Position numbers and translations under genes: made by a program
Source of the DNA: Rhodospirillales bacterium
GTDB lineage: Bacteria > Pseudomonadota > Alphaproteobacteria > Rhodospirillales > JAPHRK01
Length of the DNA: 64,000 nucleotides
Direction: 5' to 3'
Assembly: GCA_026196105.1 (NCBI GenBank)
Contig: JAPHRK010000036.1
Location: 1 to 64,000, forward strand
Notes under the pieces: model-generated
Seen by the model: the letters and a program-made list of their open reading frames with translations, nothing else
What the model was told of the DNA's origin: nothing
The model's database searches: none
Shown: piece by piece, positions 1 through 64,000 of the stretch
Numbering within the stretch: position 1 is the first letter of the stretch
Layout: each line of letters opens with the position of its first letter

Positions 1-90
1 GTTCGCTAACTCAACGCCCGTTTCGTCCGATTTAACCCGTATCTTGACATTATAGTCAACGACACGCTTTACAGCCACTAAGACTTTCAT
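1..90 (-). CDS. etfB: Electron transfer flavoprotein beta subunit, N-terminal fragment
   Basis: Only the first 30 codons lie in the window; the gene runs off the left edge. The reading frame begins [19 protein letters not shown] and continues without a stop. This is the characteristic beginning of EtfB, the nucleotide-binding half of the heterodimeric ETF. ETF takes electrons from acyl-CoA dehydrogenases and passes them to ETF-ubiquinone oxidoreductase. It lies downstream of a methylsuccinyl-CoA dehydrogenase gene on the same strand, which makes ETF its natural electron acceptor. A good sigma-70 promoter in the upstream gap suggests it starts its own transcript. The identification rests on the N-terminal motif alone. 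Confidence 0.85.
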
Positions 91-187
91 TGATTCTCAC
101 ACCATCATTTATGGGTACAGACTTGTAGCGACTTTTAAGCAAATTGCGTGAAAAAAATCGGCACTCGAATGTTTATTTCGCAAATGC

Positions 188-216
188 ACAATAATGATGG
201 AAGATTAGTCTGTCAA
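188..216 (-). promoter_or_regulatory. Predicted sigma-70 promoter of etfB
   Basis: On the minus strand a TTGACA -35 box (211-216) is followed after exactly 17 bases by TATTGT (188-193). This puts a start site near 181 and a leader of about 90 nt before the etfB ATG at 90. It suggests etfB is transcribed separately from the mcd/adenosyltransferase genes upstream. Prediction from sequence only. Confidence 0.5.
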
Positions 217-244
217 CGAAGCAAAAGAGTGGTTTAGTCGGGAA

Positions 245-814
245 TTATCGCTCACCACCGGGACGCCAGAGGACGTCGGCTTTACCTTGCTCGTTTAAGT
301 GGCGGCCCAAGACAAAAAGGTGATCAGAAAGACGATTGATATACTGCACAGCCAATGGATTCACCTCTTCCACAGATGCCAACTCAACGATTAGGCGTTC
401 AGCCCGGCGTGAAACAGTTCTACCGAGGTGGAGATGAGCTGAAACAGCTGTCCCTCCCGGTAAAATGAAGGAGGTTAGTGGGTCAATATCCTCATTCAAA
501 GAGTCGATTTCCGATTCCAGCCGAGCTACTTGGCTTTCAGTAATACGGAGAGCACCCTCAGCTTTGCGACCGTCTTCTGGGGTGCAAAGATCAGCCCCTA
601 AATCAAACAGGTCGTTTTGGATGCGGCTAAGCATCGTATCTTCTAGCTCTAGATTAGAGGTATGAAGGCGCGCGAGACCAATAATGGCATTGGTCTCGTC
701 AACAGTGCCATAGGCGGCAACCCTGAGATCATTTTTTGCTACACGGCGACCATCACCAAGGGATGTCTCCCCTTTGTCGCCGCCTTTTGTGTAAATTTTG
801 GTCAGGGTTACCAT
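245..814 (-). CDS. pduO: PduO-type ATP:cob(I)alamin adenosyltransferase
   Basis: This 189-residue protein transfers adenosyl from ATP to cob(I)alamin, making adenosylcobalamin. Family hallmarks are the N-terminal YTKGGDKGETSLGDGRRV segment (about residues 8-25, ATP-binding), the YGTVDE motif near residue 37, and the C-terminal GRTVSRRAER motif. The length fits the family. Seven bases separate it from the stop of the upstream mcd gene, so the two are probably cotranscribed. The context gives a clear role: ethylmalonyl-CoA mutase, encoded 3.3 kb away, needs adenosylcobalamin. The family is also found with methylmalonyl-CoA mutase, so the cofactor may serve both enzymes. Confidence 0.93.
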   Translation of the reverse strand: MVTLTKIYTKGGDKGETSLGDGRRVAKNDLRVAAYGTVDETNAIIGLARLHTSNLELEDTMLSRIQNDLFDLGADLCTPEDGRKAEGALRITESQVARLESEIDSLNEDIDPLTSFILPGGTAVSAHLHLGRTVSRRAERLIVELASVEEVNPLAVQYINRLSDHLFVLGRHLNEQGKADVLWRPGGER

Positions 815-821
815 CTGTTAA

Positions 822-2492
822 TTAGTTCCTACGGGTTAGAAGGCCACGGGCAATTACGTGAGCTTGAATTTCAGCAGCCCCCTCGAAAATGTTGAGGATA
901 CGAGCGTCAACTAAGACACGAGAAACTGGATACTCAACAGCATAACCATTGCCGCCGTGAATCTGAAGGGCGTTATCAGCGTTGGACCAAGCAACCCGAG
1001 CGGCAAGAAGTTTCGCCATACCAGCTTCAATATCACAACGGATATCTTCGTCTTTTTCCCAACCAGCAAAGTAGGTGAGCTGGCGGGCGATCATGGTTTC
1101 AACAACCATCCAGGCAATTTTGCTGTAAACACGTGGGAATTCAGCAATTGGTTTGCCAAACTGAATACGATCTAAGGCATAACGAATACCAAGCTCAAGC
1201 GCGTTTTGAGCCACACCAATAGCACGAGCGGCTGTTTGGATACGGGCAGATTCAAAGGTTTCCATCAACTGTTTGAAACCTTGGCCTTCTTCGCCACCAA
1301 GCAATTGGCCTTCAGGAACTTCAAACTCATCAAAAGCGAGTTCGTATTCTTTCATGCCTCGATAGCCAAGAACTTTAATCTCACCACCTGTCATACCTTC
1401 AGCGGGGAAAGGGTCTTCTTCATTGCCGCGGGGTTTTTCAGCCAGAAGCATGGAGAGGCCTTTGTAGCCTTTCTCATCAGGATTGGTCCGGATAAGAAGG
1501 GTCATCAAGTCAGTGCGAGAGGCGTGGGTGATCCAGGTTTTGTTGCCTGTCACTTTGTAGGTACCGTCTTCTTTCACAGCGCGGGTACGCAGGCTTGCGA
1601 GATCAGATCCGGTATTTGGTTCGGTGAAAACAGCTGTTGGCAGAATTTCAGCGGAGGCAATTTTAGGAAGGTACTTCTGTTTTTGTTCTTCTGTGCCACC
1701 AAGACGAATTAATTCGGCGGCAATTTCAGAACGGGTACCAAGTGAGCCAACGCCGATGTAACCCCGTGAGAGTTCTTCGGTCACCACACACATGGCGGTT
1801 TTACCCATGCCAAGTCCGCCGTATTCCTCAGGAATGGTCAGGCCGAATACGCCCATTTCACCCATTTGTTCAAGAATTTCGATAGGAATAAGAACATCTT
1901 CGTCGTGCCACTGAGGAGCATTTGGAGAAACCTGCTCGTCCGTAAATCGACGGAATTGCTCACGAACCATATCTAATGTTTCATCAAGGCCAAGAGCCCC
2001 AAAGTTTCCAGTGTCGATACCTTCACAAGCAAGTTCGGCAATGCGTTTGCGAACAGGGTCAGTATTGCCTTTTTCTTTGAGGAGTTTAACGGCATCTGTG
2101 TGGAATGCGTGGGTTTCTTTGCTGCCAACGCCCATATCAGAAGGGCGAACGATTTCAACTTGGCTTAAAGGAATGCCGCCTGTGAGTTGAGTTAGATATT
2201 CGCCAAAAGCACATTGCACGATTAATTGTTCAAGTTCCCCGAAGTTTCCTTCTTCCGTCAGATTTGTTCCCCATTTATGCATTTGGCGCAGGCCCTCAAC
2301 ATAAGTGGACATCCAGGAAAATCCATGGGCCGCATATTGCTCAGCGTTGAGCAGGGCACCATCGACTTTGCCGTCTTTCATAACTTTAGCGGCGACACCG
2401 TGACGAGCGGCAGCAAGAAGTTCTTCAGATGCTGTGACGGCAGCAGCACAGTTGCTAAGAAGATCTGCGATGATAGGGGATTCGGCTGTCAT
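822..2492 (-). CDS. mcd: (2S)-methylsuccinyl-CoA dehydrogenase of the ethylmalonyl-CoA pathway
   Basis: A 556-residue acyl-CoA dehydrogenase with about 160 extra N-terminal residues compared with ordinary family members (about 380). That extension is typical of methylsuccinyl-CoA dehydrogenase, which oxidises methylsuccinyl-CoA to mesaconyl-CoA using FAD and ETF. The core has the usual order: helical N-domain, beta-domain with FTEPNTGSDL, then the C-terminal helical domain with IHGGNGY and FEGAAEIQ; the Glu in FEGAAE is the expected catalytic base. A good SD (AGGAG) precedes the ATG. Location between ccr and the cobalamin adenosyltransferase strongly supports the Mcd assignment over a general fatty-acid enzyme. 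Confidence 0.92.
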   Translation of the reverse strand: MTAESPIIADLLSNCAAAVTASEELLAAARHGVAAKVMKDGKVDGALLNAEQYAAHGFSWMSTYVEGLRQMHKWGTNLTEEGNFGELEQLIVQCAFGEYLTQLTGGIPLSQVEIVRPSDMGVGSKETHAFHTDAVKLLKEKGNTDPVRKRIAELACEGIDTGNFGALGLDETLDMVREQFRRFTDEQVSPNAPQWHDEDVLIPIEILEQMGEMGVFGLTIPEEYGGLGMGKTAMCVVTEELSRGYIGVGSLGTRSEIAAELIRLGGTEEQKQKYLPKIASAEILPTAVFTEPNTGSDLASLRTRAVKEDGTYKVTGNKTWITHASRTDLMTLLIRTNPDEKGYKGLSMLLAEKPRGNEEDPFPAEGMTGGEIKVLGYRGMKEYELAFDEFEVPEGQLLGGEEGQGFKQLMETFESARIQTAARAIGVAQNALELGIRYALDRIQFGKPIAEFPRVYSKIAWMVVETMIARQLTYFAGWEKDEDIRCDIEAGMAKLLAARVAWSNADNALQIHGGNGYAVEYPVSRVLVDARILNIFEGAAEIQAHVIARGLLTRRN

Positions 2493-2520
2493 GAATTAGG
2501 GTCTCCTGATAGTAAAGACA

Positions 2521-2541
2521 GGGCCGGGAAAAACCCGGCCC
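2521..2541 (-). promoter_or_regulatory. GC-rich intercistronic hairpin between ccr and mcd
   Basis: GGGCCGGG and CCCGGCCC form a perfect 8-bp stem with a five-base loop in the 94-nt gap between the ccr stop and the mcd start. On the minus strand it is followed by TGTCTTTAC rather than a U-run, so it is not a classical terminator. It could protect the ccr mRNA 3' end or attenuate read-through into mcd. Confidence 0.55.
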
Positions 2542-2586
2542 GCCCTTGAATTTAGTTAGTTTTATGTTGACTCAATTATTAGAGTT

Positions 2587-3834
2587 TTACTCGTCTGTAA
2601 AGTCCTCAATGGTGCGATGGCCTTGCTCACGAGCTTGAACCAGAACAGCCATATTGCCGGGTTTGTGACGATTCTCCATCATGATGGTGTGAGATTCTGG
2701 AATCTGATCCCAGGAGAAGCACTCAGACATGCAAGGCTCAATACGGCGCTCAATCATCAGTTGGTTAGCTTGAGAAGCTTGCTTGAGGTTAGCAAAGTGG
2801 CTGCCTTGAATACGTTTCTGACGCATCCAAACAAAACGGGCATCCATGGTGAGGTTGTAACCAGTTGTACCTGCACAGAACACAACCATACCGCCGCGTT
2901 TTACAACATTACAAGAAACAGGGAATGTTGATTCGCCTGGGTGTTCGAAAACAAAGTCAACGTCGTTGCCTTTGCCGGTGATATCCCAAATGGCTTTACC
3001 AAATTTACGGGTTTCCGCCATGTATTCTTTAAAGCCTTCGCCGTTAACTTCTGGGAGTTGGCCCCAACAGTTAAAATCTTTGCGGTTGATAACGCCTTTA
3101 GCGCCCATTCCCATAACGAAATCCCGTTTGGATTCGTCTGAGATGACACCGATAGCATTGGCACCAGCCGTCGCACAGAGTTGGATAGCATAAGAACCGA
3201 GGCCGCCAGAAGCGCCCCAAACCAAAACGTTGTGTCCTGGACGGAGAATGTGGGGGCGGTGACCAAACAACATACGATAAGCCGTTGCCAGGGTCAGGGT
3301 GTAGCAGGCGCTTTCTTCCCAAGTCAGATGAAGGGGACGCTTCATAACTTGTTGAGCTTGAACGTTGGTGAACTGGGCAAAAGACCCATCAGGAGTTTCA
3401 TAACCCCAAATGCGATGGGTTTTTGAATACATTGGGTCACCACCATTACACTCTTCGTCGTCACCATCATCTTGGTTACAATGAACAACGACCTCGTCAC
3501 CAACTTTCCAGCGGGTGACCTTAGAGCCAACAGCATAGACAATACCTGAGGCATCAGACCCAGCGATGTGGTAATCTGCCTTGTGGCTGTCAAAGGGAGA
3601 GATAGGTGTTCCGAGGCTAGCCCAAACACCATTATAATTGACGCCTGCGGCCATCACCATGACCAGTACTTCATGGGAATCAAGCACAGGGGTATCAACC
3701 ACCTCAACTTTCATCGCTTCGTCAGGGTTACCATGGCGCTCACGCCGGATACACCAGGCATACATTTTTTTTGGAACGTGTCCGAGAGGGGGAATTTCAC
3801 CGATCTCGTAAAGGTCTTTTTTCACTTGCTGCAT
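2587..3834 (-). CDS. ccr: Crotonyl-CoA carboxylase/reductase
   Basis: This 415-residue medium-chain dehydrogenase/reductase catalyses NADPH-dependent reductive carboxylation of crotonyl-CoA to ethylmalonyl-CoA, the key step of the ethylmalonyl-CoA pathway. Features seen: the N-terminal PPLGHVPKKMYAW segment common in Ccr; the AAGVNYNGVWA stretch with the Asn involved in CO2 binding in characterised Ccr; the Rossmann nucleotide motif WGASGGLGSYA; and RIQGSHFANL with the His implicated in CO2 binding. Length is near the usual 420-450. A GAGAG sequence sits just before the ATG. It is divergent from ecm and upstream of mcd, which separates it from plain crotonyl-CoA reductases of polyketide clusters. 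Confidence 0.95.
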   Translation of the reverse strand: MQQVKKDLYEIGEIPPLGHVPKKMYAWCIRRERHGNPDEAMKVEVVDTPVLDSHEVLVMVMAAGVNYNGVWASLGTPISPFDSHKADYHIAGSDASGIVYAVGSKVTRWKVGDEVVVHCNQDDGDDEECNGGDPMYSKTHRIWGYETPDGSFAQFTNVQAQQVMKRPLHLTWEESACYTLTLATAYRMLFGHRPHILRPGHNVLVWGASGGLGSYAIQLCATAGANAIGVISDESKRDFVMGMGAKGVINRKDFNCWGQLPEVNGEGFKEYMAETRKFGKAIWDITGKGNDVDFVFEHPGESTFPVSCNVVKRGGMVVFCAGTTGYNLTMDARFVWMRQKRIQGSHFANLKQASQANQLMIERRIEPCMSECFSWDQIPESHTIMMENRHKPGNMAVLVQAREQGHRTIEDFTDE

Positions 3835-3894
3835 AGTTCTCTCAAAAATTGTTTATGCTTGCGCTTACCCAAGTGTATCGCTAGGCATATGTTA

Positions 3895-3922
3895 ATTGTA
3901 AAAACTTGTAAGCCGGAATCAA
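3895..3922 (-). promoter_or_regulatory. Predicted ccr promoter
   Basis: On the minus strand TTGATT (3917-3922) and TACAAT (3895-3900) are separated by 16 bases, giving a start near 3889 and a leader of about 55 nt before ccr. A TTTGCAAG site (3938-3945) lies just upstream of this -35 box, where an activator could bind. Prediction only. Confidence 0.4.
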
Positions 3923-4012
3923 TTGCATCTGACATGATTTTGCAAGAGCAATCATCACAGAAGCTAAAAATTCCTTCGTTTAACCACTTTTTCAACAAGA
4001 CTTTTTATAGTT

Positions 4013-4042
4013 TTGTTGCAAAGCAGCATAAAAAACTATAAT
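4013..4042 (+). promoter_or_regulatory. Predicted ecm promoter with overlapping TTTGCAAA-like site and inverted repeat
   Basis: TTGTTG (4013-4018) and a consensus TATAAT (4037-4042) are 18 bases apart, giving a start near 4049 and about 60 nt of leader before ecm. GTTGCAAA (4015-4022) overlaps the -35 box. A 10-bp inverted repeat, TTATAGTTTT (4005-4014) and AAAACTATAA (4032-4041), flanks the same element, so a dimeric regulator could cover the promoter. Confidence 0.45.
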
Positions 4043-4111
4043 ATTCGTTCGTAGATGTCAAAATATTTATAACCTTCTTTCAATGGGTTATTGGAAACTT
4101 CGGAAAGTATC

Positions 4112-6112
4112 ATGACTGCAAGCCCTTCAAACTCAACAAAAAACGCTGCACTGCAACCAGATCGGCCGTGGCTTTTTAGAACTTATTCAGGTCACTCTTC
4201 TGCAGAGGCCAGCAACGCCTTATACAGGAAAAACTTAGACCGAGGACAAACAGGGCTATCTGTAGCTTTCGATTTACCTACCCAGACCGGTTATGATTCG
4301 GACCATATTTTGGCCCGTGGCGAGGTTGGTAAAGTCGGTGTTCCAATCAGTCATATTGGCGATATGGAAACTTTGTTTAAGGATATTCCCTTAGGCAAGA
4401 TGAACACTTCTATGACTATTAATGCGCCGGCTGCATGGTTACTTTCTCTATATATTGCAACGGCTGAACGCCAGGGGGTTCCTCGGGATCAGCTAAGTGG
4501 CACCACACAAAATGACATCATTAAAGAGTACTTATCCCGGGGAACACATATCTTCCCGCCAGGGCCAAGCATGCGCCTGATTAGGGATGTGGTGACCTTT
4601 TGTTATCAAGAAGTTCCCAAGTGGAATCCGATGAATGTGTGCTCTTATCATTTGCAGGAAGCTGGTGCGACGCCGGTTCAGGAACTGTCTTATGCTTTAG
4701 CGACAGCGATTGCTGTGCTCGATTCTGTTAAAGAATCGGGGATTGTTTCTGATGAAGATTTTGGACGGGTTGTCGGTCGGATTAGCTTCTTCGTCAATGC
4801 GGGGATTAAGTTCGTAACTGAACTTTGCAAAATGCGCGCTTTCACAGAACTTTGGGATGAAATTGCACAGGAGCGCTATGGCGTTACCGAAGAGAAATTC
4901 CGCCGTTTCCGTTACGGAGTACAGGTTAATTCACTGGGACTTACCGAACAGCAACCAGAAAATAATGTTTATCGTATTTTGCTTGAGATGCTGGCCGTTG
5001 TTCTTTCTAAAAATGCCCGTGCTCGTGCTGTTCAACTCCCTGCATGGAACGAAGCTTTAGGCTTGCCCCGCCCTTGGGATCAGCAATGGAGCCTTCGTTT
5101 GCAGCAGATTGTTGCTTATGAAACTGATCTTCTTGAGTATGGTGATCTGTTTGATGGTTCAGAAGTAATTACCGAGAAAGTTGAAGCCTTGAAAGCCGAA
5201 GCTCGGGAAGAACTTAAACGCCTTGATGACTTAGGTGGCGCTATTGCTGCTGTTGAGTCTGGTTACATGAAAAGTAATCTCGTTGCTTCACATGCTGAAC
5301 GAATCGCAGCCATTGAAAACGGTGACCTAACAGTTGTTGGGGTTAATAAGTTCAATGGTGGTGAAGAATCACCGCTGACTGGGGGGACAGATTCTATCTT
5401 GGTGGTGGATTCTGCTGCTGAGACAGAGCAAGTAAAGCAACTTAACCAATGGCGCGAGCAAAGAGATAGTGCTGCAGCAGAAGAAGCCTTACGAACCTTT
5501 AAAGCCGCTGCAGAATCTGGTGAAAATGTTATGGAATCATCCATAAAATGTGCCCATGCTGGTGTAACTACTGGTGAATGGTCTCAAGCTCTCAGAGATG
5601 TATTCGGTGAATACCGGGCGCCTACTGGGTTAAGCGCTGCTGCTTCAAGTGAAGGTGAACGTTTAGACGCAATCCGGGCTAAAGTAGCAGGTGTTGCTAA
5701 GAAGGTCGGTCGCCCTCTTAAAATGCTGGTAGGTAAGCCCGGGCTTGATGGTCACTCAAATGGCGCAGAGCAAGTTGCTGTTCGGGCGAGAGACGTTGGC
5801 TTTGAAGTTGTTTATCAAGGTATCCGTTTGACCCCTGAGCAAATTGCCAATGCTGCCCTTGAAGAAGCGGTCGATGTCGTTGGCCTTTCGATCCTTTCCG
5901 GGTCTCATATGCCGCTGGTAACTGAAGTCGTTGCCCAGATGAAAACTCTCGGTGTTGGTGATATTCCTGTTGTTGTAGGTGGTATTATCCCCCCTGAAGA
6001 TGGGGAAGCTCTTAAGGCAAAAGGTGTCGCTGGGGTCTACACGCCTCGGGATTATGATATCACAGCGATTATGGGTGAAGTTGCTGAGATCGTAGAAAAA
6101 AGGGCGGGGTAA
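4112..6112 (+). CDS. ecm: Ethylmalonyl-CoA mutase (MeaA-type, AdoCbl-dependent)
   Basis: Catalyses (2R)-ethylmalonyl-CoA to (2S)-methylsuccinyl-CoA using adenosylcobalamin. The 666-residue chain has the single-polypeptide layout of MeaA/Ecm: a catalytic TIM-barrel domain (LYRKNLDRGQTGLSVAFDLPTQTGYDSD near the start) followed by a C-terminal B12-binding domain with the DGHSNG motif, whose His is the lower cobalt ligand, then LSILSGSH and VVGG. An upstream in-frame TTG at 4091 exists, but only the ATG used here has a Shine-Dalgarno (GGAAAG) at proper spacing. Proximity to ccr and mcd favours ethylmalonyl-CoA over methylmalonyl-CoA as substrate. Its last codons overlap a hairpin that terminates transcription from the opposite strand. 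Confidence 0.95.
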   Translation: MTASPSNSTKNAALQPDRPWLFRTYSGHSSAEASNALYRKNLDRGQTGLSVAFDLPTQTGYDSDHILARGEVGKVGVPISHIGDMETLFKDIPLGKMNTSMTINAPAAWLLSLYIATAERQGVPRDQLSGTTQNDIIKEYLSRGTHIFPPGPSMRLIRDVVTFCYQEVPKWNPMNVCSYHLQEAGATPVQELSYALATAIAVLDSVKESGIVSDEDFGRVVGRISFFVNAGIKFVTELCKMRAFTELWDEIAQERYGVTEEKFRRFRYGVQVNSLGLTEQQPENNVYRILLEMLAVVLSKNARARAVQLPAWNEALGLPRPWDQQWSLRLQQIVAYETDLLEYGDLFDGSEVITEKVEALKAEAREELKRLDDLGGAIAAVESGYMKSNLVASHAERIAAIENGDLTVVGVNKFNGGEESPLTGGTDSILVVDSAAETEQVKQLNQWREQRDSAAAEEALRTFKAAAESGENVMESSIKCAHAGVTTGEWSQALRDVFGEYRAPTGLSAAASSEGERLDAIRAKVAGVAKKVGRPLKMLVGKPGLDGHSNGAEQVAVRARDVGFEVVYQGIRLTPEQIANAALEEAVDVVGLSILSGSHMPLVTEVVAQMKTLGVGDIPVVVGGIIPPEDGEALKAKGVAGVYTPRDYDITAIMGEVAEIVEKRAG

Positions 6113-6121
6113 ATCCCGCCC
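6096..6121 (-). terminator. Intrinsic terminator for the minus-strand hypothetical gene
   Basis: GGGCGGG (6102-6108) pairs with CCCGCCC (6115-6121) around a six-base loop; read on the minus strand the stem is followed by TTTTTT (6101-6096). It lies inside the last codons and stop codon of ecm. No T-run follows on the plus strand, so it acts best for the opposing gene. Confidence 0.75.
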
Positions 6122-6160
6122 ATATTCAAGAATGATTATTTCTAAGAGGCCAAAGCCCTT

Positions 6161-6622
6161 TTAAGCAAGTCCAGGGGCTTTGGATACAGGCTTATCATCA
6201 ACCGAAGCTCCTGGGTGATAAACAGGGATTGGATCATCTTTCCCTGCTGGTTCATTTGGTGTTAGCGATGGTTTCATCGTTTTGATGAGGTATTTCACAA
6301 CACCCTTTTGAACTTTGCCTTGAATAGGGGACCATGTGACAAAGACGCCACCACGTCCCTCATAAGCTTCGACTTCTTTATCATTAGCCAGTTGTTCAAT
6401 TGTACTTGAGATTTTGTCTGTTGATTTGACACACATCCAGCCTGGTTTAACACCACCATGCCAGACAACAACAACACCACCACTTTTCATGCTGGCAAGT
6501 GATGTGTCGACATAAGATATACGGTAAAACCCACCTTTAGGAGACCGAACCCATTTTGGATCTTGAACCCCTTTAAACTTAGGCTGTGAGCTCTTACCAG
6601 TTAAGAAATCAAAAATTCCCAT
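6161..6622 (-). CDS. Hypothetical protein, 153 aa
   Basis: I do not recognise this family. It begins MGIFDFLTGKSSQPKFKG and has a compact core (about residues 20-115) rich in beta-forming stretches such as GGFYRISYVD, GGVVVVWHGG and GGVFVTWSP, followed by a Pro-rich tail that is probably disordered. There is no signal peptide or membrane segment, so it is presumably cytoplasmic. It is convergent with ecm and has its own terminator. The gap upstream holds a 7-bp inverted repeat (6667-6673 with 6686-6692). It is probably a real gene because it is long, has biased third positions and ends exactly before a terminator. Confidence 0.75.
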   Translation of the reverse strand: MGIFDFLTGKSSQPKFKGVQDPKWVRSPKGGFYRISYVDTSLASMKSGGVVVVWHGGVKPGWMCVKSTDKISSTIEQLANDKEVEAYEGRGGVFVTWSPIQGKVQKGVVKYLIKTMKPSLTPNEPAGKDDPIPVYHPGASVDDKPVSKAPGLA

Positions 6623-6781
6623 TTCGCGTGATACCGATCCTAAAAACGCAACGAATTATATTAGGCACGAGTTATCGCTTCCGAAAACTCGTACGCACCC
6701 CATATATAATCTTATTAGGAAGAATTTAAAAGTTGATTAAATTTACCGTAGTATGAACTGATCTTAGTGTAATGAGATTGT

Positions 6782-7255
6782 TTACATATTGTCGCAAAGT
6801 CGGGTCAAGAGCTCGAGGAGTTTTGCCTTATCTTCAGGGCCTAAAATCTCTGAAATACTATTATCTTGGCGTTCTACAAGGGGCTCAATATCTGCCATAA
6901 CTTTTTCGCCTTCTTCAGTCAGCATTAAAGCATAAGAACGACGATCGCTTGGAGAAGGACGTCGCTCAACAAAATTTGCTCCTTCTAACTTATCAATCAC
7001 GGCGACCATAGTTGATCGTTCAATACCAATCGCCCGAGATAATGCAGATTGTGTAAGGCCTGGATTCTTCCCAATTAGGGTTAAAACACCGTATTGTCCA
7101 GGTGTCACATAACGTTCAGCCAGAGTTTTTTGGAAGTCACTAAAAACAACAAATTGGGCTCGCCTGAGTTGGTAGCCAATAAGGTCTGGAAGTACCCCTT
7201 GGTCCAAGGGGGTGTCTTTAGCAGAATTTTTTACCTTTTTTTGACGCGGCAGCAT
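6782..7255 (-). CDS. MarR-family transcriptional regulator
   Basis: A 157-residue winged-helix regulator. Residues about 25-50 (LIGYQLRRAQFVVFSDFQKTL) form the dimer helix, followed by LTLIGKNPGLTQSALSRAIGIERSTMVAVIDKLEGANFVERRPSPSDRRSYALMLT split over the recognition helix and wing; the DRRSYAL wing motif is typical of MarR. Members usually repress a nearby operon and release DNA on binding an aromatic or other small ligand. The same-strand acyl-CoA ligase two genes upstream is a plausible target, as MarR proteins often control aromatic-acid activation, but no operator was identified. Confidence 0.92.
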   Translation of the reverse strand: MLPRQKKVKNSAKDTPLDQGVLPDLIGYQLRRAQFVVFSDFQKTLAERYVTPGQYGVLTLIGKNPGLTQSALSRAIGIERSTMVAVIDKLEGANFVERRPSPSDRRSYALMLTEEGEKVMADIEPLVERQDNSISEILGPEDKAKLLELLTRLCDNM

Positions 7256-7340
7256 GACTAATTCGGAACCCTAACAGTTTGAGGATAAACTAATAGAGCA
7301 ACCATAAGGGGCTTGATCGCTTTAGTCTAGGGTATCTGAA

Positions 7341-8165
7341 TTATTTTCCATCTTGGACAGGCTGCCAAGCACTAGCCTGTTGATCAAGTTTGGCTAGAAT
7401 AGCCGCATCTAAACCTGAAGCCATGGCTCTTTTTGTTTTGCCTGCCTGTATTTGAATTTCTTTAGTACCATGCCCAATGGCTAGGCTTGCCCAATAATAA
7501 GCAAGTTTTGGGTCGCGCTCTATCCCTTGTCCTGAACTATAGGCGCTTGCGAGGTTTTGCATAGCCTCTGGATTTCCTCTAGCTGCCCCTTTTTGAAAAT
7601 ATTGGGTTGCACGAAGAGAGTTCTTTGGGACACCTTGGCCTTGTAAGTAGAGGACACCTAAATAGTTGAGAGCCCCACCATGGTTGCGGTCTGCGGCTTG
7701 TTTTAGAAGATATATACCATGTTCTAAATCAGAAGGTGTTCCTTGCCCAGTTAATGTCATGAAAGCCCAAAAATAAAGAGCTTCTAGATGCCCTTGCCGG
7801 GCCGCGGCAGCAAAAATTTCTAAAGATTTTCGGTAATCTTGTTTAATACCAGTACCCGCATAGATCATTTGCCCGAGCTTGAAATTTGCATCGCGATGTC
7901 CCTGACTGGCTGCACGGGCATAAAGATTGGCAGCAAACGCTAGGTTAAACTCTACTCCCAACCCTTTGCTATACATTGAGGCCAAGTAATATTGCGCCTC
8001 GGCATTTCCAGATTGAGCCCCAGGAACAAGATGCTGCAAAGCAAGAGCGTAGTTTCCGCGTTGTAAGGCATTTATACCCCTTGTGACGTTTGCCCAAGCA
8101 TCAGTTATAAAAACCTGGAAGCTGAAAAATAATGTAAAAACTAAAACAGCAAAAACTCGTATCAT
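7341..8165 (-). CDS. Secreted Sel1-repeat (TPR-like) protein
   Basis: A 274-residue protein with a signal peptide (about residues 1-25, cleaved after ITDAWA) followed by five or more Sel1-type repeats of about 36 residues, each with the pattern A-x-Y-x-L-G-x-x-Y-x-x-G-x-G (for example NAEAQYYLASMYSKGLGV, GALNYLGVLYLQGQGV). Such alpha-helical repeats mediate protein-protein contacts in the periplasm; the partner is unknown. It sits between the acyl-CoA ligase and the MarR gene on the same strand. A second, shorter Sel1 protein is encoded near 32 kb. Confidence 0.88.
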   Translation of the reverse strand: MIRVFAVLVFTLFFSFQVFITDAWANVTRGINALQRGNYALALQHLVPGAQSGNAEAQYYLASMYSKGLGVEFNLAFAANLYARAASQGHRDANFKLGQMIYAGTGIKQDYRKSLEIFAAAARQGHLEALYFWAFMTLTGQGTPSDLEHGIYLLKQAADRNHGGALNYLGVLYLQGQGVPKNSLRATQYFQKGAARGNPEAMQNLASAYSSGQGIERDPKLAYYWASLAIGHGTKEIQIQAGKTKRAMASGLDAAILAKLDQQASAWQPVQDGK

Positions 8166-8197
8166 GACCCCAATCCTTTATCTTAATGAGATACAGT

Positions 8198-9781
8198 CTA
8201 CGCGCTATTCGCCATTTGGTCAGTAGCAATTTGTTTCAAAAGATAACGTTGAACTTTATCTGTCGCCGTCCGGGGTAGATCATCCAGGTAGAAAAAACGT
8301 CTTGGGCATTTGTAGATTGATAAATTTGCCTTCAATGTATCCTGAATATCTGTTTCTAGGTTTGCTCGATCAACATTGGGGTCATGGGGGGCTAAGAAGA
8401 GGGCTAAACGAATATGGCCATCTGCATTTGGAATGCCAACAACAGCGGCATCATTCAGAGCTGGGTTGAGTTTGACAATATTTTCAATTTCAATCGGGCT
8501 CACCCATTGGCCTGAAATTTTAAGCATATCATCGTTACGGCCTTGATGACGGAAGTTGCCCATGGCGTCTTTAATGAAGACATCACCTGTGCAATACCAT
8601 CGACCCTTGAAGGCGAGCGTCGTTTTTTCTTCTAAATTCCAATATTTATGAGCAATGCTGTCACGCTTTACCCACAAAACGCCAGGTATGCCCATATGGG
8701 TAACCTCTTCCCCGATTTCGTCGAGGAGCTTAACCTCTGTTTTGGGGGTCGGTTTGCCGCAAACTCCCGGCACAAAATCTCCGGGAGTGTTGGCGAGGAA
8801 CATATGGATGGTTTCAGTAGCGCCAATGCCTTCAAGAATGGGATGGCCGGTTTTCTTGATCCATTGAGCAAAAACACTTGGGGGTAGGGACTCGCCAGCA
8901 GCAACATACCATTTAATATTTTTGAATACTTGTTGTGAGGCACAGCCGTCTCGTAGCAGCATGCTGTAAAAGGTTGGAACACTGAACATAACAGTCGGAT
9001 GGTATTTTTCCACCATTTCAGTGATCGATTCTGAAGATGACCAACCATCATAGAGAATAGTTGTCGCCCCTTGTTGCAAGGCAGAAAAGAAGCAATGCCC
9101 AAGGGGAAAAGCAAAGAAGAGCTTAGAGGAGCAGAAAACTCTTTCACCAGGTCCGATACCAAGAGTTTCGCTCATAAAAAGGTCTCTTGAGAGCAAGGTT
9201 GCGATATTGTGGACTACCGCTTTGGGAAGGCCCGTTGTACCAGATGAATATACCCAAAAAGCCATATCATCAGCTTTCATGGGGACAGGCTCAAAGACCT
9301 CGCTGGTAGCTTCCATAAAAGCTTCGATCGAGATGCTGTCTTTAGCCTCTCCATCGACCATAATGATTTGAGGAAGGGTCTCAATTTTTTCTTTTGCAGA
9401 AATATAAACTTGGTGGAATTGAGTTTCAGTAAGAAGGAGTTTGCTCTCGCTGTCGGCAAGCTTGTAGGCAAGGTCATCAGGTGCTGCCCGCATATTAATT
9501 GCAACGGGGACACCACCAGCTTTCATGATTCCTAAGTAAGTGTAAATAAAAGCGGGGCGATCTGAAATCATCAAAATTACCCGGTCTTGAAACTTGAGAC
9601 CATTTGCAACAAGGGCATTGGCAAATCGATTTGAGAGCTTATCTAGTTCGCCATAGGTAAGGTTTCTTCTTTGGCTAATAATAGCCAAGTCATTTTCTTG
9701 CCCCCTTTCTAATGAAGGAGAAAGAATCGCTGTTGCCCCATTAATTATGGGGGCTTTGCGCCTCCTGAACCTAAGAGTCAC
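8198..9781 (-). CDS. Acyl/aryl-CoA ligase of the benzoate-CoA ligase family
   Basis: An ATP-dependent ligase of the ANL (AMP-forming) superfamily, 527 residues from the chosen start. The phosphate-binding motif YSSGTTGLPKAV, the ATEXX motif (GIGATETIHMF), WYCTGDVF and the C-terminal GRNDDMLKISGQWVSPIEIE are all present. The C-terminal Lys in TATDKVQRYL is the expected adenylation lysine. Overall it looks most like benzoate-CoA ligases, but substrate cannot be read from sequence. Two GTG starts are possible; the one used here has a strong SD (AGGTGAGGA), while a GTG 12 bases upstream (9793) has a weak one. No ring-reducing or Box pathway genes are nearby. Confidence 0.88.
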   Translation of the reverse strand: MTLRFRRRKAPIINGATAILSPSLERGQENDLAIISQRRNLTYGELDKLSNRFANALVANGLKFQDRVILMISDRPAFIYTYLGIMKAGGVPVAINMRAAPDDLAYKLADSESKLLLTETQFHQVYISAKEKIETLPQIIMVDGEAKDSISIEAFMEATSEVFEPVPMKADDMAFWVYSSGTTGLPKAVVHNIATLLSRDLFMSETLGIGPGERVFCSSKLFFAFPLGHCFFSALQQGATTILYDGWSSSESITEMVEKYHPTVMFSVPTFYSMLLRDGCASQQVFKNIKWYVAAGESLPPSVFAQWIKKTGHPILEGIGATETIHMFLANTPGDFVPGVCGKPTPKTEVKLLDEIGEEVTHMGIPGVLWVKRDSIAHKYWNLEEKTTLAFKGRWYCTGDVFIKDAMGNFRHQGRNDDMLKISGQWVSPIEIENIVKLNPALNDAAVVGIPNADGHIRLALFLAPHDPNVDRANLETDIQDTLKANLSIYKCPRRFFYLDDLPRTATDKVQRYLLKQIATDQMANSA

Positions 9782-9882
9782 TATTGTCCTCACCTATTCT
9801 CAACGGCAGAGTTATTTGTGTTATTTCACACAATGGTGAGAATTCGTGGGACAATGTCAAGGATAGGTCGATAGGTGAAGGC

Positions 9883-9923
9883 AAAAAAGAACCCTCCAAA
9901 GACCTAAGCCTGGAGGGTTCTTT
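9883..9923 (-). terminator. Intrinsic terminator after the DUF1127 gene
   Basis: GAACCCTCCA (9889-9898) pairs perfectly with TGGAGGGTTC (9911-9920); on the minus strand the stem is followed by TTTTTT (9888-9883). It lies 30 bases beyond the stop codon of the DUF1127 protein. A TTT also follows on the plus strand, so some bidirectional action is possible. Confidence 0.85.
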
Positions 9924-9949
9924 GTCGACCTATTAAGGGAATACTGAGT

Positions 9950-10366
9950 TTAAGCAGCCATTGGGTGGTCACTGTTGTAACGTTCTTTGCGTTGGGCTTC
10001 AGTGTGCAACAAACTGAACAAAGGCAAGATCGTTGACTTGTTTGCTTTCTTGCTTGGGGATCTATCGATTTGTCCTTTGACAGCCATAGGAGTTTCCCAA
10101 CGGCTCAGGCCGATATCTGATAGTAAACGATCATCAAGGTTTAACAGTTCATCTCTAAGCCGAATATGACGATCAAAAGCCTTAATCGGTTTAATAAAGA
10201 CAAAAGTAAGCGCTTTGCCAATATGACTTGTTAAAGCGGAAAATAACTCAGCTACATATTCCGAACGTTCCTGCTTCGCCAACTGAATGGCAGCCATGAT
10301 TTCTCTTTTTGAAATATCGTCTTCTGAAATGAACAGATCGAGTTGTTTTTCTACCGTGCTAACCAT
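9950..10366 (-). CDS. DUF1127-domain protein
   Basis: A 138-residue protein from the chosen ATG. The C-terminal half carries ELLNLDDRLLSDIGLSRWE, the typical DUF1127 signature (L-x-D-R-x-L-x-D-I-G-L-x-R). DUF1127 proteins are small basic proteins common in alpha- and gammaproteobacteria; some have been linked to RNA turnover and phosphate or carbon adaptation, but this one has a longer N-terminal part (about 90 residues) of unknown role. An open frame extends 58 codons further upstream, but its residues look like translated non-coding DNA. The operon ends with a strong terminator. The divergent neighbour is aminopeptidase P. Confidence 0.82.
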   Translation of the reverse strand: MVSTVEKQLDLFISEDDISKREIMAAIQLAKQERSEYVAELFSALTSHIGKALTFVFIKPIKAFDRHIRLRDELLNLDDRLLSDIGLSRWETPMAVKGQIDRSPSKKANKSTILPLFSLLHTEAQRKERYNSDHPMAA

Positions 10367-10469
10367 TCTTTTATACCAGTTCACATAAATTAAAATTGTT
10401 GTAAGCCACATTTTCCTTGGCGTTGGTATGGGAAATAGAATGTTTCCAAAGAAAGGAAAAGCGGTATTG

Positions 10470-10485
10470 TTGCAGTGCAGCACTG
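10470..10485. promoter_or_regulatory. Palindromic operator candidate upstream of the DUF1127 gene
   Basis: CAGTGC-A-GCACTG (10473-10485) is a perfect 13-bp dyad. The overlapping TTGCAGTGCAG (10470-10480) differs by one base from the CTGC-N3-GCAG pattern reported for PhaR, the PHB-responsive repressor of phasin genes in Rhodobacter. It lies in the divergent region between the DUF1127 gene and pepP. The similarity to PhaR sites is from memory and is tentative. Confidence 0.4.
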
Positions 10486-10601
10486 AGATTTTTGCATGGC
10501 TCGAATGGAATTTATTGCTTGGGTGGGGTTGTATCAGCATAGGCCAATGCCTAGCCTATATTAATATAATCGAATGAAATATGACCGGCACTCAGGAAAT
10601 A

Positions 10602-12419
10602 ATGACTGACCTATTAAGTTCTTCCGAAAAACTTAACCTCTTGCGCGAACAAATGGAGGCCCTTGGTTTAGACGGATTTTTGATTCCCTTAGCAGATGAA
10701 AATCAAGGGGAGTATGTTCCGGCTTATGCCCAGAGGTTAGCTTGGCTGACAAGGTTCACGGGGTCAGCCGGATTAGCAATTGTCACTAAACAAAAAGCCG
10801 CAATTTTTGTTGATGGGCGTTATACGTTACAAGTGGCCAATGAAGCCGACCCTACGTGTTATGAATTTGATTCTTTTGTTGTTAATGGAACAGGGGAATG
10901 GCCACCTGCTGTGTGGTTGGAAACCCATCTAGGGGGCTCAGGGAAACTTGGTTATGACCCCTGGCTCCATACGGAAAATGAAGTGGAGCGATTTTCTAAG
11001 GCTTGCAGGAAACTCAAGGGGGAGCTTGTTTCTTGTGCAAAAAACCCCATTGATACTATTTGGATTAACCAACCGACACGACCTCGTGCACCTCTTGCCA
11101 TCCATCCCGAAAAATATGCTGGTAAAAGTTCTCAAGAAAAGAGAAACGAAATCGCTCTTGGGTTAGAGGCAGAGAATCTTGATGCTGTCGTCTTAGCGGC
11201 TCCAGACTCAATCGCTTGGTTGCTCAATATTCGTGGCGGGGATGTTGAGTACTCCCCGCTCCCCTTAGGGTTTGCGATCTTCCATAAATCTGGAAAGGTT
11301 GATCTATTTATGGAAGGGCAACAAGTAGGGGCTGATGTTATTTCTCACCTGGGAGCCGATGTTTCCTTATGGCAACCGGAAAAACTAGGAGATGTTATTG
11401 ATAAGGTAAGTCAGAATAAGAAAAGAATAGCCCTTTCAAAGGCCGCAACACCTTCTTGGATTGGCGAGCGGATTAAATCAGCAGGCGGGAGAATATCCTA
11501 TAGCGAAGACCCCTGTGTTCGACCTAAAGCCTGTAAGAACGAAATAGAACTTTCAGGCATGCGCTCAGCCCACGAACGTGACGGGGCGGCAATGGTTTGT
11601 TTCTTGGCTTGGTTAGAAAAAGCATCGCCAGAAGGAACTTTGAGTGAAATACAAGCCGCAGACAAACTGGAAGAATGCAGGTCAAAGAATGATTTATTCC
11701 AAGGCTTGAGTTTTCCAACCATCTCAGGGGCTGGCCCAAATGGAGCGATTGTCCATTATCGAGTTGATGAAAAATCTAACAGCCTATTGCTCTCAGGAAA
11801 CTTGTATTTGGTAGATTCTGGAGGGCAATACTTTGACGGAACTACAGATATTACCCGCACAATTGCCATTGGGACTCCGAGCGCAGAAATGAAAGATCGT
11901 TTCACTCGAGTCCTTAAAGGGCATATTGCGTTGTCATCAGCAGTGTTTCCAGCAAACACCAGTGGCTCACAACTCGATGGCCTCGCTCGAGGTGCTTTAT
12001 GGGCCGCCGGGTTAGATTATGACCATGGTACAGGTCACGGTGTAGGAAGCTATTTAAGTGTCCATGAAGGGCCACAACGGATTTCAAAGTTGCCAAGTAA
12101 AGTTGCCTTAGAACCCGGGATGGTTTTGTCAAATGAACCAGGTTACTACAAAGTAGGGGCTTACGGTATCCGTATTGAAAATCTGTTGGCTGTTGTTTCT
12201 GCAGGCGAAATTACGGGGGGAGAAAGAGAAATGTTTAAGTTTGAACCACTTACTCTAGCCCCTATTGATAAAAATTTAATTGATAAAACTCTTTTGTCAG
12301 ATACAGAAATTAGCTGGCTTAATGATTATCACGCTGAAGTCTATAGACGTTTGTCTCCTTTAGTTTCGGAAGAAAATAGAGCATGGCTAGATAAAGTTAC
12401 TGAGCCTTTAGCTCTATAA
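10602..12419 (+). CDS. pepP: Aminopeptidase P family Xaa-Pro peptidase (M24B)
   Basis: A cytoplasmic metallopeptidase that removes the N-terminal residue before proline. The 605-residue chain has the three-domain build of the large aminopeptidase P group: two creatinase-like N-terminal domains and a C-terminal pita-bread domain. The five metal ligands are visible in order: Asp in YLVDSGGQYFDG, Asp in GTTDITR, His in GTGHGVGSYLSVHE, Glu in LSNEPGYY and Glu in GIRIENL. The ATG used has AGGAAA just upstream; an in-frame ATG 21 bases earlier (10581) lacks a good SD but cannot be excluded. Confidence 0.92.
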   Translation: MTDLLSSSEKLNLLREQMEALGLDGFLIPLADENQGEYVPAYAQRLAWLTRFTGSAGLAIVTKQKAAIFVDGRYTLQVANEADPTCYEFDSFVVNGTGEWPPAVWLETHLGGSGKLGYDPWLHTENEVERFSKACRKLKGELVSCAKNPIDTIWINQPTRPRAPLAIHPEKYAGKSSQEKRNEIALGLEAENLDAVVLAAPDSIAWLLNIRGGDVEYSPLPLGFAIFHKSGKVDLFMEGQQVGADVISHLGADVSLWQPEKLGDVIDKVSQNKKRIALSKAATPSWIGERIKSAGGRISYSEDPCVRPKACKNEIELSGMRSAHERDGAAMVCFLAWLEKASPEGTLSEIQAADKLEECRSKNDLFQGLSFPTISGAGPNGAIVHYRVDEKSNSLLLSGNLYLVDSGGQYFDGTTDITRTIAIGTPSAEMKDRFTRVLKGHIALSSAVFPANTSGSQLDGLARGALWAAGLDYDHGTGHGVGSYLSVHEGPQRISKLPSKVALEPGMVLSNEPGYYKVGAYGIRIENLLAVVSAGEITGGEREMFKFEPLTLAPIDKNLIDKTLLSDTEISWLNDYHAEVYRRLSPLVSEENRAWLDKVTEPLAL

Positions 12420-12559
12420 AATAAATGAGAATAAAATTATTGTGAAGCTTGCTCTTGTTTACGAAGCTGAATTAAGATTGTAGAGTGTCTAAAAGTTAGA
12501 GAAAATTAAAGAAAAAGTGGATTACAAATAATCCCTTAGTAACAAATTGGAGCTCATAA

Positions 12560-13342
12560 ATGGGACCGTTAACCCCTCAGAAGAGAGTGTTTACCTCTGA
12601 ATCAAAGTCTCGGAAGAATGTAGCTGAAAGGCCTATTGTGCCTGTCGCTTCGTCTGGGGTTAGCAATGCTGAGGTCCTTAAGGCCATTGAAGCCTTGCGC
12701 TCAGATCTAAGTAACCTTGTCGTTACACAAGGTGGAGATGGTGAAACCATTGCTCCGCCACCTGCTGCTCCGGCAGACCCAGGTGTCTTCGATGGACACA
12801 CAGAAGAAGAAATGCATCAATTGCGAGCTTCTCTAGCAGCGATGTCTCGAAACATCATGGAAACCAAGGCTGAAATTGTCGCTTTGCGCCCCCAAGATGC
12901 TGAAGAAGATCGTTTGATGATTGTCAGCCATGAACTGGACGCCGTTGTTGCTGCAACAGAAGGGGCGACTGAAACCATTCTGAATTGCGCTGAACGTATT
13001 GATGATCTTGCAGAAGATTTGAAAAACCATGCTACTGAAGAAGATGAAAAAGAGAAGCTAGATTATATTTCTAATGAAGTCGTTGCTGTGTTTGAAGCTT
13101 GTAACTTCCAGGATTTGACAGGTCAGCGGATCAATAAAGTGGTCAATACATTGAAGTTCGTTGAAGAACGTATCATGTCGATGATTGAAATCTGGGGTGA
13201 TGCTGAAGGCTTTACTGGCATTAAGGCTTCAGAGGGTGATCGTCTTGGTGTGCCCACCGATCAAGATTCTCATCTTCTTAATGGCCCACAACATGAAGAC
13301 GTCGCCATTTCCCAAGACGATATCGACTCCTTGTTCGATTAA
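12560..13342 (+). CDS. cheZ: CheZ-type CheY-P phosphatase
   Basis: A 260-residue CheZ that would dephosphorylate CheY-P at the flagellar motor or chemoreceptor array. The central helical hairpin contains FEACNFQDLTGQRINKVV; Asp185 and Gln189 give the catalytic D-x3-Q pair of CheZ. The C-terminus, ISQDDIDSLFD, matches the position of the CheY-binding tail helix, and the N-terminal 75 residues look flexible. An SD (GGAGC) precedes the ATG. It stands alone with no other chemotaxis gene in the window, which is common in alphaproteobacteria for CheZ. A strong hairpin follows the gene. Confidence 0.92.
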   Translation: MGPLTPQKRVFTSESKSRKNVAERPIVPVASSGVSNAEVLKAIEALRSDLSNLVVTQGGDGETIAPPPAAPADPGVFDGHTEEEMHQLRASLAAMSRNIMETKAEIVALRPQDAEEDRLMIVSHELDAVVAATEGATETILNCAERIDDLAEDLKNHATEEDEKEKLDYISNEVVAVFEACNFQDLTGQRINKVVNTLKFVEERIMSMIEIWGDAEGFTGIKASEGDRLGVPTDQDSHLLNGPQHEDVAISQDDIDSLFD

Positions 13343-13356
13343 AATCCATTATTTCT

Positions 13357-13387
13357 GAAGACGCCATAGGTGATCTATGGCGTCTTC
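13357..13387 (+). terminator. Hairpin between convergent cheZ and monooxygenase genes
   Basis: GAAGACGCCATAG and CTATGGCGTCTTC form a perfect 13-bp stem with a five-base loop, 15 bases past the cheZ stop. No T-run follows in either direction, so this may be a Rho-assisted or mRNA-end-protecting structure serving both converging genes. Confidence 0.6.
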
Positions 13388-13427
13388 AAGCTAATTACTT
13401 ATACATATCAGCGAATTAAGCGAATGA

Positions 13428-13718
13428 TTATCCGATGTGAGTCATTTCACTAAGGGTGAATTCTTCGACAGCGCCTTCGGTTGCTTCCATGTAAGCTGCG
13501 AGATGAGGGGCGTTCATGTGGGCTTGCCAAAGATCGCGTGTTTCCCAGTTTTCGTAAAATGTGAAGTGAGCGGGATTGTCATTATCTTGGTGTAAATCGT
13601 ATTGAATACAGCCCTCATCTTTGTGGGTGAGCGGGATAAGTTTTACCAGTTCGGATTTGACTAGTTCAATTTGATCAGGTTTTGCGTAGACGTTAGCGAT
13701 GATGGTTAGTTTACTCAT
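13428..13718 (-). CDS. ABM-domain putative quinol/antibiotic biosynthesis monooxygenase
   Basis: A 96-residue ferredoxin-like protein of the YgiN/ABM family: begins MSKLTIIANVYAKPDQIELVK and has the family pattern DEGCIQYDLHQDNDNPAHFTFYENWE with the ETRDLWQAHMNAPHLAAY segment containing the conserved His. Such proteins act as dimers on quinols or small aromatic substrates without a prosthetic group. It is divergent from a LysR regulator with a 105-bp gap containing a dyad, the classic arrangement in which the LysR protein controls it. Substrate is unknown. Confidence 0.88.
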   Translation of the reverse strand: MSKLTIIANVYAKPDQIELVKSELVKLIPLTHKDEGCIQYDLHQDNDNPAHFTFYENWETRDLWQAHMNAPHLAAYMEATEGAVEEFTLSEMTHIG

Positions 13719-13789
13719 GATATATCTCCTAGATTAATGTTGATCCAAGATATAACTGTTTTAAAAAATAATAGAATATGGAAAAATAT

Positions 13790-13818
13790 GGATTAATAAT
13801 CCGGAAATTGCGTATAAT
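13790..13818 (+). promoter_or_regulatory. LysR operator dyad and -10 box adjoining the LysR start
   Basis: GGATTA-A-TAATCC (13790-13802) is a perfect dyad in the divergent gap. A consensus TATAAT (13813-13818) lies only 5 bases before the LysR ATG, which would place transcription start at or next to the start codon (near-leaderless mRNA). The dyad falls in the -35 position, as expected for autorepression. Confidence 0.45.
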
Positions 13819-13823
13819 AGATT

Positions 13824-14708
13824 ATGAATCTCAATAACCTCACTTTGTTTTTACGCATCGTTGAAAAAGGTAGTCTTGCTGCAGCTGGGCGTGAATTAGG
13901 GCTTTCAGCTACGACAGTATCTGAACGACTTGCCGTACTTGAAGCCTATTATGGCGTCACACTCCTCAATCGTACAACACGTGCAATCAGCTTGACAGAA
14001 GAAGGGCGTACTCTACTTGATGGTGCACGACTCGTCTTGTCCGAAGCTGAAGAACTAGATAGCCGAGTTCGGTTAGGGGCTGAAACTCTTTCGGGGCCAA
14101 TTCGAGTTAGTGCTACGATTGATTTGGGGCGCACGACCATCCAACCCGTCATTGATGAATTCATAGCTGAGAACCCGCAAATAACTATAGAGCTTTTATT
14201 AGCCGATGGTTACATCAACATAGTAGATGAAGGTATTGATATTGCTGTGCGTTTTGGGACCTTGAACGATAGTACATTGAGGGCACGAACTCTTAGTGAG
14301 AACCACCGGGTCGTTTGTGCTTCCCCTGACTATATTGAAAGATACGGCACCCCTGTTAAGCCGAGTGATTTGGAAAAACATAATTGTTTGCTTATGCGCT
14401 TTGGTAGAGAACTTGATAATGTGTGGAACTTCTGTGATGGGGTTAAAGACGTCCAGGTAAGCGTGACTGGAAATCGTATCGCAAATGACGGTCGATTAGT
14501 ACACGATTGGTGTATAGAGGGACATGGGATCGCGTTAAAATCTCTTTGGGATGTAGGGGCTGATATTCAGACAGGTAATTTAGTGCGATTGCTAGAGGAA
14601 TATTCTCCACCACCATCCTCTATTCAGATGTTATTCCCCCCAAGCCGAACACAACCACGTCGAGTTCGGGAATTAGCCAAAAAGTTAGTGGAAGCTTTTG
14701 AAAGATAA
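13824..14708 (+). CDS. LysR-family transcriptional regulator
   Basis: A 294-residue LysR regulator. The N-terminal helix-turn-helix (MNLNNLTLFLRIVEKGSLAAAGRELGLSATTVSERLAVLE split over residues 1-40) is followed by a linker helix and a two-lobed substrate-binding domain (about residues 90-290; GIDIAVRFG and HDWCIEGHGIAL are typical). It resembles the CrgA/AaeR subgroup of LysR proteins. It is divergent from the ABM monooxygenase, the most likely regulated gene. There is no clear SD, which fits the near-leaderless promoter described upstream. Confidence 0.92.
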   Translation: MNLNNLTLFLRIVEKGSLAAAGRELGLSATTVSERLAVLEAYYGVTLLNRTTRAISLTEEGRTLLDGARLVLSEAEELDSRVRLGAETLSGPIRVSATIDLGRTTIQPVIDEFIAENPQITIELLLADGYINIVDEGIDIAVRFGTLNDSTLRARTLSENHRVVCASPDYIERYGTPVKPSDLEKHNCLLMRFGRELDNVWNFCDGVKDVQVSVTGNRIANDGRLVHDWCIEGHGIALKSLWDVGADIQTGNLVRLLEEYSPPPSSIQMLFPPSRTQPRRVRELAKKLVEAFER

Positions 14709-14816
14709 CTTCTCAGTAAGAGACCAAGAATTGCAATGGCTTATCCTTCGCAGCTATTGAAAACGACTTTTCGAATAACCAGTGTTTAATAATGATTTTT
14801 AAACCAGGAAAGTTTT

Positions 14817-15002
14817 ATGAAAACTCTTAAATGCGACCTATGCGACCATGAAGCCCAAGGGGAAACATTCGAAGAGTGGATGAATGCTCTTAAACCTCAT
14901 TATGGTGAAGCTCATGCAGATGTCATGACGAATTCCAGCAAGACCCCGGAAGACATGATGCATTGGATGGCTGAAAACAAGGCAAGATTTGAGGCTGCCT
15001 AA
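14817..15002 (+). CDS. Small zinc-finger-like protein, 61 aa
   Basis: Residues 6-9 form a CDLC pair and residues 28 and 33 are His (KPHYGEAH), giving C-x2-C-x18-H-x4-H, a plausible zinc site. The opening MKTLKCDLC and overall size recall DUF1059-type small proteins. AGGAAAG precedes the ATG. The C-terminal helix (PEDMMHWMAENKARFEAA) is amphipathic. Function is unknown; it is monocistronic as far as can be seen, between the LysR gene and a convergent thioredoxin-like gene. Confidence 0.7.
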   Translation: MKTLKCDLCDHEAQGETFEEWMNALKPHYGEAHADVMTNSSKTPEDMMHWMAENKARFEAA

Positions 15003-15147
15003 AACCTAGTCTTTTTACCTTCTTAATGATCCCCAATACCAAAACGTCATCATCTCACAAAATGATACCGACTCTTTATGCAATTAGGCATCACTATGTA
15101 TAGAGCGGCCCAAACATGTTGGCGAATATAGAAATTGGGGTAGTAGG

Positions 15148-15172
15148 AGCAAAGGACTGGTGGTCCTTTGCT
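15148..15172 (-). terminator. Hairpin downstream of the TlpA-like gene
   Basis: AGCAAAGGAC and GTCCTTTGCT form a perfect 10-bp stem with loop TGGTG, 28 bases past the stop codon on the minus strand. No T-run follows, so termination strength is uncertain. The rest of the 15003-15200 gap shows no gene. Confidence 0.5.
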
Positions 15173-15200
15173 GGTTTGGATAGAGCCCAAGGGATGATAG

Positions 15201-15770
15201 TTATTTCTTGAAGCTGCGGATCAAGTCAATGGCGTCTTGGTGGTCCCATTCGGCGGGGCCCGTGAGACGACCTACTTCGTATCCCTCAGGATCGATAATT
15301 AAGGTAGTGGGAAGACCACTAACGCCGAGTTTGCGGACGAACTTGCGGCCTTTATCGACTAAAATTGGCAGGTGCTTGGCTTCAATTCTCTCGTAGAAGG
15401 TTTTAGCTGAGCTTGCACCGGTTCGATCAAGGGTGATGGGCAGAACAGCGATGCCCTCACCTTTCATTTTACCTTCGAGGCGGTCAAGGCCGGGCATTTC
15501 TTTGAGGCAAGGAGCACACCAGCGTGCCCAAAAATTTACGACCAGAACTTTCCCTTTGTAGTCGCTAATTGTACGCTTGATTTCTCCATTTTCGAAGAAA
15601 GGAGCAGTTGGCATGGCTTTTTTAGGCTCAGTTAGTTGGAATTTTTCGATTCCAGAGGTTTCTGCCCTTGCATGAACCGATGATATAGCGAAAATCAGCC
15701 CAATCATAAAGACCCCGAGAATCCGAGAGTAGATTTGTGTGGGTACTTTAGAGTAAATACGTCGTTTCAA
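15201..15770 (-). CDS. TlpA-like periplasmic thiol:disulfide oxidoreductase
   Basis: A thioredoxin-fold protein with an N-terminal membrane anchor or signal (about residues 15-35, ILGVFMIGLIFAISSVHARA) and the active site WARWCAPC. It probably keeps periplasmic cysteines reduced, for example for cytochrome c maturation. The later GLPTTLIIDPEG contains the cis-Pro typical of the fold. A longer frame opens to 15944, but this would run through the argH start; the TTG used here follows GGAG at 8 bases and leaves a 42-bp divergent gap to argH. The argH-tlpA divergent pairing is common in alphaproteobacteria. Confidence 0.85.
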   Translation of the reverse strand: MKRRIYSKVPTQIYSRILGVFMIGLIFAISSVHARAETSGIEKFQLTEPKKAMPTAPFFENGEIKRTISDYKGKVLVVNFWARWCAPCLKEMPGLDRLEGKMKGEGIAVLPITLDRTGASSAKTFYERIEAKHLPILVDKGRKFVRKLGVSGLPTTLIIDPEGYEVGRLTGPAEWDHQDAIDLIRSFKK

Positions 15771-15812
15771 CCTGCTGTCTCCATTTAAGACCCTAAGGCC
15801 CGGAATTCTATT

Positions 15813-17225
15813 ATGACTGATAAAACGTCCAATAATAACCCAGAAGCAAGTGCCATGTGGGGTGGTCGCTTTGATCAAGGCCCTTCCGAAATCATGGAAA
15901 AGATAAATGCTTCCATCGGTTTCGATAAGCGTTTTTATGCCCAAGATATTGCTGGGTCAAAAGCTCATTGTGCCATGCTTGTCAGCCAAGGGATTATCGC
16001 CAAGGAAGACGGTGATGCAATCCAAAAAGGCTTAGACCAGATTAAAGGCGAAATTGAGGCGGGCCAATTCACTTTTAAGTCATCACTGGAAGATATCCAC
16101 ATGAATGTGGAGTCTCGCTTAAAAGAAATCGTCGGCGATGCTGCGGGGCGCCTTCATACAGCACGGTCCAGGAATGACCAGGTTGCTACTGATTTTAAAC
16201 TTTGGGTGCGCGATACTTTGGACGCAGTGGATAGCGGCCTTAAAGGTCTGCAAGCCGTGTTGATTAGCTTAGCTGAATCTCAGGCTCATACGGTGATGCC
16301 GGGCTTTACCCACCTGCAAACAGCTCAACCCGTTACCTTTGGCCACCACATGTTGGCCTACGTGGAAATGTTTGGCCGGGATCGGTCACGTTTTATAGGT
16401 GCCCGGAAACGCTTAAACGAAAGTCCCTTGGGTTCGGCAGCTCTGGCGGGGACCTCCTTTCCTATTGATCGGCACCAAACTGCTGAGGCATTAGGTTTTG
16501 CTTATCCCACGCGCAATTCATTGGATGCGGTTTCTGATCGTGATTTCGCTTTGGAGTTTTTGAGTGCGGCAGCCATTACCAATATCCACCTGTCTCGGAT
16601 GGCAGAAGAAATTGTGATTTGGTGTAGCTCTCAGTTTGGTTTTGTTCGACTATCAGATTCTTTCTCAACGGGTAGCTCGATTATGCCGCAAAAACGTAAC
16701 CCAGATGCGGCTGAACTGGTACGGGCAAAGGCTGGTCGAGTGATTGGTAACTTGAATTCGCTGTTGGTTACCATGAAAGGCTTACCGCTGGCTTACTCTA
16801 AAGACATGCAAGATGATAAAGAGCCTGTATTTGAAGCTGCAGATACCCTTGGCCTTTGCATTGCTGCTATGACGGGCATGATGTCAGAGGTCACGGTGAA
16901 TGCTGGGCGGCTAAAAGAAGCTGCAGGTAATGGGTTTTCTACGGCAACGGATATTGCTGACTGGTGTGTTCGGGTGCTTAATATGCCCTTTAGAGATGCT
17001 CATCATGTCACGGGTGCTTTGGTTAAAATGGCTGAAGATAAGGGATGCTTATTGGAAGAGCTCTCTTTGGAAGAAATGCAAACTGTCGAAAAAGGTATTA
17101 CCGAAGATGTCTATAACGTGTTAAGCGTTGAAGCCTCGGCAGGTAGCCGGGTGAGCTATGGTGGCACGGCACCTGAAAATGTTTTACAACAGGTGGCAGA
17201 AGCTAAGGAGCGGTTCTTGAAATGA
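15813..17225 (+). CDS. argH: Argininosuccinate lyase
   Basis: Catalyses the last step of arginine synthesis, argininosuccinate to arginine plus fumarate. The 470-residue chain opens with [21 protein letters not shown] split around residues 15-35, has the TARSRNDQ and [10 protein letters not shown] motifs, and the fumarase/lyase superfamily signature [12 protein letters not shown] near residue 288, whose Ser is the catalytic residue. Length matches the family (about 460). Its stop codon overlaps the ATG of lptM (ATGA), and lysA follows, so the three form an operon. Confidence 0.97.
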
Positions 17226-17395
17226 CGAAACAGACATTTATGCGAGCAATCCTCGTCGTTTTAGTTGCGGCAATTTTTATTGCTCCTTTGCAAGCCTGTG
17301 GGAGAAAGGGAAGCTTAGTCCCTCCTGGGGATGCTGACCCGGCATATCCTCGCACCTATCCCGCTCCTGATAAAACCCTAGATAAAAAGAAATAA
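17222..17395 (+). CDS. lptM: LptM-type small lipoprotein
   Basis: A 57-residue lipoprotein. After a basic start and hydrophobic stretch ([19 protein letters not shown]), the lipobox LQAC is followed by GRKGSLVPP, the signature of LptM/YifL, which in E. coli binds LptD and helps assembly of the LPS translocon in the outer membrane. Start is fixed by the ATGA overlap with argH and the stop lies one base before lysA. The argH-lptM-lysA order is widespread in alphaproteobacteria. Confidence 0.88.
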
Positions 17396-17396
17396 A

Positions 17397-18662
17397 ATGG
17401 ACCATTTTGACTACCAAAACGGCGAACTCTTCGCTGAAGAAGTTCCTTTAGCTCGGATTGCTGAGACTGTTGGCACACCCTTTTACTGCTACTCAACGGC
17501 AACCCTTGAACGTCATTACAAAATTTTCTCTGAGGCTTTTGATGATAAAGAGGCAACGGTTTGTTTTGCCGTTAAAGCAAATGGCAATATTGCGGTCTTG
17601 AAAACCTTAGGCAACCTCGGTGCTGGTGCAGATGTGGTTTCTATGGGCGAGCTGAAGCGAGCTTTGGCTGCGGGCATCCCGACAGATAAAATTGTCTTTT
17701 CTGGAGTGGGGAAAACTGCTGAAGAATTGGCTTTTGCTGTTGAAAAAGAAATTTTCCAAATCAATGTTGAGTCTGCTCCAGAGCTTGAAACCTTAAGCGC
17801 TGTTGCGAGTTCGCTTGGGAAAGAACAGGCCATTGCTATTCGGATTAACCCCGATGTGGATGCCAAAACCCATACCAAAATTGCGACAGGCAAAAGTGAA
17901 AATAAATTTGGTATTGAATGGGATAAAGCTCCGGAAATATTTGCTAAAGCCGCCGCTTTGCCAGGCATTAAAGTTGCTGGCGTTGCCGTTCATATCGGCT
18001 CACAGATTTTAGACCTTAAACCCTTTGGTGAAGCTTTTGCGCGAATGGGTGATATTATCGCGGCTTTACGCGTTGATGGTCATGATATTAGCCGTCTTGA
18101 TTTGGGCGGTGGCTTGGGTATTCCTTATGAAGCTGATCAACTTTCTTCGCCAGAAGATTATGCCACAGTCGTCAAAGAAACGACGGCAGGATTGGACTGC
18201 CATTTGATCTTTGAGCCAGGTCGAATGATTGCGGGCAATGCTGGCGTTCTTGTATCTAAAGTGGTTTACGTCAAAGAAGGGGAAACCCGAGATTTTGCCA
18301 TTGTTGATGCAGCAATGAATGATTTGGTGCGCCCGTCTATGTACGAAGCTCATCACGACATTATCCCAGTTAAGCAACCTGCCGGTGGAGCAAACATCCG
18401 TCCAATGGATGTGGTTGGACCGATTTGCGAAACAGGGGATACCTTTGCCAAACAGCGTCCGCTACCACCTCTTGAATCTGATGATCTTGTTGCATTTCGT
18501 TCTGCTGGAGCTTATGGGGCTGTGATGTCATCGACCTATAATGCCCGTCCGCTTATTCCTGAGGTGCTGGTCAAAGGCAATGCTTTTTCAATTATCCGCA
18601 AAAGGGTCGAGGTTGAAGAACAGATGGCCAATGAACGGGTGCCGGATTGGTTGAAGGGCTAG
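17397..18662 (+). CDS. lysA: Diaminopimelate decarboxylase
   Basis: Converts meso-diaminopimelate to L-lysine using PLP. The 421-residue protein has the alanine-racemase-like barrel with the PLP lysine in CFAVKANGN (about residue 59), the HIGSQ motif, GGGLGIPY for phosphate binding, EPGR, and the C-terminal GPICETGD with the catalytic Cys, followed by SAGAYG. All are expected for LysA and separate it from ornithine decarboxylases. It is the last gene of the argH-lptM-lysA operon; a short AGGGGC/GCCCCT hairpin follows the stop. Confidence 0.96.
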   Translation: MDHFDYQNGELFAEEVPLARIAETVGTPFYCYSTATLERHYKIFSEAFDDKEATVCFAVKANGNIAVLKTLGNLGAGADVVSMGELKRALAAGIPTDKIVFSGVGKTAEELAFAVEKEIFQINVESAPELETLSAVASSLGKEQAIAIRINPDVDAKTHTKIATGKSENKFGIEWDKAPEIFAKAAALPGIKVAGVAVHIGSQILDLKPFGEAFARMGDIIAALRVDGHDISRLDLGGGLGIPYEADQLSSPEDYATVVKETTAGLDCHLIFEPGRMIAGNAGVLVSKVVYVKEGETRDFAIVDAAMNDLVRPSMYEAHHDIIPVKQPAGGANIRPMDVVGPICETGDTFAKQRPLPPLESDDLVAFRSAGAYGAVMSSTYNARPLIPEVLVKGNAFSIIRKRVEVEEQMANERVPDWLKG

Positions 18663-18684
18663 GGGCTTAGCCCCTACGACTTTT
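18661..18684 (+). terminator. Possible terminator after lysA
   Basis: AGGGGC (18661-18666) and GCCCCT (18670-18675) form a 6-bp stem with a TTA loop that overlaps the lysA stop codon; TTTT follows after a five-base gap. A short and moderately convincing terminator. Confidence 0.45.
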
Positions 18685-18732
18685 ATCCAATTCACTTGAC
18701 CTAACCTATAACCCTCCCTACAAAGTTAACCC

Positions 18733-19008
18733 ATGTTTGGTATATTTAATCCTACAAAACTCATTTTTACTGTCATCGTTGTTTTTGCGATTTGGCAAGG
18801 GTTCAAATGGTTCGGCAGATGGCAAGCACAGCAAGCTAAAATAAAGAAGACCCCGAAGAAAACGGGTGGCGGGAACAACTCAAATTCTTCTAATGATTCT
18901 GACGATCCCACTGCGGTTGAAATGGTCCCCTGTAAAGTCTGCGGAGATTATATTACCTCTTCAGGGCAACGTTCCTGTGGGCGGGATGACTGTCCCTATC
19001 CAGGTTAA
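18733..19008 (+). CDS. Membrane-anchored protein with C-terminal zinc-ribbon-like motif, 91 aa
   Basis: One N-terminal transmembrane segment (about residues 9-25, LIFTVIVVFAIWQGFKW), a basic linker, a low-complexity Gly/Asn/Ser/Asp stretch (about 45-60), then PCKVCGDYI and CGRDDCPYPG, which give four Cys as C-x2-C ... C-x4-C. This layout resembles the small PP0621-like family of membrane-tethered Cys-motif proteins. Metal binding on the cytoplasmic side is likely but unproven. Transcribed toward the HD-GYP gene (convergent). Confidence 0.72.
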   Translation: MFGIFNPTKLIFTVIVVFAIWQGFKWFGRWQAQQAKIKKTPKKTGGGNNSNSSNDSDDPTAVEMVPCKVCGDYITSSGQRSCGRDDCPYPG

Positions 19009-19046
19009 GTGTAGTCCTCTAGCAAGCTAGAAGTTTCTGCTCCGCT

Positions 19047-20114
19047 TTAATCATTATCAGGAAAAGTATTCCTGAGACTTGTTATTTGATCAACGATACC
19101 TATGAAGTTCTCAACTAATGTAGGATCAAATGCTTTTCCTGATTCTTCCTTAATCAAGTTAAGAGCACTTTCAATAGACCAGGGGCTTTTGTAAGGACGA
19201 GCAGATGTCAAAGCATCAAAGACATCGCAAATAGAGAGAATTCTGGCTTCAATTGGGATGGTTTCCCCTTTGGTTCCTTTAGGATATCCTGTCCCGTCCC
19301 ATCTTTCGTGATGGGCAATTGCTAAGGTACGTGCCAGTCTAATAACTTCAGAATCATGGTCGCCAATTATTTCAGCCCCTTTTTCGGCGTGTGTTTTCAT
19401 GATTTCCCATTCTTCTTCATCAAGTTTTCCTGGTTTCAAAAGAATTCTATCTGGGATGCCAATTTTACCGGCATCATGCATTGGGCTAGCGTACATGAGC
19501 AACTCTGCCTGGGTTTCACTCACTCCTGATTTTAAAGCGAGCAGTTGGCTACTCAGGCTAACTCGGATTACATGCGCCCCTGTTTCATTATCCCGGAATT
19601 CTCCTGCACGGCCAAGGGAACGTATGATTTCAAGTTGGGTCTTTCTAATCTCTTTTGTGCGTTCTTGGACCAGTGCTTCTAGCTCTTCTGCTCGGTTACG
19701 TTGCCCTGAATAAAGCATGCGAGTTACGAGGGTATTGTGAATTCTTAGAAGGACTTCCCATTGTTCAAATGGCTTGTTAAGAAAATCATTGGCTCCGACT
19801 CTGAGAGCATTTTCTCTGGTTTCGGCATCTTTTTGTGCTGTTAAAACAATTATTGGCAGATATTCAGAATGAATTTTGTCTGCAAGTTGTTCCATCAGTT
19901 GAATCCCGTTTAGATGCGGCATTCGGATATCAAGCAGAATGAGATCGACTTCTTCATTTTGGCAATGAGAGAGGGCTTCACGAGGGTCTGTAAAGCACAC
20001 AAGGTTTTCATAGCCTTCTTCGTCGAGCATATCCTCCAACAGAGCAACGTTTGTTGGATTGTCGTCAATAATGACGATTTTTGACATTAAAGCATTATCG
20101 GCAAAGTAACCCAT
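19047..20114 (-). CDS. HD-GYP response regulator (c-di-GMP phosphodiesterase)
   Basis: A 355-residue two-domain protein. The N-terminal receiver (about residues 10-130) has the acidic pair in VIIDDNP, the phospho-Asp in LILLDIRMP and the Lys in NKPF. After a linker coiled coil comes the HD-GYP domain: HDAGKIGIPDRIL, HHERWDGTGYP and a second metal site, HVIRVS. All catalytic motifs are intact, so it should hydrolyse c-di-GMP. Its ATG overlaps the stop of the upstream hybrid kinase (TAATG), indicating translational coupling and a cognate pair; an internal ATG at codon 10 is an alternative start. Confidence 0.93.
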   Translation of the reverse strand: MGYFADNALMSKIVIIDDNPTNVALLEDMLDEEGYENLVCFTDPREALSHCQNEEVDLILLDIRMPHLNGIQLMEQLADKIHSEYLPIIVLTAQKDAETRENALRVGANDFLNKPFEQWEVLLRIHNTLVTRMLYSGQRNRAEELEALVQERTKEIRKTQLEIIRSLGRAGEFRDNETGAHVIRVSLSSQLLALKSGVSETQAELLMYASPMHDAGKIGIPDRILLKPGKLDEEEWEIMKTHAEKGAEIIGDHDSEVIRLARTLAIAHHERWDGTGYPKGTKGETIPIEARILSICDVFDALTSARPYKSPWSIESALNLIKEESGKAFDPTLVENFIGIVDQITSLRNTFPDND

Positions 20115-22786
20115 TATTTAGTCCCTAGGTTTTTGTCTAAAGCCAACTTTAGTTGGTTAACATCTACAGGTTTTGTCAGGTAGTCGTCAAATCCAGCTTT
20201 TTTAGATTCGTCAATAGATTTTGACATGGCATCCGCACTGAGCGCTATAACAGGAAGATGCTTTGTTTGTTCGTTTTTTCTCAACCTACGCACAGCCTCA
20301 TTCCCATCTATACCTGGAAGATTGATGTCCATGATAATTATATCAGGTTGTTTTTCTATGACGTATTGAAGCCCCATTTCAGCATCTTGCGCCCCGATGA
20401 GCTTGAGCCCAGGAATTTCATCTACAATATCAACCATGAGATCGAAGTTCAAAGGGTTATCTTCAACATAAAGGATGGTTTTTTCATTGGGGATAATCTG
20501 TTGGTGATTGGTGTTTTCGGTGTTTAGTTTCTCTTGAAGGGGGGAAACTGTTGTCGAGATTGGAAGGTCAACCCAAAACGTACTGCCTTCTCCATCAATA
20601 CTCTCAAAACCAATTTTACCTTTCATCGCGGTGACAAGTTGTTTGGTCAAGGCTAAACCGATCCCCGTTCCTTCGATATCAGTTCTTTCTGCCCCAAGCC
20701 GGTTGAAAGGTTGGAAAATATCTCCATGTCGTTTTTGGGGAATACCTTGCCCGGTGTCGCTAATATAAATGCGCAGAAAACCAGGACGAACGTTATCGCA
20801 ATAGAGGCGAACAGTTCCTCCATCGTGGTTATATTTGATAGCATTAGAAAATAAATTGAGCAGAACTTGCTTTGATTTTGTGAAATCTACTTTTAGATCA
20901 GGGAGAATGACCTCATTAGTATAGTCGATAAAAGTGATGCTTTTGTCCTGGTCATAACTCTTTGCCAAATCCAGAGTTTCTTCAAACAGATTTCGAGCGG
21001 CAATATTCTCAATTGAAAGCGTGATTTTGCCAGCTTCAATTTTTGCCAGCTCAAGGATTTCATCGATCAAATGTAAAAGGTGTTTGCCGCCATTTTCAAT
21101 ATGGGAAAGTTGTTGTTTTTGTTTTTCGTTGAGAGGGTTCTTTCTGCTGTTTTTCATTACTTGAGAAAAACCAAGAATGGCGTTGAGTGGGGTGCGAAGT
21201 TCGTGGCTCATGCTTGATAAAAATTCTGATTTTGCTTGGTTTGCATGATCCGCAGCTTCTTTAGCTGCGACAAGAGTTTTCGTTATTTGGTGTAACTTTG
21301 TGATATCGGTTATCAGAACGATTGTCTCTCCATTAGCAAGAGGCTGCTGTCTGAACTCTACGACCATATTGGTCTCTGGAATTTTGAGTGAGTAAGTTTG
21401 AGGTTGCTTCTTTCTAAATCGATTGATTGCTTCTAAAGCGAGTTGCTCAGGACTGCCACTCCCTAGCATGCCTCTGTTCGCCATGAAATGGCACGCATTT
21501 TCAATAGTGCCAGCGAGTTTTTCTATTTCATCTTCTGAAATCTTGTACATTTGGAAAAGTGTTTTATTGGCAAAGAGAAGCCGTTCATTTTCGTCAAAGT
21601 AGGCGACACCACCGGGGAGGCTTTCTAATGTTTGTTTGAGTTGCTTTGAAGCACTAGCTAATGCCAAAGCAGTTTTCTTTTGGCCATCAATGTTCTGTAT
21701 CGTTCCAAATATTTTAGTTAACCTCTTTTGCTTATCAGACTGAATATCCCCATTAATGCGGCACCACTCATATTCATCATCTTCGTTTATTCTCATACGG
21801 CATTCAAAGCTAAGTGGTATATGCTTTTCAAGTGATTCACGGATATGATTAGTTGCATAATCACGGTCATCAGGGTGAAGGTATTCTGAGCTACTCGAAT
21901 ATTTTGAAAAACCGAGAGGTTTTGAAGCTTTTAGCAGGACACGACTAATTGCCTTACCTTGCTCAATGACCCGCTCTTTCCGGCTTCCTTCTACGTCCCA
22001 CTCCCACTCTGCTATCAAAGCAATTTTGTGGGCATGGCGTAGCTTGTCGCGGTTTTTTTCTAGTGTATCATTGAGAGTTTTGAGTTTTTCTTCTTTTGCA
22101 CGGCGTTCAGTAATATCTTCTTGGACTCCCACAAAGCGATGTATTTCACCTTTCTTGTCTTTGATAGGTGCGATAGTTGCGCGAGCTAGGTAAGTGTCTC
22201 CATTTTTTTTCTTATTTAAAAATTCGCCGGTCCAGTTTTTACCTGCATTAATCGTTTTCCACAGATTTTTATAGATTTCTGGAGGTGTCACATCGGTAGA
22301 GATGACACGAGGGTTTTGGCCTATTAGTTCTTCTCGTGTATATCCAGTAACTTCCAAAAATCGGGGATTAATATACTCAATATTACCCTGCTTGTTGGTG
22401 ATAATAATTAAAGAAGGATTGTTTTCAGTTGCTTCTGAAAGGGTTTGTAGTTGGTGTTCTACCCCTTCTAAGTTTTCAATTATTCTCTTATGAGATGAGA
22501 TGAATCGTATAAAGCCAAAAATGATGAAAGCAGCCCCCACAAGCATGATTGAGGGGATGATTTCTAAAGAGATGGTGTTCCCTTTGGTGAAAAGGGTTTC
22601 TTCCCACTCAAACAGGTGTTGGGTAATATTTAAAAACGAAGCTAATAAAACAAGTAAGATTCCGCCGATAAAGAGTTTTCGGCCTTTTATTTTCGTAGAA
22701 CTATTAATATAGGGGGACCAAATAAGGAAAATTAGAAGGCATGAGGCCAGTATCGCACGTACAAGCTCAAATTTGATATCCAGCAT
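20114..22786 (-). CDS. Membrane hybrid histidine kinase with three PAS domains
   Basis: An 890-residue sensor. Residues 1-95 hold three hydrophobic segments, so sensing may be in or near the membrane. Three PAS domains follow: a clear one (about 115-235, IEYINPRFLEVTGYTREELIG with a PAC end, ITERRAKEE), a PAS_3-like one (about 245-370) and a PAS_7-like one (about 375-495). The HisKA phosphoacceptor is in SHELRTPLNAILGF, the ATPase has N/G1/G2 boxes (NLFSNAIKYN, DTGQGIP, GTGIGLALT), and a C-terminal receiver has Asp in IIIMDINLPG. It is coupled to the HD-GYP regulator, so it probably controls c-di-GMP breakdown. The ligand is unknown. Confidence 0.93.
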   Translation of the reverse strand: MLDIKFELVRAILASCLLIFLIWSPYINSSTKIKGRKLFIGGILLVLLASFLNITQHLFEWEETLFTKGNTISLEIIPSIMLVGAAFIIFGFIRFISSHKRIIENLEGVEHQLQTLSEATENNPSLIIITNKQGNIEYINPRFLEVTGYTREELIGQNPRVISTDVTPPEIYKNLWKTINAGKNWTGEFLNKKKNGDTYLARATIAPIKDKKGEIHRFVGVQEDITERRAKEEKLKTLNDTLEKNRDKLRHAHKIALIAEWEWDVEGSRKERVIEQGKAISRVLLKASKPLGFSKYSSSSEYLHPDDRDYATNHIRESLEKHIPLSFECRMRINEDDEYEWCRINGDIQSDKQKRLTKIFGTIQNIDGQKKTALALASASKQLKQTLESLPGGVAYFDENERLLFANKTLFQMYKISEDEIEKLAGTIENACHFMANRGMLGSGSPEQLALEAINRFRKKQPQTYSLKIPETNMVVEFRQQPLANGETIVLITDITKLHQITKTLVAAKEAADHANQAKSEFLSSMSHELRTPLNAILGFSQVMKNSRKNPLNEKQKQQLSHIENGGKHLLHLIDEILELAKIEAGKITLSIENIAARNLFEETLDLAKSYDQDKSITFIDYTNEVILPDLKVDFTKSKQVLLNLFSNAIKYNHDGGTVRLYCDNVRPGFLRIYISDTGQGIPQKRHGDIFQPFNRLGAERTDIEGTGIGLALTKQLVTAMKGKIGFESIDGEGSTFWVDLPISTTVSPLQEKLNTENTNHQQIIPNEKTILYVEDNPLNFDLMVDIVDEIPGLKLIGAQDAEMGLQYVIEKQPDIIIMDINLPGIDGNEAVRRLRKNEQTKHLPVIALSADAMSKSIDESKKAGFDDYLTKPVDVNQLKLALDKNLGTK

Positions 22787-23092
22787 TGGTTTTCCAGCGG
22801 GTTCAAGTCTTTATATGAACGAGGGTTAAATACCTTGTTCAATTTTCCGATACAATTAATTCATTTAGATCATTTGTTCGGTATTTTTTAGTATGTCGAT
22901 AAAAAATAATTTTAGCAAATACCTCTGGGTTTTAGGTTCAATGTATTGATTGAAGCATAAATAAAGCAGCTAATGAGACTTAAATAGTTTTTTACTAGAA
23001 GTTCAGGGGGAGTTCCTTGACCGTAGGACTGTCAAAAAGGTATGAATCCCTCGCTGAAAATTGCATTGATCAACTAGGGGAATCATTCATCC
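22787..23092. other. Divergent intergenic region, no gene
   Basis: This AT-rich 306-bp gap separates the kinase gene from glyQ. I see no open frame with coding character, no T-box, and no strong hairpin. AGGGGAA about 11 bases before the glyQ ATG is its likely SD. It must hold the promoters for both flanking operons. Confidence 0.5.
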
Positions 23093-23989
23093 ATGGGACC
23101 GTCGGCAGATAAGTCGAAATGCTTTCAGGCATTGATCCTGAAATTGCAGAGTTTTTGGGCTGATAAAGGCTGCGTTATCCTGCAGCCACATGATATGGAA
23201 GTTGGAGCCGGAACATTCCACCCGGCAACGACTCTGCGTGCTTTAGGGCCCGAACCTTGGAAAGCTGCTTACGTGCAGCCCTCCCGTCGTCCGACAGATG
23301 GACGTTACGGTGAGAACCCTAATCGACTACAGCATTACTACCAGTTTCAGGTAATTTTAAAGCCATCACCAGACAACATTCAGGAACTTTACCTGGAGAG
23401 CCTCTATACTTTAGGCATTGACCCAAGCCTTCACGATATTCGGTTTGTTGAAGATGACTGGGAAAGTCCAACATTGGGCGCCTGGGGACTGGGCTGGGAA
23501 GTTTGGTGTGACGGCATGGAAGTCAGCCAATTCACCTATTTCCAGCAAGTCGGGGGTTTTGAGTGCAAACCAGTCTCTGGTGAGCTGACCTACGGGCTTG
23601 AACGCCTTGCTATGTATATCCAGGGTATTGAAAATGTTTATGACTTGGATTGGAACGGTGAAGGCGTAACCTATGGAGACGTCTACCTCCAGAACGAACA
23701 AGAACAATCGGCTTATAACTTTGAGCATGCCAACACGGATGTTCTGTTTAATCGCTTTAAAGAATATGAAGATGAGTGCGCAGTGTTGCTCGGATTAGAA
23801 AAACCTCTTCCTTTGCCTGCCTATGAGCAATGCATTAAAGCCAGCCACGTTTTCAACCTTCTAGATGCCCGTGGGGTAATCAGTGTAACCGAGCGAGCTG
23901 CCTTTATTGGTAGAGTTCGGACCTTGGCAAAAGGCTGTTGTGAGGCATGGCTAAAGTCTCGCGGGCATATGACAGAAGGGGAGGCATAA
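23093..23989 (+). CDS. glyQ: Glycyl-tRNA synthetase alpha subunit
   Basis: The class II catalytic subunit of the bacterial alpha2beta2 GlyRS. The 298-residue protein has [46 protein letters not shown] split over residues 10-55, then [19 protein letters not shown] with the class II motif 2 region, and [11 protein letters not shown]. Length matches the family. Three bases separate it from glyS. Confidence 0.98.
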
Positions 23990-23992
23990 GTT

Positions 23993-26092
23993 ATGGCTGA
24001 ACTTCTTTTAGAACTTTTCTCTGAAGAAATCCCTGCTCGTATGCAATTACGCGCTGCCGATGACCTTAAACGTCTTGTAACCGCTAGCTTGAAAAAGGCT
24101 GGTTTAGAATTTTCTGAAGCTAACGCCTATGTGACACCACGTCGTTTAGCTCTTGTTGTTGATGGTCTCCCTAAAGCCCAACCCGATGTCAGCGAAGAAC
24201 GTCGTGGTCCCCGCGCCGATGCTCCTGAAAAAGCTATGCAAGGGTTCCTGGGTTCCGTCGGTCTAACGTTGGATCAATGCGAGAAACGGGAAACTAAAAA
24301 AGGCGAGTTTTGGTTTGCGGTTATTGAGAAAAAAGGCCGCCCCACCATGGAGGTTCTCAAAGAGACACTTCCTGAAGCTGTGAATGCTTTGCCTTGGCCA
24401 AAATCCATGCGCTGGGGTTCTCATGAACCTCGCTGGGTCCGCCCGCTTCATTCAATCATTGCTTTGTTTGGTAATGAGGTGGTGCCTTTCTCCTATGGTT
24501 CCATCGAATCAGGCAAGCAAACGCGCGGACATCGCTTTATGGCTCCTGATGCTTTTGAAGTGAAGGGGTTTGAGGATTACAAAGCTAAGCTTCGGGCTGC
24601 GAAGGTTATTCTAAAAACCGATGAGCGCAGAGAGTTTATTAAAGAACAAGCTAAGGCTTTAGCTTCTGAAGAAAACCTGTTCGTTGTACCTGATGAAAAC
24701 TTGTTCACAGAAGTTGCTGGTCTTGTCGAGTGGCCCGTGGTTTTGATGGGGAAAATCGACGAGTCCTTTATGGATGTCCCCCCTGAAGTGTTGACTCTTT
24801 CAATGGCAACTCATCAAAAGTATTTCTCGGTTATTGATCGCGAAGGGCAATTGGCTTCCCGCTTTATTGTTGTTGCTAACCGTGAAGGTTCTGATGGGGG
24901 TAAGGCGATTACTGCTGGTAATGAAAGAGTGCTTAAGGCGCGATTGTCTGATTGTAAATTTTTCTGGGATCAAGATCGAAAGAAAACTCTGGAAGACTTC
25001 CTGCCATCACTGAAGGATATTGTTTTCCACGCCAAACTTGGCACTTTGGATGAGAAGATGGTCCAGGTTGAGGAGTTAGCAGTTGATTTATGTGCATTCA
25101 TCCCAGGTTCTGATGCTTTAAGGGCTCGTCGGGCGGCTCATATTGCTAAAGCTGATCTTGTTAGTGATATGGTTTATGAGCTTCCAGAAGTTCAAGGCGT
25201 AATGGGGCGGTATTACGCCCTCCATAATGGTGAGAACTCCGAAGTCGCTAATGCCATTGCTGAACATTATAGCCCGCTTGGTCCTAGCGATGATTGTCCA
25301 AGTGCTCCAGTATCTATTGCCGTTTCAATGGCGGATAAAATTGATACCCTGGCTGGGTTTTGGGTTATCAATGAAAAGCCAACAGGATCGAAAGACCCGT
25401 TTGCTCTTCGTCGGGCTGCTTTAGGCGTTATACGCCTTATCCTTGAGAACAAGTTACGTCTACCGCTTCGTCAGGCTTTCCTGAGTTCCTTATCTCAAAT
25501 TACCGCAGTGAACCCTGAAACAGGCAGCATGGATAAAGTCCCCCATGAAACTTGGGAAGGGGTTGTTGATAGTCTGATTGAGTTCTTTGCTGATCGACTT
25601 AAAGTTCATCTCAAAGAAAAAGGGGTGCGTCACGATCTCGTGTCCGCAGTCTTTGCTTTAGGTAATGAAGACGACATGGTGCGCCTGTTGGCGAGAGTTG
25701 AAGCGTTGAAAGGCTTCTTAGATACTGATGATGGCGCAAATCTATTGGCAGCGTCAAAACGTGCAGGCAATATTTTACGGATTGAAGAAAAGAAAGATAG
25801 TCAATCTTACGAAGGAACTGCCGATCCGGCTCTATTCTCTCTTGATGAAGAAAAAGCGCTTCATAGTGCCCTGGCTGATGTCGGAGCAAAGAATAAAAAT
25901 CTTTTAGAACAAGAAGATTATGTCGCGGTCATGGGAAACCTTTCGGTCCTTCGCGGGCCAGTGGATGCTTTCTTTGACAAAGTGACGGTTAATAGCGAAA
26001 ACGCCAATGAGCGGGTAAATCGTCTGAAACTACTCTCGCAAATTCGTTCCGCGTTGGGCGAAGTTGCGGAATTTTCAGAAATTGAAGGCTAA
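23993..26092 (+). CDS. glyS: Glycyl-tRNA synthetase beta subunit
   Basis: The 699-residue tRNA-binding partner of GlyQ. The opening AELLLELFSEEIPARMQ is diagnostic. The central part carries the HD-like region and the C-terminal quarter a DALR-type anticodon-binding domain (FFDKVTVNSENANERVNRLKLL split near residues 660-690). Cotranscribed with glyQ; ppdK follows after 40 bases and may be part of the same unit. Confidence 0.97.
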   Translation: MAELLLELFSEEIPARMQLRAADDLKRLVTASLKKAGLEFSEANAYVTPRRLALVVDGLPKAQPDVSEERRGPRADAPEKAMQGFLGSVGLTLDQCEKRETKKGEFWFAVIEKKGRPTMEVLKETLPEAVNALPWPKSMRWGSHEPRWVRPLHSIIALFGNEVVPFSYGSIESGKQTRGHRFMAPDAFEVKGFEDYKAKLRAAKVILKTDERREFIKEQAKALASEENLFVVPDENLFTEVAGLVEWPVVLMGKIDESFMDVPPEVLTLSMATHQKYFSVIDREGQLASRFIVVANREGSDGGKAITAGNERVLKARLSDCKFFWDQDRKKTLEDFLPSLKDIVFHAKLGTLDEKMVQVEELAVDLCAFIPGSDALRARRAAHIAKADLVSDMVYELPEVQGVMGRYYALHNGENSEVANAIAEHYSPLGPSDDCPSAPVSIAVSMADKIDTLAGFWVINEKPTGSKDPFALRRAALGVIRLILENKLRLPLRQAFLSSLSQITAVNPETGSMDKVPHETWEGVVDSLIEFFADRLKVHLKEKGVRHDLVSAVFALGNEDDMVRLLARVEALKGFLDTDDGANLLAASKRAGNILRIEEKKDSQSYEGTADPALFSLDEEKALHSALADVGAKNKNLLEQEDYVAVMGNLSVLRGPVDAFFDKVTVNSENANERVNRLKLLSQIRSALGEVAEFSEIEG

Positions 26093-26132
26093 CCAATTAC
26101 ATTCATTGAATGCCTTTTGAAGGGGATCAGTC

Positions 26133-28799
26133 ATGACTAAGTGGGTTTATTCGTTCGGTGGAGGCAGTGCTGAAGGTAGCTCTGAGTTGCGGGAACTCTT
26201 AGGTGGAAAGGGGGCAAACCTCGCTGAAATGAGCAGCCTTGGTTTGCCTGTTCCACCAGGCTTTACGATTACCACTGAAGTCTGTACGGCCTATTATGAC
26301 AATGAAAAAAAATATCCTGAGGCGTTAAAGGACCAAATCACAGAAGGCATTGCCCAGGTTGAAAAGATCGTTGGCGCTAAGTTTAACGATATGGATAATC
26401 CCATGTTGGTTTCCGTTCGCTCTGGTGCGCGGGCTTCCATGCCGGGAATGATGGATACAGTCCTTAACCTTGGTCTTAACGATGAAACTGTTGAGGGGCT
26501 TTCAAAACGAGCAAATGACGAACGTTTTGCCTATGACAGTTATCGCCGTTTTATCCAAATGTACTCAGATGTGGTACTTGGCGTTGACCACCACCATTTT
26601 GAAGAACTTTTGGAAATCCATAAAGAGGTTAAAGGTTACGATCTTGATACGGACCTTACGGGAGCTGACTGGAAAGATCTCGTCGGTCAATTCAAAGCCA
26701 AAGTTCAGGAAGAACTTGGCAAGCCTTTCCCACAAGACTCAGAAGAGCAACTTTGGGGTGCCATTGGTGCCGTATTCGATAGCTGGATGACCAATCGGGC
26801 GATTATTTATCGCAGGCTTCATGATATCCCCGCTGAGTGGGGGACCGCCGTTAATGTCCAAGCTATGGTTTTTGGCAATATGGGCGAAGACTGTGCAACG
26901 GGTGTTTGTTTCACTCGTAATCCTTCAACAGGGGACAATGAATTTTACGGGGAATTCCTGATCAATGCCCAAGGTGAAGATGTTGTTGCTGGTATCCGTA
27001 CGCCGCAACCGTTGACCATTGCCGAGCGTGAGTCATCTGACAATGACTTACCGTCGATGGAAGACGTGATGCCTGAGATGTTTAATGAATTGGACCGAAT
27101 TCGCCACAAGCTTGAAGGCCATTATAAAGATATGCAAGATATGGAGTTTACAGTCCAGAGCGGTAAGCTGTGGATGCTCCAGACTCGGTCAGGTAAACGG
27201 ACAACTAAAGCGGCTCTAAAGACCTCTGTTGATATGTGTAATGAAGGGCTGATAACTAAGCATGAAGCTATCATGCGGATGGACCCAAACCAGTTGGATA
27301 ATCTCCTTCATCCCATGCTTGATCCGAATGCCCCAAGAAATGTTTTGACCAAAGGCTTGCCAGCTTCCCCTGGTGCTGCGTCTGGTAAAGTTGTATTCAG
27401 TGCCGAAGATGCTGAAGCATGGGTCGGGCGTAAAGAAAAAGTAATTCTTGTCCGTATTGAGACCAGTCCTGAAGACATTGGTGGCATGCATGTCGCTGAG
27501 GGTATTTTAACCTCCCGCGGTGGCATGACCAGTCACGCAGCCGTTGTTGCACGTGGTATGGGAACGCCTTGTGTTGCAGGTGCTGGGGATGTTCTCATTG
27601 ATTACGCAGCCAAGTCTATCAATGTTCGAGGGACCATCGTTAAAGAAGGTGACGTCATTACCTTGGATGGGTCATTAGGTGAGTTGATCCTGGGTGAAGT
27701 TGAGATGATCTTGCCAGAAATGACAGGTGATTTTGGAACCTTGATGTTATGGGTGGATGAAGTTCGTCACCTTGGGGTTCGTACCAATGCAGAAACCCCT
27801 TCAGATGCAGCAACAGCCCGTAAGTTTGGGGCTGAAGGTATTGGGCTTTGCCGTACCGAGCATATGTTCTTTGATGCGGAACGCATTATTCATATGCGGG
27901 AAATGATCTTGGCAAAAGGTGAGGGGCAACGAAAAGAAGCTTTGGCAAAACTCCTCCCTTATCAACGAAAAGATTTTGCAGACCTGTTTACCATTATGGA
28001 AGGCCTGCCTGTCACCATTCGCTTGCTTGATCCACCTTTGCATGAATTCCTACCTCATACGGAAGAAGACATGGCCGAGGTTGCTAAGGCTGCGGGGATT
28101 GATGTAGAGACGGTAAGATCTCGTGCAGAAGAACTTCACGAATCTAATCCCATGCTTGGGCACCGTGGCTGTCGCTTGGCGGTGACCTATCCTGAAATTA
28201 CTGAAATGCAGGCCCGTGCAATTTTTGAAGCCGCCATTGAAGTGACGAAAAAAGGTGGCGCTGCAGTGGTACCAGAAGTTATGGTTCCCTTGGTAAGTAC
28301 GCACCGTGAATTGAGTATGCTCAAGACGGTTATTGATGATACCGCTGCCGCAGTCATGAAAGAAACTGGGGTAACAATTAAGTATATGGTCGGTACCATG
28401 ATTGAGTTGCCTCGTGCGGCTTTGCGGGCCGGGGATATTGCAGAAAGTGCTGAGTTCTTTAGCTTCGGTACCAACGACCTCACCCAAACCACCTATGGTT
28501 TGTCTCGTGATGACTCCGCTAGCTTTATTCAAATCTATCAAGATAAAGGTGTCTATGATGGTGACCCTTTTGTCAGTTTAGATCAAGAAGGGGTTGGTGA
28601 GTTAATCCAGATTGCTGCTGAGCGCGGACGCAAAACCCGCAAAGATATTAAGCTTGGTATCTGTGGAGAACACGGTGGTGACCCTGCATCTGTTCACTTC
28701 TGCCATAAGGCTGGTTTGACCTACGTTTCATGCTCGCCATACCGAGTCCCAATCGCCAGATTAGCTGCTGCCCAAGCGGTATTAGAAGAGGAGAAGTAA
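26133..28799 (+). CDS. ppdK: Pyruvate, phosphate dikinase
   Basis: Interconverts pyruvate, ATP and Pi with PEP, AMP and PPi. The 888-residue chain has the three expected parts: an ATP-grasp domain starting GGKGANLAEMSSLGLPVPPGF; a swivelling phosphohistidine domain with GGMTSHAAVVARGMGTPCV (His about 468); and a C-terminal PEP/pyruvate barrel with GICGEHGGDP (catalytic Cys about 844). Length is typical. The position directly after glyQS is common in alphaproteobacteria. With the ethylmalonyl-CoA pathway and a PFOR in the same window it could feed gluconeogenesis from C2 or C3 substrates. Confidence 0.97.
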   Translation: MTKWVYSFGGGSAEGSSELRELLGGKGANLAEMSSLGLPVPPGFTITTEVCTAYYDNEKKYPEALKDQITEGIAQVEKIVGAKFNDMDNPMLVSVRSGARASMPGMMDTVLNLGLNDETVEGLSKRANDERFAYDSYRRFIQMYSDVVLGVDHHHFEELLEIHKEVKGYDLDTDLTGADWKDLVGQFKAKVQEELGKPFPQDSEEQLWGAIGAVFDSWMTNRAIIYRRLHDIPAEWGTAVNVQAMVFGNMGEDCATGVCFTRNPSTGDNEFYGEFLINAQGEDVVAGIRTPQPLTIAERESSDNDLPSMEDVMPEMFNELDRIRHKLEGHYKDMQDMEFTVQSGKLWMLQTRSGKRTTKAALKTSVDMCNEGLITKHEAIMRMDPNQLDNLLHPMLDPNAPRNVLTKGLPASPGAASGKVVFSAEDAEAWVGRKEKVILVRIETSPEDIGGMHVAEGILTSRGGMTSHAAVVARGMGTPCVAGAGDVLIDYAAKSINVRGTIVKEGDVITLDGSLGELILGEVEMILPEMTGDFGTLMLWVDEVRHLGVRTNAETPSDAATARKFGAEGIGLCRTEHMFFDAERIIHMREMILAKGEGQRKEALAKLLPYQRKDFADLFTIMEGLPVTIRLLDPPLHEFLPHTEEDMAEVAKAAGIDVETVRSRAEELHESNPMLGHRGCRLAVTYPEITEMQARAIFEAAIEVTKKGGAAVVPEVMVPLVSTHRELSMLKTVIDDTAAAVMKETGVTIKYMVGTMIELPRAALRAGDIAESAEFFSFGTNDLTQTTYGLSRDDSASFIQIYQDKGVYDGDPFVSLDQEGVGELIQIAAERGRKTRKDIKLGICGEHGGDPASVHFCHKAGLTYVSCSPYRVPIARLAAAQAVLEEEK

Positions 28800-28870
28800 T
28801 TCTTCCCTCTTCCCCTTCTGGGGTTTCGGCTTATATGTTGAGTTGACCCGCCTTTAACCATACGGTGATT

Positions 28871-30721
28871 ATGAGACAATTTGATCGAACACCAGAGCAT
28901 AAAGGTCCACGCAATGACCTTAAAACAATTCGCTCTCTTTTACCCTATCTGTGGCCCAAGAATGCTCTTGAGTTGCGGGTGCGAGTTGTTATTGCCCTTT
29001 TATTGCTGGTTGCTTCAAAGGCGGTCAATGTTGTTGTCCCTCTATTTTATAAAGAAGCCGTTGATATTCTCGGCGGAGACAAAGCGGCTGTAGTCGTTGT
29101 GCCGATTGCCTTGCTAATTGGTTACGGCATAGCACGGACTCTTGCTTTGGCTTTTGGTGAATGGCGAGATGCGGTTTTTGCCAAGGTAGCACAACGAGCG
29201 ATCCGAACAGTTGCTTTAAAAACCTTCCGGCATCTCCATGCTCTTTCCATGCGCTTTCACCTGGAGCGGCAAACAGGAGGAGTCTCTAGGGCTATTGAGC
29301 GTGGTACCTCTGGGATAGACTTCCTGCTGAACTTTATGTTGTTTAGTGTATTGCCAACCTTGCTGGAAATCGGTCTGGTCAGCGCTATTTTATGGAACCT
29401 TTACGGGTTTAGTTATGCCTTCGTCACTTTTGCCACCATTGTTGGTTATATTGTTTGGACACTGGCGATTACTGAATGGCGAATTAAATATCGCCGGGCG
29501 ATGAACGAGACTGACTCAAAGGCGAACACTAAAGCCATCGACTCTTTGCTCAACTTCGAAACTGTTAAGTATTTTAGTAATGAAGAACATGAAGCTAGGC
29601 GATATGATGACTCGCTAATTGCTTATGAATCTGCTGCGATTAAAAGTAAAACCACCCTCTCAACCCTTAATATTGGCCAATCAGTAATTATCTCCTTAGG
29701 GGTAATTATCTTGATGATTATGGCAGGAAATGGCGTGGTAGCTGGGACCATGACGGTGGGTGATTTTGTTTTGGTAAACAGCTACCTGATCCAATTGTTC
29801 TTGCCGCTGACTTTCTTAGGTTTTGTTTATCGGGAAATTAAACGTTCTCTGACAGATATGGAATCCATGTTCCAGCTGTTGAACCAAAATGCCGAAATTG
29901 AAAACTCACCCGATGCAACTGAGCTTAAGATCGACGGTGGCGAGGTGGTTTTTGAGAATGTGGAATTTGGCTACGATCCTCGACGACCTATTCTTAAAGG
30001 TGTCTCTTTCTCTGTTCCTGCCGGTAAAACCATAGCTATTGTTGGGTCAACAGGTGCTGGAAAATCGACCATATCGCGGTTGCTTTTCCGCTTCTATGAT
30101 ATTGGCGGAGGCAAAGTTACCATTGATGGACAAGATCTACGCGAGGTGACACAAAAGTCCCTTCGAGCTGCCATCGGGATCGTACCGCAAGACACCGTTT
30201 TGTTTAACGATACGATCTATTACAACATTGCTTATGGTCGTCCTACCGCGACCAAAGAGGAGGTTGAGCGGGCTGCTGATCTTGCTCGCATTCATGACTT
30301 TGTCGTTGGCCTTCCGGATGGTTATGAGACCTCAGTTGGTGAGCGTGGCTTAAAGCTCTCAGGTGGTGAAAAACAACGAGTAGCGATTGCGCGCACCATC
30401 CTCAAAAATCCAAATATCTTACTTTTTGATGAGGCGACCTCTGCTCTTGATAGTAAGACAGAAAAAGAAATCCAACAGTCTCTTGATGAGGTCTCTTCAG
30501 GGCGTACAACCATTATCATTGCCCACCGCCTATCTACTGTCGTTGATGCTGATGAGATATTAGTGCTGGACGAGGGGCGAATTGTTGAACGTGGTAATCA
30601 CCAAGAACTCTTGGCACTCAATGCTCGCTACGCGGATGCTTGGCAACGTCAGCAAGAAACAGCGAAAGCTAGAGATGTGTTAGAGAAGGTGGAAAAAGAA
30701 GCTATCTTAGTGGCGGAGTAA
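28871..30721 (+). CDS. Atm1-type ABC exporter (ABCB7/HMT1 family)
   Basis: A half-transporter of 616 residues with six transmembrane helices (about 40-330) fused to an ATPase domain. The NBD has Walker A GSTGAGKST (about 393), Q-loop IGIVPQDTVLFND, signature LSGGEKQRVAIA, Walker B ILLFDEATSALD and switch His AHRLST. The membrane part (YKEAVDILGG, HLERQTGGVSRAIERG) matches Atm1 proteins, which export glutathione-linked sulfur or metal species and support Fe-S and heavy-metal homeostasis. The ATG used follows CGGTGA; an in-frame GTG sits 6 bases upstream. Confidence 0.93.
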   Translation: MRQFDRTPEHKGPRNDLKTIRSLLPYLWPKNALELRVRVVIALLLLVASKAVNVVVPLFYKEAVDILGGDKAAVVVVPIALLIGYGIARTLALAFGEWRDAVFAKVAQRAIRTVALKTFRHLHALSMRFHLERQTGGVSRAIERGTSGIDFLLNFMLFSVLPTLLEIGLVSAILWNLYGFSYAFVTFATIVGYIVWTLAITEWRIKYRRAMNETDSKANTKAIDSLLNFETVKYFSNEEHEARRYDDSLIAYESAAIKSKTTLSTLNIGQSVIISLGVIILMIMAGNGVVAGTMTVGDFVLVNSYLIQLFLPLTFLGFVYREIKRSLTDMESMFQLLNQNAEIENSPDATELKIDGGEVVFENVEFGYDPRRPILKGVSFSVPAGKTIAIVGSTGAGKSTISRLLFRFYDIGGGKVTIDGQDLREVTQKSLRAAIGIVPQDTVLFNDTIYYNIAYGRPTATKEEVERAADLARIHDFVVGLPDGYETSVGERGLKLSGGEKQRVAIARTILKNPNILLFDEATSALDSKTEKEIQQSLDEVSSGRTTIIIAHRLSTVVDADEILVLDEGRIVERGNHQELLALNARYADAWQRQQETAKARDVLEKVEKEAILVAE

Positions 30722-30774
30722 GTTCTATGCCATATATGCGATTATTTTACTGGGACGAGTTCTAAAAATTAGGT

Positions 30775-31119
30775 ATGAAAATGAAAGTTTACGGATTGCA
30801 GAATTGTGATACTTGCCGCAAAGCAAAAAAATGGCTGGAAGCCGAAGCTATTGACTTTGAGTTTCTAGACCTTCGCAAATCTCCAGTTGATGCTGAAACA
30901 CTGAAGGATTGGCTTTCTTCTCTTGGAGCGGATCGCCTGGTAAATCGACGAGGAACAACTTGGCGCGGCCTTTCTGACGTGCAGAAAGGCGCTGAAGGCG
31001 ACGCCCTTGTTGCATTACTGCTTGCTCAACCCGCCATCATGAAACGCCCCATCTTCCTGACCCACAACGGTGTTTCTGTAGGTTTCGATGACAAGCAAAA
31101 GCAAGCATTGGTAAATTGA
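30775..31119 (+). CDS. ArsC/Spx-family thioredoxin-fold protein (YffB-like)
   Basis: A 114-residue protein of the arsenate reductase/Spx superfamily: VYGLQNCDTCRKAKKWLEAE with a CxxC-type active site, FEFLDLRKSPVD, and the VNRRGTTWRGL and KRPIFL motifs characteristic of the YffB branch. YffB members are probably glutathione-dependent thiol reductases rather than true arsenate reductases. A second ATG two codons later (30781) is possible. The C-terminus converges on the degraded Crp-like gene. Confidence 0.9.
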   Translation: MKMKVYGLQNCDTCRKAKKWLEAEAIDFEFLDLRKSPVDAETLKDWLSSLGADRLVNRRGTTWRGLSDVQKGAEGDALVALLLAQPAIMKRPIFLTHNGVSVGFDDKQKQALVN

Positions 31120-31135
31120 ACTTATTCAGCTTTCT

Positions 31136-31556
31136 TCATGGGACAAGTATTGATGCCAGGTAGTTGGTAAGGAAGGCACCAAATACAAAAATTTGAAACT
31201 CCTGAGAACTTTTAAGTAAATTTGTAAAAGTTGAGGCAGGTAAAGATATGGCTTTAACCGCGCTTTCGGTTACACCTTCTGCGCTGTAGCCTTCTCCATT
31301 TAACAAGCAAGATGTTGTGAGGATACAGGTGTCACCACCATTGACTCTGTACAGAACAATTTCCCGTCCATTTGCTGCAACCTTTTGTACACGGACACAG
31401 CCCTCAATAACAAAAAGGTAATTTTGACATTGGTCACCACTGTGAAAGATTGTCATACCCGCTGGGATTTCGACAACAGAGGCATCCGTTACTAGCTTTT
31501 TCTTGGGTTTTGGGGTCGAGTTTGTTTAATCCTGGAAACCCCTTAATCCATTCCAT
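31136..31556 (-). pseudogene. Crp/Fnr-family regulator, frameshifted and lacking its HTH domain
   Basis: The intact frame starts at an ATG at 31556 with AAGGA 8 bases upstream and reads MEWIKGFPGLNKLDPKTQEK. At a run of five A on the minus strand (31497-31501) the frame is lost. Removing one A joins it to LVTDASVVEIPAGMTIFHSGDQ, a normal cyclic-nucleotide-binding fold (HSGDQCQNYLFVIEGCVRVQK), which continues to LASILVP and a stop. The C-terminal winged-helix expected in Crp/Fnr regulators (about 70-80 more residues) is absent; the stop is 16 bases from the convergent ArsC-like gene. Either a decaying gene or a stand-alone sensor domain with a sequencing error in the homopolymer. It lies 45 bases after the Sel1 gene on the same strand. 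Confidence 0.75.
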
Positions 31557-31601
31557 CGCTTTGTCCTTCTCGAAAATCTTCTGGAAGTTTAAGGGGCAAT
31601 G

Positions 31602-32282
31602 CTATTTTGGTTCTAGCATAGCCTGGGCCATGGTTTCAGCTTTAGATATTTCGTCACTAATCATGCCTTCTTTCACCGTCTCTAAAACTGGAGGAGAAAC
31701 CAAGGCACCATTTCCTTCGGCTATGATTAGCCATTTAAGAGCTTGGGTTTTATCAAGCTCTACTCCGTCACCTCTGGCATAAAGCATAGCGAGGTTGATA
31801 GCAGCCTGGGTGTGCTTAGATTCGGCAGCTTTTTCGTACCAATGTGCTGCTTGTTTTTTGTCCATTGCCGCCCCATTGCCTGTTTCGCACATCAAGGCGT
31901 AATTATATTGAGCTGGGGTTAAGCCACCTTGGGCAGCTTTAAGAAACCATCCAGCGGCAATTTCAGCGTTTTGTGGGACACCGATGCCCGTATAAGAGGC
32001 TAGAGCTAGTTTATACTGGGATTGAGTATGACCTTGCTCTGCCGCAGCTTTGTACCATTTGAAGGCAAGTTGTAGGTTTGCCGGGCCACGGAGACCTTGT
32101 TCATATTGCAGGCCCAAGAAAAATTGAGCTTGAGGATTGCCAGCTTTGGCGGCGTTTAGGTACCAGTTGAAGGCTTTGTCGTAGCTATTTGGTATTTGTG
32201 CGAAGGTTGGCGCACTCAACAAAAGCATCACACCACAGGCGATGGTAGACAAACTCCAAACTGTTTTTCTTTGATCCCACAT
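31602..32282 (-). CDS. Secreted Sel1-repeat protein, 226 aa
   Basis: Signal peptide (about residues 1-28, ending APTFAQ) followed by four or five Sel1 repeats with the AFKWYKAAAEQGHTQSQYKLALASYTGIGV type pattern spread over residues 35-195. Periplasmic protein-interaction scaffold; partner unknown. The last repeat is followed by about 30 unrelated residues. Probably cotranscribed with the Crp-like remnant downstream. Confidence 0.87.
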   Translation of the reverse strand: MWDQRKTVWSLSTIACGVMLLLSAPTFAQIPNSYDKAFNWYLNAAKAGNPQAQFFLGLQYEQGLRGPANLQLAFKWYKAAAEQGHTQSQYKLALASYTGIGVPQNAEIAAGWFLKAAQGGLTPAQYNYALMCETGNGAAMDKKQAAHWYEKAAESKHTQAAINLAMLYARGDGVELDKTQALKWLIIAEGNGALVSPPVLETVKEGMISDEISKAETMAQAMLEPK

Positions 32283-32358
32283 AGGATGACTTTAAACCTG
32301 CTTTAGTCCCTTGTGAACAGGCAATCTATTCTTACTAGGCAGAATCTTCCTAAAAACG

Positions 32359-32592
32359 TTAGTTATCTTCTTCTGGTGGGGCAGAACGGGTGGGAGAGGG
32401 GCCAAAGTAATTAACCAAACGGCGTTTGTCCCGGTGATAGGGTTCTTCATAGCATTCAACCCCAGCAAGGGACTTGTAACAATAGGTTGGTTCAAAGTCA
32501 GAAACAGATTTTTCATATTCTGAAACATACCCGCAGGCACTGGTTAACAGAATGACGGGGAGAAAAAATAAAGATTTCCACATAATTTTCAA
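32359..32592 (-). CDS. Small lipoprotein with YCYKSLAGVECY motif
   Basis: A 77-residue lipoprotein: hydrophobic signal (SLFFLPVILLTSAC) with lipobox LTSAC at residues 16-20, then YCYKSLAGVECYEEPYHRDKRRLVNYFGPSP, a short conserved-looking segment with two Cys that could form a disulfide. I recall similar small lipoproteins in other Rhodospirillales, all of unknown function. It is upstream of the Sel1 gene on the same strand, separated by 76 bases. Confidence 0.75.
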   Translation of the reverse strand: MKIMWKSLFFLPVILLTSACGYVSEYEKSVSDFEPTYCYKSLAGVECYEEPYHRDKRRLVNYFGPSPTRSAPPEEDN

Positions 32593-32754
32593 TACTCCGG
32601 GACCATGACTGGGCAGTATCTACCTAGAAAACTACCAATTACCCAAGGTATTTGCAATTTAGAGACCAGTTTGTGTGTTGAAATAGTACAACTTGACTCG
32701 TCTCCTCCCCTCCTCGAAAATGGCGTTGCCTAACCACATTAAAGAAATAAATAA

Positions 32755-33528
32755 ATGTCAGATGCTTCCGCTGCTTTAGACGTCCAAGATATCCATAAGT
32801 GTTATGCACAGTTGGAGGTTCTTAAGGGTATTTCTTTGACAGCTCATACCGGGGATGTGATTTCAATTATTGGCTCAAGCGGGTCGGGGAAGAGTACATT
32901 CCTTCGGTGTCTCAATTTGTTAGAAAACCCAGATCAGGGTAGCGTTTCCTTGAGCGGGGAACAACTCAAGTTAAAATCTTCTAAGTCAGGTACTTTGATT
33001 GCGGCGGATCAAAAACAGTTGAACCGGTTGCGGGCAAAAATCGGATTTGTTTTTCAGAATTTCAATTTGTGGTCACATATGACTATTCTGGAAAATATTA
33101 TGGAAGCTCCAGTCCAAGTAAAGGGCATGTCAAAGGCCGAAGCCAAAGACAAAGCCGAAGCCTTATTAGAAAAAGTTGGTATTGGTGAAAAACATGGCCA
33201 CTACCCAAGTCATCTTTCAGGCGGGCAACAACAACGGGTCGCCATTGCAAGGGCTCTTGCCATGGATCCAGAAGTTTTGCTCTTTGATGAACCTACTTCG
33301 GCACTTGACCCTGAAATGGTCGGGGAGGTTCTCAATGTTATGAAGGCCTTAGCCGAAGAAGGAAGGACAATGTTAGTCGTCACCCATGAGATGGGTTTTG
33401 CCCGTGAAGTCTCTTCTGATGTCATGTTTCTTCATCAGGGAAAGGTTGAAGAAAAAGGGCCTCCATCACAAATTTTTGGTAACGCGAACTCGGAACGGGT
33501 TCGGCAGTTTATTTCAAGTCATCTTTAA
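32755..33528 (+). CDS. Polar amino acid ABC transporter ATP-binding protein (HisP-like)
   Basis: The ATPase of a type I importer, 257 residues. Walker [10 protein letters not shown] (about 39-47), Q-loop [16 protein letters not shown], signature [15 protein letters not shown], Walker [15 protein letters not shown] and switch His [10 protein letters not shown]. The [10 protein letters not shown]-loop context and C-terminal [12 protein letters not shown] match HisP/ArtP/AotP proteins for His, Arg, Lys or ornithine. First gene of a four-gene operon with its binding protein and two permeases. Confidence 0.93.
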
Positions 33529-33540
33529 GAGGATAAATCT

Positions 33541-34275
33541 ATGAAAAGACTCATTGCTTCTGTGCTCGCTGCTGTTGTGATAAGTGGCGCAGCTCAAGCT
33601 GAAACCCTCCGCATTGGTACCGAAGGCGCTTACCCTCCTTTCAACCAAATTGATAAAGAAGGTAACCTCATCGGGTTTGATGTTGATATCGCCAAGGCTT
33701 TGTGTGTTGCTATGAAAGTGGAATGCAAGTTTGTGACCCAAGATTGGGACGGCATTATCCCCGGTCTTATGGCTAAAAAATATGACGCAATTGTTGCTTC
33801 TATGTCGATTACGGCCGAACGTAAAAAAGCTGTGGATTTCTCTGAGAGGTATTATTCAAACACGCTTCGTTATGTGAGCAAAAAAGGTAGCTCCTTTGAT
33901 GCTAAAATGGTTAAAGGCAAAAATGTTGGCGCTCAACGGGCCACCATCAGTTCCCAGTACCTTGAAGAGAAATATGGCAAAGACGTTTCTTTGAAACTCT
34001 ATGACACTCAAGAAAACGCATGGCTTGATCTGACATCCGGTCGTTTGGATGCTGTGCTGGCTGATAGCCTAGTTAATTATAACTGGCTTAAGAGTCCAGA
34101 AGCTAAAGGCTTTGAGTTTTCAGGTGATACCATTGATATTAATGATCAAATCGGTATCGCTGTTCGTAAAGGAGATGCTTTGGCGGGCCGTTTGAGCAAA
34201 GCGATTAAAGATATCGTTGCTGATGGCACCTATGCTAAAATCAACGCTAAATACTTCCCTTTCAGTATCTACTAA
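33541..34275 (+). CDS. Periplasmic basic amino acid-binding protein (HisJ/ArgT-like)
   Basis: A 244-residue solute-binding protein with a cleavable signal (MKRLIASVLAAVVISGAAQA). The mature part starts ETLRIGTEGAYPPFNQID and has the family motif GFDVDIAKALC, then CKFVTQDWDGIIPGLMAKKYDAIVASMSIT, with the GxxPF, D, R-type ligand positions of HisJ-like proteins. Delivers a basic amino acid to the HisQM-like permease downstream. A strong hairpin follows the gene inside the operon. Confidence 0.92.
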   Translation: MKRLIASVLAAVVISGAAQAETLRIGTEGAYPPFNQIDKEGNLIGFDVDIAKALCVAMKVECKFVTQDWDGIIPGLMAKKYDAIVASMSITAERKKAVDFSERYYSNTLRYVSKKGSSFDAKMVKGKNVGAQRATISSQYLEEKYGKDVSLKLYDTQENAWLDLTSGRLDAVLADSLVNYNWLKSPEAKGFEFSGDTIDINDQIGIAVRKGDALAGRLSKAIKDIVADGTYAKINAKYFPFSIY

Positions 34276-34281
34276 GGATTT

Positions 34282-34311
34282 TTTGCAGCCCTCATTCTAG
34301 AGGGCTGCAAA
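34282..34311 (+). promoter_or_regulatory. Intra-operon hairpin after the binding-protein gene
   Basis: TTTGCAGCCCTC and GAGGGCTGCAAA make a perfect 12-bp stem with a six-base loop, right after the binding-protein stop and 16 bases before the permease start. No T-run follows. In ABC operons such structures stabilise the binding-protein mRNA so that it is made in excess over the permeases. Confidence 0.7.
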
Positions 34312-34327
34312 TACCCCATCATTTTAA

Positions 34328-35023
34328 ATGATTGACCTTCAAGGCTTCGGCAACCAGTTCCTCCTTGGCGCCTCTATGACCATGCAACTCGCTGCAGGGG
34401 CTTTGGTGCTTGGTTTGGTCTTAGGGCTAATCGGAGCGGCGGGGAAACTATCGAAATCTAAGATTGCCAATGCTTTAGCAGGCACCTACACAACCCTTAT
34501 CCGAGGCCTCCCGGAACTTCTGATCGTCTTGATAATTTACTATGGGACTGCAGGTATGCTGACCCAAATAGCAGGGTGGTTTGGCCATGACGAGTATGTG
34601 GAGCTTAGTCCCTATGCAGCAGGTGTTACGGCCTTAGGTATTACGTTTGGTTCTTATGCGACGGAAGTTTTTCGCGGAGCTATTCAAGCGATTCCCAAGG
34701 GGCAAATCGAAGCGGCCCATGCCATGGGAATGGGAAGCTACATGACCTTTTTCCGTATCATTTTACCGCAAGTTTGGCGCATTGCTTTGCCTGGGTTAGG
34801 GAACCTGTTCTTGGTCCTTCTCAAGGATACGGCTTTGGTTTCCTTGATCGGTCTTGATGAACTCATGCGGAAGACTTCGGTGGCGATTAGTAATACCCGT
34901 GAGCCCTTTACTTTCTATCTGGTCGCAGCGTTTATTTATCTTGCTTTAACGATCCTGACGATGACTTTTATGAATTTTGCTGAACGTCGGGCAAATCGTG
35001 GTTTTGTGAGGGCGGGGTCATGA
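34328..35023 (+). CDS. Amino acid ABC transporter permease (HisQ-like)
   Basis: A 231-residue inner-membrane permease with about five transmembrane helices. It has the family EAA loop: GAIQAIPKGQIEAAHAMGMG, followed by ILPQVWRIALPGLGN. RGLPELLIVLIIYYG is typical of HisQ. Its stop overlaps the next permease start (ATGA), so the two are made together. Confidence 0.92.
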   Translation: MIDLQGFGNQFLLGASMTMQLAAGALVLGLVLGLIGAAGKLSKSKIANALAGTYTTLIRGLPELLIVLIIYYGTAGMLTQIAGWFGHDEYVELSPYAAGVTALGITFGSYATEVFRGAIQAIPKGQIEAAHAMGMGSYMTFFRIILPQVWRIALPGLGNLFLVLLKDTALVSLIGLDELMRKTSVAISNTREPFTFYLVAAFIYLALTILTMTFMNFAERRANRGFVRAGS

Positions 35024-35721
35024 ATTTTGAAGCCATGATTGAGGCCCTGCCAAAGCTTTTAGAAGGAACTGTTCTAACTCTGGAACTAGTGGCATTTTCC
35101 TTAGTTATTGGAATGATCTTTGCCCTGCCAATTGCTTTGATGAGGGTATCTTCCAACGGATTCATTCGGGTCATTCCCTATTGCTATATTTTCTTCTTCA
35201 GGGGTACACCTCTCCTGGTGCAAATCTTCTTGGTGTATTATGGGGCTTCCCAATTTGAAGTCGTTCGTGAAAGCAGCCTTTGGCCTATCCTTCGCGAACC
35301 TTATTGGTGTGCGATAATTGCTTTTAGTATGAATACCGGTGCTTATACAGCTGAGATTCTTAGGGGGGCTATGCAGGCGGTCCCTCATGGACAGCTTGAA
35401 GCTGCTCGGACACTGGGAATGTCAACACCTATGGCTTATCGTCGAATTGTTATTCCCCAAGCCATACGTATTGGTTTGCCAGCCTATGGCAACGAAGTTA
35501 TTTTGATGATTAAAGGGAGTGCTCTTGCCAGCACCATTACCTTGCTTGATTTGATGGGAATGACGAGAACCATTATTGCTAAAAACTATTTAGCCGTAGA
35601 GATGTTTCTCGCCGCGGGCCTCATCTACCTCGTTTTAAGCTTTGTCTTTACCCAAGGTTTCAAATATTTAGAACTGAAGATCACTAAGGACTTAAGGCCC
35701 CATGAGGTAACAAATTTGTAG
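35020..35721 (+). CDS. Amino acid ABC transporter permease (HisM-like)
   Basis: The second permease, 233 residues and about five transmembrane helices. RGTPLLVQIFLVYYG and the EAA loop GAMQAVPHGQLEAARTLGMS, then IVIPQAIRIGLPAYGNE, are typical of HisM/ArtM. It forms the heterodimeric membrane channel with the HisQ-like protein; last gene of the operon. Confidence 0.92.
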   Translation: MNFEAMIEALPKLLEGTVLTLELVAFSLVIGMIFALPIALMRVSSNGFIRVIPYCYIFFFRGTPLLVQIFLVYYGASQFEVVRESSLWPILREPYWCAIIAFSMNTGAYTAEILRGAMQAVPHGQLEAARTLGMSTPMAYRRIVIPQAIRIGLPAYGNEVILMIKGSALASTITLLDLMGMTRTIIAKNYLAVEMFLAAGLIYLVLSFVFTQGFKYLELKITKDLRPHEVTNL

Positions 35722-36156
35722 TTGTAGTGACTTGAATAGACAACAAACGTAGCTCAGTTTCCGATTAGCCTCTGGGCGGAATTCTTCGGTTCTATTGGTC
35801 CCCAATTTTTCCTCCTGTTAGAATCATACATTAACAGAAGGCAACTCTTCACATTTGCCGTATGGGTCCACTTTCTGTGATGTCCGTTATTGCAGGTACC
35901 TTAATGGGCGTCATGATCTGCGATAACTGCCTTTAATACTGTGGGTCTTGATGATTTTGTGCTGTATCAAACAACCTAGGTTAATGCTTTTATCACCGCA
36001 TTTCCAGTAGGCTCAGTTCTTGCTTTTGACAACTGTAATTAAGCCCCGCCTAGTGATATCTAAAATGATGGGGTTAACCCAGATAACTCCACTTAGGTGT
36101 TATAATGGTGGGTTAAATGAGTGCTGACCCTAGGCATGTTGTCGTCGTTGTGTTGT
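35722..36156. other. Gene-poor region of 435 bp
   Basis: No convincing gene. A 24-codon frame begins at 35862 and its near-continuation in another frame contains a stop; it resembles decayed coding sequence but no family can be named. Imperfect repeats of GGGTTAA and CCACTTAGG/CCTAGG type occur near 36050-36120. No tRNA or strong terminator was seen. Confidence 0.4.
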
Positions 36157-36399
36157 TCAGCGTTGAAGCGCTTTTGATAAATTTCGAGTTTTTTTAACTT
36201 TGGATAGGGCTTTTTCGGCAACTACTTTTTCGGCAGCCCGAGTATCAGCGGCTTCTTTAGCTCGTCTGAGAGCACGCTGTCTTGCCACTTGCTCTGACCT
36301 TTCTTTGCGCGCGTCTTCTTTTTCCTTAAGTACTTTTTCGGCGGCTTTTTGGCTAGCAGTTAGTTGTTCTTGTGCATCTAGCTTAGGCATTTTTGTCAT
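36157..36399 (-). CDS. Small charged coiled-coil protein, 80 aa
   Basis: From the chosen ATG (AGAGGT seven bases upstream) the protein reads MTKMPKLDAQEQLTASQKAAEKVL and continues as an almost uninterrupted Lys/Arg/Glu/Ala-rich helix with repeats like AAEKV, AREKE and RALRRAKEAAD. It is strongly basic at the end (KKTRNLSKALQR). No family is recognised; RNA or DNA binding is conceivable from charge. A longer open frame reaches 36492, but that part lacks helix character and an SD. It lies downstream of csp, separated by hairpins. Confidence 0.65.
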   Translation of the reverse strand: MTKMPKLDAQEQLTASQKAAEKVLKEKEDARKERSEQVARQRALRRAKEAADTRAAEKVVAEKALSKVKKTRNLSKALQR

Positions 36400-36539
36400 T
36401 TTGTGACCTCTGCTTTTTGAGTTGTAAGTCTGGAGTGCAGATATTTGCCATAGATATAGCTTTGACCGCTCCGATGGAGACGTGTTTGGCAAAATTTTTT
36501 GCGGCCAAATTATTAGTCTTTCCAGCTTTTAGCGCTGGG

Positions 36540-36567
36540 ACCGCCTCCACTCGATTATGGAGGCGGT
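36540..36567 (-). terminator. Hairpin downstream of the cold-shock gene
   Basis: ACCGCCTCCA and TGGAGGCGGT make a perfect 10-bp stem with an eight-base loop, 12 bases beyond the csp stop. On the minus strand it is followed by another small hairpin (CCAGC...GCTGG) rather than a T-run, so termination is likely but not classical. Confidence 0.6.
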
Positions 36568-36579
36568 GCTTTCGATAGC

Positions 36580-36789
36580 TTAATCAGCGATAGAAAGGTT
36601 TTCGGCTGATGACTTGCCGTTATTTCCTTGCTGAAGCTCGTAGGAAACTTTTTGTCCTTCATTCAATGAACTCAATCCAGCGCGTTCAACAGCAGAAATG
36701 TGAACAAACGCATCGCTTGAGCCATCATTAGGTTCAATGAAGCCAAAACCTTTGGTTGGGTTGAACCATTTTACAGTACCAGTAGCCAT
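36580..36789 (-). CDS. CspA-family cold-shock protein
   Basis: A 69-residue single cold-shock domain that binds single-stranded RNA or DNA and melts mRNA structure. RNP1 (KGFGFIEP) and RNP2 (DAFVHIS) are both intact, and the opening MATGTVKWFNPTKGFGF is standard. Preceded by a well-formed promoter and an untranslated leader of about 140 nt, as in cold-regulated csp genes. Confidence 0.97.
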   Translation of the reverse strand: MATGTVKWFNPTKGFGFIEPNDGSSDAFVHISAVERAGLSSLNEGQKVSYELQQGNNGKSSAENLSIAD

Positions 36790-36967
36790 AGTTATTTTTC
36801 CTTCTAACAGGCATGATAATTTAGCGCCTCACACAATGTAATGGCGCGGTTATTTAACGATCACAATGTCAGGGGATAACTAAGCTAAACAGCGTACCGG
36901 TCATTTAGGTAAGCCAAAACAAATGTAGAACGTGAGCCCATATAATCGGTATTGCTTAAAAAGTCAA
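36790..36967 (-). promoter_or_regulatory. Promoter and long 5' leader of the cold-shock gene
   Basis: On the minus strand TTGACT (36962-36967) and TATATG (36939-36944) are exactly 17 bases apart. A start near 36932 leaves about 140 nt of leader before the csp ATG. Long leaders of this kind act as RNA thermosensors in cspA genes. The next 220 bp to the oxygenase gene (36968-37189) are extremely AT-rich and contain no gene I can support. Confidence 0.55.
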
Positions 36968-37189
36968 TATTTATCTGAAATATAAACTCGAATATCGTAT
37001 ATACAAACATCAAACTAAATGCTGGTTTTGATAGAATTGGTAATTAGTAATAGTGTATGATTTATTTGGAATAATATTCATATAATATTTCCTAATAAGA
37101 AAACTTTATTTATTTTTAATTTCAACATTAAATAATTCAATCCTATCTAAATAGCTTGAATGAGCGTATAGCCTCATGACGCACACATT

Positions 37190-37822
37190 GTGCGCAGTTT
37201 GGAAAATGGACATTCCCAAATGCCGCACCCATCAGTATTGCCAACGTTGTCACTCGATTCAAGTAGAAGCAAATCGCTTCAATTTTGGACAGTAATGGCT
37301 GATGCATTTTCCAAAGCTGAATGTGTCCAGCTTACAGAATTATTTAAGCACCTAAATGCCGCTGATGGTGGCTTAGTGGCAGGACAGTTTGATCAAAAGA
37401 TACGTCAATCCACAACAGCGTGGCTTCCTGAAAGTGACGAATTTTCGTGGGTTGAAAAGCGTATAATGCGGCTTGCTACAGATGCCAATCGACAACTCTT
37501 CGGTTACAACCTGGATGAGTTTGGTGAACAGTTACAAATGGCAGCTTATGGTCCCGGGCATTATTATGACTGGCATATAGACCGTGGGCAGGGGAACATT
37601 GCAGGCCGACGAAAGCTTACATTAGCAGTCCAACTGACCAACCCTGATGTCTATGTAGGTGGTGCATTAGAAATCAATGCTGACGGTCACCCCTACCAGA
37701 CCCCTCGCGATCAAGGCACAGCTGTAATTTTTGCAGCTACAACCTTACATAGGGTCGAACCCGTTGTCAGTGGCTTGCGACACTCTCTAGTAGCATGGGC
37801 TCATGGCCCCGCTTTTGTATAG
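37190..37822 (+). CDS. 2OG-Fe(II) oxygenase (PKHD/prolyl-4-hydroxylase-like)
   Basis: A non-haem iron dioxygenase of about 200 residues. The iron triad is visible: His and Asp in YYDWHIDRG and the distal His in TTLHRVEPV, followed by Arg in SGLRHSLVAWAHG for 2-oxoglutarate binding. FGEQLQMAAYGPGHYYDWH is typical of the PKHD group that includes PiuC/YbiX. The start is uncertain: a GTG at 37190 (used) and an ATG at 37220 are both poor in SD; the conserved domain begins about codon 30. Substrate unknown. Confidence 0.82.
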   Translation: MRSLENGHSQMPHPSVLPTLSLDSSRSKSLQFWTVMADAFSKAECVQLTELFKHLNAADGGLVAGQFDQKIRQSTTAWLPESDEFSWVEKRIMRLATDANRQLFGYNLDEFGEQLQMAAYGPGHYYDWHIDRGQGNIAGRRKLTLAVQLTNPDVYVGGALEINADGHPYQTPRDQGTAVIFAATTLHRVEPVVSGLRHSLVAWAHGPAFV

Positions 37823-37871
37823 GTAAAAAAAGAAAACTGCCCTATTTCAGCAGAACCAAGAACTTCAATAG

Positions 37872-38462
37872 CTACTCCACAATAGGGAACCGATCAGCTT
37901 GCACATGTTTGGGGATGAGGCCTAAGACGCGTGGGTCATTAATTGTGGTATCTTCTTCTTTATAAACACTAAATCCAATGTGTTCATAAAAGCCAAGAGC
38001 ATTTGGATGGTCTTGGTTACAGGTGTGAATCCATACCCGTTCAGGATTATTTCGAAAAGCTTGCTTTAGGCCGTGGCGGAGCAGGGGACCGCCGAGACCT
38101 TGTCCGACAAACTGCGGAAAGATTCCGCAGTAGGCGACTTCCACTTGCTTGTCAATCCTTAAGTCCAACTCTACATATCCCGTTAACTCTCCGTCCACAC
38201 GCAGTGTGTAGATCTCTACCTTGGGGTCATAGATGATGGCTTCTAATTCTTCTGTGCTGAGTTTTAGACGGTCACCCCACAACCATTCTTCGCCCACCTT
38301 TCTGTATAGCTCAAGGTAGCTTTCAGGCGTTACGTCGAAATCTCGAATAATTTCAATGTTCCCTTCCAGGTGTGAAGGAAAATCATCAAAAGGAAGTTCA
38401 CGCATTTCAAGGTAGATGACGCGGGAATGCAGTTTTCCCGGCCCAACTGTGATTTCTGGCAT
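37872..38462 (-). CDS. GNAT-family N-acetyltransferase
   Basis: A 196-residue GNAT protein with the acetyl-CoA pyrophosphate loop QFVGQGLGGPLL (about residue 118) and the later NPNALGFYEHIGF-type segment (HPNALGFYEHIGFSVYKEE). The N-terminal half is longer than in minimal GNAT proteins. It is the last gene of the long glycan operon, 8 bases after the dihydroorotase-like gene. It could acetylate a sugar amine or an amino acid; the sequence does not decide. Confidence 0.88.
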   Translation of the reverse strand: MPEITVGPGKLHSRVIYLEMRELPFDDFPSHLEGNIEIIRDFDVTPESYLELYRKVGEEWLWGDRLKLSTEELEAIIYDPKVEIYTLRVDGELTGYVELDLRIDKQVEVAYCGIFPQFVGQGLGGPLLRHGLKQAFRNNPERVWIHTCNQDHPNALGFYEHIGFSVYKEEDTTINDPRVLGLIPKHVQADRFPIVE

Positions 38463-38470
38463 AAGAAGCT

Positions 38471-39799
38471 CTATAAGGTCTCAAGGAATTTTACGGCGGT
38501 GCCGATAGGCGTATCAATCAAGCCACCATCATGCATAATGACATTGCCGCGCAAAATTGTGGTGTTGGGCCAGCCGGTGACTTTCATGCCATCGTAAGGA
38601 GTCCAACCACATTTGCTAACAATCCATTTATCTTCAATGGTTTGTTGGCGTTTGAGATCAACGATAGTGAAATCAGCGTCGTACCCTACAGCCATGCGGC
38701 CTTTATTCGCGATGCTATACACCCGTGCCGGGCCAGCGCTTGTCAGGTCAACCATTCGTTCCAAGCTTAAACGGCCTTCGTTAACGTGGTTGAGCATAAT
38801 AGGCACCAAGGTTTGAACACCGGGCATACCTGCAGGACTCTTAGGATAATCCTGTGCTTTTTCTTCAATGGTATGAGGTGCATGGTCAGAGCCAATGCAA
38901 TCAACAATGCCTTCATTTACGGCTTTCCACAGTGCTTCCCGATGGCGAGCTTCTCTAATAGGAGGGTTCATTTGAGCCCGACTTCCTATGCGATCATAGG
39001 CTTCGGCGGTAAGAGTGAGGTGCTGTGGTGTAGCTTCAACTGTGGCGATATCTTTGTACCCTTTTAGGATCTCCATCTCTTCGCCAGTGGTGACGTGGAG
39101 TACATGGATGCGCCGTTTCGCGCCCTTGGCGAGTTTAAGAATTCTGGTTGTTGCTTTTACGGCTGATTCCACATCCCGCCAAACGGGGTGCTGATTAACA
39201 TGTGCGCCGTCTTTAACCAGTCTAAAACGTTCTTTAAGCCGAGGTTCATCTTCACAGTGGAAGGTAACGCGACGATTACCTTGGGTGAGTATTTGGGCTA
39301 GAGTAGTATCGTCCTCAACGAGCAAGTTTCCTGTCGAACTTCCCATGAAGACTTTAACGCCGGGTGTTGCAGGTTCTCGTTCAAGATCGCCAAGTTGCTC
39401 GACATTCTCCATTGAGCCACCAATAAAAAAGGCCATATCGGTCCAAGCTCTGTCTTTAGCGCGACGACATTTGTCTGCAAGATCAGCAGTTGTTACTGTA
39501 TTTGGGTTGGTGTTAGGCATTTCAAGAAGAGCTGTAACCCCACCAAGGGCAGCAGCAGCTGTGCCGGAGGCAAAATCTTCTTTGTGCTCTAGTCCTGGTT
39601 CACGAAAATGGACCTGTGGGTCTATGACACCGGGTAAAACGTGCAAACCGGTTACATCCATTACGGATGCCCCATCATCAGCAGATAAGGAGCCTAGGGC
39701 GGCAATCTTACCGTTCTTTATACCGACATCGGCTTCACCTATTCCGTTGTGATTGACGCAGATGCCTCCCTTGAGGATGAGATCAAACCGTTGGCTCAT
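38471..39799 (-). CDS. Dihydroorotase-like cyclic amidohydrolase
   Basis: A 442-residue amidohydrolase. It has most class I dihydroorotase features: the HFREPGLEHKEDFASGT motif (about 64-80), EMPNTNP, the Lys for carboxylation in GVKVFMGSSTGNLL (about Lys149), metal His in TFHCEDE (His181) and HVLHVT (His235), and the catalytic Asp in IGSDHAPH (Asp305). The first His of the usual H-x-H pair is Gln62 (DPQVH). Start chosen at the ATG after AAAGGAA; an open frame continues upstream inside the preceding gene. It may be PyrC or a paralogue with another substrate; the setting among glycosyltransferases is unusual. Confidence 0.85.
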   Translation of the reverse strand: MSQRFDLILKGGICVNHNGIGEADVGIKNGKIAALGSLSADDGASVMDVTGLHVLPGVIDPQVHFREPGLEHKEDFASGTAAAALGGVTALLEMPNTNPNTVTTADLADKCRRAKDRAWTDMAFFIGGSMENVEQLGDLEREPATPGVKVFMGSSTGNLLVEDDTTLAQILTQGNRRVTFHCEDEPRLKERFRLVKDGAHVNQHPVWRDVESAVKATTRILKLAKGAKRRIHVLHVTTGEEMEILKGYKDIATVEATPQHLTLTAEAYDRIGSRAQMNPPIREARHREALWKAVNEGIVDCIGSDHAPHTIEEKAQDYPKSPAGMPGVQTLVPIMLNHVNEGRLSLERMVDLTSAGPARVYSIANKGRMAVGYDADFTIVDLKRQQTIEDKWIVSKCGWTPYDGMKVTGWPNTTILRGNVIMHDGGLIDTPIGTAVKFLETL

Positions 39800-39800
39800 T

Positions 39801-40802
39801 TTAAATTCCTTTATCGTCTTCTTCTGGAGGAACATCGTCGCCCAGCATGGCGTTAATTTCATCGGTGGACATGATGGATACTTCTTCGGAGACCTCATCT
39901 TGAGGTGCTTCTTCTTCTCCGCCAAGCATCATGTCATCGTCCTCATCATCTGAGGTTTTTTTCATAGCGGCTTTAAGGACTTCGCTCATCGCTGATTCAA
40001 CACCGCCTGACTTTTCTTCTGGGTCATCAAGGGAGGTTTCTGTTTCAGCATTTTCTTCAGAATCTACAAGGACTTCATTGATGGCATCGTCTAAGACGTT
40101 ATCAATACCGTCGATAGAGGCCATATCGTCGTCTTCGGTACCTTCTGGCGCTGGTTCATCTGCAAGGGCATTAAGCTCACTGTCTGAAAGAACGGCGAGA
40201 TCATCAAAGCCTCCAATGCCCTCTTCGGCATCATTTTCTAGAGAATTAGTTTCAGAGCTGGTATCAATCTCTTCATCATCAAGGTCATCAGCAATCCCAA
40301 GCTCTTCCATGATTTCAAGCTCTTCAGCATGCTCTAGTTCTGCTTCTTCTAAAGCCGTATCAATTTCTGCATCGTCGTCAGCAATTTCGTCTTCATCTTC
40401 TGGTGTCTCTTTTGCCGCTTGGATGGCTTCGAAGGCTTGCTTAACTTCGCTTAAGGTAGATGAATCCTGTGAAACGGCAGGTTCTTGTATAGGGTCTGGA
40501 GAAGAAGGAGTAATTGGCTCGATGGGGGAGACACTCCCTGCTGTGACCATGAGCGGGCTTAGCCACCATTCCTGAAATTGGTAAATTTCTCCATCTCGTT
40601 CTACGCCTGTGACGCTGACACCGTTGGGGTGGAGAGAGATGTTGCAATCATGTAAAGGTTTTGAGGCTGGAACGCCTTCGCTGACCCAGGCAAAGCATAT
40701 TCTATTGTGGGTTTCAAAATAAACATTCTGACGAATTTCAGGCTGCGCCTTAGCCTTGCCGTTAGCCCGTTGAATATGAAGCGCGTATTTCAAATCACCC
40801 AT
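39801..40802 (-). CDS. Highly acidic protein, unknown, with repeated FliM-like short motifs
   Basis: A 333-residue protein I cannot place. Residues 1-88 look folded (VYFETHNRICFAWVSEG, QFQEWWLSPL). Residues 95-333 are an extremely acidic, probably disordered tail with many Asp/Glu runs. Three short pieces in the tail, VLSDSELNALA (204-214), ASIDGIDNVLD (228-238) and IMSTDEINAML (310-320), resemble the CheY-binding helix of FliM (LSQxEIDALL). No signal peptide. The stop is immediately followed by the dihydroorotase-like start, so translation is coupled. AGGA precedes its ATG at 7 bases. Confidence 0.75.
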   Translation of the reverse strand: MGDLKYALHIQRANGKAKAQPEIRQNVYFETHNRICFAWVSEGVPASKPLHDCNISLHPNGVSVTGVERDGEIYQFQEWWLSPLMVTAGSVSPIEPITPSSPDPIQEPAVSQDSSTLSEVKQAFEAIQAAKETPEDEDEIADDDAEIDTALEEAELEHAEELEIMEELGIADDLDDEEIDTSSETNSLENDAEEGIGGFDDLAVLSDSELNALADEPAPEGTEDDDMASIDGIDNVLDDAINEVLVDSEENAETETSLDDPEEKSGGVESAMSEVLKAAMKKTSDDEDDDMMLGGEEEAPQDEVSEEVSIMSTDEINAMLGDDVPPEEDDKGI

Positions 40803-40832
40803 GGTTTCTTCCTGCTCTCACTTTGCCCTAAC

Positions 40833-42590
40833 TCATTCAGCCAAGGTTTCAAAAACATCTCCCGACGCGTTTTTACCGAGGATGTGTTTATTATGCCATA
40901 GAGAATAGAAGAGAATGACCCATGCTGCGAATCCTCTTTTCGATTCAAGGCCTTTAAATAGGGTAATAATTTTATCTGGGGGGCAAATTTCCTCAATTCC
41001 GGGCTGTTTGGCAACCAGCGGGCCTAACGTTTTCCCTTTTTCAGCAATCCAATGGGCAACAGGAACCGTGAATCCTCTTTTTTTGCTAAAGGGTTGCGAC
41101 ATTGGGAGCTTTTCAGCCAGCCATTTGCGGAGAATCCATTTTCCCATGCCATCTCGGACCTTAAGTTTGTCACCGAATCGAAAAACTGCTTGAGCAACTT
41201 CCGGGTCGAGGAAGGGGGTTCTGCCCTCAATTGAATTGGCCATGAGGCAACGATCAAGTTTGATTAGTAGGTCGTTCGGCAACCAGTCGGCACAATCGAC
41301 GGCTTGTGCTTGTTGAAGGCGGGACCGGTTTGTTTTTTTCTGTTCAATTTCAGCCAAAGCAATACCGTTACGCCATCCTAACGAATCCCTGCGGAAGATA
41401 TCAATACCATGGAAAACGCTTTTCCGGCGCATGGGGCGGCCTCCAAGCAGACGAGGGCGCATAGCGCTCCGATATCGCCCGTAACCACCAAAAAGTTCGT
41501 CTCCTCCTTCCCCTGAGAGGATGACTTTGAGCTCTTTTGAGGCGATTTCAGCTAACTTAAAAGTCGGAAGGATTGCATAATCAGCTACGGGGTCATCAAG
41601 GCTGGCAGCGACTTTAGGCAATAAACCCCAAAAATCCTTTTCTGTGAATTCGACCTCAATATGTTCTGCCCCCAGAGCTTTAGCAACATTCCTGGCGTGT
41701 TCTCGTTCGTCATGAACGCCCGTGTCAGGGAAGCCGACTGTAAACGCTTTAACCGGGGTATCGTTTAGTTCAGCCATGAGAGTTAATATAGCGGTTGAAT
41801 CGATCCCACCGGAGAGAAACATTCCGTAAGGGACATCTGAACGTTGATGCATGAGGACGCTATCACGCAAGGCTTTGTCGACGATTGCGAGAGCTTCAGC
41901 CTCACTGGTTTTCTCAGGTCCACCAACAGGAAGGGCTTGGCGCCGAAGACGCTTTTCAATACGACCATCACGAATTACCACGGTTTCCCCAGGCAATACC
42001 CTGTGGATGCCTTGGAAAATAGTTTCTGAGCCAGTGGTAAATTGCAACTCAAGAAGTTGATTGCGAGAGGATTGGTTTACGACAGGTTTGACGGCGCCAG
42101 TAGCCAAAATTGCTTGGGGTTCAGAGGCAAACATGAGCCCTTGATCAGTTTCGGCGTAATATAGCGGCTTGATACCGAAGGGGTCACGGCTGAGGAGAAC
42201 TTTATTTTCCTGTGGATCATGGATTGCGATGGCGTACATTCCACGCAAGTTTTCGGCAAATTGATCCCCTTCACGACTGTAGAGATGCAATGGGGGTTCG
42301 CAGTCTGATCCGGTTTGATGCTCCACATCTTGAAGGGCGGCTCTTAGTTCGATGAAATTATAAACTTCACCATTTGCAATCAGGGCTGTTTTATTAGCGC
42401 TTTCAAAGGGTTGGTCGCCTGTTTCCAAATCAATAATTGCTAGCCGGGTATGAACAAACCCCACCCCATTGGCTAAGTAGTTGCCACTACCATCTGGCCC
42501 TCGGTGGGCTAAGGCTTGCTTCATTGCGTTGAGAGATTGTTTGTTTGGTGCGGAACCGTTATGAGTTATGATTCCCGCTATTCCACACAT
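40833..42590 (-). CDS. asnB: Asparagine synthetase (glutamine-hydrolysing) family amidotransferase
   Basis: A 585-residue two-domain enzyme. The N-terminal Cys2 of MCGIAGII is the Ntn glutaminase nucleophile; NGEVYNF and RDPFGIKPLYY follow. The synthetase half has the ATP pyrophosphatase loop FLSGGIDSTA and GEGGDELFGGYGRY. AsnB makes asparagine from aspartate, glutamine and ATP, but related proteins in glycan clusters amidate uronic acids or other carboxylates. Its position between glycosyltransferases and an unknown acidic gene makes the surface-glycan role plausible. Confidence 0.93.
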   Translation of the reverse strand: MCGIAGIITHNGSAPNKQSLNAMKQALAHRGPDGSGNYLANGVGFVHTRLAIIDLETGDQPFESANKTALIANGEVYNFIELRAALQDVEHQTGSDCEPPLHLYSREGDQFAENLRGMYAIAIHDPQENKVLLSRDPFGIKPLYYAETDQGLMFASEPQAILATGAVKPVVNQSSRNQLLELQFTTGSETIFQGIHRVLPGETVVIRDGRIEKRLRRQALPVGGPEKTSEAEALAIVDKALRDSVLMHQRSDVPYGMFLSGGIDSTAILTLMAELNDTPVKAFTVGFPDTGVHDEREHARNVAKALGAEHIEVEFTEKDFWGLLPKVAASLDDPVADYAILPTFKLAEIASKELKVILSGEGGDELFGGYGRYRSAMRPRLLGGRPMRRKSVFHGIDIFRRDSLGWRNGIALAEIEQKKTNRSRLQQAQAVDCADWLPNDLLIKLDRCLMANSIEGRTPFLDPEVAQAVFRFGDKLKVRDGMGKWILRKWLAEKLPMSQPFSKKRGFTVPVAHWIAEKGKTLGPLVAKQPGIEEICPPDKIITLFKGLESKRGFAAWVILFYSLWHNKHILGKNASGDVFETLAE

Positions 42591-42601
42591 GGCCTATTGC
42601 C

Positions 42602-43642
42602 TCAATTCTTTTCCTGGAGAATGCGTTCAAAAAACTCGAAATATTGGCTAACTACAGCTTCTTCCGTAAAGTCTTTCTCGTATGCGGCCTGCCCAGCTTG
42701 AGCCAACTCTTCGGCAAAATCAGGTTCCTTGATCAACCATTTTAGAGCGGATGCCATAGCTTGATCATCATCGACCGGGACCAGTAAACCATTGACTTCA
42801 TTTTGAATAAGGATACCAGGGCCAAGACTATCTGCGGCAATCACGGGTTTCCCCTGTGCCCATGCCTCAAGTACTACATTTCCCAGTGGTTCATGACGTG
42901 AGGGGCAGATAAAAATATCTGCTGCTGCATAAAGGGCTTCCACGTCATCTCGCCAGCCTAGAAATCGAACCCGTGGTTTGATAGCGAGTTTTCCTGCCAG
43001 CGCTTCAAGCTCTTGGCGCAAGGGGCCTTCACCAACAATCCATAAGTAGGGGTCAGATACTCGGTTGAGAGCCTTTAGTAGCACATCAAAGGCTTTGTTT
43101 TCATGTAACCGGCCAAGAGCGACGATCAAAGGTACAGTTGTTGGGGTGAAAAATTCTTTGCGAGAAATTGCAGGTACACGTTTTGAACTGACAAAGTTTG
43201 GCAAATAATGTGCCCGTTCTTTGGGCCAACCTTCTTTAACGACATAATCAACGATATCTTGAGTGTTACCAATCAGATGGTCGCAATTTTTATAATATTT
43301 AAGATCGTAGTATCCACCAAGCCTCGCAACTTGCAGAAAATTTTTATCCTTCGGTGCCGGGCACATACGAGTGGCTCTATTCATCCAGGTGAGGACAATA
43401 TCAGGTTGAAACTCATTGATTTGGCGTTTGAGAGCCATAGGCGTGCGGAAATCTAAACGCCCCCCAAAGGAAAGTTCGACGGGTTCAACCCCGCCACCAC
43501 GCAGCTGGTTGGCCCGCGCTTGGTTTTTGCGAATGGTAACTTTTTGTGATAGCCCAGCTTGTTCAAAAGCGACTGCTAAGCGAGTGAAAAATGCCTCGGC
43601 TCCGCCAAATTCGGCGCCAGCCATGGCTTGTAACAGCTTCAT
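42602..43642 (-). CDS. GT4-family glycosyltransferase
   Basis: A 346-residue GT-B glycosyltransferase starting MKLLQAMAGAEFGGAEAFFTRL, where the Gly-rich stretch is the acceptor-side loop. The C-terminal half has RHEPLGNVVLEAWAQGKPVIAADSLGP, the nucleotide-sugar binding E-x7-E region of GT4 (E in PLGNVVLEAW). The start is fixed by an ATGA overlap with the upstream glycosyltransferase; an open frame extends further but is unlikely. Sugar and acceptor unknown. Confidence 0.9.
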   Translation of the reverse strand: MKLLQAMAGAEFGGAEAFFTRLAVAFEQAGLSQKVTIRKNQARANQLRGGGVEPVELSFGGRLDFRTPMALKRQINEFQPDIVLTWMNRATRMCPAPKDKNFLQVARLGGYYDLKYYKNCDHLIGNTQDIVDYVVKEGWPKERAHYLPNFVSSKRVPAISRKEFFTPTTVPLIVALGRLHENKAFDVLLKALNRVSDPYLWIVGEGPLRQELEALAGKLAIKPRVRFLGWRDDVEALYAAADIFICPSRHEPLGNVVLEAWAQGKPVIAADSLGPGILIQNEVNGLLVPVDDDQAMASALKWLIKEPDFAEELAQAGQAAYEKDFTEEAVVSQYFEFFERILQEKN

Positions 43643-44676
43643 TGGGGAATAATCCCTTCCACCAGTTGTGCGGCTTCCGCCCAACTCCATTTTCTTTGAT
43701 TATCAAGAGCAGCTAAATGCTGTTTATGCCACAAATCGTCATTTTTTAGTAAATCTATTGCTGCTTTTACAAATGTATCATCATCAGGAGCCACTGTTCC
43801 TGTTTCTCCATCAATTACCCGTTCGTAAGCGGAGCCGAAATCCTGGGTGACACAAGGTACTCCCATAGCTTGGGCTTCGCCAAGGGCAAGACAGAAGGTT
43901 TCGTTTAAATCGCTTCGGTAAAGCATTGCACGCGCAGCCCGAAGTTCATCAATCAGTTGGGCCTTAGGAACTGGACCACGAAGGATAACCCCTTGGTCTT
44001 TAAGTTCTTCTGCCCGGTCGAGAACAGTCTTCATGGCTTGGGCTTTATCATCCCCTACGGAACCATAGGTTTGGTGCCCTGAAAAAATATGTAATTCCGC
44101 TCCCGGAACGTTTGGCTGAATCCTCTCTGCCCAAAGCTCAAGGAGCCAATCGAGGGATCGAAGAGGGTTTGAGGTAAAGACAGCCCGAGGGGGAGGTGTT
44201 TCTTTGGTTGGTTCTGCAGTCCGAAAGGCATCTGGGATACCATAAGGAATAATCACCCGGCCCCCTTCGGGCACCCATTTTGGTAAAGTCTTAGCGTGAT
44301 ACTCACCGATAAAACCAAATAAAGGTTTCCGCCACCAAAGTTTTGAGATGTATCGCCATTTCACCGTATAGCCAGCTGGGTTATGGGTCCAAAAAAGGGT
44401 ACGTTTGGCTTTGGGGAGAAGATTTATGAGCTTGTCGCCCCGATTGGCAATATAGAGATCAGCTGTATCAGGTAATCCGTTTTTAAGTGGAGCCCAGTCT
44501 ACGCCTTTATAGACCAAAGGAGCCTTGCACATATTACGGACCAGCACTTTGTGACCTCTGCTGGCGAGTTCCTCACTCATGGAGACGATCGTTGATTCAA
44601 CGCCACCAAGAGCTCTTTGCTCAGGGGTCTTGCCATCGAACTCAATTCCATCATCGGCGATAACAATACGCGCCAT
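43639..44676 (-). CDS. GT4-like glycosyltransferase
   Basis: A 345-residue GT-B protein beginning MARIVIADDGIEFDGKTPEQRALGGVEST, related to the most upstream gene of this operon (both open with a DDGI/DDSI and LGG-E segment). The donor-binding region is SDLNETFCLALGEAQAMGVPCVTQDFGSA. The ATG overlaps the stop of the preceding GT2 gene (TAATG). Probably acts in core LPS or capsule assembly on the cytoplasmic face. Confidence 0.87.
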   Translation of the reverse strand: MARIVIADDGIEFDGKTPEQRALGGVESTIVSMSEELASRGHKVLVRNMCKAPLVYKGVDWAPLKNGLPDTADLYIANRGDKLINLLPKAKRTLFWTHNPAGYTVKWRYISKLWWRKPLFGFIGEYHAKTLPKWVPEGGRVIIPYGIPDAFRTAEPTKETPPPRAVFTSNPLRSLDWLLELWAERIQPNVPGAELHIFSGHQTYGSVGDDKAQAMKTVLDRAEELKDQGVILRGPVPKAQLIDELRAARAMLYRSDLNETFCLALGEAQAMGVPCVTQDFGSAYERVIDGETGTVAPDDDTFVKAAIDLLKNDDLWHKQHLAALDNQRKWSWAEAAQLVEGIIPQ

Positions 44677-45434
44677 TATTCGTCTTCCAATTTAGCTTTA
44701 AGGTGGGAGAGAAGAGGATAAAGCCCGGCAAATAGGGCAATCAAAAAGCCGTACCCCCCTTCTGTATAGCCTTTACGTCGCACGTAGCACTTAAAGAAGC
44801 GAGAGAAAAATCTAACTAAATGGCGGACGAATGTTCCAACCTCACCATTTTCTCGCATATCTTTTGCTCGGGCTGTGGTGTAGCTGTCTAAACGTCTTAT
44901 CATATCGGAAACGTTACGATCAACGTAATGATCAAGACGGTTGGTTAGCATGGGGCCTTTGGGACCGCGCCATTTAAGGCGAGGGTGTAGCCGTTGGTCT
45001 CCCCAGGTTTTGACACCTTTCTTGAAGAGCCCTGGATATGCCGCTTTGCCAAATGATGCTCCCCAACCCCAGCGGACCAATTTATCGCCAATATAATTAT
45101 CGACTAAAATTTCGTGCCAATCGTAGGGCGTTGTTTCAATGACTTGGCGGATTTCTTTGGCGAGGGCTTCTGGAACCCTTTCATCAGCGTCTACTTCTAA
45201 AACCCAATCTCCGGTACAAAATTCAATACCTGCATTGCGCCGAGGCCCTTCGATTTCCCAGGAACCTTCAAGTAATCTGTCGGTAAATTTGAGGGCAATT
45301 TCTTTGGTGCCATCAGTGCATTTGTCTAAGACAACAACGATCTCATCGGTAAAGCGCAAACGTTCCAGGCACTCTGCCAGCTTATCTTCCTCGTTGTGGG
45401 CAACGACTAAGGCTGAAAGCTTCGGTGCGGTCAT
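44676..45434 (-). CDS. GT2-family glycosyltransferase (WaaE/KdtX-like)
   Basis: A 252-residue GT-A enzyme. The nucleotide-binding front ALVVAHNEEDKLAECLERL and the metal site EVDADERVP are present, as are the later WGDQRLHPRLKWRG and DRNVSDMIRRLDSYTT segments characteristic of WaaE/LpsX-type LPS-core glucosyltransferases. A hydrophobic segment near the C-terminus (YGFLIALFAGLYPLLSHL) may anchor it to the membrane. It overlaps the GT9 gene upstream by four bases. Confidence 0.9.
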   Translation of the reverse strand: MTAPKLSALVVAHNEEDKLAECLERLRFTDEIVVVLDKCTDGTKEIALKFTDRLLEGSWEIEGPRRNAGIEFCTGDWVLEVDADERVPEALAKEIRQVIETTPYDWHEILVDNYIGDKLVRWGWGASFGKAAYPGLFKKGVKTWGDQRLHPRLKWRGPKGPMLTNRLDHYVDRNVSDMIRRLDSYTTARAKDMRENGEVGTFVRHLVRFFSRFFKCYVRRKGYTEGGYGFLIALFAGLYPLLSHLKAKLEDE

Positions 45435-46399
45435 GAAGGACTCCCTTCAATCTTTCGCCAAAGCTCATTAGCTGCTTGTTCAGCCATGTCCACAGTTAAG
45501 GTATCCATCAAGGTGCCCGTTGTCTCATGATTGAAGTTTTCATCAGAATTAGGGCCGAAAATCTCATCAAAAGATAGCTTAGCTCTCACAAAAGAGCATT
45601 TTTCGCCCCAAGGAGCATAAAACTCGTCCTTTGAGGGGCCAAAAAGCCCTAAAGTAGGGGTTTTAGAGGCAGAAGATAGGTGCATAAGGCCAGAATCGTT
45701 GCCAATATAGAGATTGCAACGTTTTAAGCAGGCACTTGCTGTTGGTAAATCAACTTTCCCCATGAGGTCTATCATCCGGTCCTCAGCAAAAGCATTTAAG
45801 ACAGGCGCTGCGGCTTCTCTTTCATTTTCTGCCCCGAGCAAGGCTATCCGGGCATTCGGGAGGATAGCGTCAGGGCCAGTTAAACGATTTATCAGCTCAA
45901 CAAAAAATTCTGGACGCCAAGTTTTGGCGATCCAGTTAGCCGTTGGGCCAATGGCCAGCACTGGAGACCCTTGAGGAATAAGTTCTGTAGCTATCTTCTC
46001 TTGGACATCATTTGTCCACATTGTAGGAGCAGGAGGAGATTTAAGTTTTAGGACATTGGCGTATTTCATGACACGATGCCCGCCTCTTTCAGCCCCAATA
46101 ACGAAGCGCTTAGAGGCTAAAAGCGTGTAGGCAATCGCTGAACCACGAAGGTCGACTACCATATCCCACCAATTGCCAACGACTTGTGACCACAAGGTGA
46201 GCCAATGTCCCCCTCGTTTTTTCTTTGGCATTGGAAATACTTGTTCTACGCCCGGTACAGCCTGAAAGAGGGGAGCGGCAATGGGACCAGCAGCAACGGT
46301 GATGCGGGCTTGTGGATAGGTAGTGATAAGGTGATCCAATAATCCAGTTGTCAAAACCGCATCACCGATGCGGGTTGCGGTGATGAAGAGGATTTTCAT
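45431..46399 (-). CDS. GT9-family glycosyltransferase (heptosyltransferase-like)
   Basis: A 322-residue GT9 protein. The start MKILFITATRIGDAVLTTGLLDHL matches heptosyltransferases (RxGDxxL...L), and the C-terminal half has YIGNDSGLMHLSSASKTPTLGLFGPS, the donor-binding loop. It would add heptose or a related sugar to the LPS inner core, but residue differences from WaaC/WaaF leave the sugar open. The ATG overlaps the upstream stop (ATGA). Confidence 0.92.
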   Translation of the reverse strand: MKILFITATRIGDAVLTTGLLDHLITTYPQARITVAAGPIAAPLFQAVPGVEQVFPMPKKKRGGHWLTLWSQVVGNWWDMVVDLRGSAIAYTLLASKRFVIGAERGGHRVMKYANVLKLKSPPAPTMWTNDVQEKIATELIPQGSPVLAIGPTANWIAKTWRPEFFVELINRLTGPDAILPNARIALLGAENEREAAAPVLNAFAEDRMIDLMGKVDLPTASACLKRCNLYIGNDSGLMHLSSASKTPTLGLFGPSKDEFYAPWGEKCSFVRAKLSFDEIFGPNSDENFNHETTGTLMDTLTVDMAEQAANELWRKIEGSPS

Positions 46400-47463
46400 G
46401 ACCAAAGCAGCTCAAATTCAGCAGCGACCACATCCCAGTTGCGTGCACGTTGCATGAGGCGGGCATCCCGAGACAAATTCACCTGGGCTGATTTGTTAGT
46501 CATCATATGGACCGCTACATTAGCAAAGGCTTGAACGTCTGGAACGACAAAGCCAGTTTGACCGTTACGGATGCATTCTGATGCTGCGCCTTTATCAAAA
46601 GCCACTGCTGGGAGTCCACAAGCTTGTGATTCTGCTAAGGTAGAGCAGTAGACCTCAGATTCGATGCGTGGATAAAGGTGAACATCTGAATCTCGGTAAA
46701 AATCAGCCATTTGGGGGTCTGCCATTGGTTTTTTAACCACCACATTCTTTAGCTCGGCTTCTTGTATCTTTTTTAGCAATGGCTTCATCTTATCAGGAAT
46801 TTCTCCACCGTTAATCCCACGATAGAGAGCTGCAGAGAAGATGTTAAGGGTCGCATTCGGGACTCGCACATAGATGCTTTTAACCCACGTATCGAGAATA
46901 TTCTCCAGCCCATGCAAGGGATGGGTAGTGATTACCGCATTGGGGAAGGTTTCTTCGAGGTCGAGTAAATCAGAATCTTCCTCTGGATTAATCTCATCTC
47001 CAGGCTGAGGGGTGACAAAGGTCTCGCCAACACCAGGCTCAATAATTGCTGTTTTGAAGTCTTTCCAAGGGTTCCAACTCTCTTTGTGGGCCTTGCTCAT
47101 AAAGAGAAGAGTTGGTTCAAAAGTTTCTAGGCGTTTTTGGTTAATGGATTTCCCAAGGTACTTGGCATTCGCTGCAAGCCAGAGGACACGTTTATCTGCA
47201 TTTTCTAACTCACCAAACAGAGCTGGTTTACGTAAAGCAATTACCACGTCAGCTTCAGGCGGTCTTGGCAAGTCCCAAGGAACCCAGCGTACCCCTTCGA
47301 TTAATTTAGCTTCGTTGCATCGATTAATCACAGTAACCCCGTGATTACGTTTTGCTAAAGCCCGTGAAACCCCAACCACAGCCTTCTCCATGCCACCTAA
47401 AGGCTGGTTCATGGGGCTATCGCCATCATAGGGAATTGAGTCATCAAAAATAGTTATTTGCAT
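46396..47463 (-). CDS. GT4-like glycosyltransferase, first gene of the glycan operon
   Basis: A 355-residue GT-B protein starting MQITIFDDSIPYDGDSPMNQPLGGMEKAVVG. Donor-site residues appear in RIESEVYCSTLAESQACGLPAVAFDKGAASE. It is similar in layout to the 345-residue GT4 two genes downstream, so the two may derive from one ancestor. First gene of the tightly packed operon running to the GNAT gene; the 133-bp gap upstream should contain the promoter. Confidence 0.87.
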   Translation of the reverse strand: MQITIFDDSIPYDGDSPMNQPLGGMEKAVVGVSRALAKRNHGVTVINRCNEAKLIEGVRWVPWDLPRPPEADVVIALRKPALFGELENADKRVLWLAANAKYLGKSINQKRLETFEPTLLFMSKAHKESWNPWKDFKTAIIEPGVGETFVTPQPGDEINPEEDSDLLDLEETFPNAVITTHPLHGLENILDTWVKSIYVRVPNATLNIFSAALYRGINGGEIPDKMKPLLKKIQEAELKNVVVKKPMADPQMADFYRDSDVHLYPRIESEVYCSTLAESQACGLPAVAFDKGAASECIRNGQTGFVVPDVQAFANVAVHMMTNKSAQVNLSRDARLMQRARNWDVVAAEFELLWS

Positions 47464-47596
47464 GGGTGAATCATTAAGCGGAATGGTTCACGAAAACAAG
47501 GGTTTCCCTTTCATAACTTCGACAAATGCCGGAGGAATTTTTAGGGAAGTTTAATTCTGAATAACAAACTACGTTAAGCGGATTGGTTATCCAGTT

Positions 47597-48409
47597 TTAC
47601 CTGTCAGTATTCATGCTGTAGCTGTACCCATAATTCTTAAGCAAATTGGCATAACCCTTGGTCAGTTTGTATGCCTTAAATGCTTTATCGAACTGGCTGA
47701 GAAAAGTTAGGGCGTTTGGATCTTTTTTAGATACTAAGAGGTGAAAATTAGGGCTTTCTGGGACGATTTTTGGGTGAGCGATAAGGGAGCCCTCTATGCC
47801 TAATCGTTTGGCTAAACTCACGATAACGTCCTCTGAGTGGACAATGATATCTACTCGGTCCCTTTCCATCATTTTGAGACAACTTTCGTATGTCCTGGGG
47901 ACAACGTGCCTAATTTCACGGGCATTGAGATAACGTTCACTCCATCCATCAGCATTAGCCCGACAAAACCTGAATTCTTTAAGTTGCTCAACTTGTTGGC
48001 CAGATTTAACAGCTTTTTCAGCTGCGGACCCCTTAAATGTGAAAAACCGTATTGGAAGGGTTAAAACAGACTGCTCTGACTGATATGCGTAGGAGAGACG
48101 GTCTGGGTTTGGGGATGTAATAAAAGCAAAGGCTTTTCCGGTTTTTACAAACCTTTGGGCTCGGGGCCAAACTTCGCCTCTATGGGCAACAGGAATTCCC
48201 ATTACTCTTTCCACCACTTGATTAACGATATCAGGCAACAAGCCCTGAACGTCAGGGCCATTGCCGTGAGACAGAGGAGGGTAAGTGTCTGCGTAAACGA
48301 AGCGGTAGGAGGTTAGGTTTGGTGACGTTGTTAGTTTTTCTGCGACTGCTGGGACTGACAGGAATAGCCACGACATAAGAAATACTAAGATTTTCAGGCT
48401 TCGATTCAT
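47597..48409 (-). CDS. Periplasmic solute-binding protein (SBP_bac_3-like)
   Basis: A 270-residue secreted protein: signal peptide (about 1-23, LVFLMSWLFLSVPAVA), then YRFVYADTYPPLSHGNGPDVQGLLPDIVNQVVERV, the opening lobe of amino-acid-type binding proteins. FAFITSPNPDRLSYAYQSE is the hinge-side segment. Similar orphan binding proteins occur without a transporter and are sometimes sensory. No ABC or kinase gene is adjacent. The ligand is unknown. Confidence 0.83.
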   Translation of the reverse strand: MNRSLKILVFLMSWLFLSVPAVAEKLTTSPNLTSYRFVYADTYPPLSHGNGPDVQGLLPDIVNQVVERVMGIPVAHRGEVWPRAQRFVKTGKAFAFITSPNPDRLSYAYQSEQSVLTLPIRFFTFKGSAAEKAVKSGQQVEQLKEFRFCRANADGWSERYLNAREIRHVVPRTYESCLKMMERDRVDIIVHSEDVIVSLAKRLGIEGSLIAHPKIVPESPNFHLLVSKKDPNALTFLSQFDKAFKAYKLTKGYANLLKNYGYSYSMNTDR

Positions 48410-48692
48410 CCTTGCCTCATTTGGGGTGTTCTTTTTGTTGCTTTAATATTTGGTTAGATAATAGGAATTGCAATCCATTTATTAATTCACCCTGAGCAAA
48501 TAAAACGCAAACTTTACTTTTCCAAGTATGCCGACAACCAAGAAAAGTGGCGAGACTACTCACATTAAACTATATAATTTTGGTGAGACGTTCGCTTCGG
48601 GCCATGTTTGTAACACCATCCGCTGACATGAACTGTCAGTAGGGCACTGTTATACAGAGCATGACTTTTTTTATGAGAGGAAATGTGATTTG

Positions 48693-49400
48693 ATGAAATT
48701 AATTACCTATCCAGGAAGTTTTGGTGAGCCAAGCGCGAGCCCTTTTTGTGTAAAAGCCATGTGCTTACTTGAAATGACCAAGCAACCATGGGCACCCAAA
48801 TATGTCCACGACCCGCGCAAAGCGCCAAAGGCAAAATTTCCTGTCTTAAAGGATGAAGAGCAAACGATTGCGGATAGTGATCACATCCGAGATTACCTAG
48901 AAAACAAATATAATGTTGATTTTGATGAAGGGCTTTCTACTGAACAACGGGCCATGTCTCGGGCAGTCATTCGTATGGTGGAAGAACATCTCTACTTTGC
49001 CTTGGTCTGTGACCGTTGGATTAACGACGATAACTGGGCCAAGATTAAAATCGCCTTTTTCGGGCATATTCCTTTCCCCATTAATCCAATTGTGACCCGT
49101 TTGGTGCGCAAACAAGCGATACAGCAATTTAAGGCTCAAGGCATGGGCCGTCACACCCCAGAGGAACGCTTTGACCGGGCCAAAAAAGATGTGACAGCGA
49201 TTGTCGGAATATTGAATGGGAAGCCATTTTTGTTTGGTGATACGGCTACAGCCGCTGATGCCTCTGTCATCCCCATGCTAAGGGCAATAACCATTACCCC
49301 CGTTGCGACAGACCTAACAAACTTGGCCAAACAAAATGAAAAATTGCTGGCTTATATTGAGCGGGGAAGGGAAGCGATATACCCTAAACTGAATAAATAG
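48693..49400 (+). CDS. Glutathione S-transferase-like protein
   Basis: A 235-residue protein with a thioredoxin-fold N-domain (MKLITYPGSFGEPSASPFCVKAMCLLEM, including the SPFCVK Cys/Ser position) and an all-helical C-domain (HTPEERFDRAKKDVTAIVGILNGKPFLFGDTATAADASVIPML split near residues 160-205, with the N-capping ATAADAS box). It resembles the metaxin/FAX-like branch of GSTs. AGAGG lies 12 bases before the ATG. Substrate unknown. Confidence 0.87.
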   Translation: MKLITYPGSFGEPSASPFCVKAMCLLEMTKQPWAPKYVHDPRKAPKAKFPVLKDEEQTIADSDHIRDYLENKYNVDFDEGLSTEQRAMSRAVIRMVEEHLYFALVCDRWINDDNWAKIKIAFFGHIPFPINPIVTRLVRKQAIQQFKAQGMGRHTPEERFDRAKKDVTAIVGILNGKPFLFGDTATAADASVIPMLRAITITPVATDLTNLAKQNEKLLAYIERGREAIYPKLNK

Positions 49401-49431
49401 ATTTTCTCATTTTTGGAATGTTTAATTGAGA

Positions 49432-49464
49432 AGAAAAGCTTTATGCGCGGGGGTGAGCCGCGCA
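49432..49464 (-). terminator. Terminator after the 3-hydroxyacyl-CoA dehydrogenase gene
   Basis: TGCGCGG (49444-49450) and CCGCGCA (49458-49464) form a 7-bp stem; on the minus strand it is followed by TAAAGCTTTTCTTC. Fits an intrinsic terminator located 15 bases past the stop. Confidence 0.6.
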
Positions 49465-49478
49465 CAGCTTCAATCGAA

Positions 49479-50804
49479 TTATACCGCTGCGTAGTCCCCG
49501 TCTCGTCCCAAATATTCACTACCTTCGTTGCGGTAGAAGGTGTCGGCGTTGGCATTCATCAGCACCATGAGCATGGCAGGGATGTCTTTGCTTTCTTGTT
49601 TGAGGTGATCGATGACGCGCTGAGGGCCGACGGTGTCGAGCATTTCAAATGGCCCTTTGCGCCAACCGAAGCCCCATTTCATGGCATTGTCGATGTTGAC
49701 GATGTCATCCGCAATTTGAGGCACTAAATCAGCGGCATAACAGAGGGTTCCGCCCATCAGGTCCCAGGCAAAGCGGCCTTCGGGGGTGTCGGCAAATAGA
49801 AGGGTTTCTAAGCTGGAGTGTTCTTCTGAGAGTTCTATTTGTTTGAACGCCCGCCATTCGCCCTTACCAAGACCGAAGGTCTGTTTGGTTTTGCTGCCGT
49901 CTTCGTGTTTGATCATTTTGTAGAAGCCGCCACCGGTTTTGCGGCCAAGCTGTCCACTGTCGAGCATAGCTTGTTCGGCGGCAGGGAATTTAGTGAACGC
50001 ACGGCCTATATCATCAGTGGGTAGGTTGGTATCTAGGTTTTTGCCGACAAAATCCATGATGTCGAGGCCGATGAGATCGATCAGGCCAAACAGACCTGTT
50101 CCAGGTAATCCGACAGGACGGCTCATCAGGGTATCAACGGCTTCCTGGCTTAGGCCATCTTTTTTGGCGGCGGCTAAAGATTTGTGCAAACCAGAGAGCA
50201 TGAAGAAACAACCGATCCGATTGCCGATGAAGTTTACGGTGTCTTTGGCATGAACCACGCCTTTGCCAAGCACCGTTGAGCAGAATTCAGCCAAAGCATC
50301 AATGACTTCTGGGTCTGTATCATCACAAGGAACCAGCTCCATCAATTTCATGATATTGACAGGGTTAAAGAAGTGGGTAACGGCCAGGTCTTTTCTGAAG
50401 CGCTCGGGCATACCTTCGGCGATATCACGCAACGGGATGCCGGAGGTGTTAGTGGCGATAATAGAGCCATCAGCGCGGAGAGGTTCAACTTTTTTGAAGA
50501 ACTCTCGTTTGATATTCACATCTTCGACAATGGCTTCACAAATCCAATCGTAATCTTTGATCTTTTCCAGATCGTCGTCAAAGTTACCGATTTCGATATA
50601 CTTAACATTTTCAGGGTCATCGAGGGCAGGGGGGCGGATGTTTTGCATGAGTTCCAAAGATTTTGCTGCGATGGCGTTGCGATCATCTCCGTCGCTGGCC
50701 ATGTCGAGGAACAAAACTTTCTTGCCTTTGTTGGCAGCAAGAGCAGCAATGCCAAGGCCCATGGTGCCAGTGCCTAACACAGCAACTGAATCTATTTTTC
50801 TCAT
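49479..50804 (-). CDS. 3-hydroxyacyl-CoA dehydrogenase (stand-alone HBD domain)
   Basis: A 441-residue NAD-dependent dehydrogenase. The Rossmann motif VAVLGTGTMGLGIAALAANKG opens the protein, the catalytic His is in AVTHFFNPVNIMKLMELV with the conserved Glu, and SNTSGIP-like NTSGIPLRDIAEG is present. Two C-terminal HBD dimer domains follow (FIGNRIG; GPFEMLDTVG). It resembles the N-terminal half of large FadB/FadJ-type enzymes but ends at YAAV without the enoyl-CoA hydratase domain. No hydratase or thiolase gene is adjacent. Confidence 0.9.
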   Translation of the reverse strand: MRKIDSVAVLGTGTMGLGIAALAANKGKKVLFLDMASDGDDRNAIAAKSLELMQNIRPPALDDPENVKYIEIGNFDDDLEKIKDYDWICEAIVEDVNIKREFFKKVEPLRADGSIIATNTSGIPLRDIAEGMPERFRKDLAVTHFFNPVNIMKLMELVPCDDTDPEVIDALAEFCSTVLGKGVVHAKDTVNFIGNRIGCFFMLSGLHKSLAAAKKDGLSQEAVDTLMSRPVGLPGTGLFGLIDLIGLDIMDFVGKNLDTNLPTDDIGRAFTKFPAAEQAMLDSGQLGRKTGGGFYKMIKHEDGSKTKQTFGLGKGEWRAFKQIELSEEHSSLETLLFADTPEGRFAWDLMGGTLCYAADLVPQIADDIVNIDNAMKWGFGWRKGPFEMLDTVGPQRVIDHLKQESKDIPAMLMVLMNANADTFYRNEGSEYLGRDGDYAAV

Positions 50805-50885
50805 TTCTTCTGATCCCTTAACCCTAATGATTGAAATTTTGCGCGAGAATAAGTTGGCAGCTTTTTGAGATCAATATATCAATTG

Positions 50886-50926
50886 TAAAATAAAAGAAGC
50901 CACCCCTAAGGAGGAGCGGCTTCTTT
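50886..50926 (-). terminator. Intrinsic terminator after nifJ
   Basis: AAAGAAGCC (50893-50901) pairs with GGCTTCTTT (50918-50926), and the stem extends toward CCCC/GGAGG with one mismatch. On the minus strand it is followed by an A/T run (TTTTATTTTA). It lies 22 bases past the stop. Confidence 0.8.
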
Positions 50927-50947
50927 AACTAAACTGGGTTGAAGGCC

Positions 50948-53900
50948 CTACTCTGCAGCAGGCCTTGCTTTATCCTTTTTTTCTGGAAGATCGACTTTAA
51001 ACTCGGCGATTTTTCGGTAGAGAGCCTGACGACGCTTAATGTCTTCCTCTGCTAAGGTGACCAAGCGGGTATAAAGCTCGGGGTCCTGACGGTTAACAGC
51101 TTGGAAGCGGGTTTCGTTGGCCATATAATCCGCCAAGGGTTTGCTGGCAGGTTTATTGTCAACGATCAGTGGTGGTTCTCCAGTGCCAAGACGACGAGGA
51201 TCATAACGGTAAAGAGGCCAATAACCTGTGTCGACCGCTAGTTTATGTTGATCCAGAGCATCTGACATATCATAGCCATGAGCGATACAGTTGGAGTAGC
51301 CGATGATCAGTGACGGGCCGTCAAAGGATTCTGCTTCCTCAAAAGCTTTCACCGTTTGCAGGTCTCGTGCCCCAAAGGACACACTAGCCACATAAGCGGT
51401 ACCATGAGCCATGGCCTGGAGGCCAAGATCTTTTTTCGGTAAGGTTTTGCCAGCAACGGCGAATTTAGCTGCCGCCCCGATTGTCGTTGCCTTCGACTGC
51501 TGGCCGCCGGTGTTGGAATAAACTTCTGTATCCATCACCAGGATGTTGACGTTTTTTCCAGAGGAAAGCACATGGTCGAGACCGCCGTAGCCAATGTCGT
51601 AAGCCCAACCATCTCCACCAGCGATCCAGACCGAACGATGGATAAGGTAATCAGCTAAAATCAATAGACGACGGGCTTCGTCTGACCCATGCTTTGCCAA
51701 CTGCTCTTTCAGGGTTTCAACTCGTACTCTTTGTTCAATTACGCCGACTTCGTCACGATCTTCAATATGGCTGAGAATCTCGCCGGCAAGGTTACCGATC
51801 TGGCTGGAAAGTCCTTTGAGCAGATTTTCAGCTTGCTGTGTATGTTGGTCGATGGCCAGACGGAAACCCAGACCGAACTCGGCATTATCTTCAAACAGTG
51901 AGTTGGCCCAAGCGGGACCGCGGCCTTCTTTGTTGGTGGTATATGGGGTGGTTGGCAAGTTGCCCCCAAAAATTGAGGAGCACCCCGTGGCGTTGGCAAT
52001 CAACATGCGATCCCCATATAATTGGGTTGCCAGCTTAAGATAAGGTGTCTCACCACAGCCGACGCAAGCCCCAGAAAACTCGATCAAGGGCTCAGCAAAC
52101 TGAGGCATTTTCACATTGGTTTTTAGTTTGGTGCGATCTACTTCAGGGAGCTTGAGGAAATACTCAAAGTTTTCCCCCTCGGACTCAACCAAAGGCATTT
52201 GTGGTTCCATGCGTAGAGAAAGGCGCTCAGGGTTCTTTTTGTCTTTGCCGGGGCAAACCCGCACGCAAATCTGACAGCCTGTGCAATCTTCCGGTGCCAC
52301 CTGAACGGTATATTTGGAGTCTCCAAATTCCTTGCCTTTGTAATCCATAGACAAGAAGGTTTTTGGGGCGTCTGTAATGGCTTCTGGGGGGTAGGCTTTG
52401 ACGCGGATGGCTGCGTGAGGGCAGACCATGGCGCATTTGTTACATTGAATACACAGGTCAGGTTCCCAAACCGGAATTTCCAAAGCCAAACCACGTTTCT
52501 CGTATTGGGCGGTTCCCGTCGGCCAGGTGCCGTCAATTGGGAAGGCGCTAACAGGTAACAAGTCGCCTTTGTTAGCCAGCATCACCCCTGTAACTTGTTT
52601 GACAAAATCGGGCGCGTGATTAGGCACGGGTGGGGGGACCATGATCGCAGAGGTCGCCTCCACAGGAATGTCTACTTGGTGGAGGTTTGCCAAAGTCATG
52701 TCCACAGCCGCGAAGTTTTGATCAATCACGTCCTGACCTTTGAGGTTATAGGTTTTTTTTATGGCGTTTTTGATTTGCTCTATTGCTTCGTCTCGTGGCA
52801 AAACCCCGGAAATGGCGAAGAAACAGGTTTGCATAATGGTATTAATACGTCTTCCCATTCCGGCATTGCGGGCAACGGTATTAGCATCAATGACATAGAG
52901 TTCTAATTTCTTATCGATGATTTCCCGTTGGACTTTTTGCGGCAGCATCTCCCAAACTTTGTCTCGGCCATAAGGCGCGTTGAGCAGGAAGGTTGCGCCC
53001 TCATCAGCCAATTCCAACACGTCGTATTTTTCAAGGAAACCAAATTTATGACAGGCAACGAAGCTGGTGCCCTGGACCAAGTAAGAGGCCTTAATGGGAT
53101 GGTCGTCAAAGCGCAGGTGTGAGGTCGTATAGCCACCAGATTTCTTTGAATCATAGACAAAATAGCCCTGAGCAAAGTAATCTGTGTTTTCGGCAATAAT
53201 CTTAATAGAGTTTTTGTTAGCACCTACGGTGCCATCTGCGCCAAGACCCCAGAATACAGCCGTTTTTTCCGTCGGTTTGTTGAGTCGGAAGTTAGAGTCA
53301 ACATCAAGGGAGCGATGGCTAACATCGTCCACGATGCCGACAGTAAAGCTGTCTTTGGGGTCATCTTTCAGAAGTTCGTCGTAGACGGCTTTGATCATGG
53401 CTGGCGTAAATTCTTTAGACGATAGACCATAACGACCGCCAATAACCTGAGGCTCGCGGGCTGTTGGGCGAAGACCCTTTGTGCGGGCTTGGGTGAGGGC
53501 CGTTATGATATCCATATAAAGGGGCTCTCCTGGAGCTCCATTTTCTTTAGTCCGGTCAAGAACGGCGATTGATTGAACGCTGGTCGGTAAGGCTGAAACA
53601 AAAGCATCCAAAGAGAAGGGGCGGAACAGGCGGACTTTAACCAGACCTAGTTTTTCGCCTTTGGCATTTAACTGTGTAATGGTTTCTTCAACAGCTTCCG
53701 CACCAGATCCCATCATAATGACAACGCGTTCAGCTTCAGGGTCACCCACGTAGTCAAACAACTTGTATTGACGACCAGTGAGGGCGGAAAATTCGTCCAT
53801 AGTGTCTTGTACGATATCGGCGCAAGCGGTGTAATGGTTGTTGCGGGCTTCCTGCATTTGGAAGAAGGTATCGGGATTTTGAGCGGCACCTCTTAAGACT

Positions 53901-54541
53901 GGGTTTTCTGGATTTAGGGCTCGGTCTCTATGATGTTTAATCAAGTCTTCCGGCATCATTTGGCGGAGATCGTCATCAGTGAGTTCTTCAATTTTGTTGA
54001 CCTCCGCAGAAGTGCGGAAACCATCAAAGAAATGAAGAAAGGGCAAACTGGTTTTCAAAGTTGCAACTTGGCCAATTAAGGCCATGTCCTGAGCTTCCTG
54101 TACTGAATTAGAGCACAGCATGGAAAAACCCGTTTGACGACAGGCCATGACGTCTGACTGATCGCCAAAAATAGATAGAGCGTGGGTGGCGACGGTCCGA
54201 GCCGAAACATGCATACAGAACGGGGTCATTTCGCCCGCAATCTTGAACATGTTTGGGATCATGAGCAGCAACCCCTGAGAAGCAGTAAAGGTCGTGGTTA
54301 GCGCCCCTGCTTGTAGTGCTCCGTGACAAGCGCCCGCGGCACCCGCCTCAGATTGCATTTCCGTAATATCAGGAACGACGCCCCAGATATTGGTTTGTCC
54401 CTTAGCTGACCATTCGTCGGCATATTCTCCCATCGTTGAAGATGGTGTAATAGGATAGATAACAACTACTTCATTGGTCCGATGGGCGACAGAAGACACA
54501 GCTTCGTTGCCTTCAACCGCGATCATTCGCCTACTTGTCAT
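50948..54541 (-). CDS. nifJ: Pyruvate:ferredoxin (flavodoxin) oxidoreductase, single-chain
   Basis: Oxidatively decarboxylates pyruvate to acetyl-CoA, reducing ferredoxin or flavodoxin. The 1197-residue chain has all fused domains: the pyrimidine domain start VVIYPITPSSTMGEYADEW, a transketolase C-like part, the gamma domain (FWGLGADGTVGANKNSIKII), two [4Fe-4S] motifs (CIQCNKCAMVCPHAAI near 695 and CTGCQICVRVCPG near 750), then the proximal cluster Cys (GACVGCGET) and the TPP-binding GDGWAYDIGYGGLDHVL. Length is as expected for NifJ. AGGGGACATCAGGT precedes the ATG. It is oxygen-sensitive in many species, suggesting low-oxygen use. Confidence 0.96.
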   Translation of the reverse strand: MTSRRMIAVEGNEAVSSVAHRTNEVVVIYPITPSSTMGEYADEWSAKGQTNIWGVVPDITEMQSEAGAAGACHGALQAGALTTTFTASQGLLLMIPNMFKIAGEMTPFCMHVSARTVATHALSIFGDQSDVMACRQTGFSMLCSNSVQEAQDMALIGQVATLKTSLPFLHFFDGFRTSAEVNKIEELTDDDLRQMMPEDLIKHHRDRALNPENPVLRGAAQNPDTFFQMQEARNNHYTACADIVQDTMDEFSALTGRQYKLFDYVGDPEAERVVIMMGSGAEAVEETITQLNAKGEKLGLVKVRLFRPFSLDAFVSALPTSVQSIAVLDRTKENGAPGEPLYMDIITALTQARTKGLRPTAREPQVIGGRYGLSSKEFTPAMIKAVYDELLKDDPKDSFTVGIVDDVSHRSLDVDSNFRLNKPTEKTAVFWGLGADGTVGANKNSIKIIAENTDYFAQGYFVYDSKKSGGYTTSHLRFDDHPIKASYLVQGTSFVACHKFGFLEKYDVLELADEGATFLLNAPYGRDKVWEMLPQKVQREIIDKKLELYVIDANTVARNAGMGRRINTIMQTCFFAISGVLPRDEAIEQIKNAIKKTYNLKGQDVIDQNFAAVDMTLANLHQVDIPVEATSAIMVPPPVPNHAPDFVKQVTGVMLANKGDLLPVSAFPIDGTWPTGTAQYEKRGLALEIPVWEPDLCIQCNKCAMVCPHAAIRVKAYPPEAITDAPKTFLSMDYKGKEFGDSKYTVQVAPEDCTGCQICVRVCPGKDKKNPERLSLRMEPQMPLVESEGENFEYFLKLPEVDRTKLKTNVKMPQFAEPLIEFSGACVGCGETPYLKLATQLYGDRMLIANATGCSSIFGGNLPTTPYTTNKEGRGPAWANSLFEDNAEFGLGFRLAIDQHTQQAENLLKGLSSQIGNLAGEILSHIEDRDEVGVIEQRVRVETLKEQLAKHGSDEARRLLILADYLIHRSVWIAGGDGWAYDIGYGGLDHVLSSGKNVNILVMDTEVYSNTGGQQSKATTIGAAAKFAVAGKTLPKKDLGLQAMAHGTAYVASVSFGARDLQTVKAFEEAESFDGPSLIIGYSNCIAHGYDMSDALDQHKLAVDTGYWPLYRYDPRRLGTGEPPLIVDNKPASKPLADYMANETRFQAVNRQDPELYTRLVTLAEEDIKRRQALYRKIAEFKVDLPEKKDKARPAAE

Positions 54542-54856
54542 ACCTGATGTCCCCTTTAAATACTTTTTACTTTCTTAAAACGCCTCACTCATTAAATTGC
54601 CAACGGCAATCATACACCAATTCTCCCCATAATTCCCCCGAATTCCGCTAGGTTGGTGCCTCAGTGGGATAATAGAAAACTACGTTCTTCCGAACAGGAT
54701 GTTTTAAAATTTTATAAAAAATAATTCTCGTTACCGGTAATAATATTATGTGAAAATATGAAAGTATTATTCTATTGCAAGAGTTGACCACGATGTTCAA
54801 AATCATTCTATAAATTCAAATTTGTTATTTCTATGATTGGGGGGAGGTGAGTTTAA
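54542..54856. promoter_or_regulatory. Palindrome-rich divergent region between nifJ and the amidase gene
   Basis: This 315-bp gap has no gene. It contains four palindromes: ATTGCC-AAC-GGCAAT (54596-54610), GTTC-TTCC-GAAC (54684-54695), TTACCGGTAA (54731-54740) and ATAATATTAT (54740-54749). TTGACCACGATGTTCAA (54785 region) has FNR-like ends but the wrong spacing. A strong SD (GGGGAGGTGAG) precedes the amidase start. Confidence 0.5.
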
Positions 54857-56293
54857 ATGTCTTTTTCTGAATATGATAAGTATGACGGGTTGGGGTTAGC
54901 TGTTCTTTTGGACAAAGGGGAAATCTCTTCTAGGGAACTTTTAGAAACAGCTATTGAGCGTTTTGAGACCCTGAATCCGGTTCTGAATTTTGCTGTTGAG
55001 CGGTTATTTGATCAGGCCCGAAATTCAGTGGCCACTGAGAGTTTAGCAGAAGGGCCTTTCAAGGGCGTCCCTTTCATTATGAAAGACTTAGGCGGTCAGA
55101 TGAAAGGTGTTCGCCAGACATTGGGGGCTAAGCTTTTTGACCATTATATATCAAATGTCGACAGCACCCAGTTTGAACGGCTTAGGGCAAGCGGCCTTAA
55201 TATCTTTGCGACCACCACTACACCAGAATTCGGTATTAACTTTGCTACGGAAACCCGTCTCCATGGGGTAACGCGAAATCCTTGGGATTTAAATCGTACG
55301 CCTGGCGGTTCAAGTGGGGGGAGTGCTGCAGCTTTGGCAGCAGGTGTTGTCCCCATGGCCCATGCAAGTGATGGTGGTGGTTCAATCAGGGTGCCGGCGG
55401 CTGTTTGTGGGTTGGTAGGGTTGAAGCCGACTAGGGCTCGCAACAATCCAGGTCCAATATTTGGTGAAGGCTGGAACGGCTTGGCGATTGAACATGCTCT
55501 TACCCGAACAGTTCGAGACACAGCGGCATTACTTGATTGCACAGCTGGCCCAGGGATAGGTGATCCTTACTATGCCCCTAAACAAGAACGTCCTTTCTTA
55601 GATGAAGTCGGAGCTCCAACGGGTAAACTTCGTATTGCCGTATCAGCGGACAACCCCTTTGGAGTAAAGCCAGAAAAATCGTGTCTTGAAGCTATGGAAA
55701 AGACTGCAAAGCTTTGCGAGTCCCTCGGCCACCAAGTTGAAGTCGCAACACCCACTGTAAATGGTGATATCCTGAAAAGAGCCAATCAAACCATAGTTGC
55801 GGCCAATCTTTGTGCGACCCTTAAAGCGGCTACGCTAGGGCGTAATGAAGAGCTACAACCTGATGATGTCGAGGTTATGACTTGGGCCATGCATAAGGTT
55901 GGGGAAAAAATCTCTGCAACGGATTACATTTCAGCGGTTACGGCTTTGCATGGCATTAGTCGCCAAGTGGGAACGTTTTTTGAGGGTTACGATCTTCTCT
56001 TAACCCCGACAATTGCAGAGCCAGCTCCGCCGATTGGACATCTTTCCATGATGATGGAGGATGGACAGGAGTTTGGGCGCCGTATGTTTGCTTTTGCGCC
56101 ATATACAAGCCTGTATAACTCAACAGGCCAACCAGCGATTTCTCTTCCGCTTTATTGGAATGAAGAAGATTTACCCGTTGGTGTTCAGTTCGTCGCCAAG
56201 ATGGGAGATGAAGCAACATTACTTCGCCTTTCCGCTCAACTTGAAGAAGCTCTGCCTTGGTTTGATAAACGTCCTACTTTGAAAGAAGCCTAA
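54857..56293 (+). CDS. Amidase-signature hydrolase
   Basis: A 478-residue amidase of the Ser-Ser-Lys family. The catalytic Lys is in GVPFIMKDL (Lys76), the Ser-rich loop is TPGGSSGGSAAALAAG (about 148-163), and the nucleophile Ser176 is in SDGGGSIRVPA. Length and motif spacing are standard for stand-alone amidases rather than GatA, whose partners GatB/GatC are not nearby. It overlaps almost directly with the SDR gene (one base gap), which suggests a joint catabolic role on an amide and the alcohol or ketone it carries. Confidence 0.92.
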   Translation: MSFSEYDKYDGLGLAVLLDKGEISSRELLETAIERFETLNPVLNFAVERLFDQARNSVATESLAEGPFKGVPFIMKDLGGQMKGVRQTLGAKLFDHYISNVDSTQFERLRASGLNIFATTTTPEFGINFATETRLHGVTRNPWDLNRTPGGSSGGSAAALAAGVVPMAHASDGGGSIRVPAAVCGLVGLKPTRARNNPGPIFGEGWNGLAIEHALTRTVRDTAALLDCTAGPGIGDPYYAPKQERPFLDEVGAPTGKLRIAVSADNPFGVKPEKSCLEAMEKTAKLCESLGHQVEVATPTVNGDILKRANQTIVAANLCATLKAATLGRNEELQPDDVEVMTWAMHKVGEKISATDYISAVTALHGISRQVGTFFEGYDLLLTPTIAEPAPPIGHLSMMMEDGQEFGRRMFAFAPYTSLYNSTGQPAISLPLYWNEEDLPVGVQFVAKMGDEATLLRLSAQLEEALPWFDKRPTLKEA

Positions 56294-56294
56294 A

Positions 56295-57062
56295 ATGAAA
56301 AATATTCATGATCTCACCGGAAAAACAGCTCTCATAACGGGAGCCTCAAGTGGCCTTGGCCAAAGTTTTGCCCAAACTCTTGCCCGCTATGGTGCCAAAG
56401 TTGTCTTGGCAGCGCGTCGATTGGATAAATTAGAGGACACGGTTGAGGCAATTAAAGCAGCGGGTGGAGAAGCAGTCGCGGTAGTTATGGATGTCACTGA
56501 TCCTGAAACGGTTAAAGAAGCCTTCATTCAAGCCGAAAAAGCATTTGGAACAATGGAAATCGTTATTGCCAATGCAGGTGTGGGGCCGGCGGGGACAACT
56601 CTTGAAATGTCCCCTGAGAATTGGTCGTCGGTAATTGATGCAAACCTAAATGGTGTTTGGTATGTGGCCCAAGAAGCGGGGCGCCGCATGATAGAGGCAA
56701 AAGTATCAGGAAGCATTGTCAATACAGCCTCAATTCTTGCCTTGAGAGGGCGGGGCGGAGCTCCGGCTTATGCAGCGTCAAAAGCGGGTGTGGCTCACCT
56801 TACAAAAGTGTTGGCCTTAGAATGGGCGGAATATGGCATCAGGGTAAATGCCCTTGCCCCTGGATATTTTGAATCAGACCTTAATCGCAACCTCCTTAAT
56901 TCTGAGCGAGGGAAAAAATTGATCGAAGGTATACCCATGAAACGCACAGGTGAATACGAAGAACTAGATGGTGCATTGCTGCTTCTTTCCTCAGGTGCGG
57001 GCGCTTTCATGACGGGCGTGGTTATTCCTGTTGATGGTGGCCACCTTGTTAATTCTTTGTAA
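56295..57062 (+). CDS. Short-chain dehydrogenase/reductase
   Basis: A 255-residue classical SDR. TGASSGLGQSF is the cofactor loop, NAGVGPAG the central motif, Ser in NTASILALRG and YAASKAG the catalytic Ser-Tyr-Lys. Arg17-18 and an RR pair in LAARRLDKL indicate NADP preference. ALAPGYFESDLN is the usual C-terminal substrate-side segment. Part of a two-gene unit with the amidase; substrate unknown. Confidence 0.93.
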   Translation: MKNIHDLTGKTALITGASSGLGQSFAQTLARYGAKVVLAARRLDKLEDTVEAIKAAGGEAVAVVMDVTDPETVKEAFIQAEKAFGTMEIVIANAGVGPAGTTLEMSPENWSSVIDANLNGVWYVAQEAGRRMIEAKVSGSIVNTASILALRGRGGAPAYAASKAGVAHLTKVLALEWAEYGIRVNALAPGYFESDLNRNLLNSERGKKLIEGIPMKRTGEYEELDGALLLLSSGAGAFMTGVVIPVDGGHLVNSL

Positions 57063-57176
57063 TCATTGAAAATGATAAGAGTACAACGTTAGGTTTATAC
57101 TTTTGGAACCTTTCAATGGAGGAGGAAATCAAATAGTTTGTTAGGTAGGAAATAAACCCCAATGGCCGATGAGTGA

Positions 57177-60161
57177 ATGACAGCGGGAACTGATTACAAA
57201 AAAGGAAGACTGGCAAGGCGACTTATTGTCGCAATACTTTTGTTCAGTACAGCGATCACTGTTATAACCACAGCTGTTCAACTCTATGCAGATTATGACC
57301 AAGATGTAGCTGCAATTCATTCTCGAATTGATCAAATTAAGGAAAGCCAACTCAATAGTATCGTTGCTTCTGTTTGGTTCCTTGATAATAAGCAAGTCCA
57401 ACTTCAGCTAGATGGTTTGCGCCGGATGCCGGATATTGAATTTTTATCTATTGAGGTTGAAGGGGAGGTTAAATGGTCATCTGGCAAAATTGTTTCTTCA
57501 GAAAGCATTACTCAAGATTTCCCCCTTATTCATGAGTCCCTTGGGCGTGAAGATGAAATTGGTACCCTTAAGGTTGCTGCCAGTTTAGATGAGGTCTTTC
57601 GTCAACTTTATAACAAGTTTGTTGTTATTCTGATTAGTAATGGTTTTAAGACGTTCCTGGTTGCAGGGTTTATCTATTTTATTGTCTGGCATTTAATCAC
57701 CCGCCATTTAGACCGCTTTGCCCTTTATGCAGAACGCTTTGAATTAGGGGAAGATGCGCCCTCCCTAAACTTAGACCGACCAGCTTCAAAAACTGGTGCG
57801 GCTGATGAATTTGATAAACTTGCTAATGCTTTAAATGCCATGCAGCTTAAGCTATCGAAGTCATATGGCGCATTGAAAGATAGTGAAGGCTATAACCGAA
57901 CTCTCTTCGAGCAATCCCCTGTTGGGCAAGCTCTATGTAAAATGGATCGTACATTTGTTGATGTAAATGCTGCCTATGCCAATATTATTGGACGGCCGAT
58001 AAATGATCTTCTCGGTATTCGCACATCGGATATTACCCCTGATCACTATAATCTCTATGACTTAGAGCAATTGACCTTACTTCAAAAAAAAGGCTCTTTT
58101 GGGCCTTATGAGAAAGAATATATCCGAGAAGATGGTTCCATGGTGCCGATTAGAATTTTCGGTCACCTTTTAGATAAAGGTAGAGAGACATTTATTTGGA
58201 TTGTTGTTGAAGACATAACTCAGGTCAGGAAAGCTCAAGACGACCTACTGCTGAGTGAAGAACGGTTTAAAGATTTTGCTGAATCTTCTTCTGACTGGCT
58301 TTGGGAATTAGATGAAAATCTAAAATTTTCCAGCTTTTCAGACCGTTATGAGGAAATTACAGGGATTGACCCATTAAAGGTACTTGGTAAAAAACGTTCA
58401 GAATTAGATTGGGTTGAAGCCGATAAAGAGGAGTGGGATGCTCATCTGAAAGATCTAGAAGAACGACGCCCCTTTAAAGAATTAACCATTAGGCTTACAC
58501 GAACCGATGGGACATTTTTACATTCACGGCTAAATGGAAAGCCGTTTTTTGATGCAGATGGTAAATTTAAAGGTTATCGGGGAACAGGAACCAATGTTAC
58601 TGATATCGTTAAGGCAGAAGAAGAACTTCAGCTGAGTGAGAAACGGTTCAAGGATTTTGCCGAGGCATCATCTGACTGGTTCTGGGAAATCGACGAAACC
58701 TATACCTTTACTTACGTTTCCCCTAGTTTTGAAATTCGTACAGGGATACCAAACTCATCTTGTATGGGTGAAAAGCGACATCAAAATAAGGCTCTTGTTC
58801 CCATGGATGGGGATTGGAGTGAACATCTTAAGTTGTTAGATGCCAGAGAGCCTTTTGTTGATTTTCCTTTTAAGGGAACCCGTGAAGATGGTTCAACTCT
58901 TTATGCTTTGAGTAGTGGGATTCCCATCTTTGGCGATGATGGTACCTTCATCGGATACCGGGGCAGTGGTCGCGATGTGACTGAAATGGTTATGGCCGAT
59001 GCCAAGCGTGAGCAATTAGAAGCTCAGTTAAGACAATCACAACGCTTAGAAACTGTGGGTACATTGGCAGGCGGAATTGCCCATGACTTTAATAATTTAT
59101 TGATGCCAATCCTTGGCTACACCGAAATTATGCTCAAGCAGCTTTCACCTGAAGATAGCATGTTTAGCAAGCTTGAACGCATCGCAAGAGCGGCTGAGCG
59201 GGCCAAAACCCTTGTCCAACAAGTTTTGACTTTTAGTCGCCGTGGAGAGCAAAGCCGGAAACCCACAAATCTGTCAGAAATTATCGAAGAAACTCTCAAA
59301 CTTATTCGGGCAGCAATCCCGACAAGTATCAAAATTAGAACCAATGTTGAAGACAATTGCCCAACTGTGTTAGCTGACTCGACCCAAATGCATCAGCTAG
59401 TGATGAACCTCTGCACCAACGCAACCCAAGCAATGGGAAGTGAAGGTGGTACATTAACCCTAGCGATGTCATCAACTGAAGCAGAACTGCTAACTTCTCC
59501 TGGCGTCGTTCACCCGCATATCAAAATTACTGTTTCAGATGATGGGCCGGGAATGGAGAAGGCTGTTCTTGAGAGGATCTTTGAACCCTTCTTTAGCACC
59601 AAAAAACAACAAGGTGGCACGGGGCTAGGATTAGCAACCGTCCATGGGATTGTTTCCTCCCATAATGGAACAATTGAAGCTTTTAGTAACCCTGGAGAAG
59701 GAGCGAGTTTTGAAGTGTTGTTGCCCGTCTTTGAGGGGGATGACAAGAAAGAGGCAGAGATTAAGGAAAATTCTTCAGGTGGAAATGAGCACATCCTCTT
59801 TGTTGATGATGAACCTGAGAACGGTGATTTAGCAAAGGCTATGCTGACGGATTTAGGCTATACAGTTGATGTCTTTACCGACAGTCTGAAAGCCTTAGAG
59901 TATTATGGTGAGAATATGGACGAAATTGATTTGTTGATCACAGATCAAACCATGCCCAACCTGACTGGCGAAGGCCTTGTCCGTAATATAAAATCCTTAA
60001 AGAAAGATACCCCCATAATTATGATTACTGGGTTTAGCGAACATATGGATGAAGAGAAAAGTCAAGAATTAGGGATTGATAAGCTCTTGATGAAACCTGT
60101 TAAGATGGAAAGAATGGCCGAAGCCATCCGAGAAGCATTATCTAACGGGTATAAAGCATAG
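57177..60161 (+). CDS. Hybrid sensor histidine kinase with periplasmic domain and three PAS domains
   Basis: A 994-residue kinase. TM1 (about 15-36) and TM2 (about 147-175) flank a periplasmic sensor of about 110 residues, which resembles CHASE8-type domains (VASVWFLDNKQVQLQLDGLRRMPDIEFLSI). Then come three PAS domains; the second and third are tandem copies that both open with SE-x-RFKDFAE-x-SSDW and end in YRG-x-G-x-VT. The HisKA His is in GGIAHDFNNLLMPILGY (about 636), the ATPase has CTNATQAM, DDGPGM and GTGLGLATVHG, and a C-terminal receiver has Asp in LLITDQTMP. NtrB/PleC-like kinase region. No response regulator gene adjoins it, so its phosphoryl target lies elsewhere. Confidence 0.93.
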   Translation: MTAGTDYKKGRLARRLIVAILLFSTAITVITTAVQLYADYDQDVAAIHSRIDQIKESQLNSIVASVWFLDNKQVQLQLDGLRRMPDIEFLSIEVEGEVKWSSGKIVSSESITQDFPLIHESLGREDEIGTLKVAASLDEVFRQLYNKFVVILISNGFKTFLVAGFIYFIVWHLITRHLDRFALYAERFELGEDAPSLNLDRPASKTGAADEFDKLANALNAMQLKLSKSYGALKDSEGYNRTLFEQSPVGQALCKMDRTFVDVNAAYANIIGRPINDLLGIRTSDITPDHYNLYDLEQLTLLQKKGSFGPYEKEYIREDGSMVPIRIFGHLLDKGRETFIWIVVEDITQVRKAQDDLLLSEERFKDFAESSSDWLWELDENLKFSSFSDRYEEITGIDPLKVLGKKRSELDWVEADKEEWDAHLKDLEERRPFKELTIRLTRTDGTFLHSRLNGKPFFDADGKFKGYRGTGTNVTDIVKAEEELQLSEKRFKDFAEASSDWFWEIDETYTFTYVSPSFEIRTGIPNSSCMGEKRHQNKALVPMDGDWSEHLKLLDAREPFVDFPFKGTREDGSTLYALSSGIPIFGDDGTFIGYRGSGRDVTEMVMADAKREQLEAQLRQSQRLETVGTLAGGIAHDFNNLLMPILGYTEIMLKQLSPEDSMFSKLERIARAAERAKTLVQQVLTFSRRGEQSRKPTNLSEIIEETLKLIRAAIPTSIKIRTNVEDNCPTVLADSTQMHQLVMNLCTNATQAMGSEGGTLTLAMSSTEAELLTSPGVVHPHIKITVSDDGPGMEKAVLERIFEPFFSTKKQQGGTGLGLATVHGIVSSHNGTIEAFSNPGEGASFEVLLPVFEGDDKKEAEIKENSSGGNEHILFVDDEPENGDLAKAMLTDLGYTVDVFTDSLKALEYYGENMDEIDLLITDQTMPNLTGEGLVRNIKSLKKDTPIIMITGFSEHMDEEKSQELGIDKLLMKPVKMERMAEAIREALSNGYKA

Positions 60162-60166
60162 AAATC

Positions 60167-60403
60167 ATGAAGTGGTTTGATAACGTCCCCCTTCCTATGT
60201 TGATATTCTTGGCTGTATTTCTTCTTATTGCCCCCATCACGCCAGAACCCCATCTGGTGCAGAAATACAATATGGCAATGGAGGGAAAATTAACCGAGCC
60301 CCTAGATATTTTCGATGTCTTTTGGCATTTTCTCGGAGTGATCTTGGTTATTGTCAAACTTAAACGTGGGACAATTACTCCCGATGATAGGGATGACCGC
60401 TGA
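60167..60403 (+). CDS. Small integral membrane protein, 78 aa
   Basis: Two predicted transmembrane helices (MLIFLAVFLLIAPI, about 10-24; DVFWHFLGVILVIVKLK, about 50-66) joined by a loop with PEPHLVQKYNMAMEGKLTEPLDIFDVFWH. I recall similar small PEPHL..PLDIFD membrane proteins in other alphaproteobacteria, of unknown function. It lies 5 bases after the kinase stop, so it is probably cotranscribed. Its last 29 bases overlap the 3' end of the convergent rlmH gene. Confidence 0.78.
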   Translation: MKWFDNVPLPMLIFLAVFLLIAPITPEPHLVQKYNMAMEGKLTEPLDIFDVFWHFLGVILVIVKLKRGTITPDDRDDR

Positions 60404-60833
60404 GGATACATTGGCCTCGGTAGATTTGTTCCACAATCATAGGGCGGACAAGCATATGGGGCCATGTGGCTTTGCCCAAGGAAACAAGAAGGGCTGCTTT
60501 TCGCCGAATTGCTTCTCCATGACCATCAGCTCCGCCAATCAAAAAAGCTATATCTCCAACACCGTTATCGCGCCACCCTTCTAGTTTTGTGGCAAACTCG
60601 AGGCTTTTAAACTCACGACCCCGTTCATCTAAGGCAACGATAGTTGCCCCTTTGGGAACCGCAGCCAGCAACAACTCAGCTTCGCGTTCTTTGAGCTTGA
60701 GGGGCGGGAGTTTCTTCTTCTCTTCGACTTCTTTGAGAGTAAAAGGCCAGCTCAGCCTATTGGTATAATGATCAAAAAGAGTTTTCTCCGGCCCGGCCTT
60801 GGCACGGCCGACCGCTATAAGATGTATGCGCAT
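60375..60833 (-). CDS. rlmH: 23S rRNA pseudouridine1915 N3-methyltransferase
   Basis: A 152-residue SPOUT methyltransferase that methylates pseudouridine 1915 in 23S rRNA using SAM. The knot motifs FLIGGADGHGE and the C-terminal LVRPMIVEQIYRGQCILSGHPYHRE with the invariant final HPYH-E are diagnostic. Last gene of the proB-proA-nadD-rsfS-rlmH cluster. Confidence 0.97.
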   Translation of the reverse strand: MRIHLIAVGRAKAGPEKTLFDHYTNRLSWPFTLKEVEEKKKLPPLKLKEREAELLLAAVPKGATIVALDERGREFKSLEFATKLEGWRDNGVGDIAFLIGGADGHGEAIRRKAALLVSLGKATWPHMLVRPMIVEQIYRGQCILSGHPYHRE

Positions 60834-60853
60834 ATTGCTTCACCGGTTAGTGG

Positions 60854-61255
60854 TTAAGCGACAACCTGTTCCACTTGAGGGCCTTTACCTTGAGGAACTT
60901 TAGTCACTTCGGCCATATTCCACATTTTTTCAAGGTCATAGAAATCACGGACTTCTGGCTTGAATAAATGTATCACCACATCAAAAGCATCAATCAATAC
61001 CCAATCACAGTTATCCATCCCTTCGATGGAAATACCGTCTAGGCCAGCAGCTTTTAGTTTTTCGTTGAGATGATTGGCCATGGCACCCACTTGTCGAGAT
61101 GAGGTACCTGAAGCAATTATGAGATAATCTGCAATCGGGGTTACACCGACCAGATCAATTGTAACAATCTCCTGGGCTTTGTCATCATCCAGGGATTGAA
61201 CCACTAAGTCCTTCAAATCTGCAGAACTTGGTAGCAACGGTTTGCTTTGAGCTAT
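60854..61255 (-). CDS. rsfS: Ribosome silencing factor (RsfS/RsfA), apparently AUA-initiated
   Basis: RsfS binds uL14 and blocks 50S-30S joining in slow growth. The family motifs are clear: VVQSLDDDKAQEIVTIDL, ADYLIIASGTSSRQVGAMA and GMDNCDWVLIDAFDVVIHLF...REFYDLE-like RDFYDLEKMW. The coding start is unusual: a perfect AAGGAG lies exactly 7 bases before an in-frame ATA (61255-61253), giving (M)AQSKPLLPSSADLKDL. The first standard start downstream is a TTG at 61237, 25 bases from the SD. The ATA start is used here (133 aa); from TTG the protein is 127 aa. Confidence 0.88.
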   Translation of the reverse strand: MAQSKPLLPSSADLKDLVVQSLDDDKAQEIVTIDLVGVTPIADYLIIASGTSSRQVGAMANHLNEKLKAAGLDGISIEGMDNCDWVLIDAFDVVIHLFKPEVRDFYDLEKMWNMAEVTKVPQGKGPQVEQVVA

Positions 61256-61283
61256 AGTTTTTCTCCTTTAATCAAAAGCGTTG

Positions 61284-61883
61284 TCATTTAGTATTTTTTG
61301 AAGCGCGAATTTGTGTGGATGAGGCTGGGTGCAGCACGCCATGAAGAAAGACCCATCGTGGAGGAGCTAACATAACCAATGAACCAGCTTTGTTTTCCCC
61401 TATTCGGTCTTTCGAAAACCGCTGCGCCGCCTTACCACTCAGCGCCTTTAGAGCATAGCCGGGACGGTCAAAAACTGCAACGGATACAGTAGAAAATATC
61501 TTTTCCCAATCTTTCCATAAGGGAATTTGTTCTAAATTATCTGCTCCCATCACCCAAAGGAACTTCGATCCCTTAAATTGTTGAGTTAAAGCTTTAAGCA
61601 TGTGGGCGGTGTAAAAGGTGCCCAACTGGCTTTCTAAATCCATTACCTTGATGCACGGGTGTTTAGCTTGCAGACGGGCTGACGCTAAACGTTCTCCCAA
61701 AGGGGCCATGCCTTTAACAGGTTTCAAAGGATTTTGGGGCGACACCAACCACCATACCTGGTCTACCTTCAGACGCCTAAGAGCCATGAGGCTAATATGA
61801 AGATGCCCTTCATGGGCGGGGTTAAATGACCCGCCCAGGAGAGCAACTTTTTTAGGAAGGTTAAGTCTCCCTAAGGACGACAC
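61284..61883 (-). CDS. nadD: Nicotinate-nucleotide adenylyltransferase
   Basis: Adenylates nicotinate mononucleotide in NAD synthesis. The 199-residue protein has [21 protein letters not shown] with the H-x-G-H nucleotidyltransferase motif, [11 protein letters not shown] for substrate binding and STQIRAS at the C-terminus. The GTG start overlaps the end of proA by 13 bases. Order proA-nadD-rsfS-rlmH is conserved. Confidence 0.95.
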
Positions 61884-63148
61884 TGCCCGGTCCCGCGAAC
61901 CACATATTTAAAGCTGGTAAGCTGTTCAACACCCACTGGACCGCGGGCATGCATTTTACCCGTCGAAATGCCGATCTCAGCACCCATGCCAAACTCGCCG
62001 CCGTCGGCAAATTGGGTGGAGGCATTCACCATGACGATAGCGCTATCCACTTCATTGAGGAACGTTGCGGCGGCGTCAACGTCTTCGGTTATGATACAAT
62101 CCGTATGGTGGGAACTATGTTCAGCAATATGCTCAATCGCATCTTCAACCCCATCTACCACTTTGATAGAAACGATGGCGTCAAGATATTCTGTGTCCCA
62201 ATCTTCATCTGAAGCAGGGATAACTCGATGATCAAAAGCTGAAATCTCTTCATCACCGCGAACTTCACAGCCTGCCGCAATCAAGTCATCAATAATAACT
62301 TGAGCATGGCTTTGAACCGCCATTGAGTCGATCAAAATTGTTTCTGCAGCCCCGCAAATACCCGTCCGGCGCATCTTAGCATTAAGAACAATTTTTCGAG
62401 CTTTCACAGGATCTGCTTTCTGGTCCACATAAACATGGCAAATACCATCTAAATGCTTAAATAGGGGAACTTTGCTCTCGTTGGTAACACGCTCTACCAG
62501 AGATTTACCCCCTCGTGGAACGATCACATCAATAGTATCCGCCATGGTCAGCATTTCGCCAACTGCTGCCCGGTCAGTCGTTGGAACCATTTGAATGCAG
62601 GTTTCTGGTAAACCAGCAGCTTTCAAACCTTCGAGGAGACAATTAAGAATAGCGTGTGATGAATGGAAGCTCTCTGAACCCCCGCGCAAAATTGCCGCGT
62701 TGCCTGATTTCAGGCACAAGCCACCTGCATCTGCCGTAACATTAGGGCGAGACTCATAGATGATACCAATGACACCAAGAGGAGTGCGTACCCGAGCGAT
62801 ATCAAGCCCATTAGCAGGAGCCTGCCACCGGGTGATTTCACTACCAACAGGATCGGCAAGCCCTGCAATCGCTTCCAGGCCGACAGCCATGGCGTGAATA
62901 CGACCATGATCAAGCATTAAGCGATCAAGCATAGCCTTGGTCAGGCCCTTTTGCTCGCCTGCAGCCATATCAATTTTGTTGGCTTCGATGATGTTATCAA
63001 TATTGTCCCGCAGGCTTTCCGCCATTTTACACAGGGCATCGTTCTTGGCATCGGTTGAAGCCACAGCTAAAGTTGCAGAAGCCGCTTTTGCTTCGTTGCC
63101 TAATTTGGCCATCATGCCTTTAATATCAGTCTCGGTGACCGCGCTCAT
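61871..63148 (-). CDS. proA: Gamma-glutamyl phosphate reductase
   Basis: The second step of proline synthesis, NADPH-dependent reduction of gamma-glutamyl phosphate. The 425-residue ALDH-like enzyme has [33 protein letters not shown] split over residues 115-150, the catalytic Cys region ([16 protein letters not shown]) and [22 protein letters not shown] at the end. Standard length. Follows proB with a small unknown gene between. Confidence 0.97.
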
Positions 63149-63227
63149 AGCGCATCTCCTATTCGCTTAGTTATTATACCCGTTGAAAGAGAATATAACG
63201 AGGTCGGGTGAATTTGTAGAGAGAGAA

Positions 63228-63461
63228 TTATCCCCCTAAAAATTTTGCCTTGGCCTCTTCCAACAAAGCATCCAGTTCTTTATGTAGCCGGTCCACCTCT
63301 TTTTCCAACATATCGCCGCTTACACAACGAGGCGTAATGATCTGGTCTCCGGCAGCATTCAGGGTGTAAGTAGGCTGCAAAGCAATACAGGCTTTTTTCG
63401 GTGCAGGAAAATCGAATTCTTTTTCATCGTCAAAGAAGAGTTGGAAGGTATGGGTTTTCAT
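63228..63461 (-). CDS. Hypothetical protein between proB and proA, 77 aa
   Basis: A small soluble protein of unknown family. It begins MKTHTFQLFFDDEKEFDFPAPKKACIALQPTY (beta-rich) and ends in an amphipathic helix (MLEKEVDRLHKELDALLEEAKAKF) with coiled-coil character. Lys and Cys in the middle might bind a ligand, but there is no known motif. It is on the same strand and within 26 bases of proB and 80 of proA, so it is probably cotranscribed with them. Confidence 0.72.
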   Translation of the reverse strand: MKTHTFQLFFDDEKEFDFPAPKKACIALQPTYTLNAAGDQIITPRCVSGDMLEKEVDRLHKELDALLEEAKAKFLGG

Positions 63462-63487
63462 ATCAAGGCGTCTCCGTATTTTTTGTT

Positions 63488-64000
63488 CTAGCTTAATACT
63501 AAGTCATCGCGGTGGATAAGTTCTTTGCGGCCGATGTAACCAAGCAGGTTTTCAAACTCACTACTTTTGCGACCAATGATCTGTCGGGCATCTGACGAGG
63601 GGTAGGTTATCAAACCGCGGCCAAGTTCTTTCCCGTCGCCATCAACAATAGTGACAGCCGCACCCCGTTCAAATTCACCTTCAATAGCTTTCACACCCGC
63701 AGGTAAAAGGCTTTTTCCGGCATTCAGGGCTTTCAAAGCTCCTGCGTCAACCACAACTTTCCCTGCAGATTTAAGGGTGCCTGAAATCCATTGTTTACGG
63801 GCTCCAGCAGGGGTGGAAGATGGCAAGAACCAACTACACCGTCCCCCCTCGATCATCCGGTTTAAAGGGTTTAAGCCTTCGCCAGGGGCAATGACCATTC
63901 GGCAACCTGCATTCATAGCAATACGGGCCGCGGCAATCTTGGTCACCATCCCACCAGAGCCATAACTGGTGCCTGAGCCCCCGGCCATGGCTTCGATCTC
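63488..64000 (-). CDS. proB: Glutamate 5-kinase, C-terminal fragment
   Basis: Only the last 170 residues are in the window; the gene runs off the right edge. GSGTSYGSGGMVTKIAAARIAMNAGC is the kinase-fold nucleotide/substrate loop of ProB, and the last about 80 residues form the PUA domain (VVVDAGALKALNAGKSLLPAGVKAIEGEFERGAAVTIVDGDG split). ProB phosphorylates glutamate as the first, feedback-controlled step of proline synthesis. Confidence 0.95.
   Translation of the reverse strand, partial: EIEAMAGGSGTSYGSGGMVTKIAAARIAMNAGCRMVIAPGEGLNPLNRMIEGGRCSWFLPSSTPAGARKQWISGTLKSAGKVVVDAGALKALNAGKSLLPAGVKAIEGEFERGAAVTIVDGDGKELGRGLITYPSSDARQIIGRKSSEFENLLGYIGRKELIHRDDLVLS

Follow-up and report, generated by a model that had tools for sequence, protein, structure and literature searches.

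Does the Crp/Fnr-like gene on the minus strand at positions 31556 to 31136 of a 64,000-nucleotide stretch of Rhodospirillales DNA still encode a regulator? In the reading frames of the whole 64-kb stretch that was analysed (here called the window), the gene is spread over two frames, and a first-pass annotation had left three options for it: a pseudogene, a sequencing error, or a slippage product consisting of the cyclic nucleotide-binding (CNB) domain only. The locus contains the following features:

31602 to 32282, minus strand: open gene for a Sel1-repeat protein, upstream of the Crp/Fnr gene on the same strand (PF08238, E = 2.6e-35)
31564 to 31570, minus strand: Shine-Dalgarno-like AGAAGGA, 7 nt 5' of the ATG at 31556 (read by eye from the sequence)
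31497 to 31556, minus strand: first 20 codons of the Crp/Fnr gene, read from the ATG at 31556 in the upstream frame (N-terminal piece, assigned by profile score)
31497 to 31501 (plus-strand coordinates), minus strand: A5 run, the site of the frame switch (from the profile placement of both pieces)
31139 to 31495, minus strand: remaining CNB domain in the shifted frame, within a 129-codon open frame whose first ATG, GTG, or TTG is the ATG at 31456
31136 to 31456, minus strand: longest startable open reading frame (ORF) of the shifted frame, 106 amino acids from the internal ATG, stop included, without the first part of the domain
31136 to 31195, minus strand: degenerate end, where R88, R98, and L102, near-invariant in relatives, are changed and homology fades before the stop
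30775 to 31119, plus strand: convergent gene of the ArsC/Spx type, which its family model shows to be full length (PF03960, E = 1.7e-17; TIGR01617, 98.3 bits against a cut-off of 75.05, positions 1 to 113 of 117)

The 20 codons that follow the upstream ATG encode MEWIKGFPGLNKLDPKTQEK and end at the A5 run. On a profile of 96 relatives, this piece scored 29.8 (the relatives' median being 27.2), a score reached by 0 of 5,000 shuffles, and columns 1 to 20 were its best placement. The 13 residues preceding the internal ATG at 31456, which lie in a different frame from the 20-amino-acid piece, score in columns 21 to 33, again with no shuffle among 5,000 equalling the score. Since the two pieces occupy adjoining profile columns, a real homology has been split here without residue loss. 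The earlier proposals of a homopolymer (A5) frameshift after a good start and 20 codons, and of joined pieces that read as one natural protein, are thus borne out by the profile scores, the exact spacing, and homology that runs through columns 1 to 33 with no gap. The uninterrupted single reading frame of a Crp/Fnr regulator is absent, with the frame changing at the A5 run. Translation from the upstream ATG would yield a 40-amino-acid peptide with only 20 native residues, and a start at the internal ATG would yield a CNB domain that lacks its beginning and is joined to no DNA-binding domain.

The 106-amino-acid ORF matches PF00027 (E = 1.8e-12; 47.5 bits against a gathering score of 27.5; profile positions 9 to 88 of 89). 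The locus therefore carries the CNB-type domain of Crp/Fnr regulators, the first part of which sits in another frame, and the 129-codon CNB frame is free of stops up to its terminal one at 31136 to 31138. In residues 2 to 85 of the window piece, all 25 near-invariant positions (at least 90% conserved in the 96 relatives) are kept, and 55 of the 96 relatives retain all their own near-invariant core positions. In residues 86 to 104, three of six such positions are lost (R88, R98, and L102), the maximum loss there among relatives being two. All three losses among the 31 near-invariant positions fall in the last six (Fisher p = 0.004, on small numbers). Over residues 2 to 95, the window copy retains 28 of 29 near-invariant positions, with the same or a lower share in 48 of the 96 relatives, and only three of the 97 terminal branches in the CNB tree are longer than its own. 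Because one alignment requires an extra residue at the end of the window piece, the terminal losses may be part of the junction of a deletion itself. Uniform decay should also strike the core, so either the gene was lost recently or selection still acts on the core; an intact core with a lost end fits both, the sole available genome of the family being the window's own.

The DNA-binding half is missing. No residues follow the CNB match in the window copy, compared with 78 to 95 residues in all 111 ortholog loci, and only 16 bp separate the CNB stop from the stop of the ArsC-like gene (31117 to 31119), so that no space is left for an HTH after the CNB domain. The C-terminal winged HTH of Crp/Fnr regulators (HTH_Crp_2, PF13545) is accordingly absent from the locus, as had been stated in the first-pass annotation, which had also suggested looking for a matching HTH fragment elsewhere. 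A search of the window's own 3.9-Mb genome with the HTH of the relative L003 (E up to 10) found no displaced HTH: it returned five matches, every one within an open frame of at least 217 amino acids, and the best was an intact 217-amino-acid paralogue on contig 25 whose CNB domain is 30% identical. PF13545 gave 41 matches at E up to 1, of which those above the cut-off are other regulators; contig C8 holds one match alone (6959 to 7060), far from this gene. As neither search yielded a fragment, relocation of the HTH within the genome was rejected.

We then compared the window copy with its relatives. At E up to 1e-20, 103 of the 317 genomes searched in the order contain the gene, the window's own among them. 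In other genomes there were 103 matches at this threshold (two in one genome), with N-termini read for part of the set; in 100 of them the open frame reaches 217 amino acids or more, compared with 129 here, and the three short ones (162, 163, and 166 amino acids) have an HTH directly downstream in a shifted frame. Ortholog loci were pooled from sets of 7, 80, and 24 to give 111, leaving out the window's own copy (L001), the paralogue loci (L002, L010, L022, and L030), and L011 to L021, which are weak matches (20 to 38% identity) to other regulators. Removal of identical open frames, some of them shared by two collections, left 96 relatives. CNB identity to the window copy ranges from 48 to 61% across the 111 loci. 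An HTH is present in all 111, of which 94 fit the recognition-helix pattern and the other 17 share the REV(I/V)SRQL helix but differ in the residue that follows. The N-terminal stretch lies in the CNB frame in 96 of 96 distinct relatives, with 33 or more residues up to this point read in a single frame; six relatives fall below zero on the N-terminal profile, and individually these proved to be in-frame length or sequence variants with no frame breaks. On the suggested comparison of length and frame in relatives, none of the 111 loci shares the short C-terminus, and all 96 distinct frames are unbroken over the N-terminal stretch. No CNB-only relative was found among the 111 loci (96 distinct frames). 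Stand-alone CNB-domain proteins, which are in-frame genes, likewise have the domain without an HTH, but there is no such protein among these loci of the subfamily.

Frame changes were also observed in three other genomes of the order (L143, near position 2175; L144, at about 2214 to 2226; and L145, at about 621), where, through either error or decay, the regulator's CNB and HTH frames differ at or near short homopolymers. The sequence contains N in each case; L145, whose HTH is also interrupted by a stop and whose sequence is rich in N, may be decaying or badly sequenced. These copies share with the window copy a CNB frame that ends early (open frames of 162 to 166 amino acids), but they retain the HTH directly afterward in another frame (with a stop as well in L145), whereas the window copy has no HTH.

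A second difference concerns the gene's usual partner. In 79 of the 111 loci (65 of the 96 distinct frames), the 240 bp downstream contain, on the same strand, the start of a DUF2892 (YgaP-like, PF11127) gene; 82 loci have one no more than 3 kb away on one side or the other, and in 29 none was found. These counts come from searches with two queries (E = 1e-3) and could be too low. Four of the 111 loci end within 500 bp, two of them without a DUF2892 match. No DUF2892 gene was found at the window locus, where one was likely present formerly; this is not certain, because 29 of the 111 loci have none near the gene. Crp/Fnr regulators beside DUF2892/YgaP-like genes (e.g., L113 of Terasakiella brassicae, L080 of Magnetospirillum fulvum, and L003) have in common with the window copy the CNB domain, an alignable N-terminus, and the cysteines described below, but all 111 have the HTH and 79 have DUF2892 just downstream, whereas the window copy has neither and carries a frame break in addition. 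The protein type is not wholly lost from the genome, since contig 74 (L168, 1130 to 1698) bears an ArsR-type regulator overlapping a 66-amino-acid DUF2892 gene, the genome's only DUF2892 match above the cut-off, which we take to be a ygaVP-like arrangement.

In the window, the ArsC/Spx-like gene stands where relatives carry the HTH and the downstream gene. In 19 regions surrounding ArsC-like genes from other genomes (about 1.5 kb to either side, in some cases less), nothing matched the window's ABC, CNB, Sel1, or HisP proteins or a DUF2892 protein at E = 1e-4, and with no shared neighbours the junction is not datable from the ArsC side. A transposon or repeat at the junction was rejected, as positions 30600 to 32700 hold only short, chance-like repeats of 10 to 16 nt. 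In a scan of 30700 to 32700, promoter-like sites (5, compared with 2.7 in shuffles) and terminator-like sites (1, compared with 2.5) were not telling. No Rfam family scored above its gathering score in the window, including the largest gap (697 bp; 36493 to 37189) between the chosen ORFs of at least 75 amino acids.

Taken with these comparisons, the locus probably represents a recently inactivated Crp/Fnr-type regulator gene, that is, a pseudogene remnant: intact homologues exist in relatives, and disabling lesions are found here. This reading is the best supported because the gene has two lesions (both known from one genome), no relative in 111 loci has the same short form, and the usual downstream gene is gone. 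The 3' part, coding for the HTH and the last section of the dimerisation helix, would have been lost together with the small DUF2892 membrane-protein gene. A single deletion would be the simplest account, and it would have moved the convergent ArsC-like gene to within 16 bp. The frame change in the A5 run near the start would be a second lesion, in whichever order the two arose, and the remnant presumably gives no functional product. It is most likely an ordinary sort of dead gene and no new type of protein.

The A5 break might instead be a sequencing or assembly error, the real gene then being an in-frame truncated CNB-only ORF of about 139 amino acids, working or not. The adjoining pieces with their exact spacing, the position of the break within a homopolymer, the frame changes in this gene in the three other genomes of the order (each at or near a short homopolymer and in a sequence containing N), and the 25 of 25 conserved core positions would all fit such an error, but it would leave the missing HTH unexplained and would restore only a truncated ORF, not an intact regulator. 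Five A residues also make a short run for most sequencing errors. Moreover, when 20 other window proteins were compared with NCBIfam (scans at E = 1e-60 and E = 1e-20), 12 scored above a model cut-off, each covering at least about 89% of its best such model (the other 8, with no model above the cut-off, being uninformative); the assembly is therefore not full of frame errors. We consider this explanation unlikely. An artefact of another kind, in which two separate parts of the genome were wrongly joined within the gene and an intact gene exists unassembled, is conceivable for a draft genome of 82 contigs, where the end of a gene like this might be lost between contigs. However, the 3.9-Mb assembly, estimated to be 99% complete, yielded no HTH close to this subfamily, the site is internal to its contig, and the surrounding repeats are only short and chance-like (10 to 16 nt), so that a misassembly seems extremely improbable.

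The intact core, with losses only at an end that a CNB-only protein could dispense with (the same Fisher p of 0.004), can also be taken as the mark of a working CNB-only protein. Such a protein would arise from slippage at GAA AAA G, with tRNA-Lys shifting from AAA to AAG, or from a start at the internal ATG, and it would sense a ligand or thiol and act on another protein, perhaps by partnering a Crp/Fnr paralogue. By codon reasoning, AAA_G would permit +1 re-pairing of the tRNA in principle. Against this, the CNB-only form occurs in 0 of 111 loci, the N-terminal stretch stays in one frame in each of the 96 distinct relatives, the tail losses are equally explicable as a deletion junction, and the dimerisation helix is mostly missing. 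Inspection of the site by eye found neither a Shine-Dalgarno-plus-stop stimulator nor a long slippery run, and A5 is shorter than the runs known to us for transcriptional slippage. Such a product is highly improbable, and programmed frameshifting as the leading reading was rejected, the frame change being conserved in 0 of 96 distinct relatives. A scenario in which the regulator has turned into a CNB-only sensor, having lost the HTH and DUF2892 while its domain stayed under selection, with low-level +1 slippage on AAA_G (or a reading error) and modulation of another protein, is a long shot at best. Among the three options originally listed, the pseudogene is thus the one that the comparisons favor; a sequencing error fails to account for the absent HTH, and the slippage product finds no comparative support.

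In the subfamily to which the remnant belongs (orthologs L003 to L009 and L039 to L142), all 96 relatives have the cysteines at positions 44 and 50 (window-piece numbering), and 78 of 96 have a third, cysteine 10; all three are shared with the window copy. An MBL-fold gene, presumably ETHE1-like, lies within 3 kb in 11 of the 111 ortholog loci. The subfamily may be a thiol or sulfur-stress regulator. Literature on Crp/Fnr proteins with DUF2892, YgaP, persulfide, and Fnr-type pseudogenes or frameshifts, judged at the level of listings, contained nothing on this subfamily; one table row in a study of B. diazoefficiens NnrR names a DUF2892 gene (PMC6710368).

For annotation, the pseudogene reading means that the remnant does not belong in a count of working regulators, and this Crp/DUF2892 unit is probably missing from the strain. 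If the CNB core were truly under selection, the locus would offer a natural example of how a transcription factor loses its DNA-binding half.
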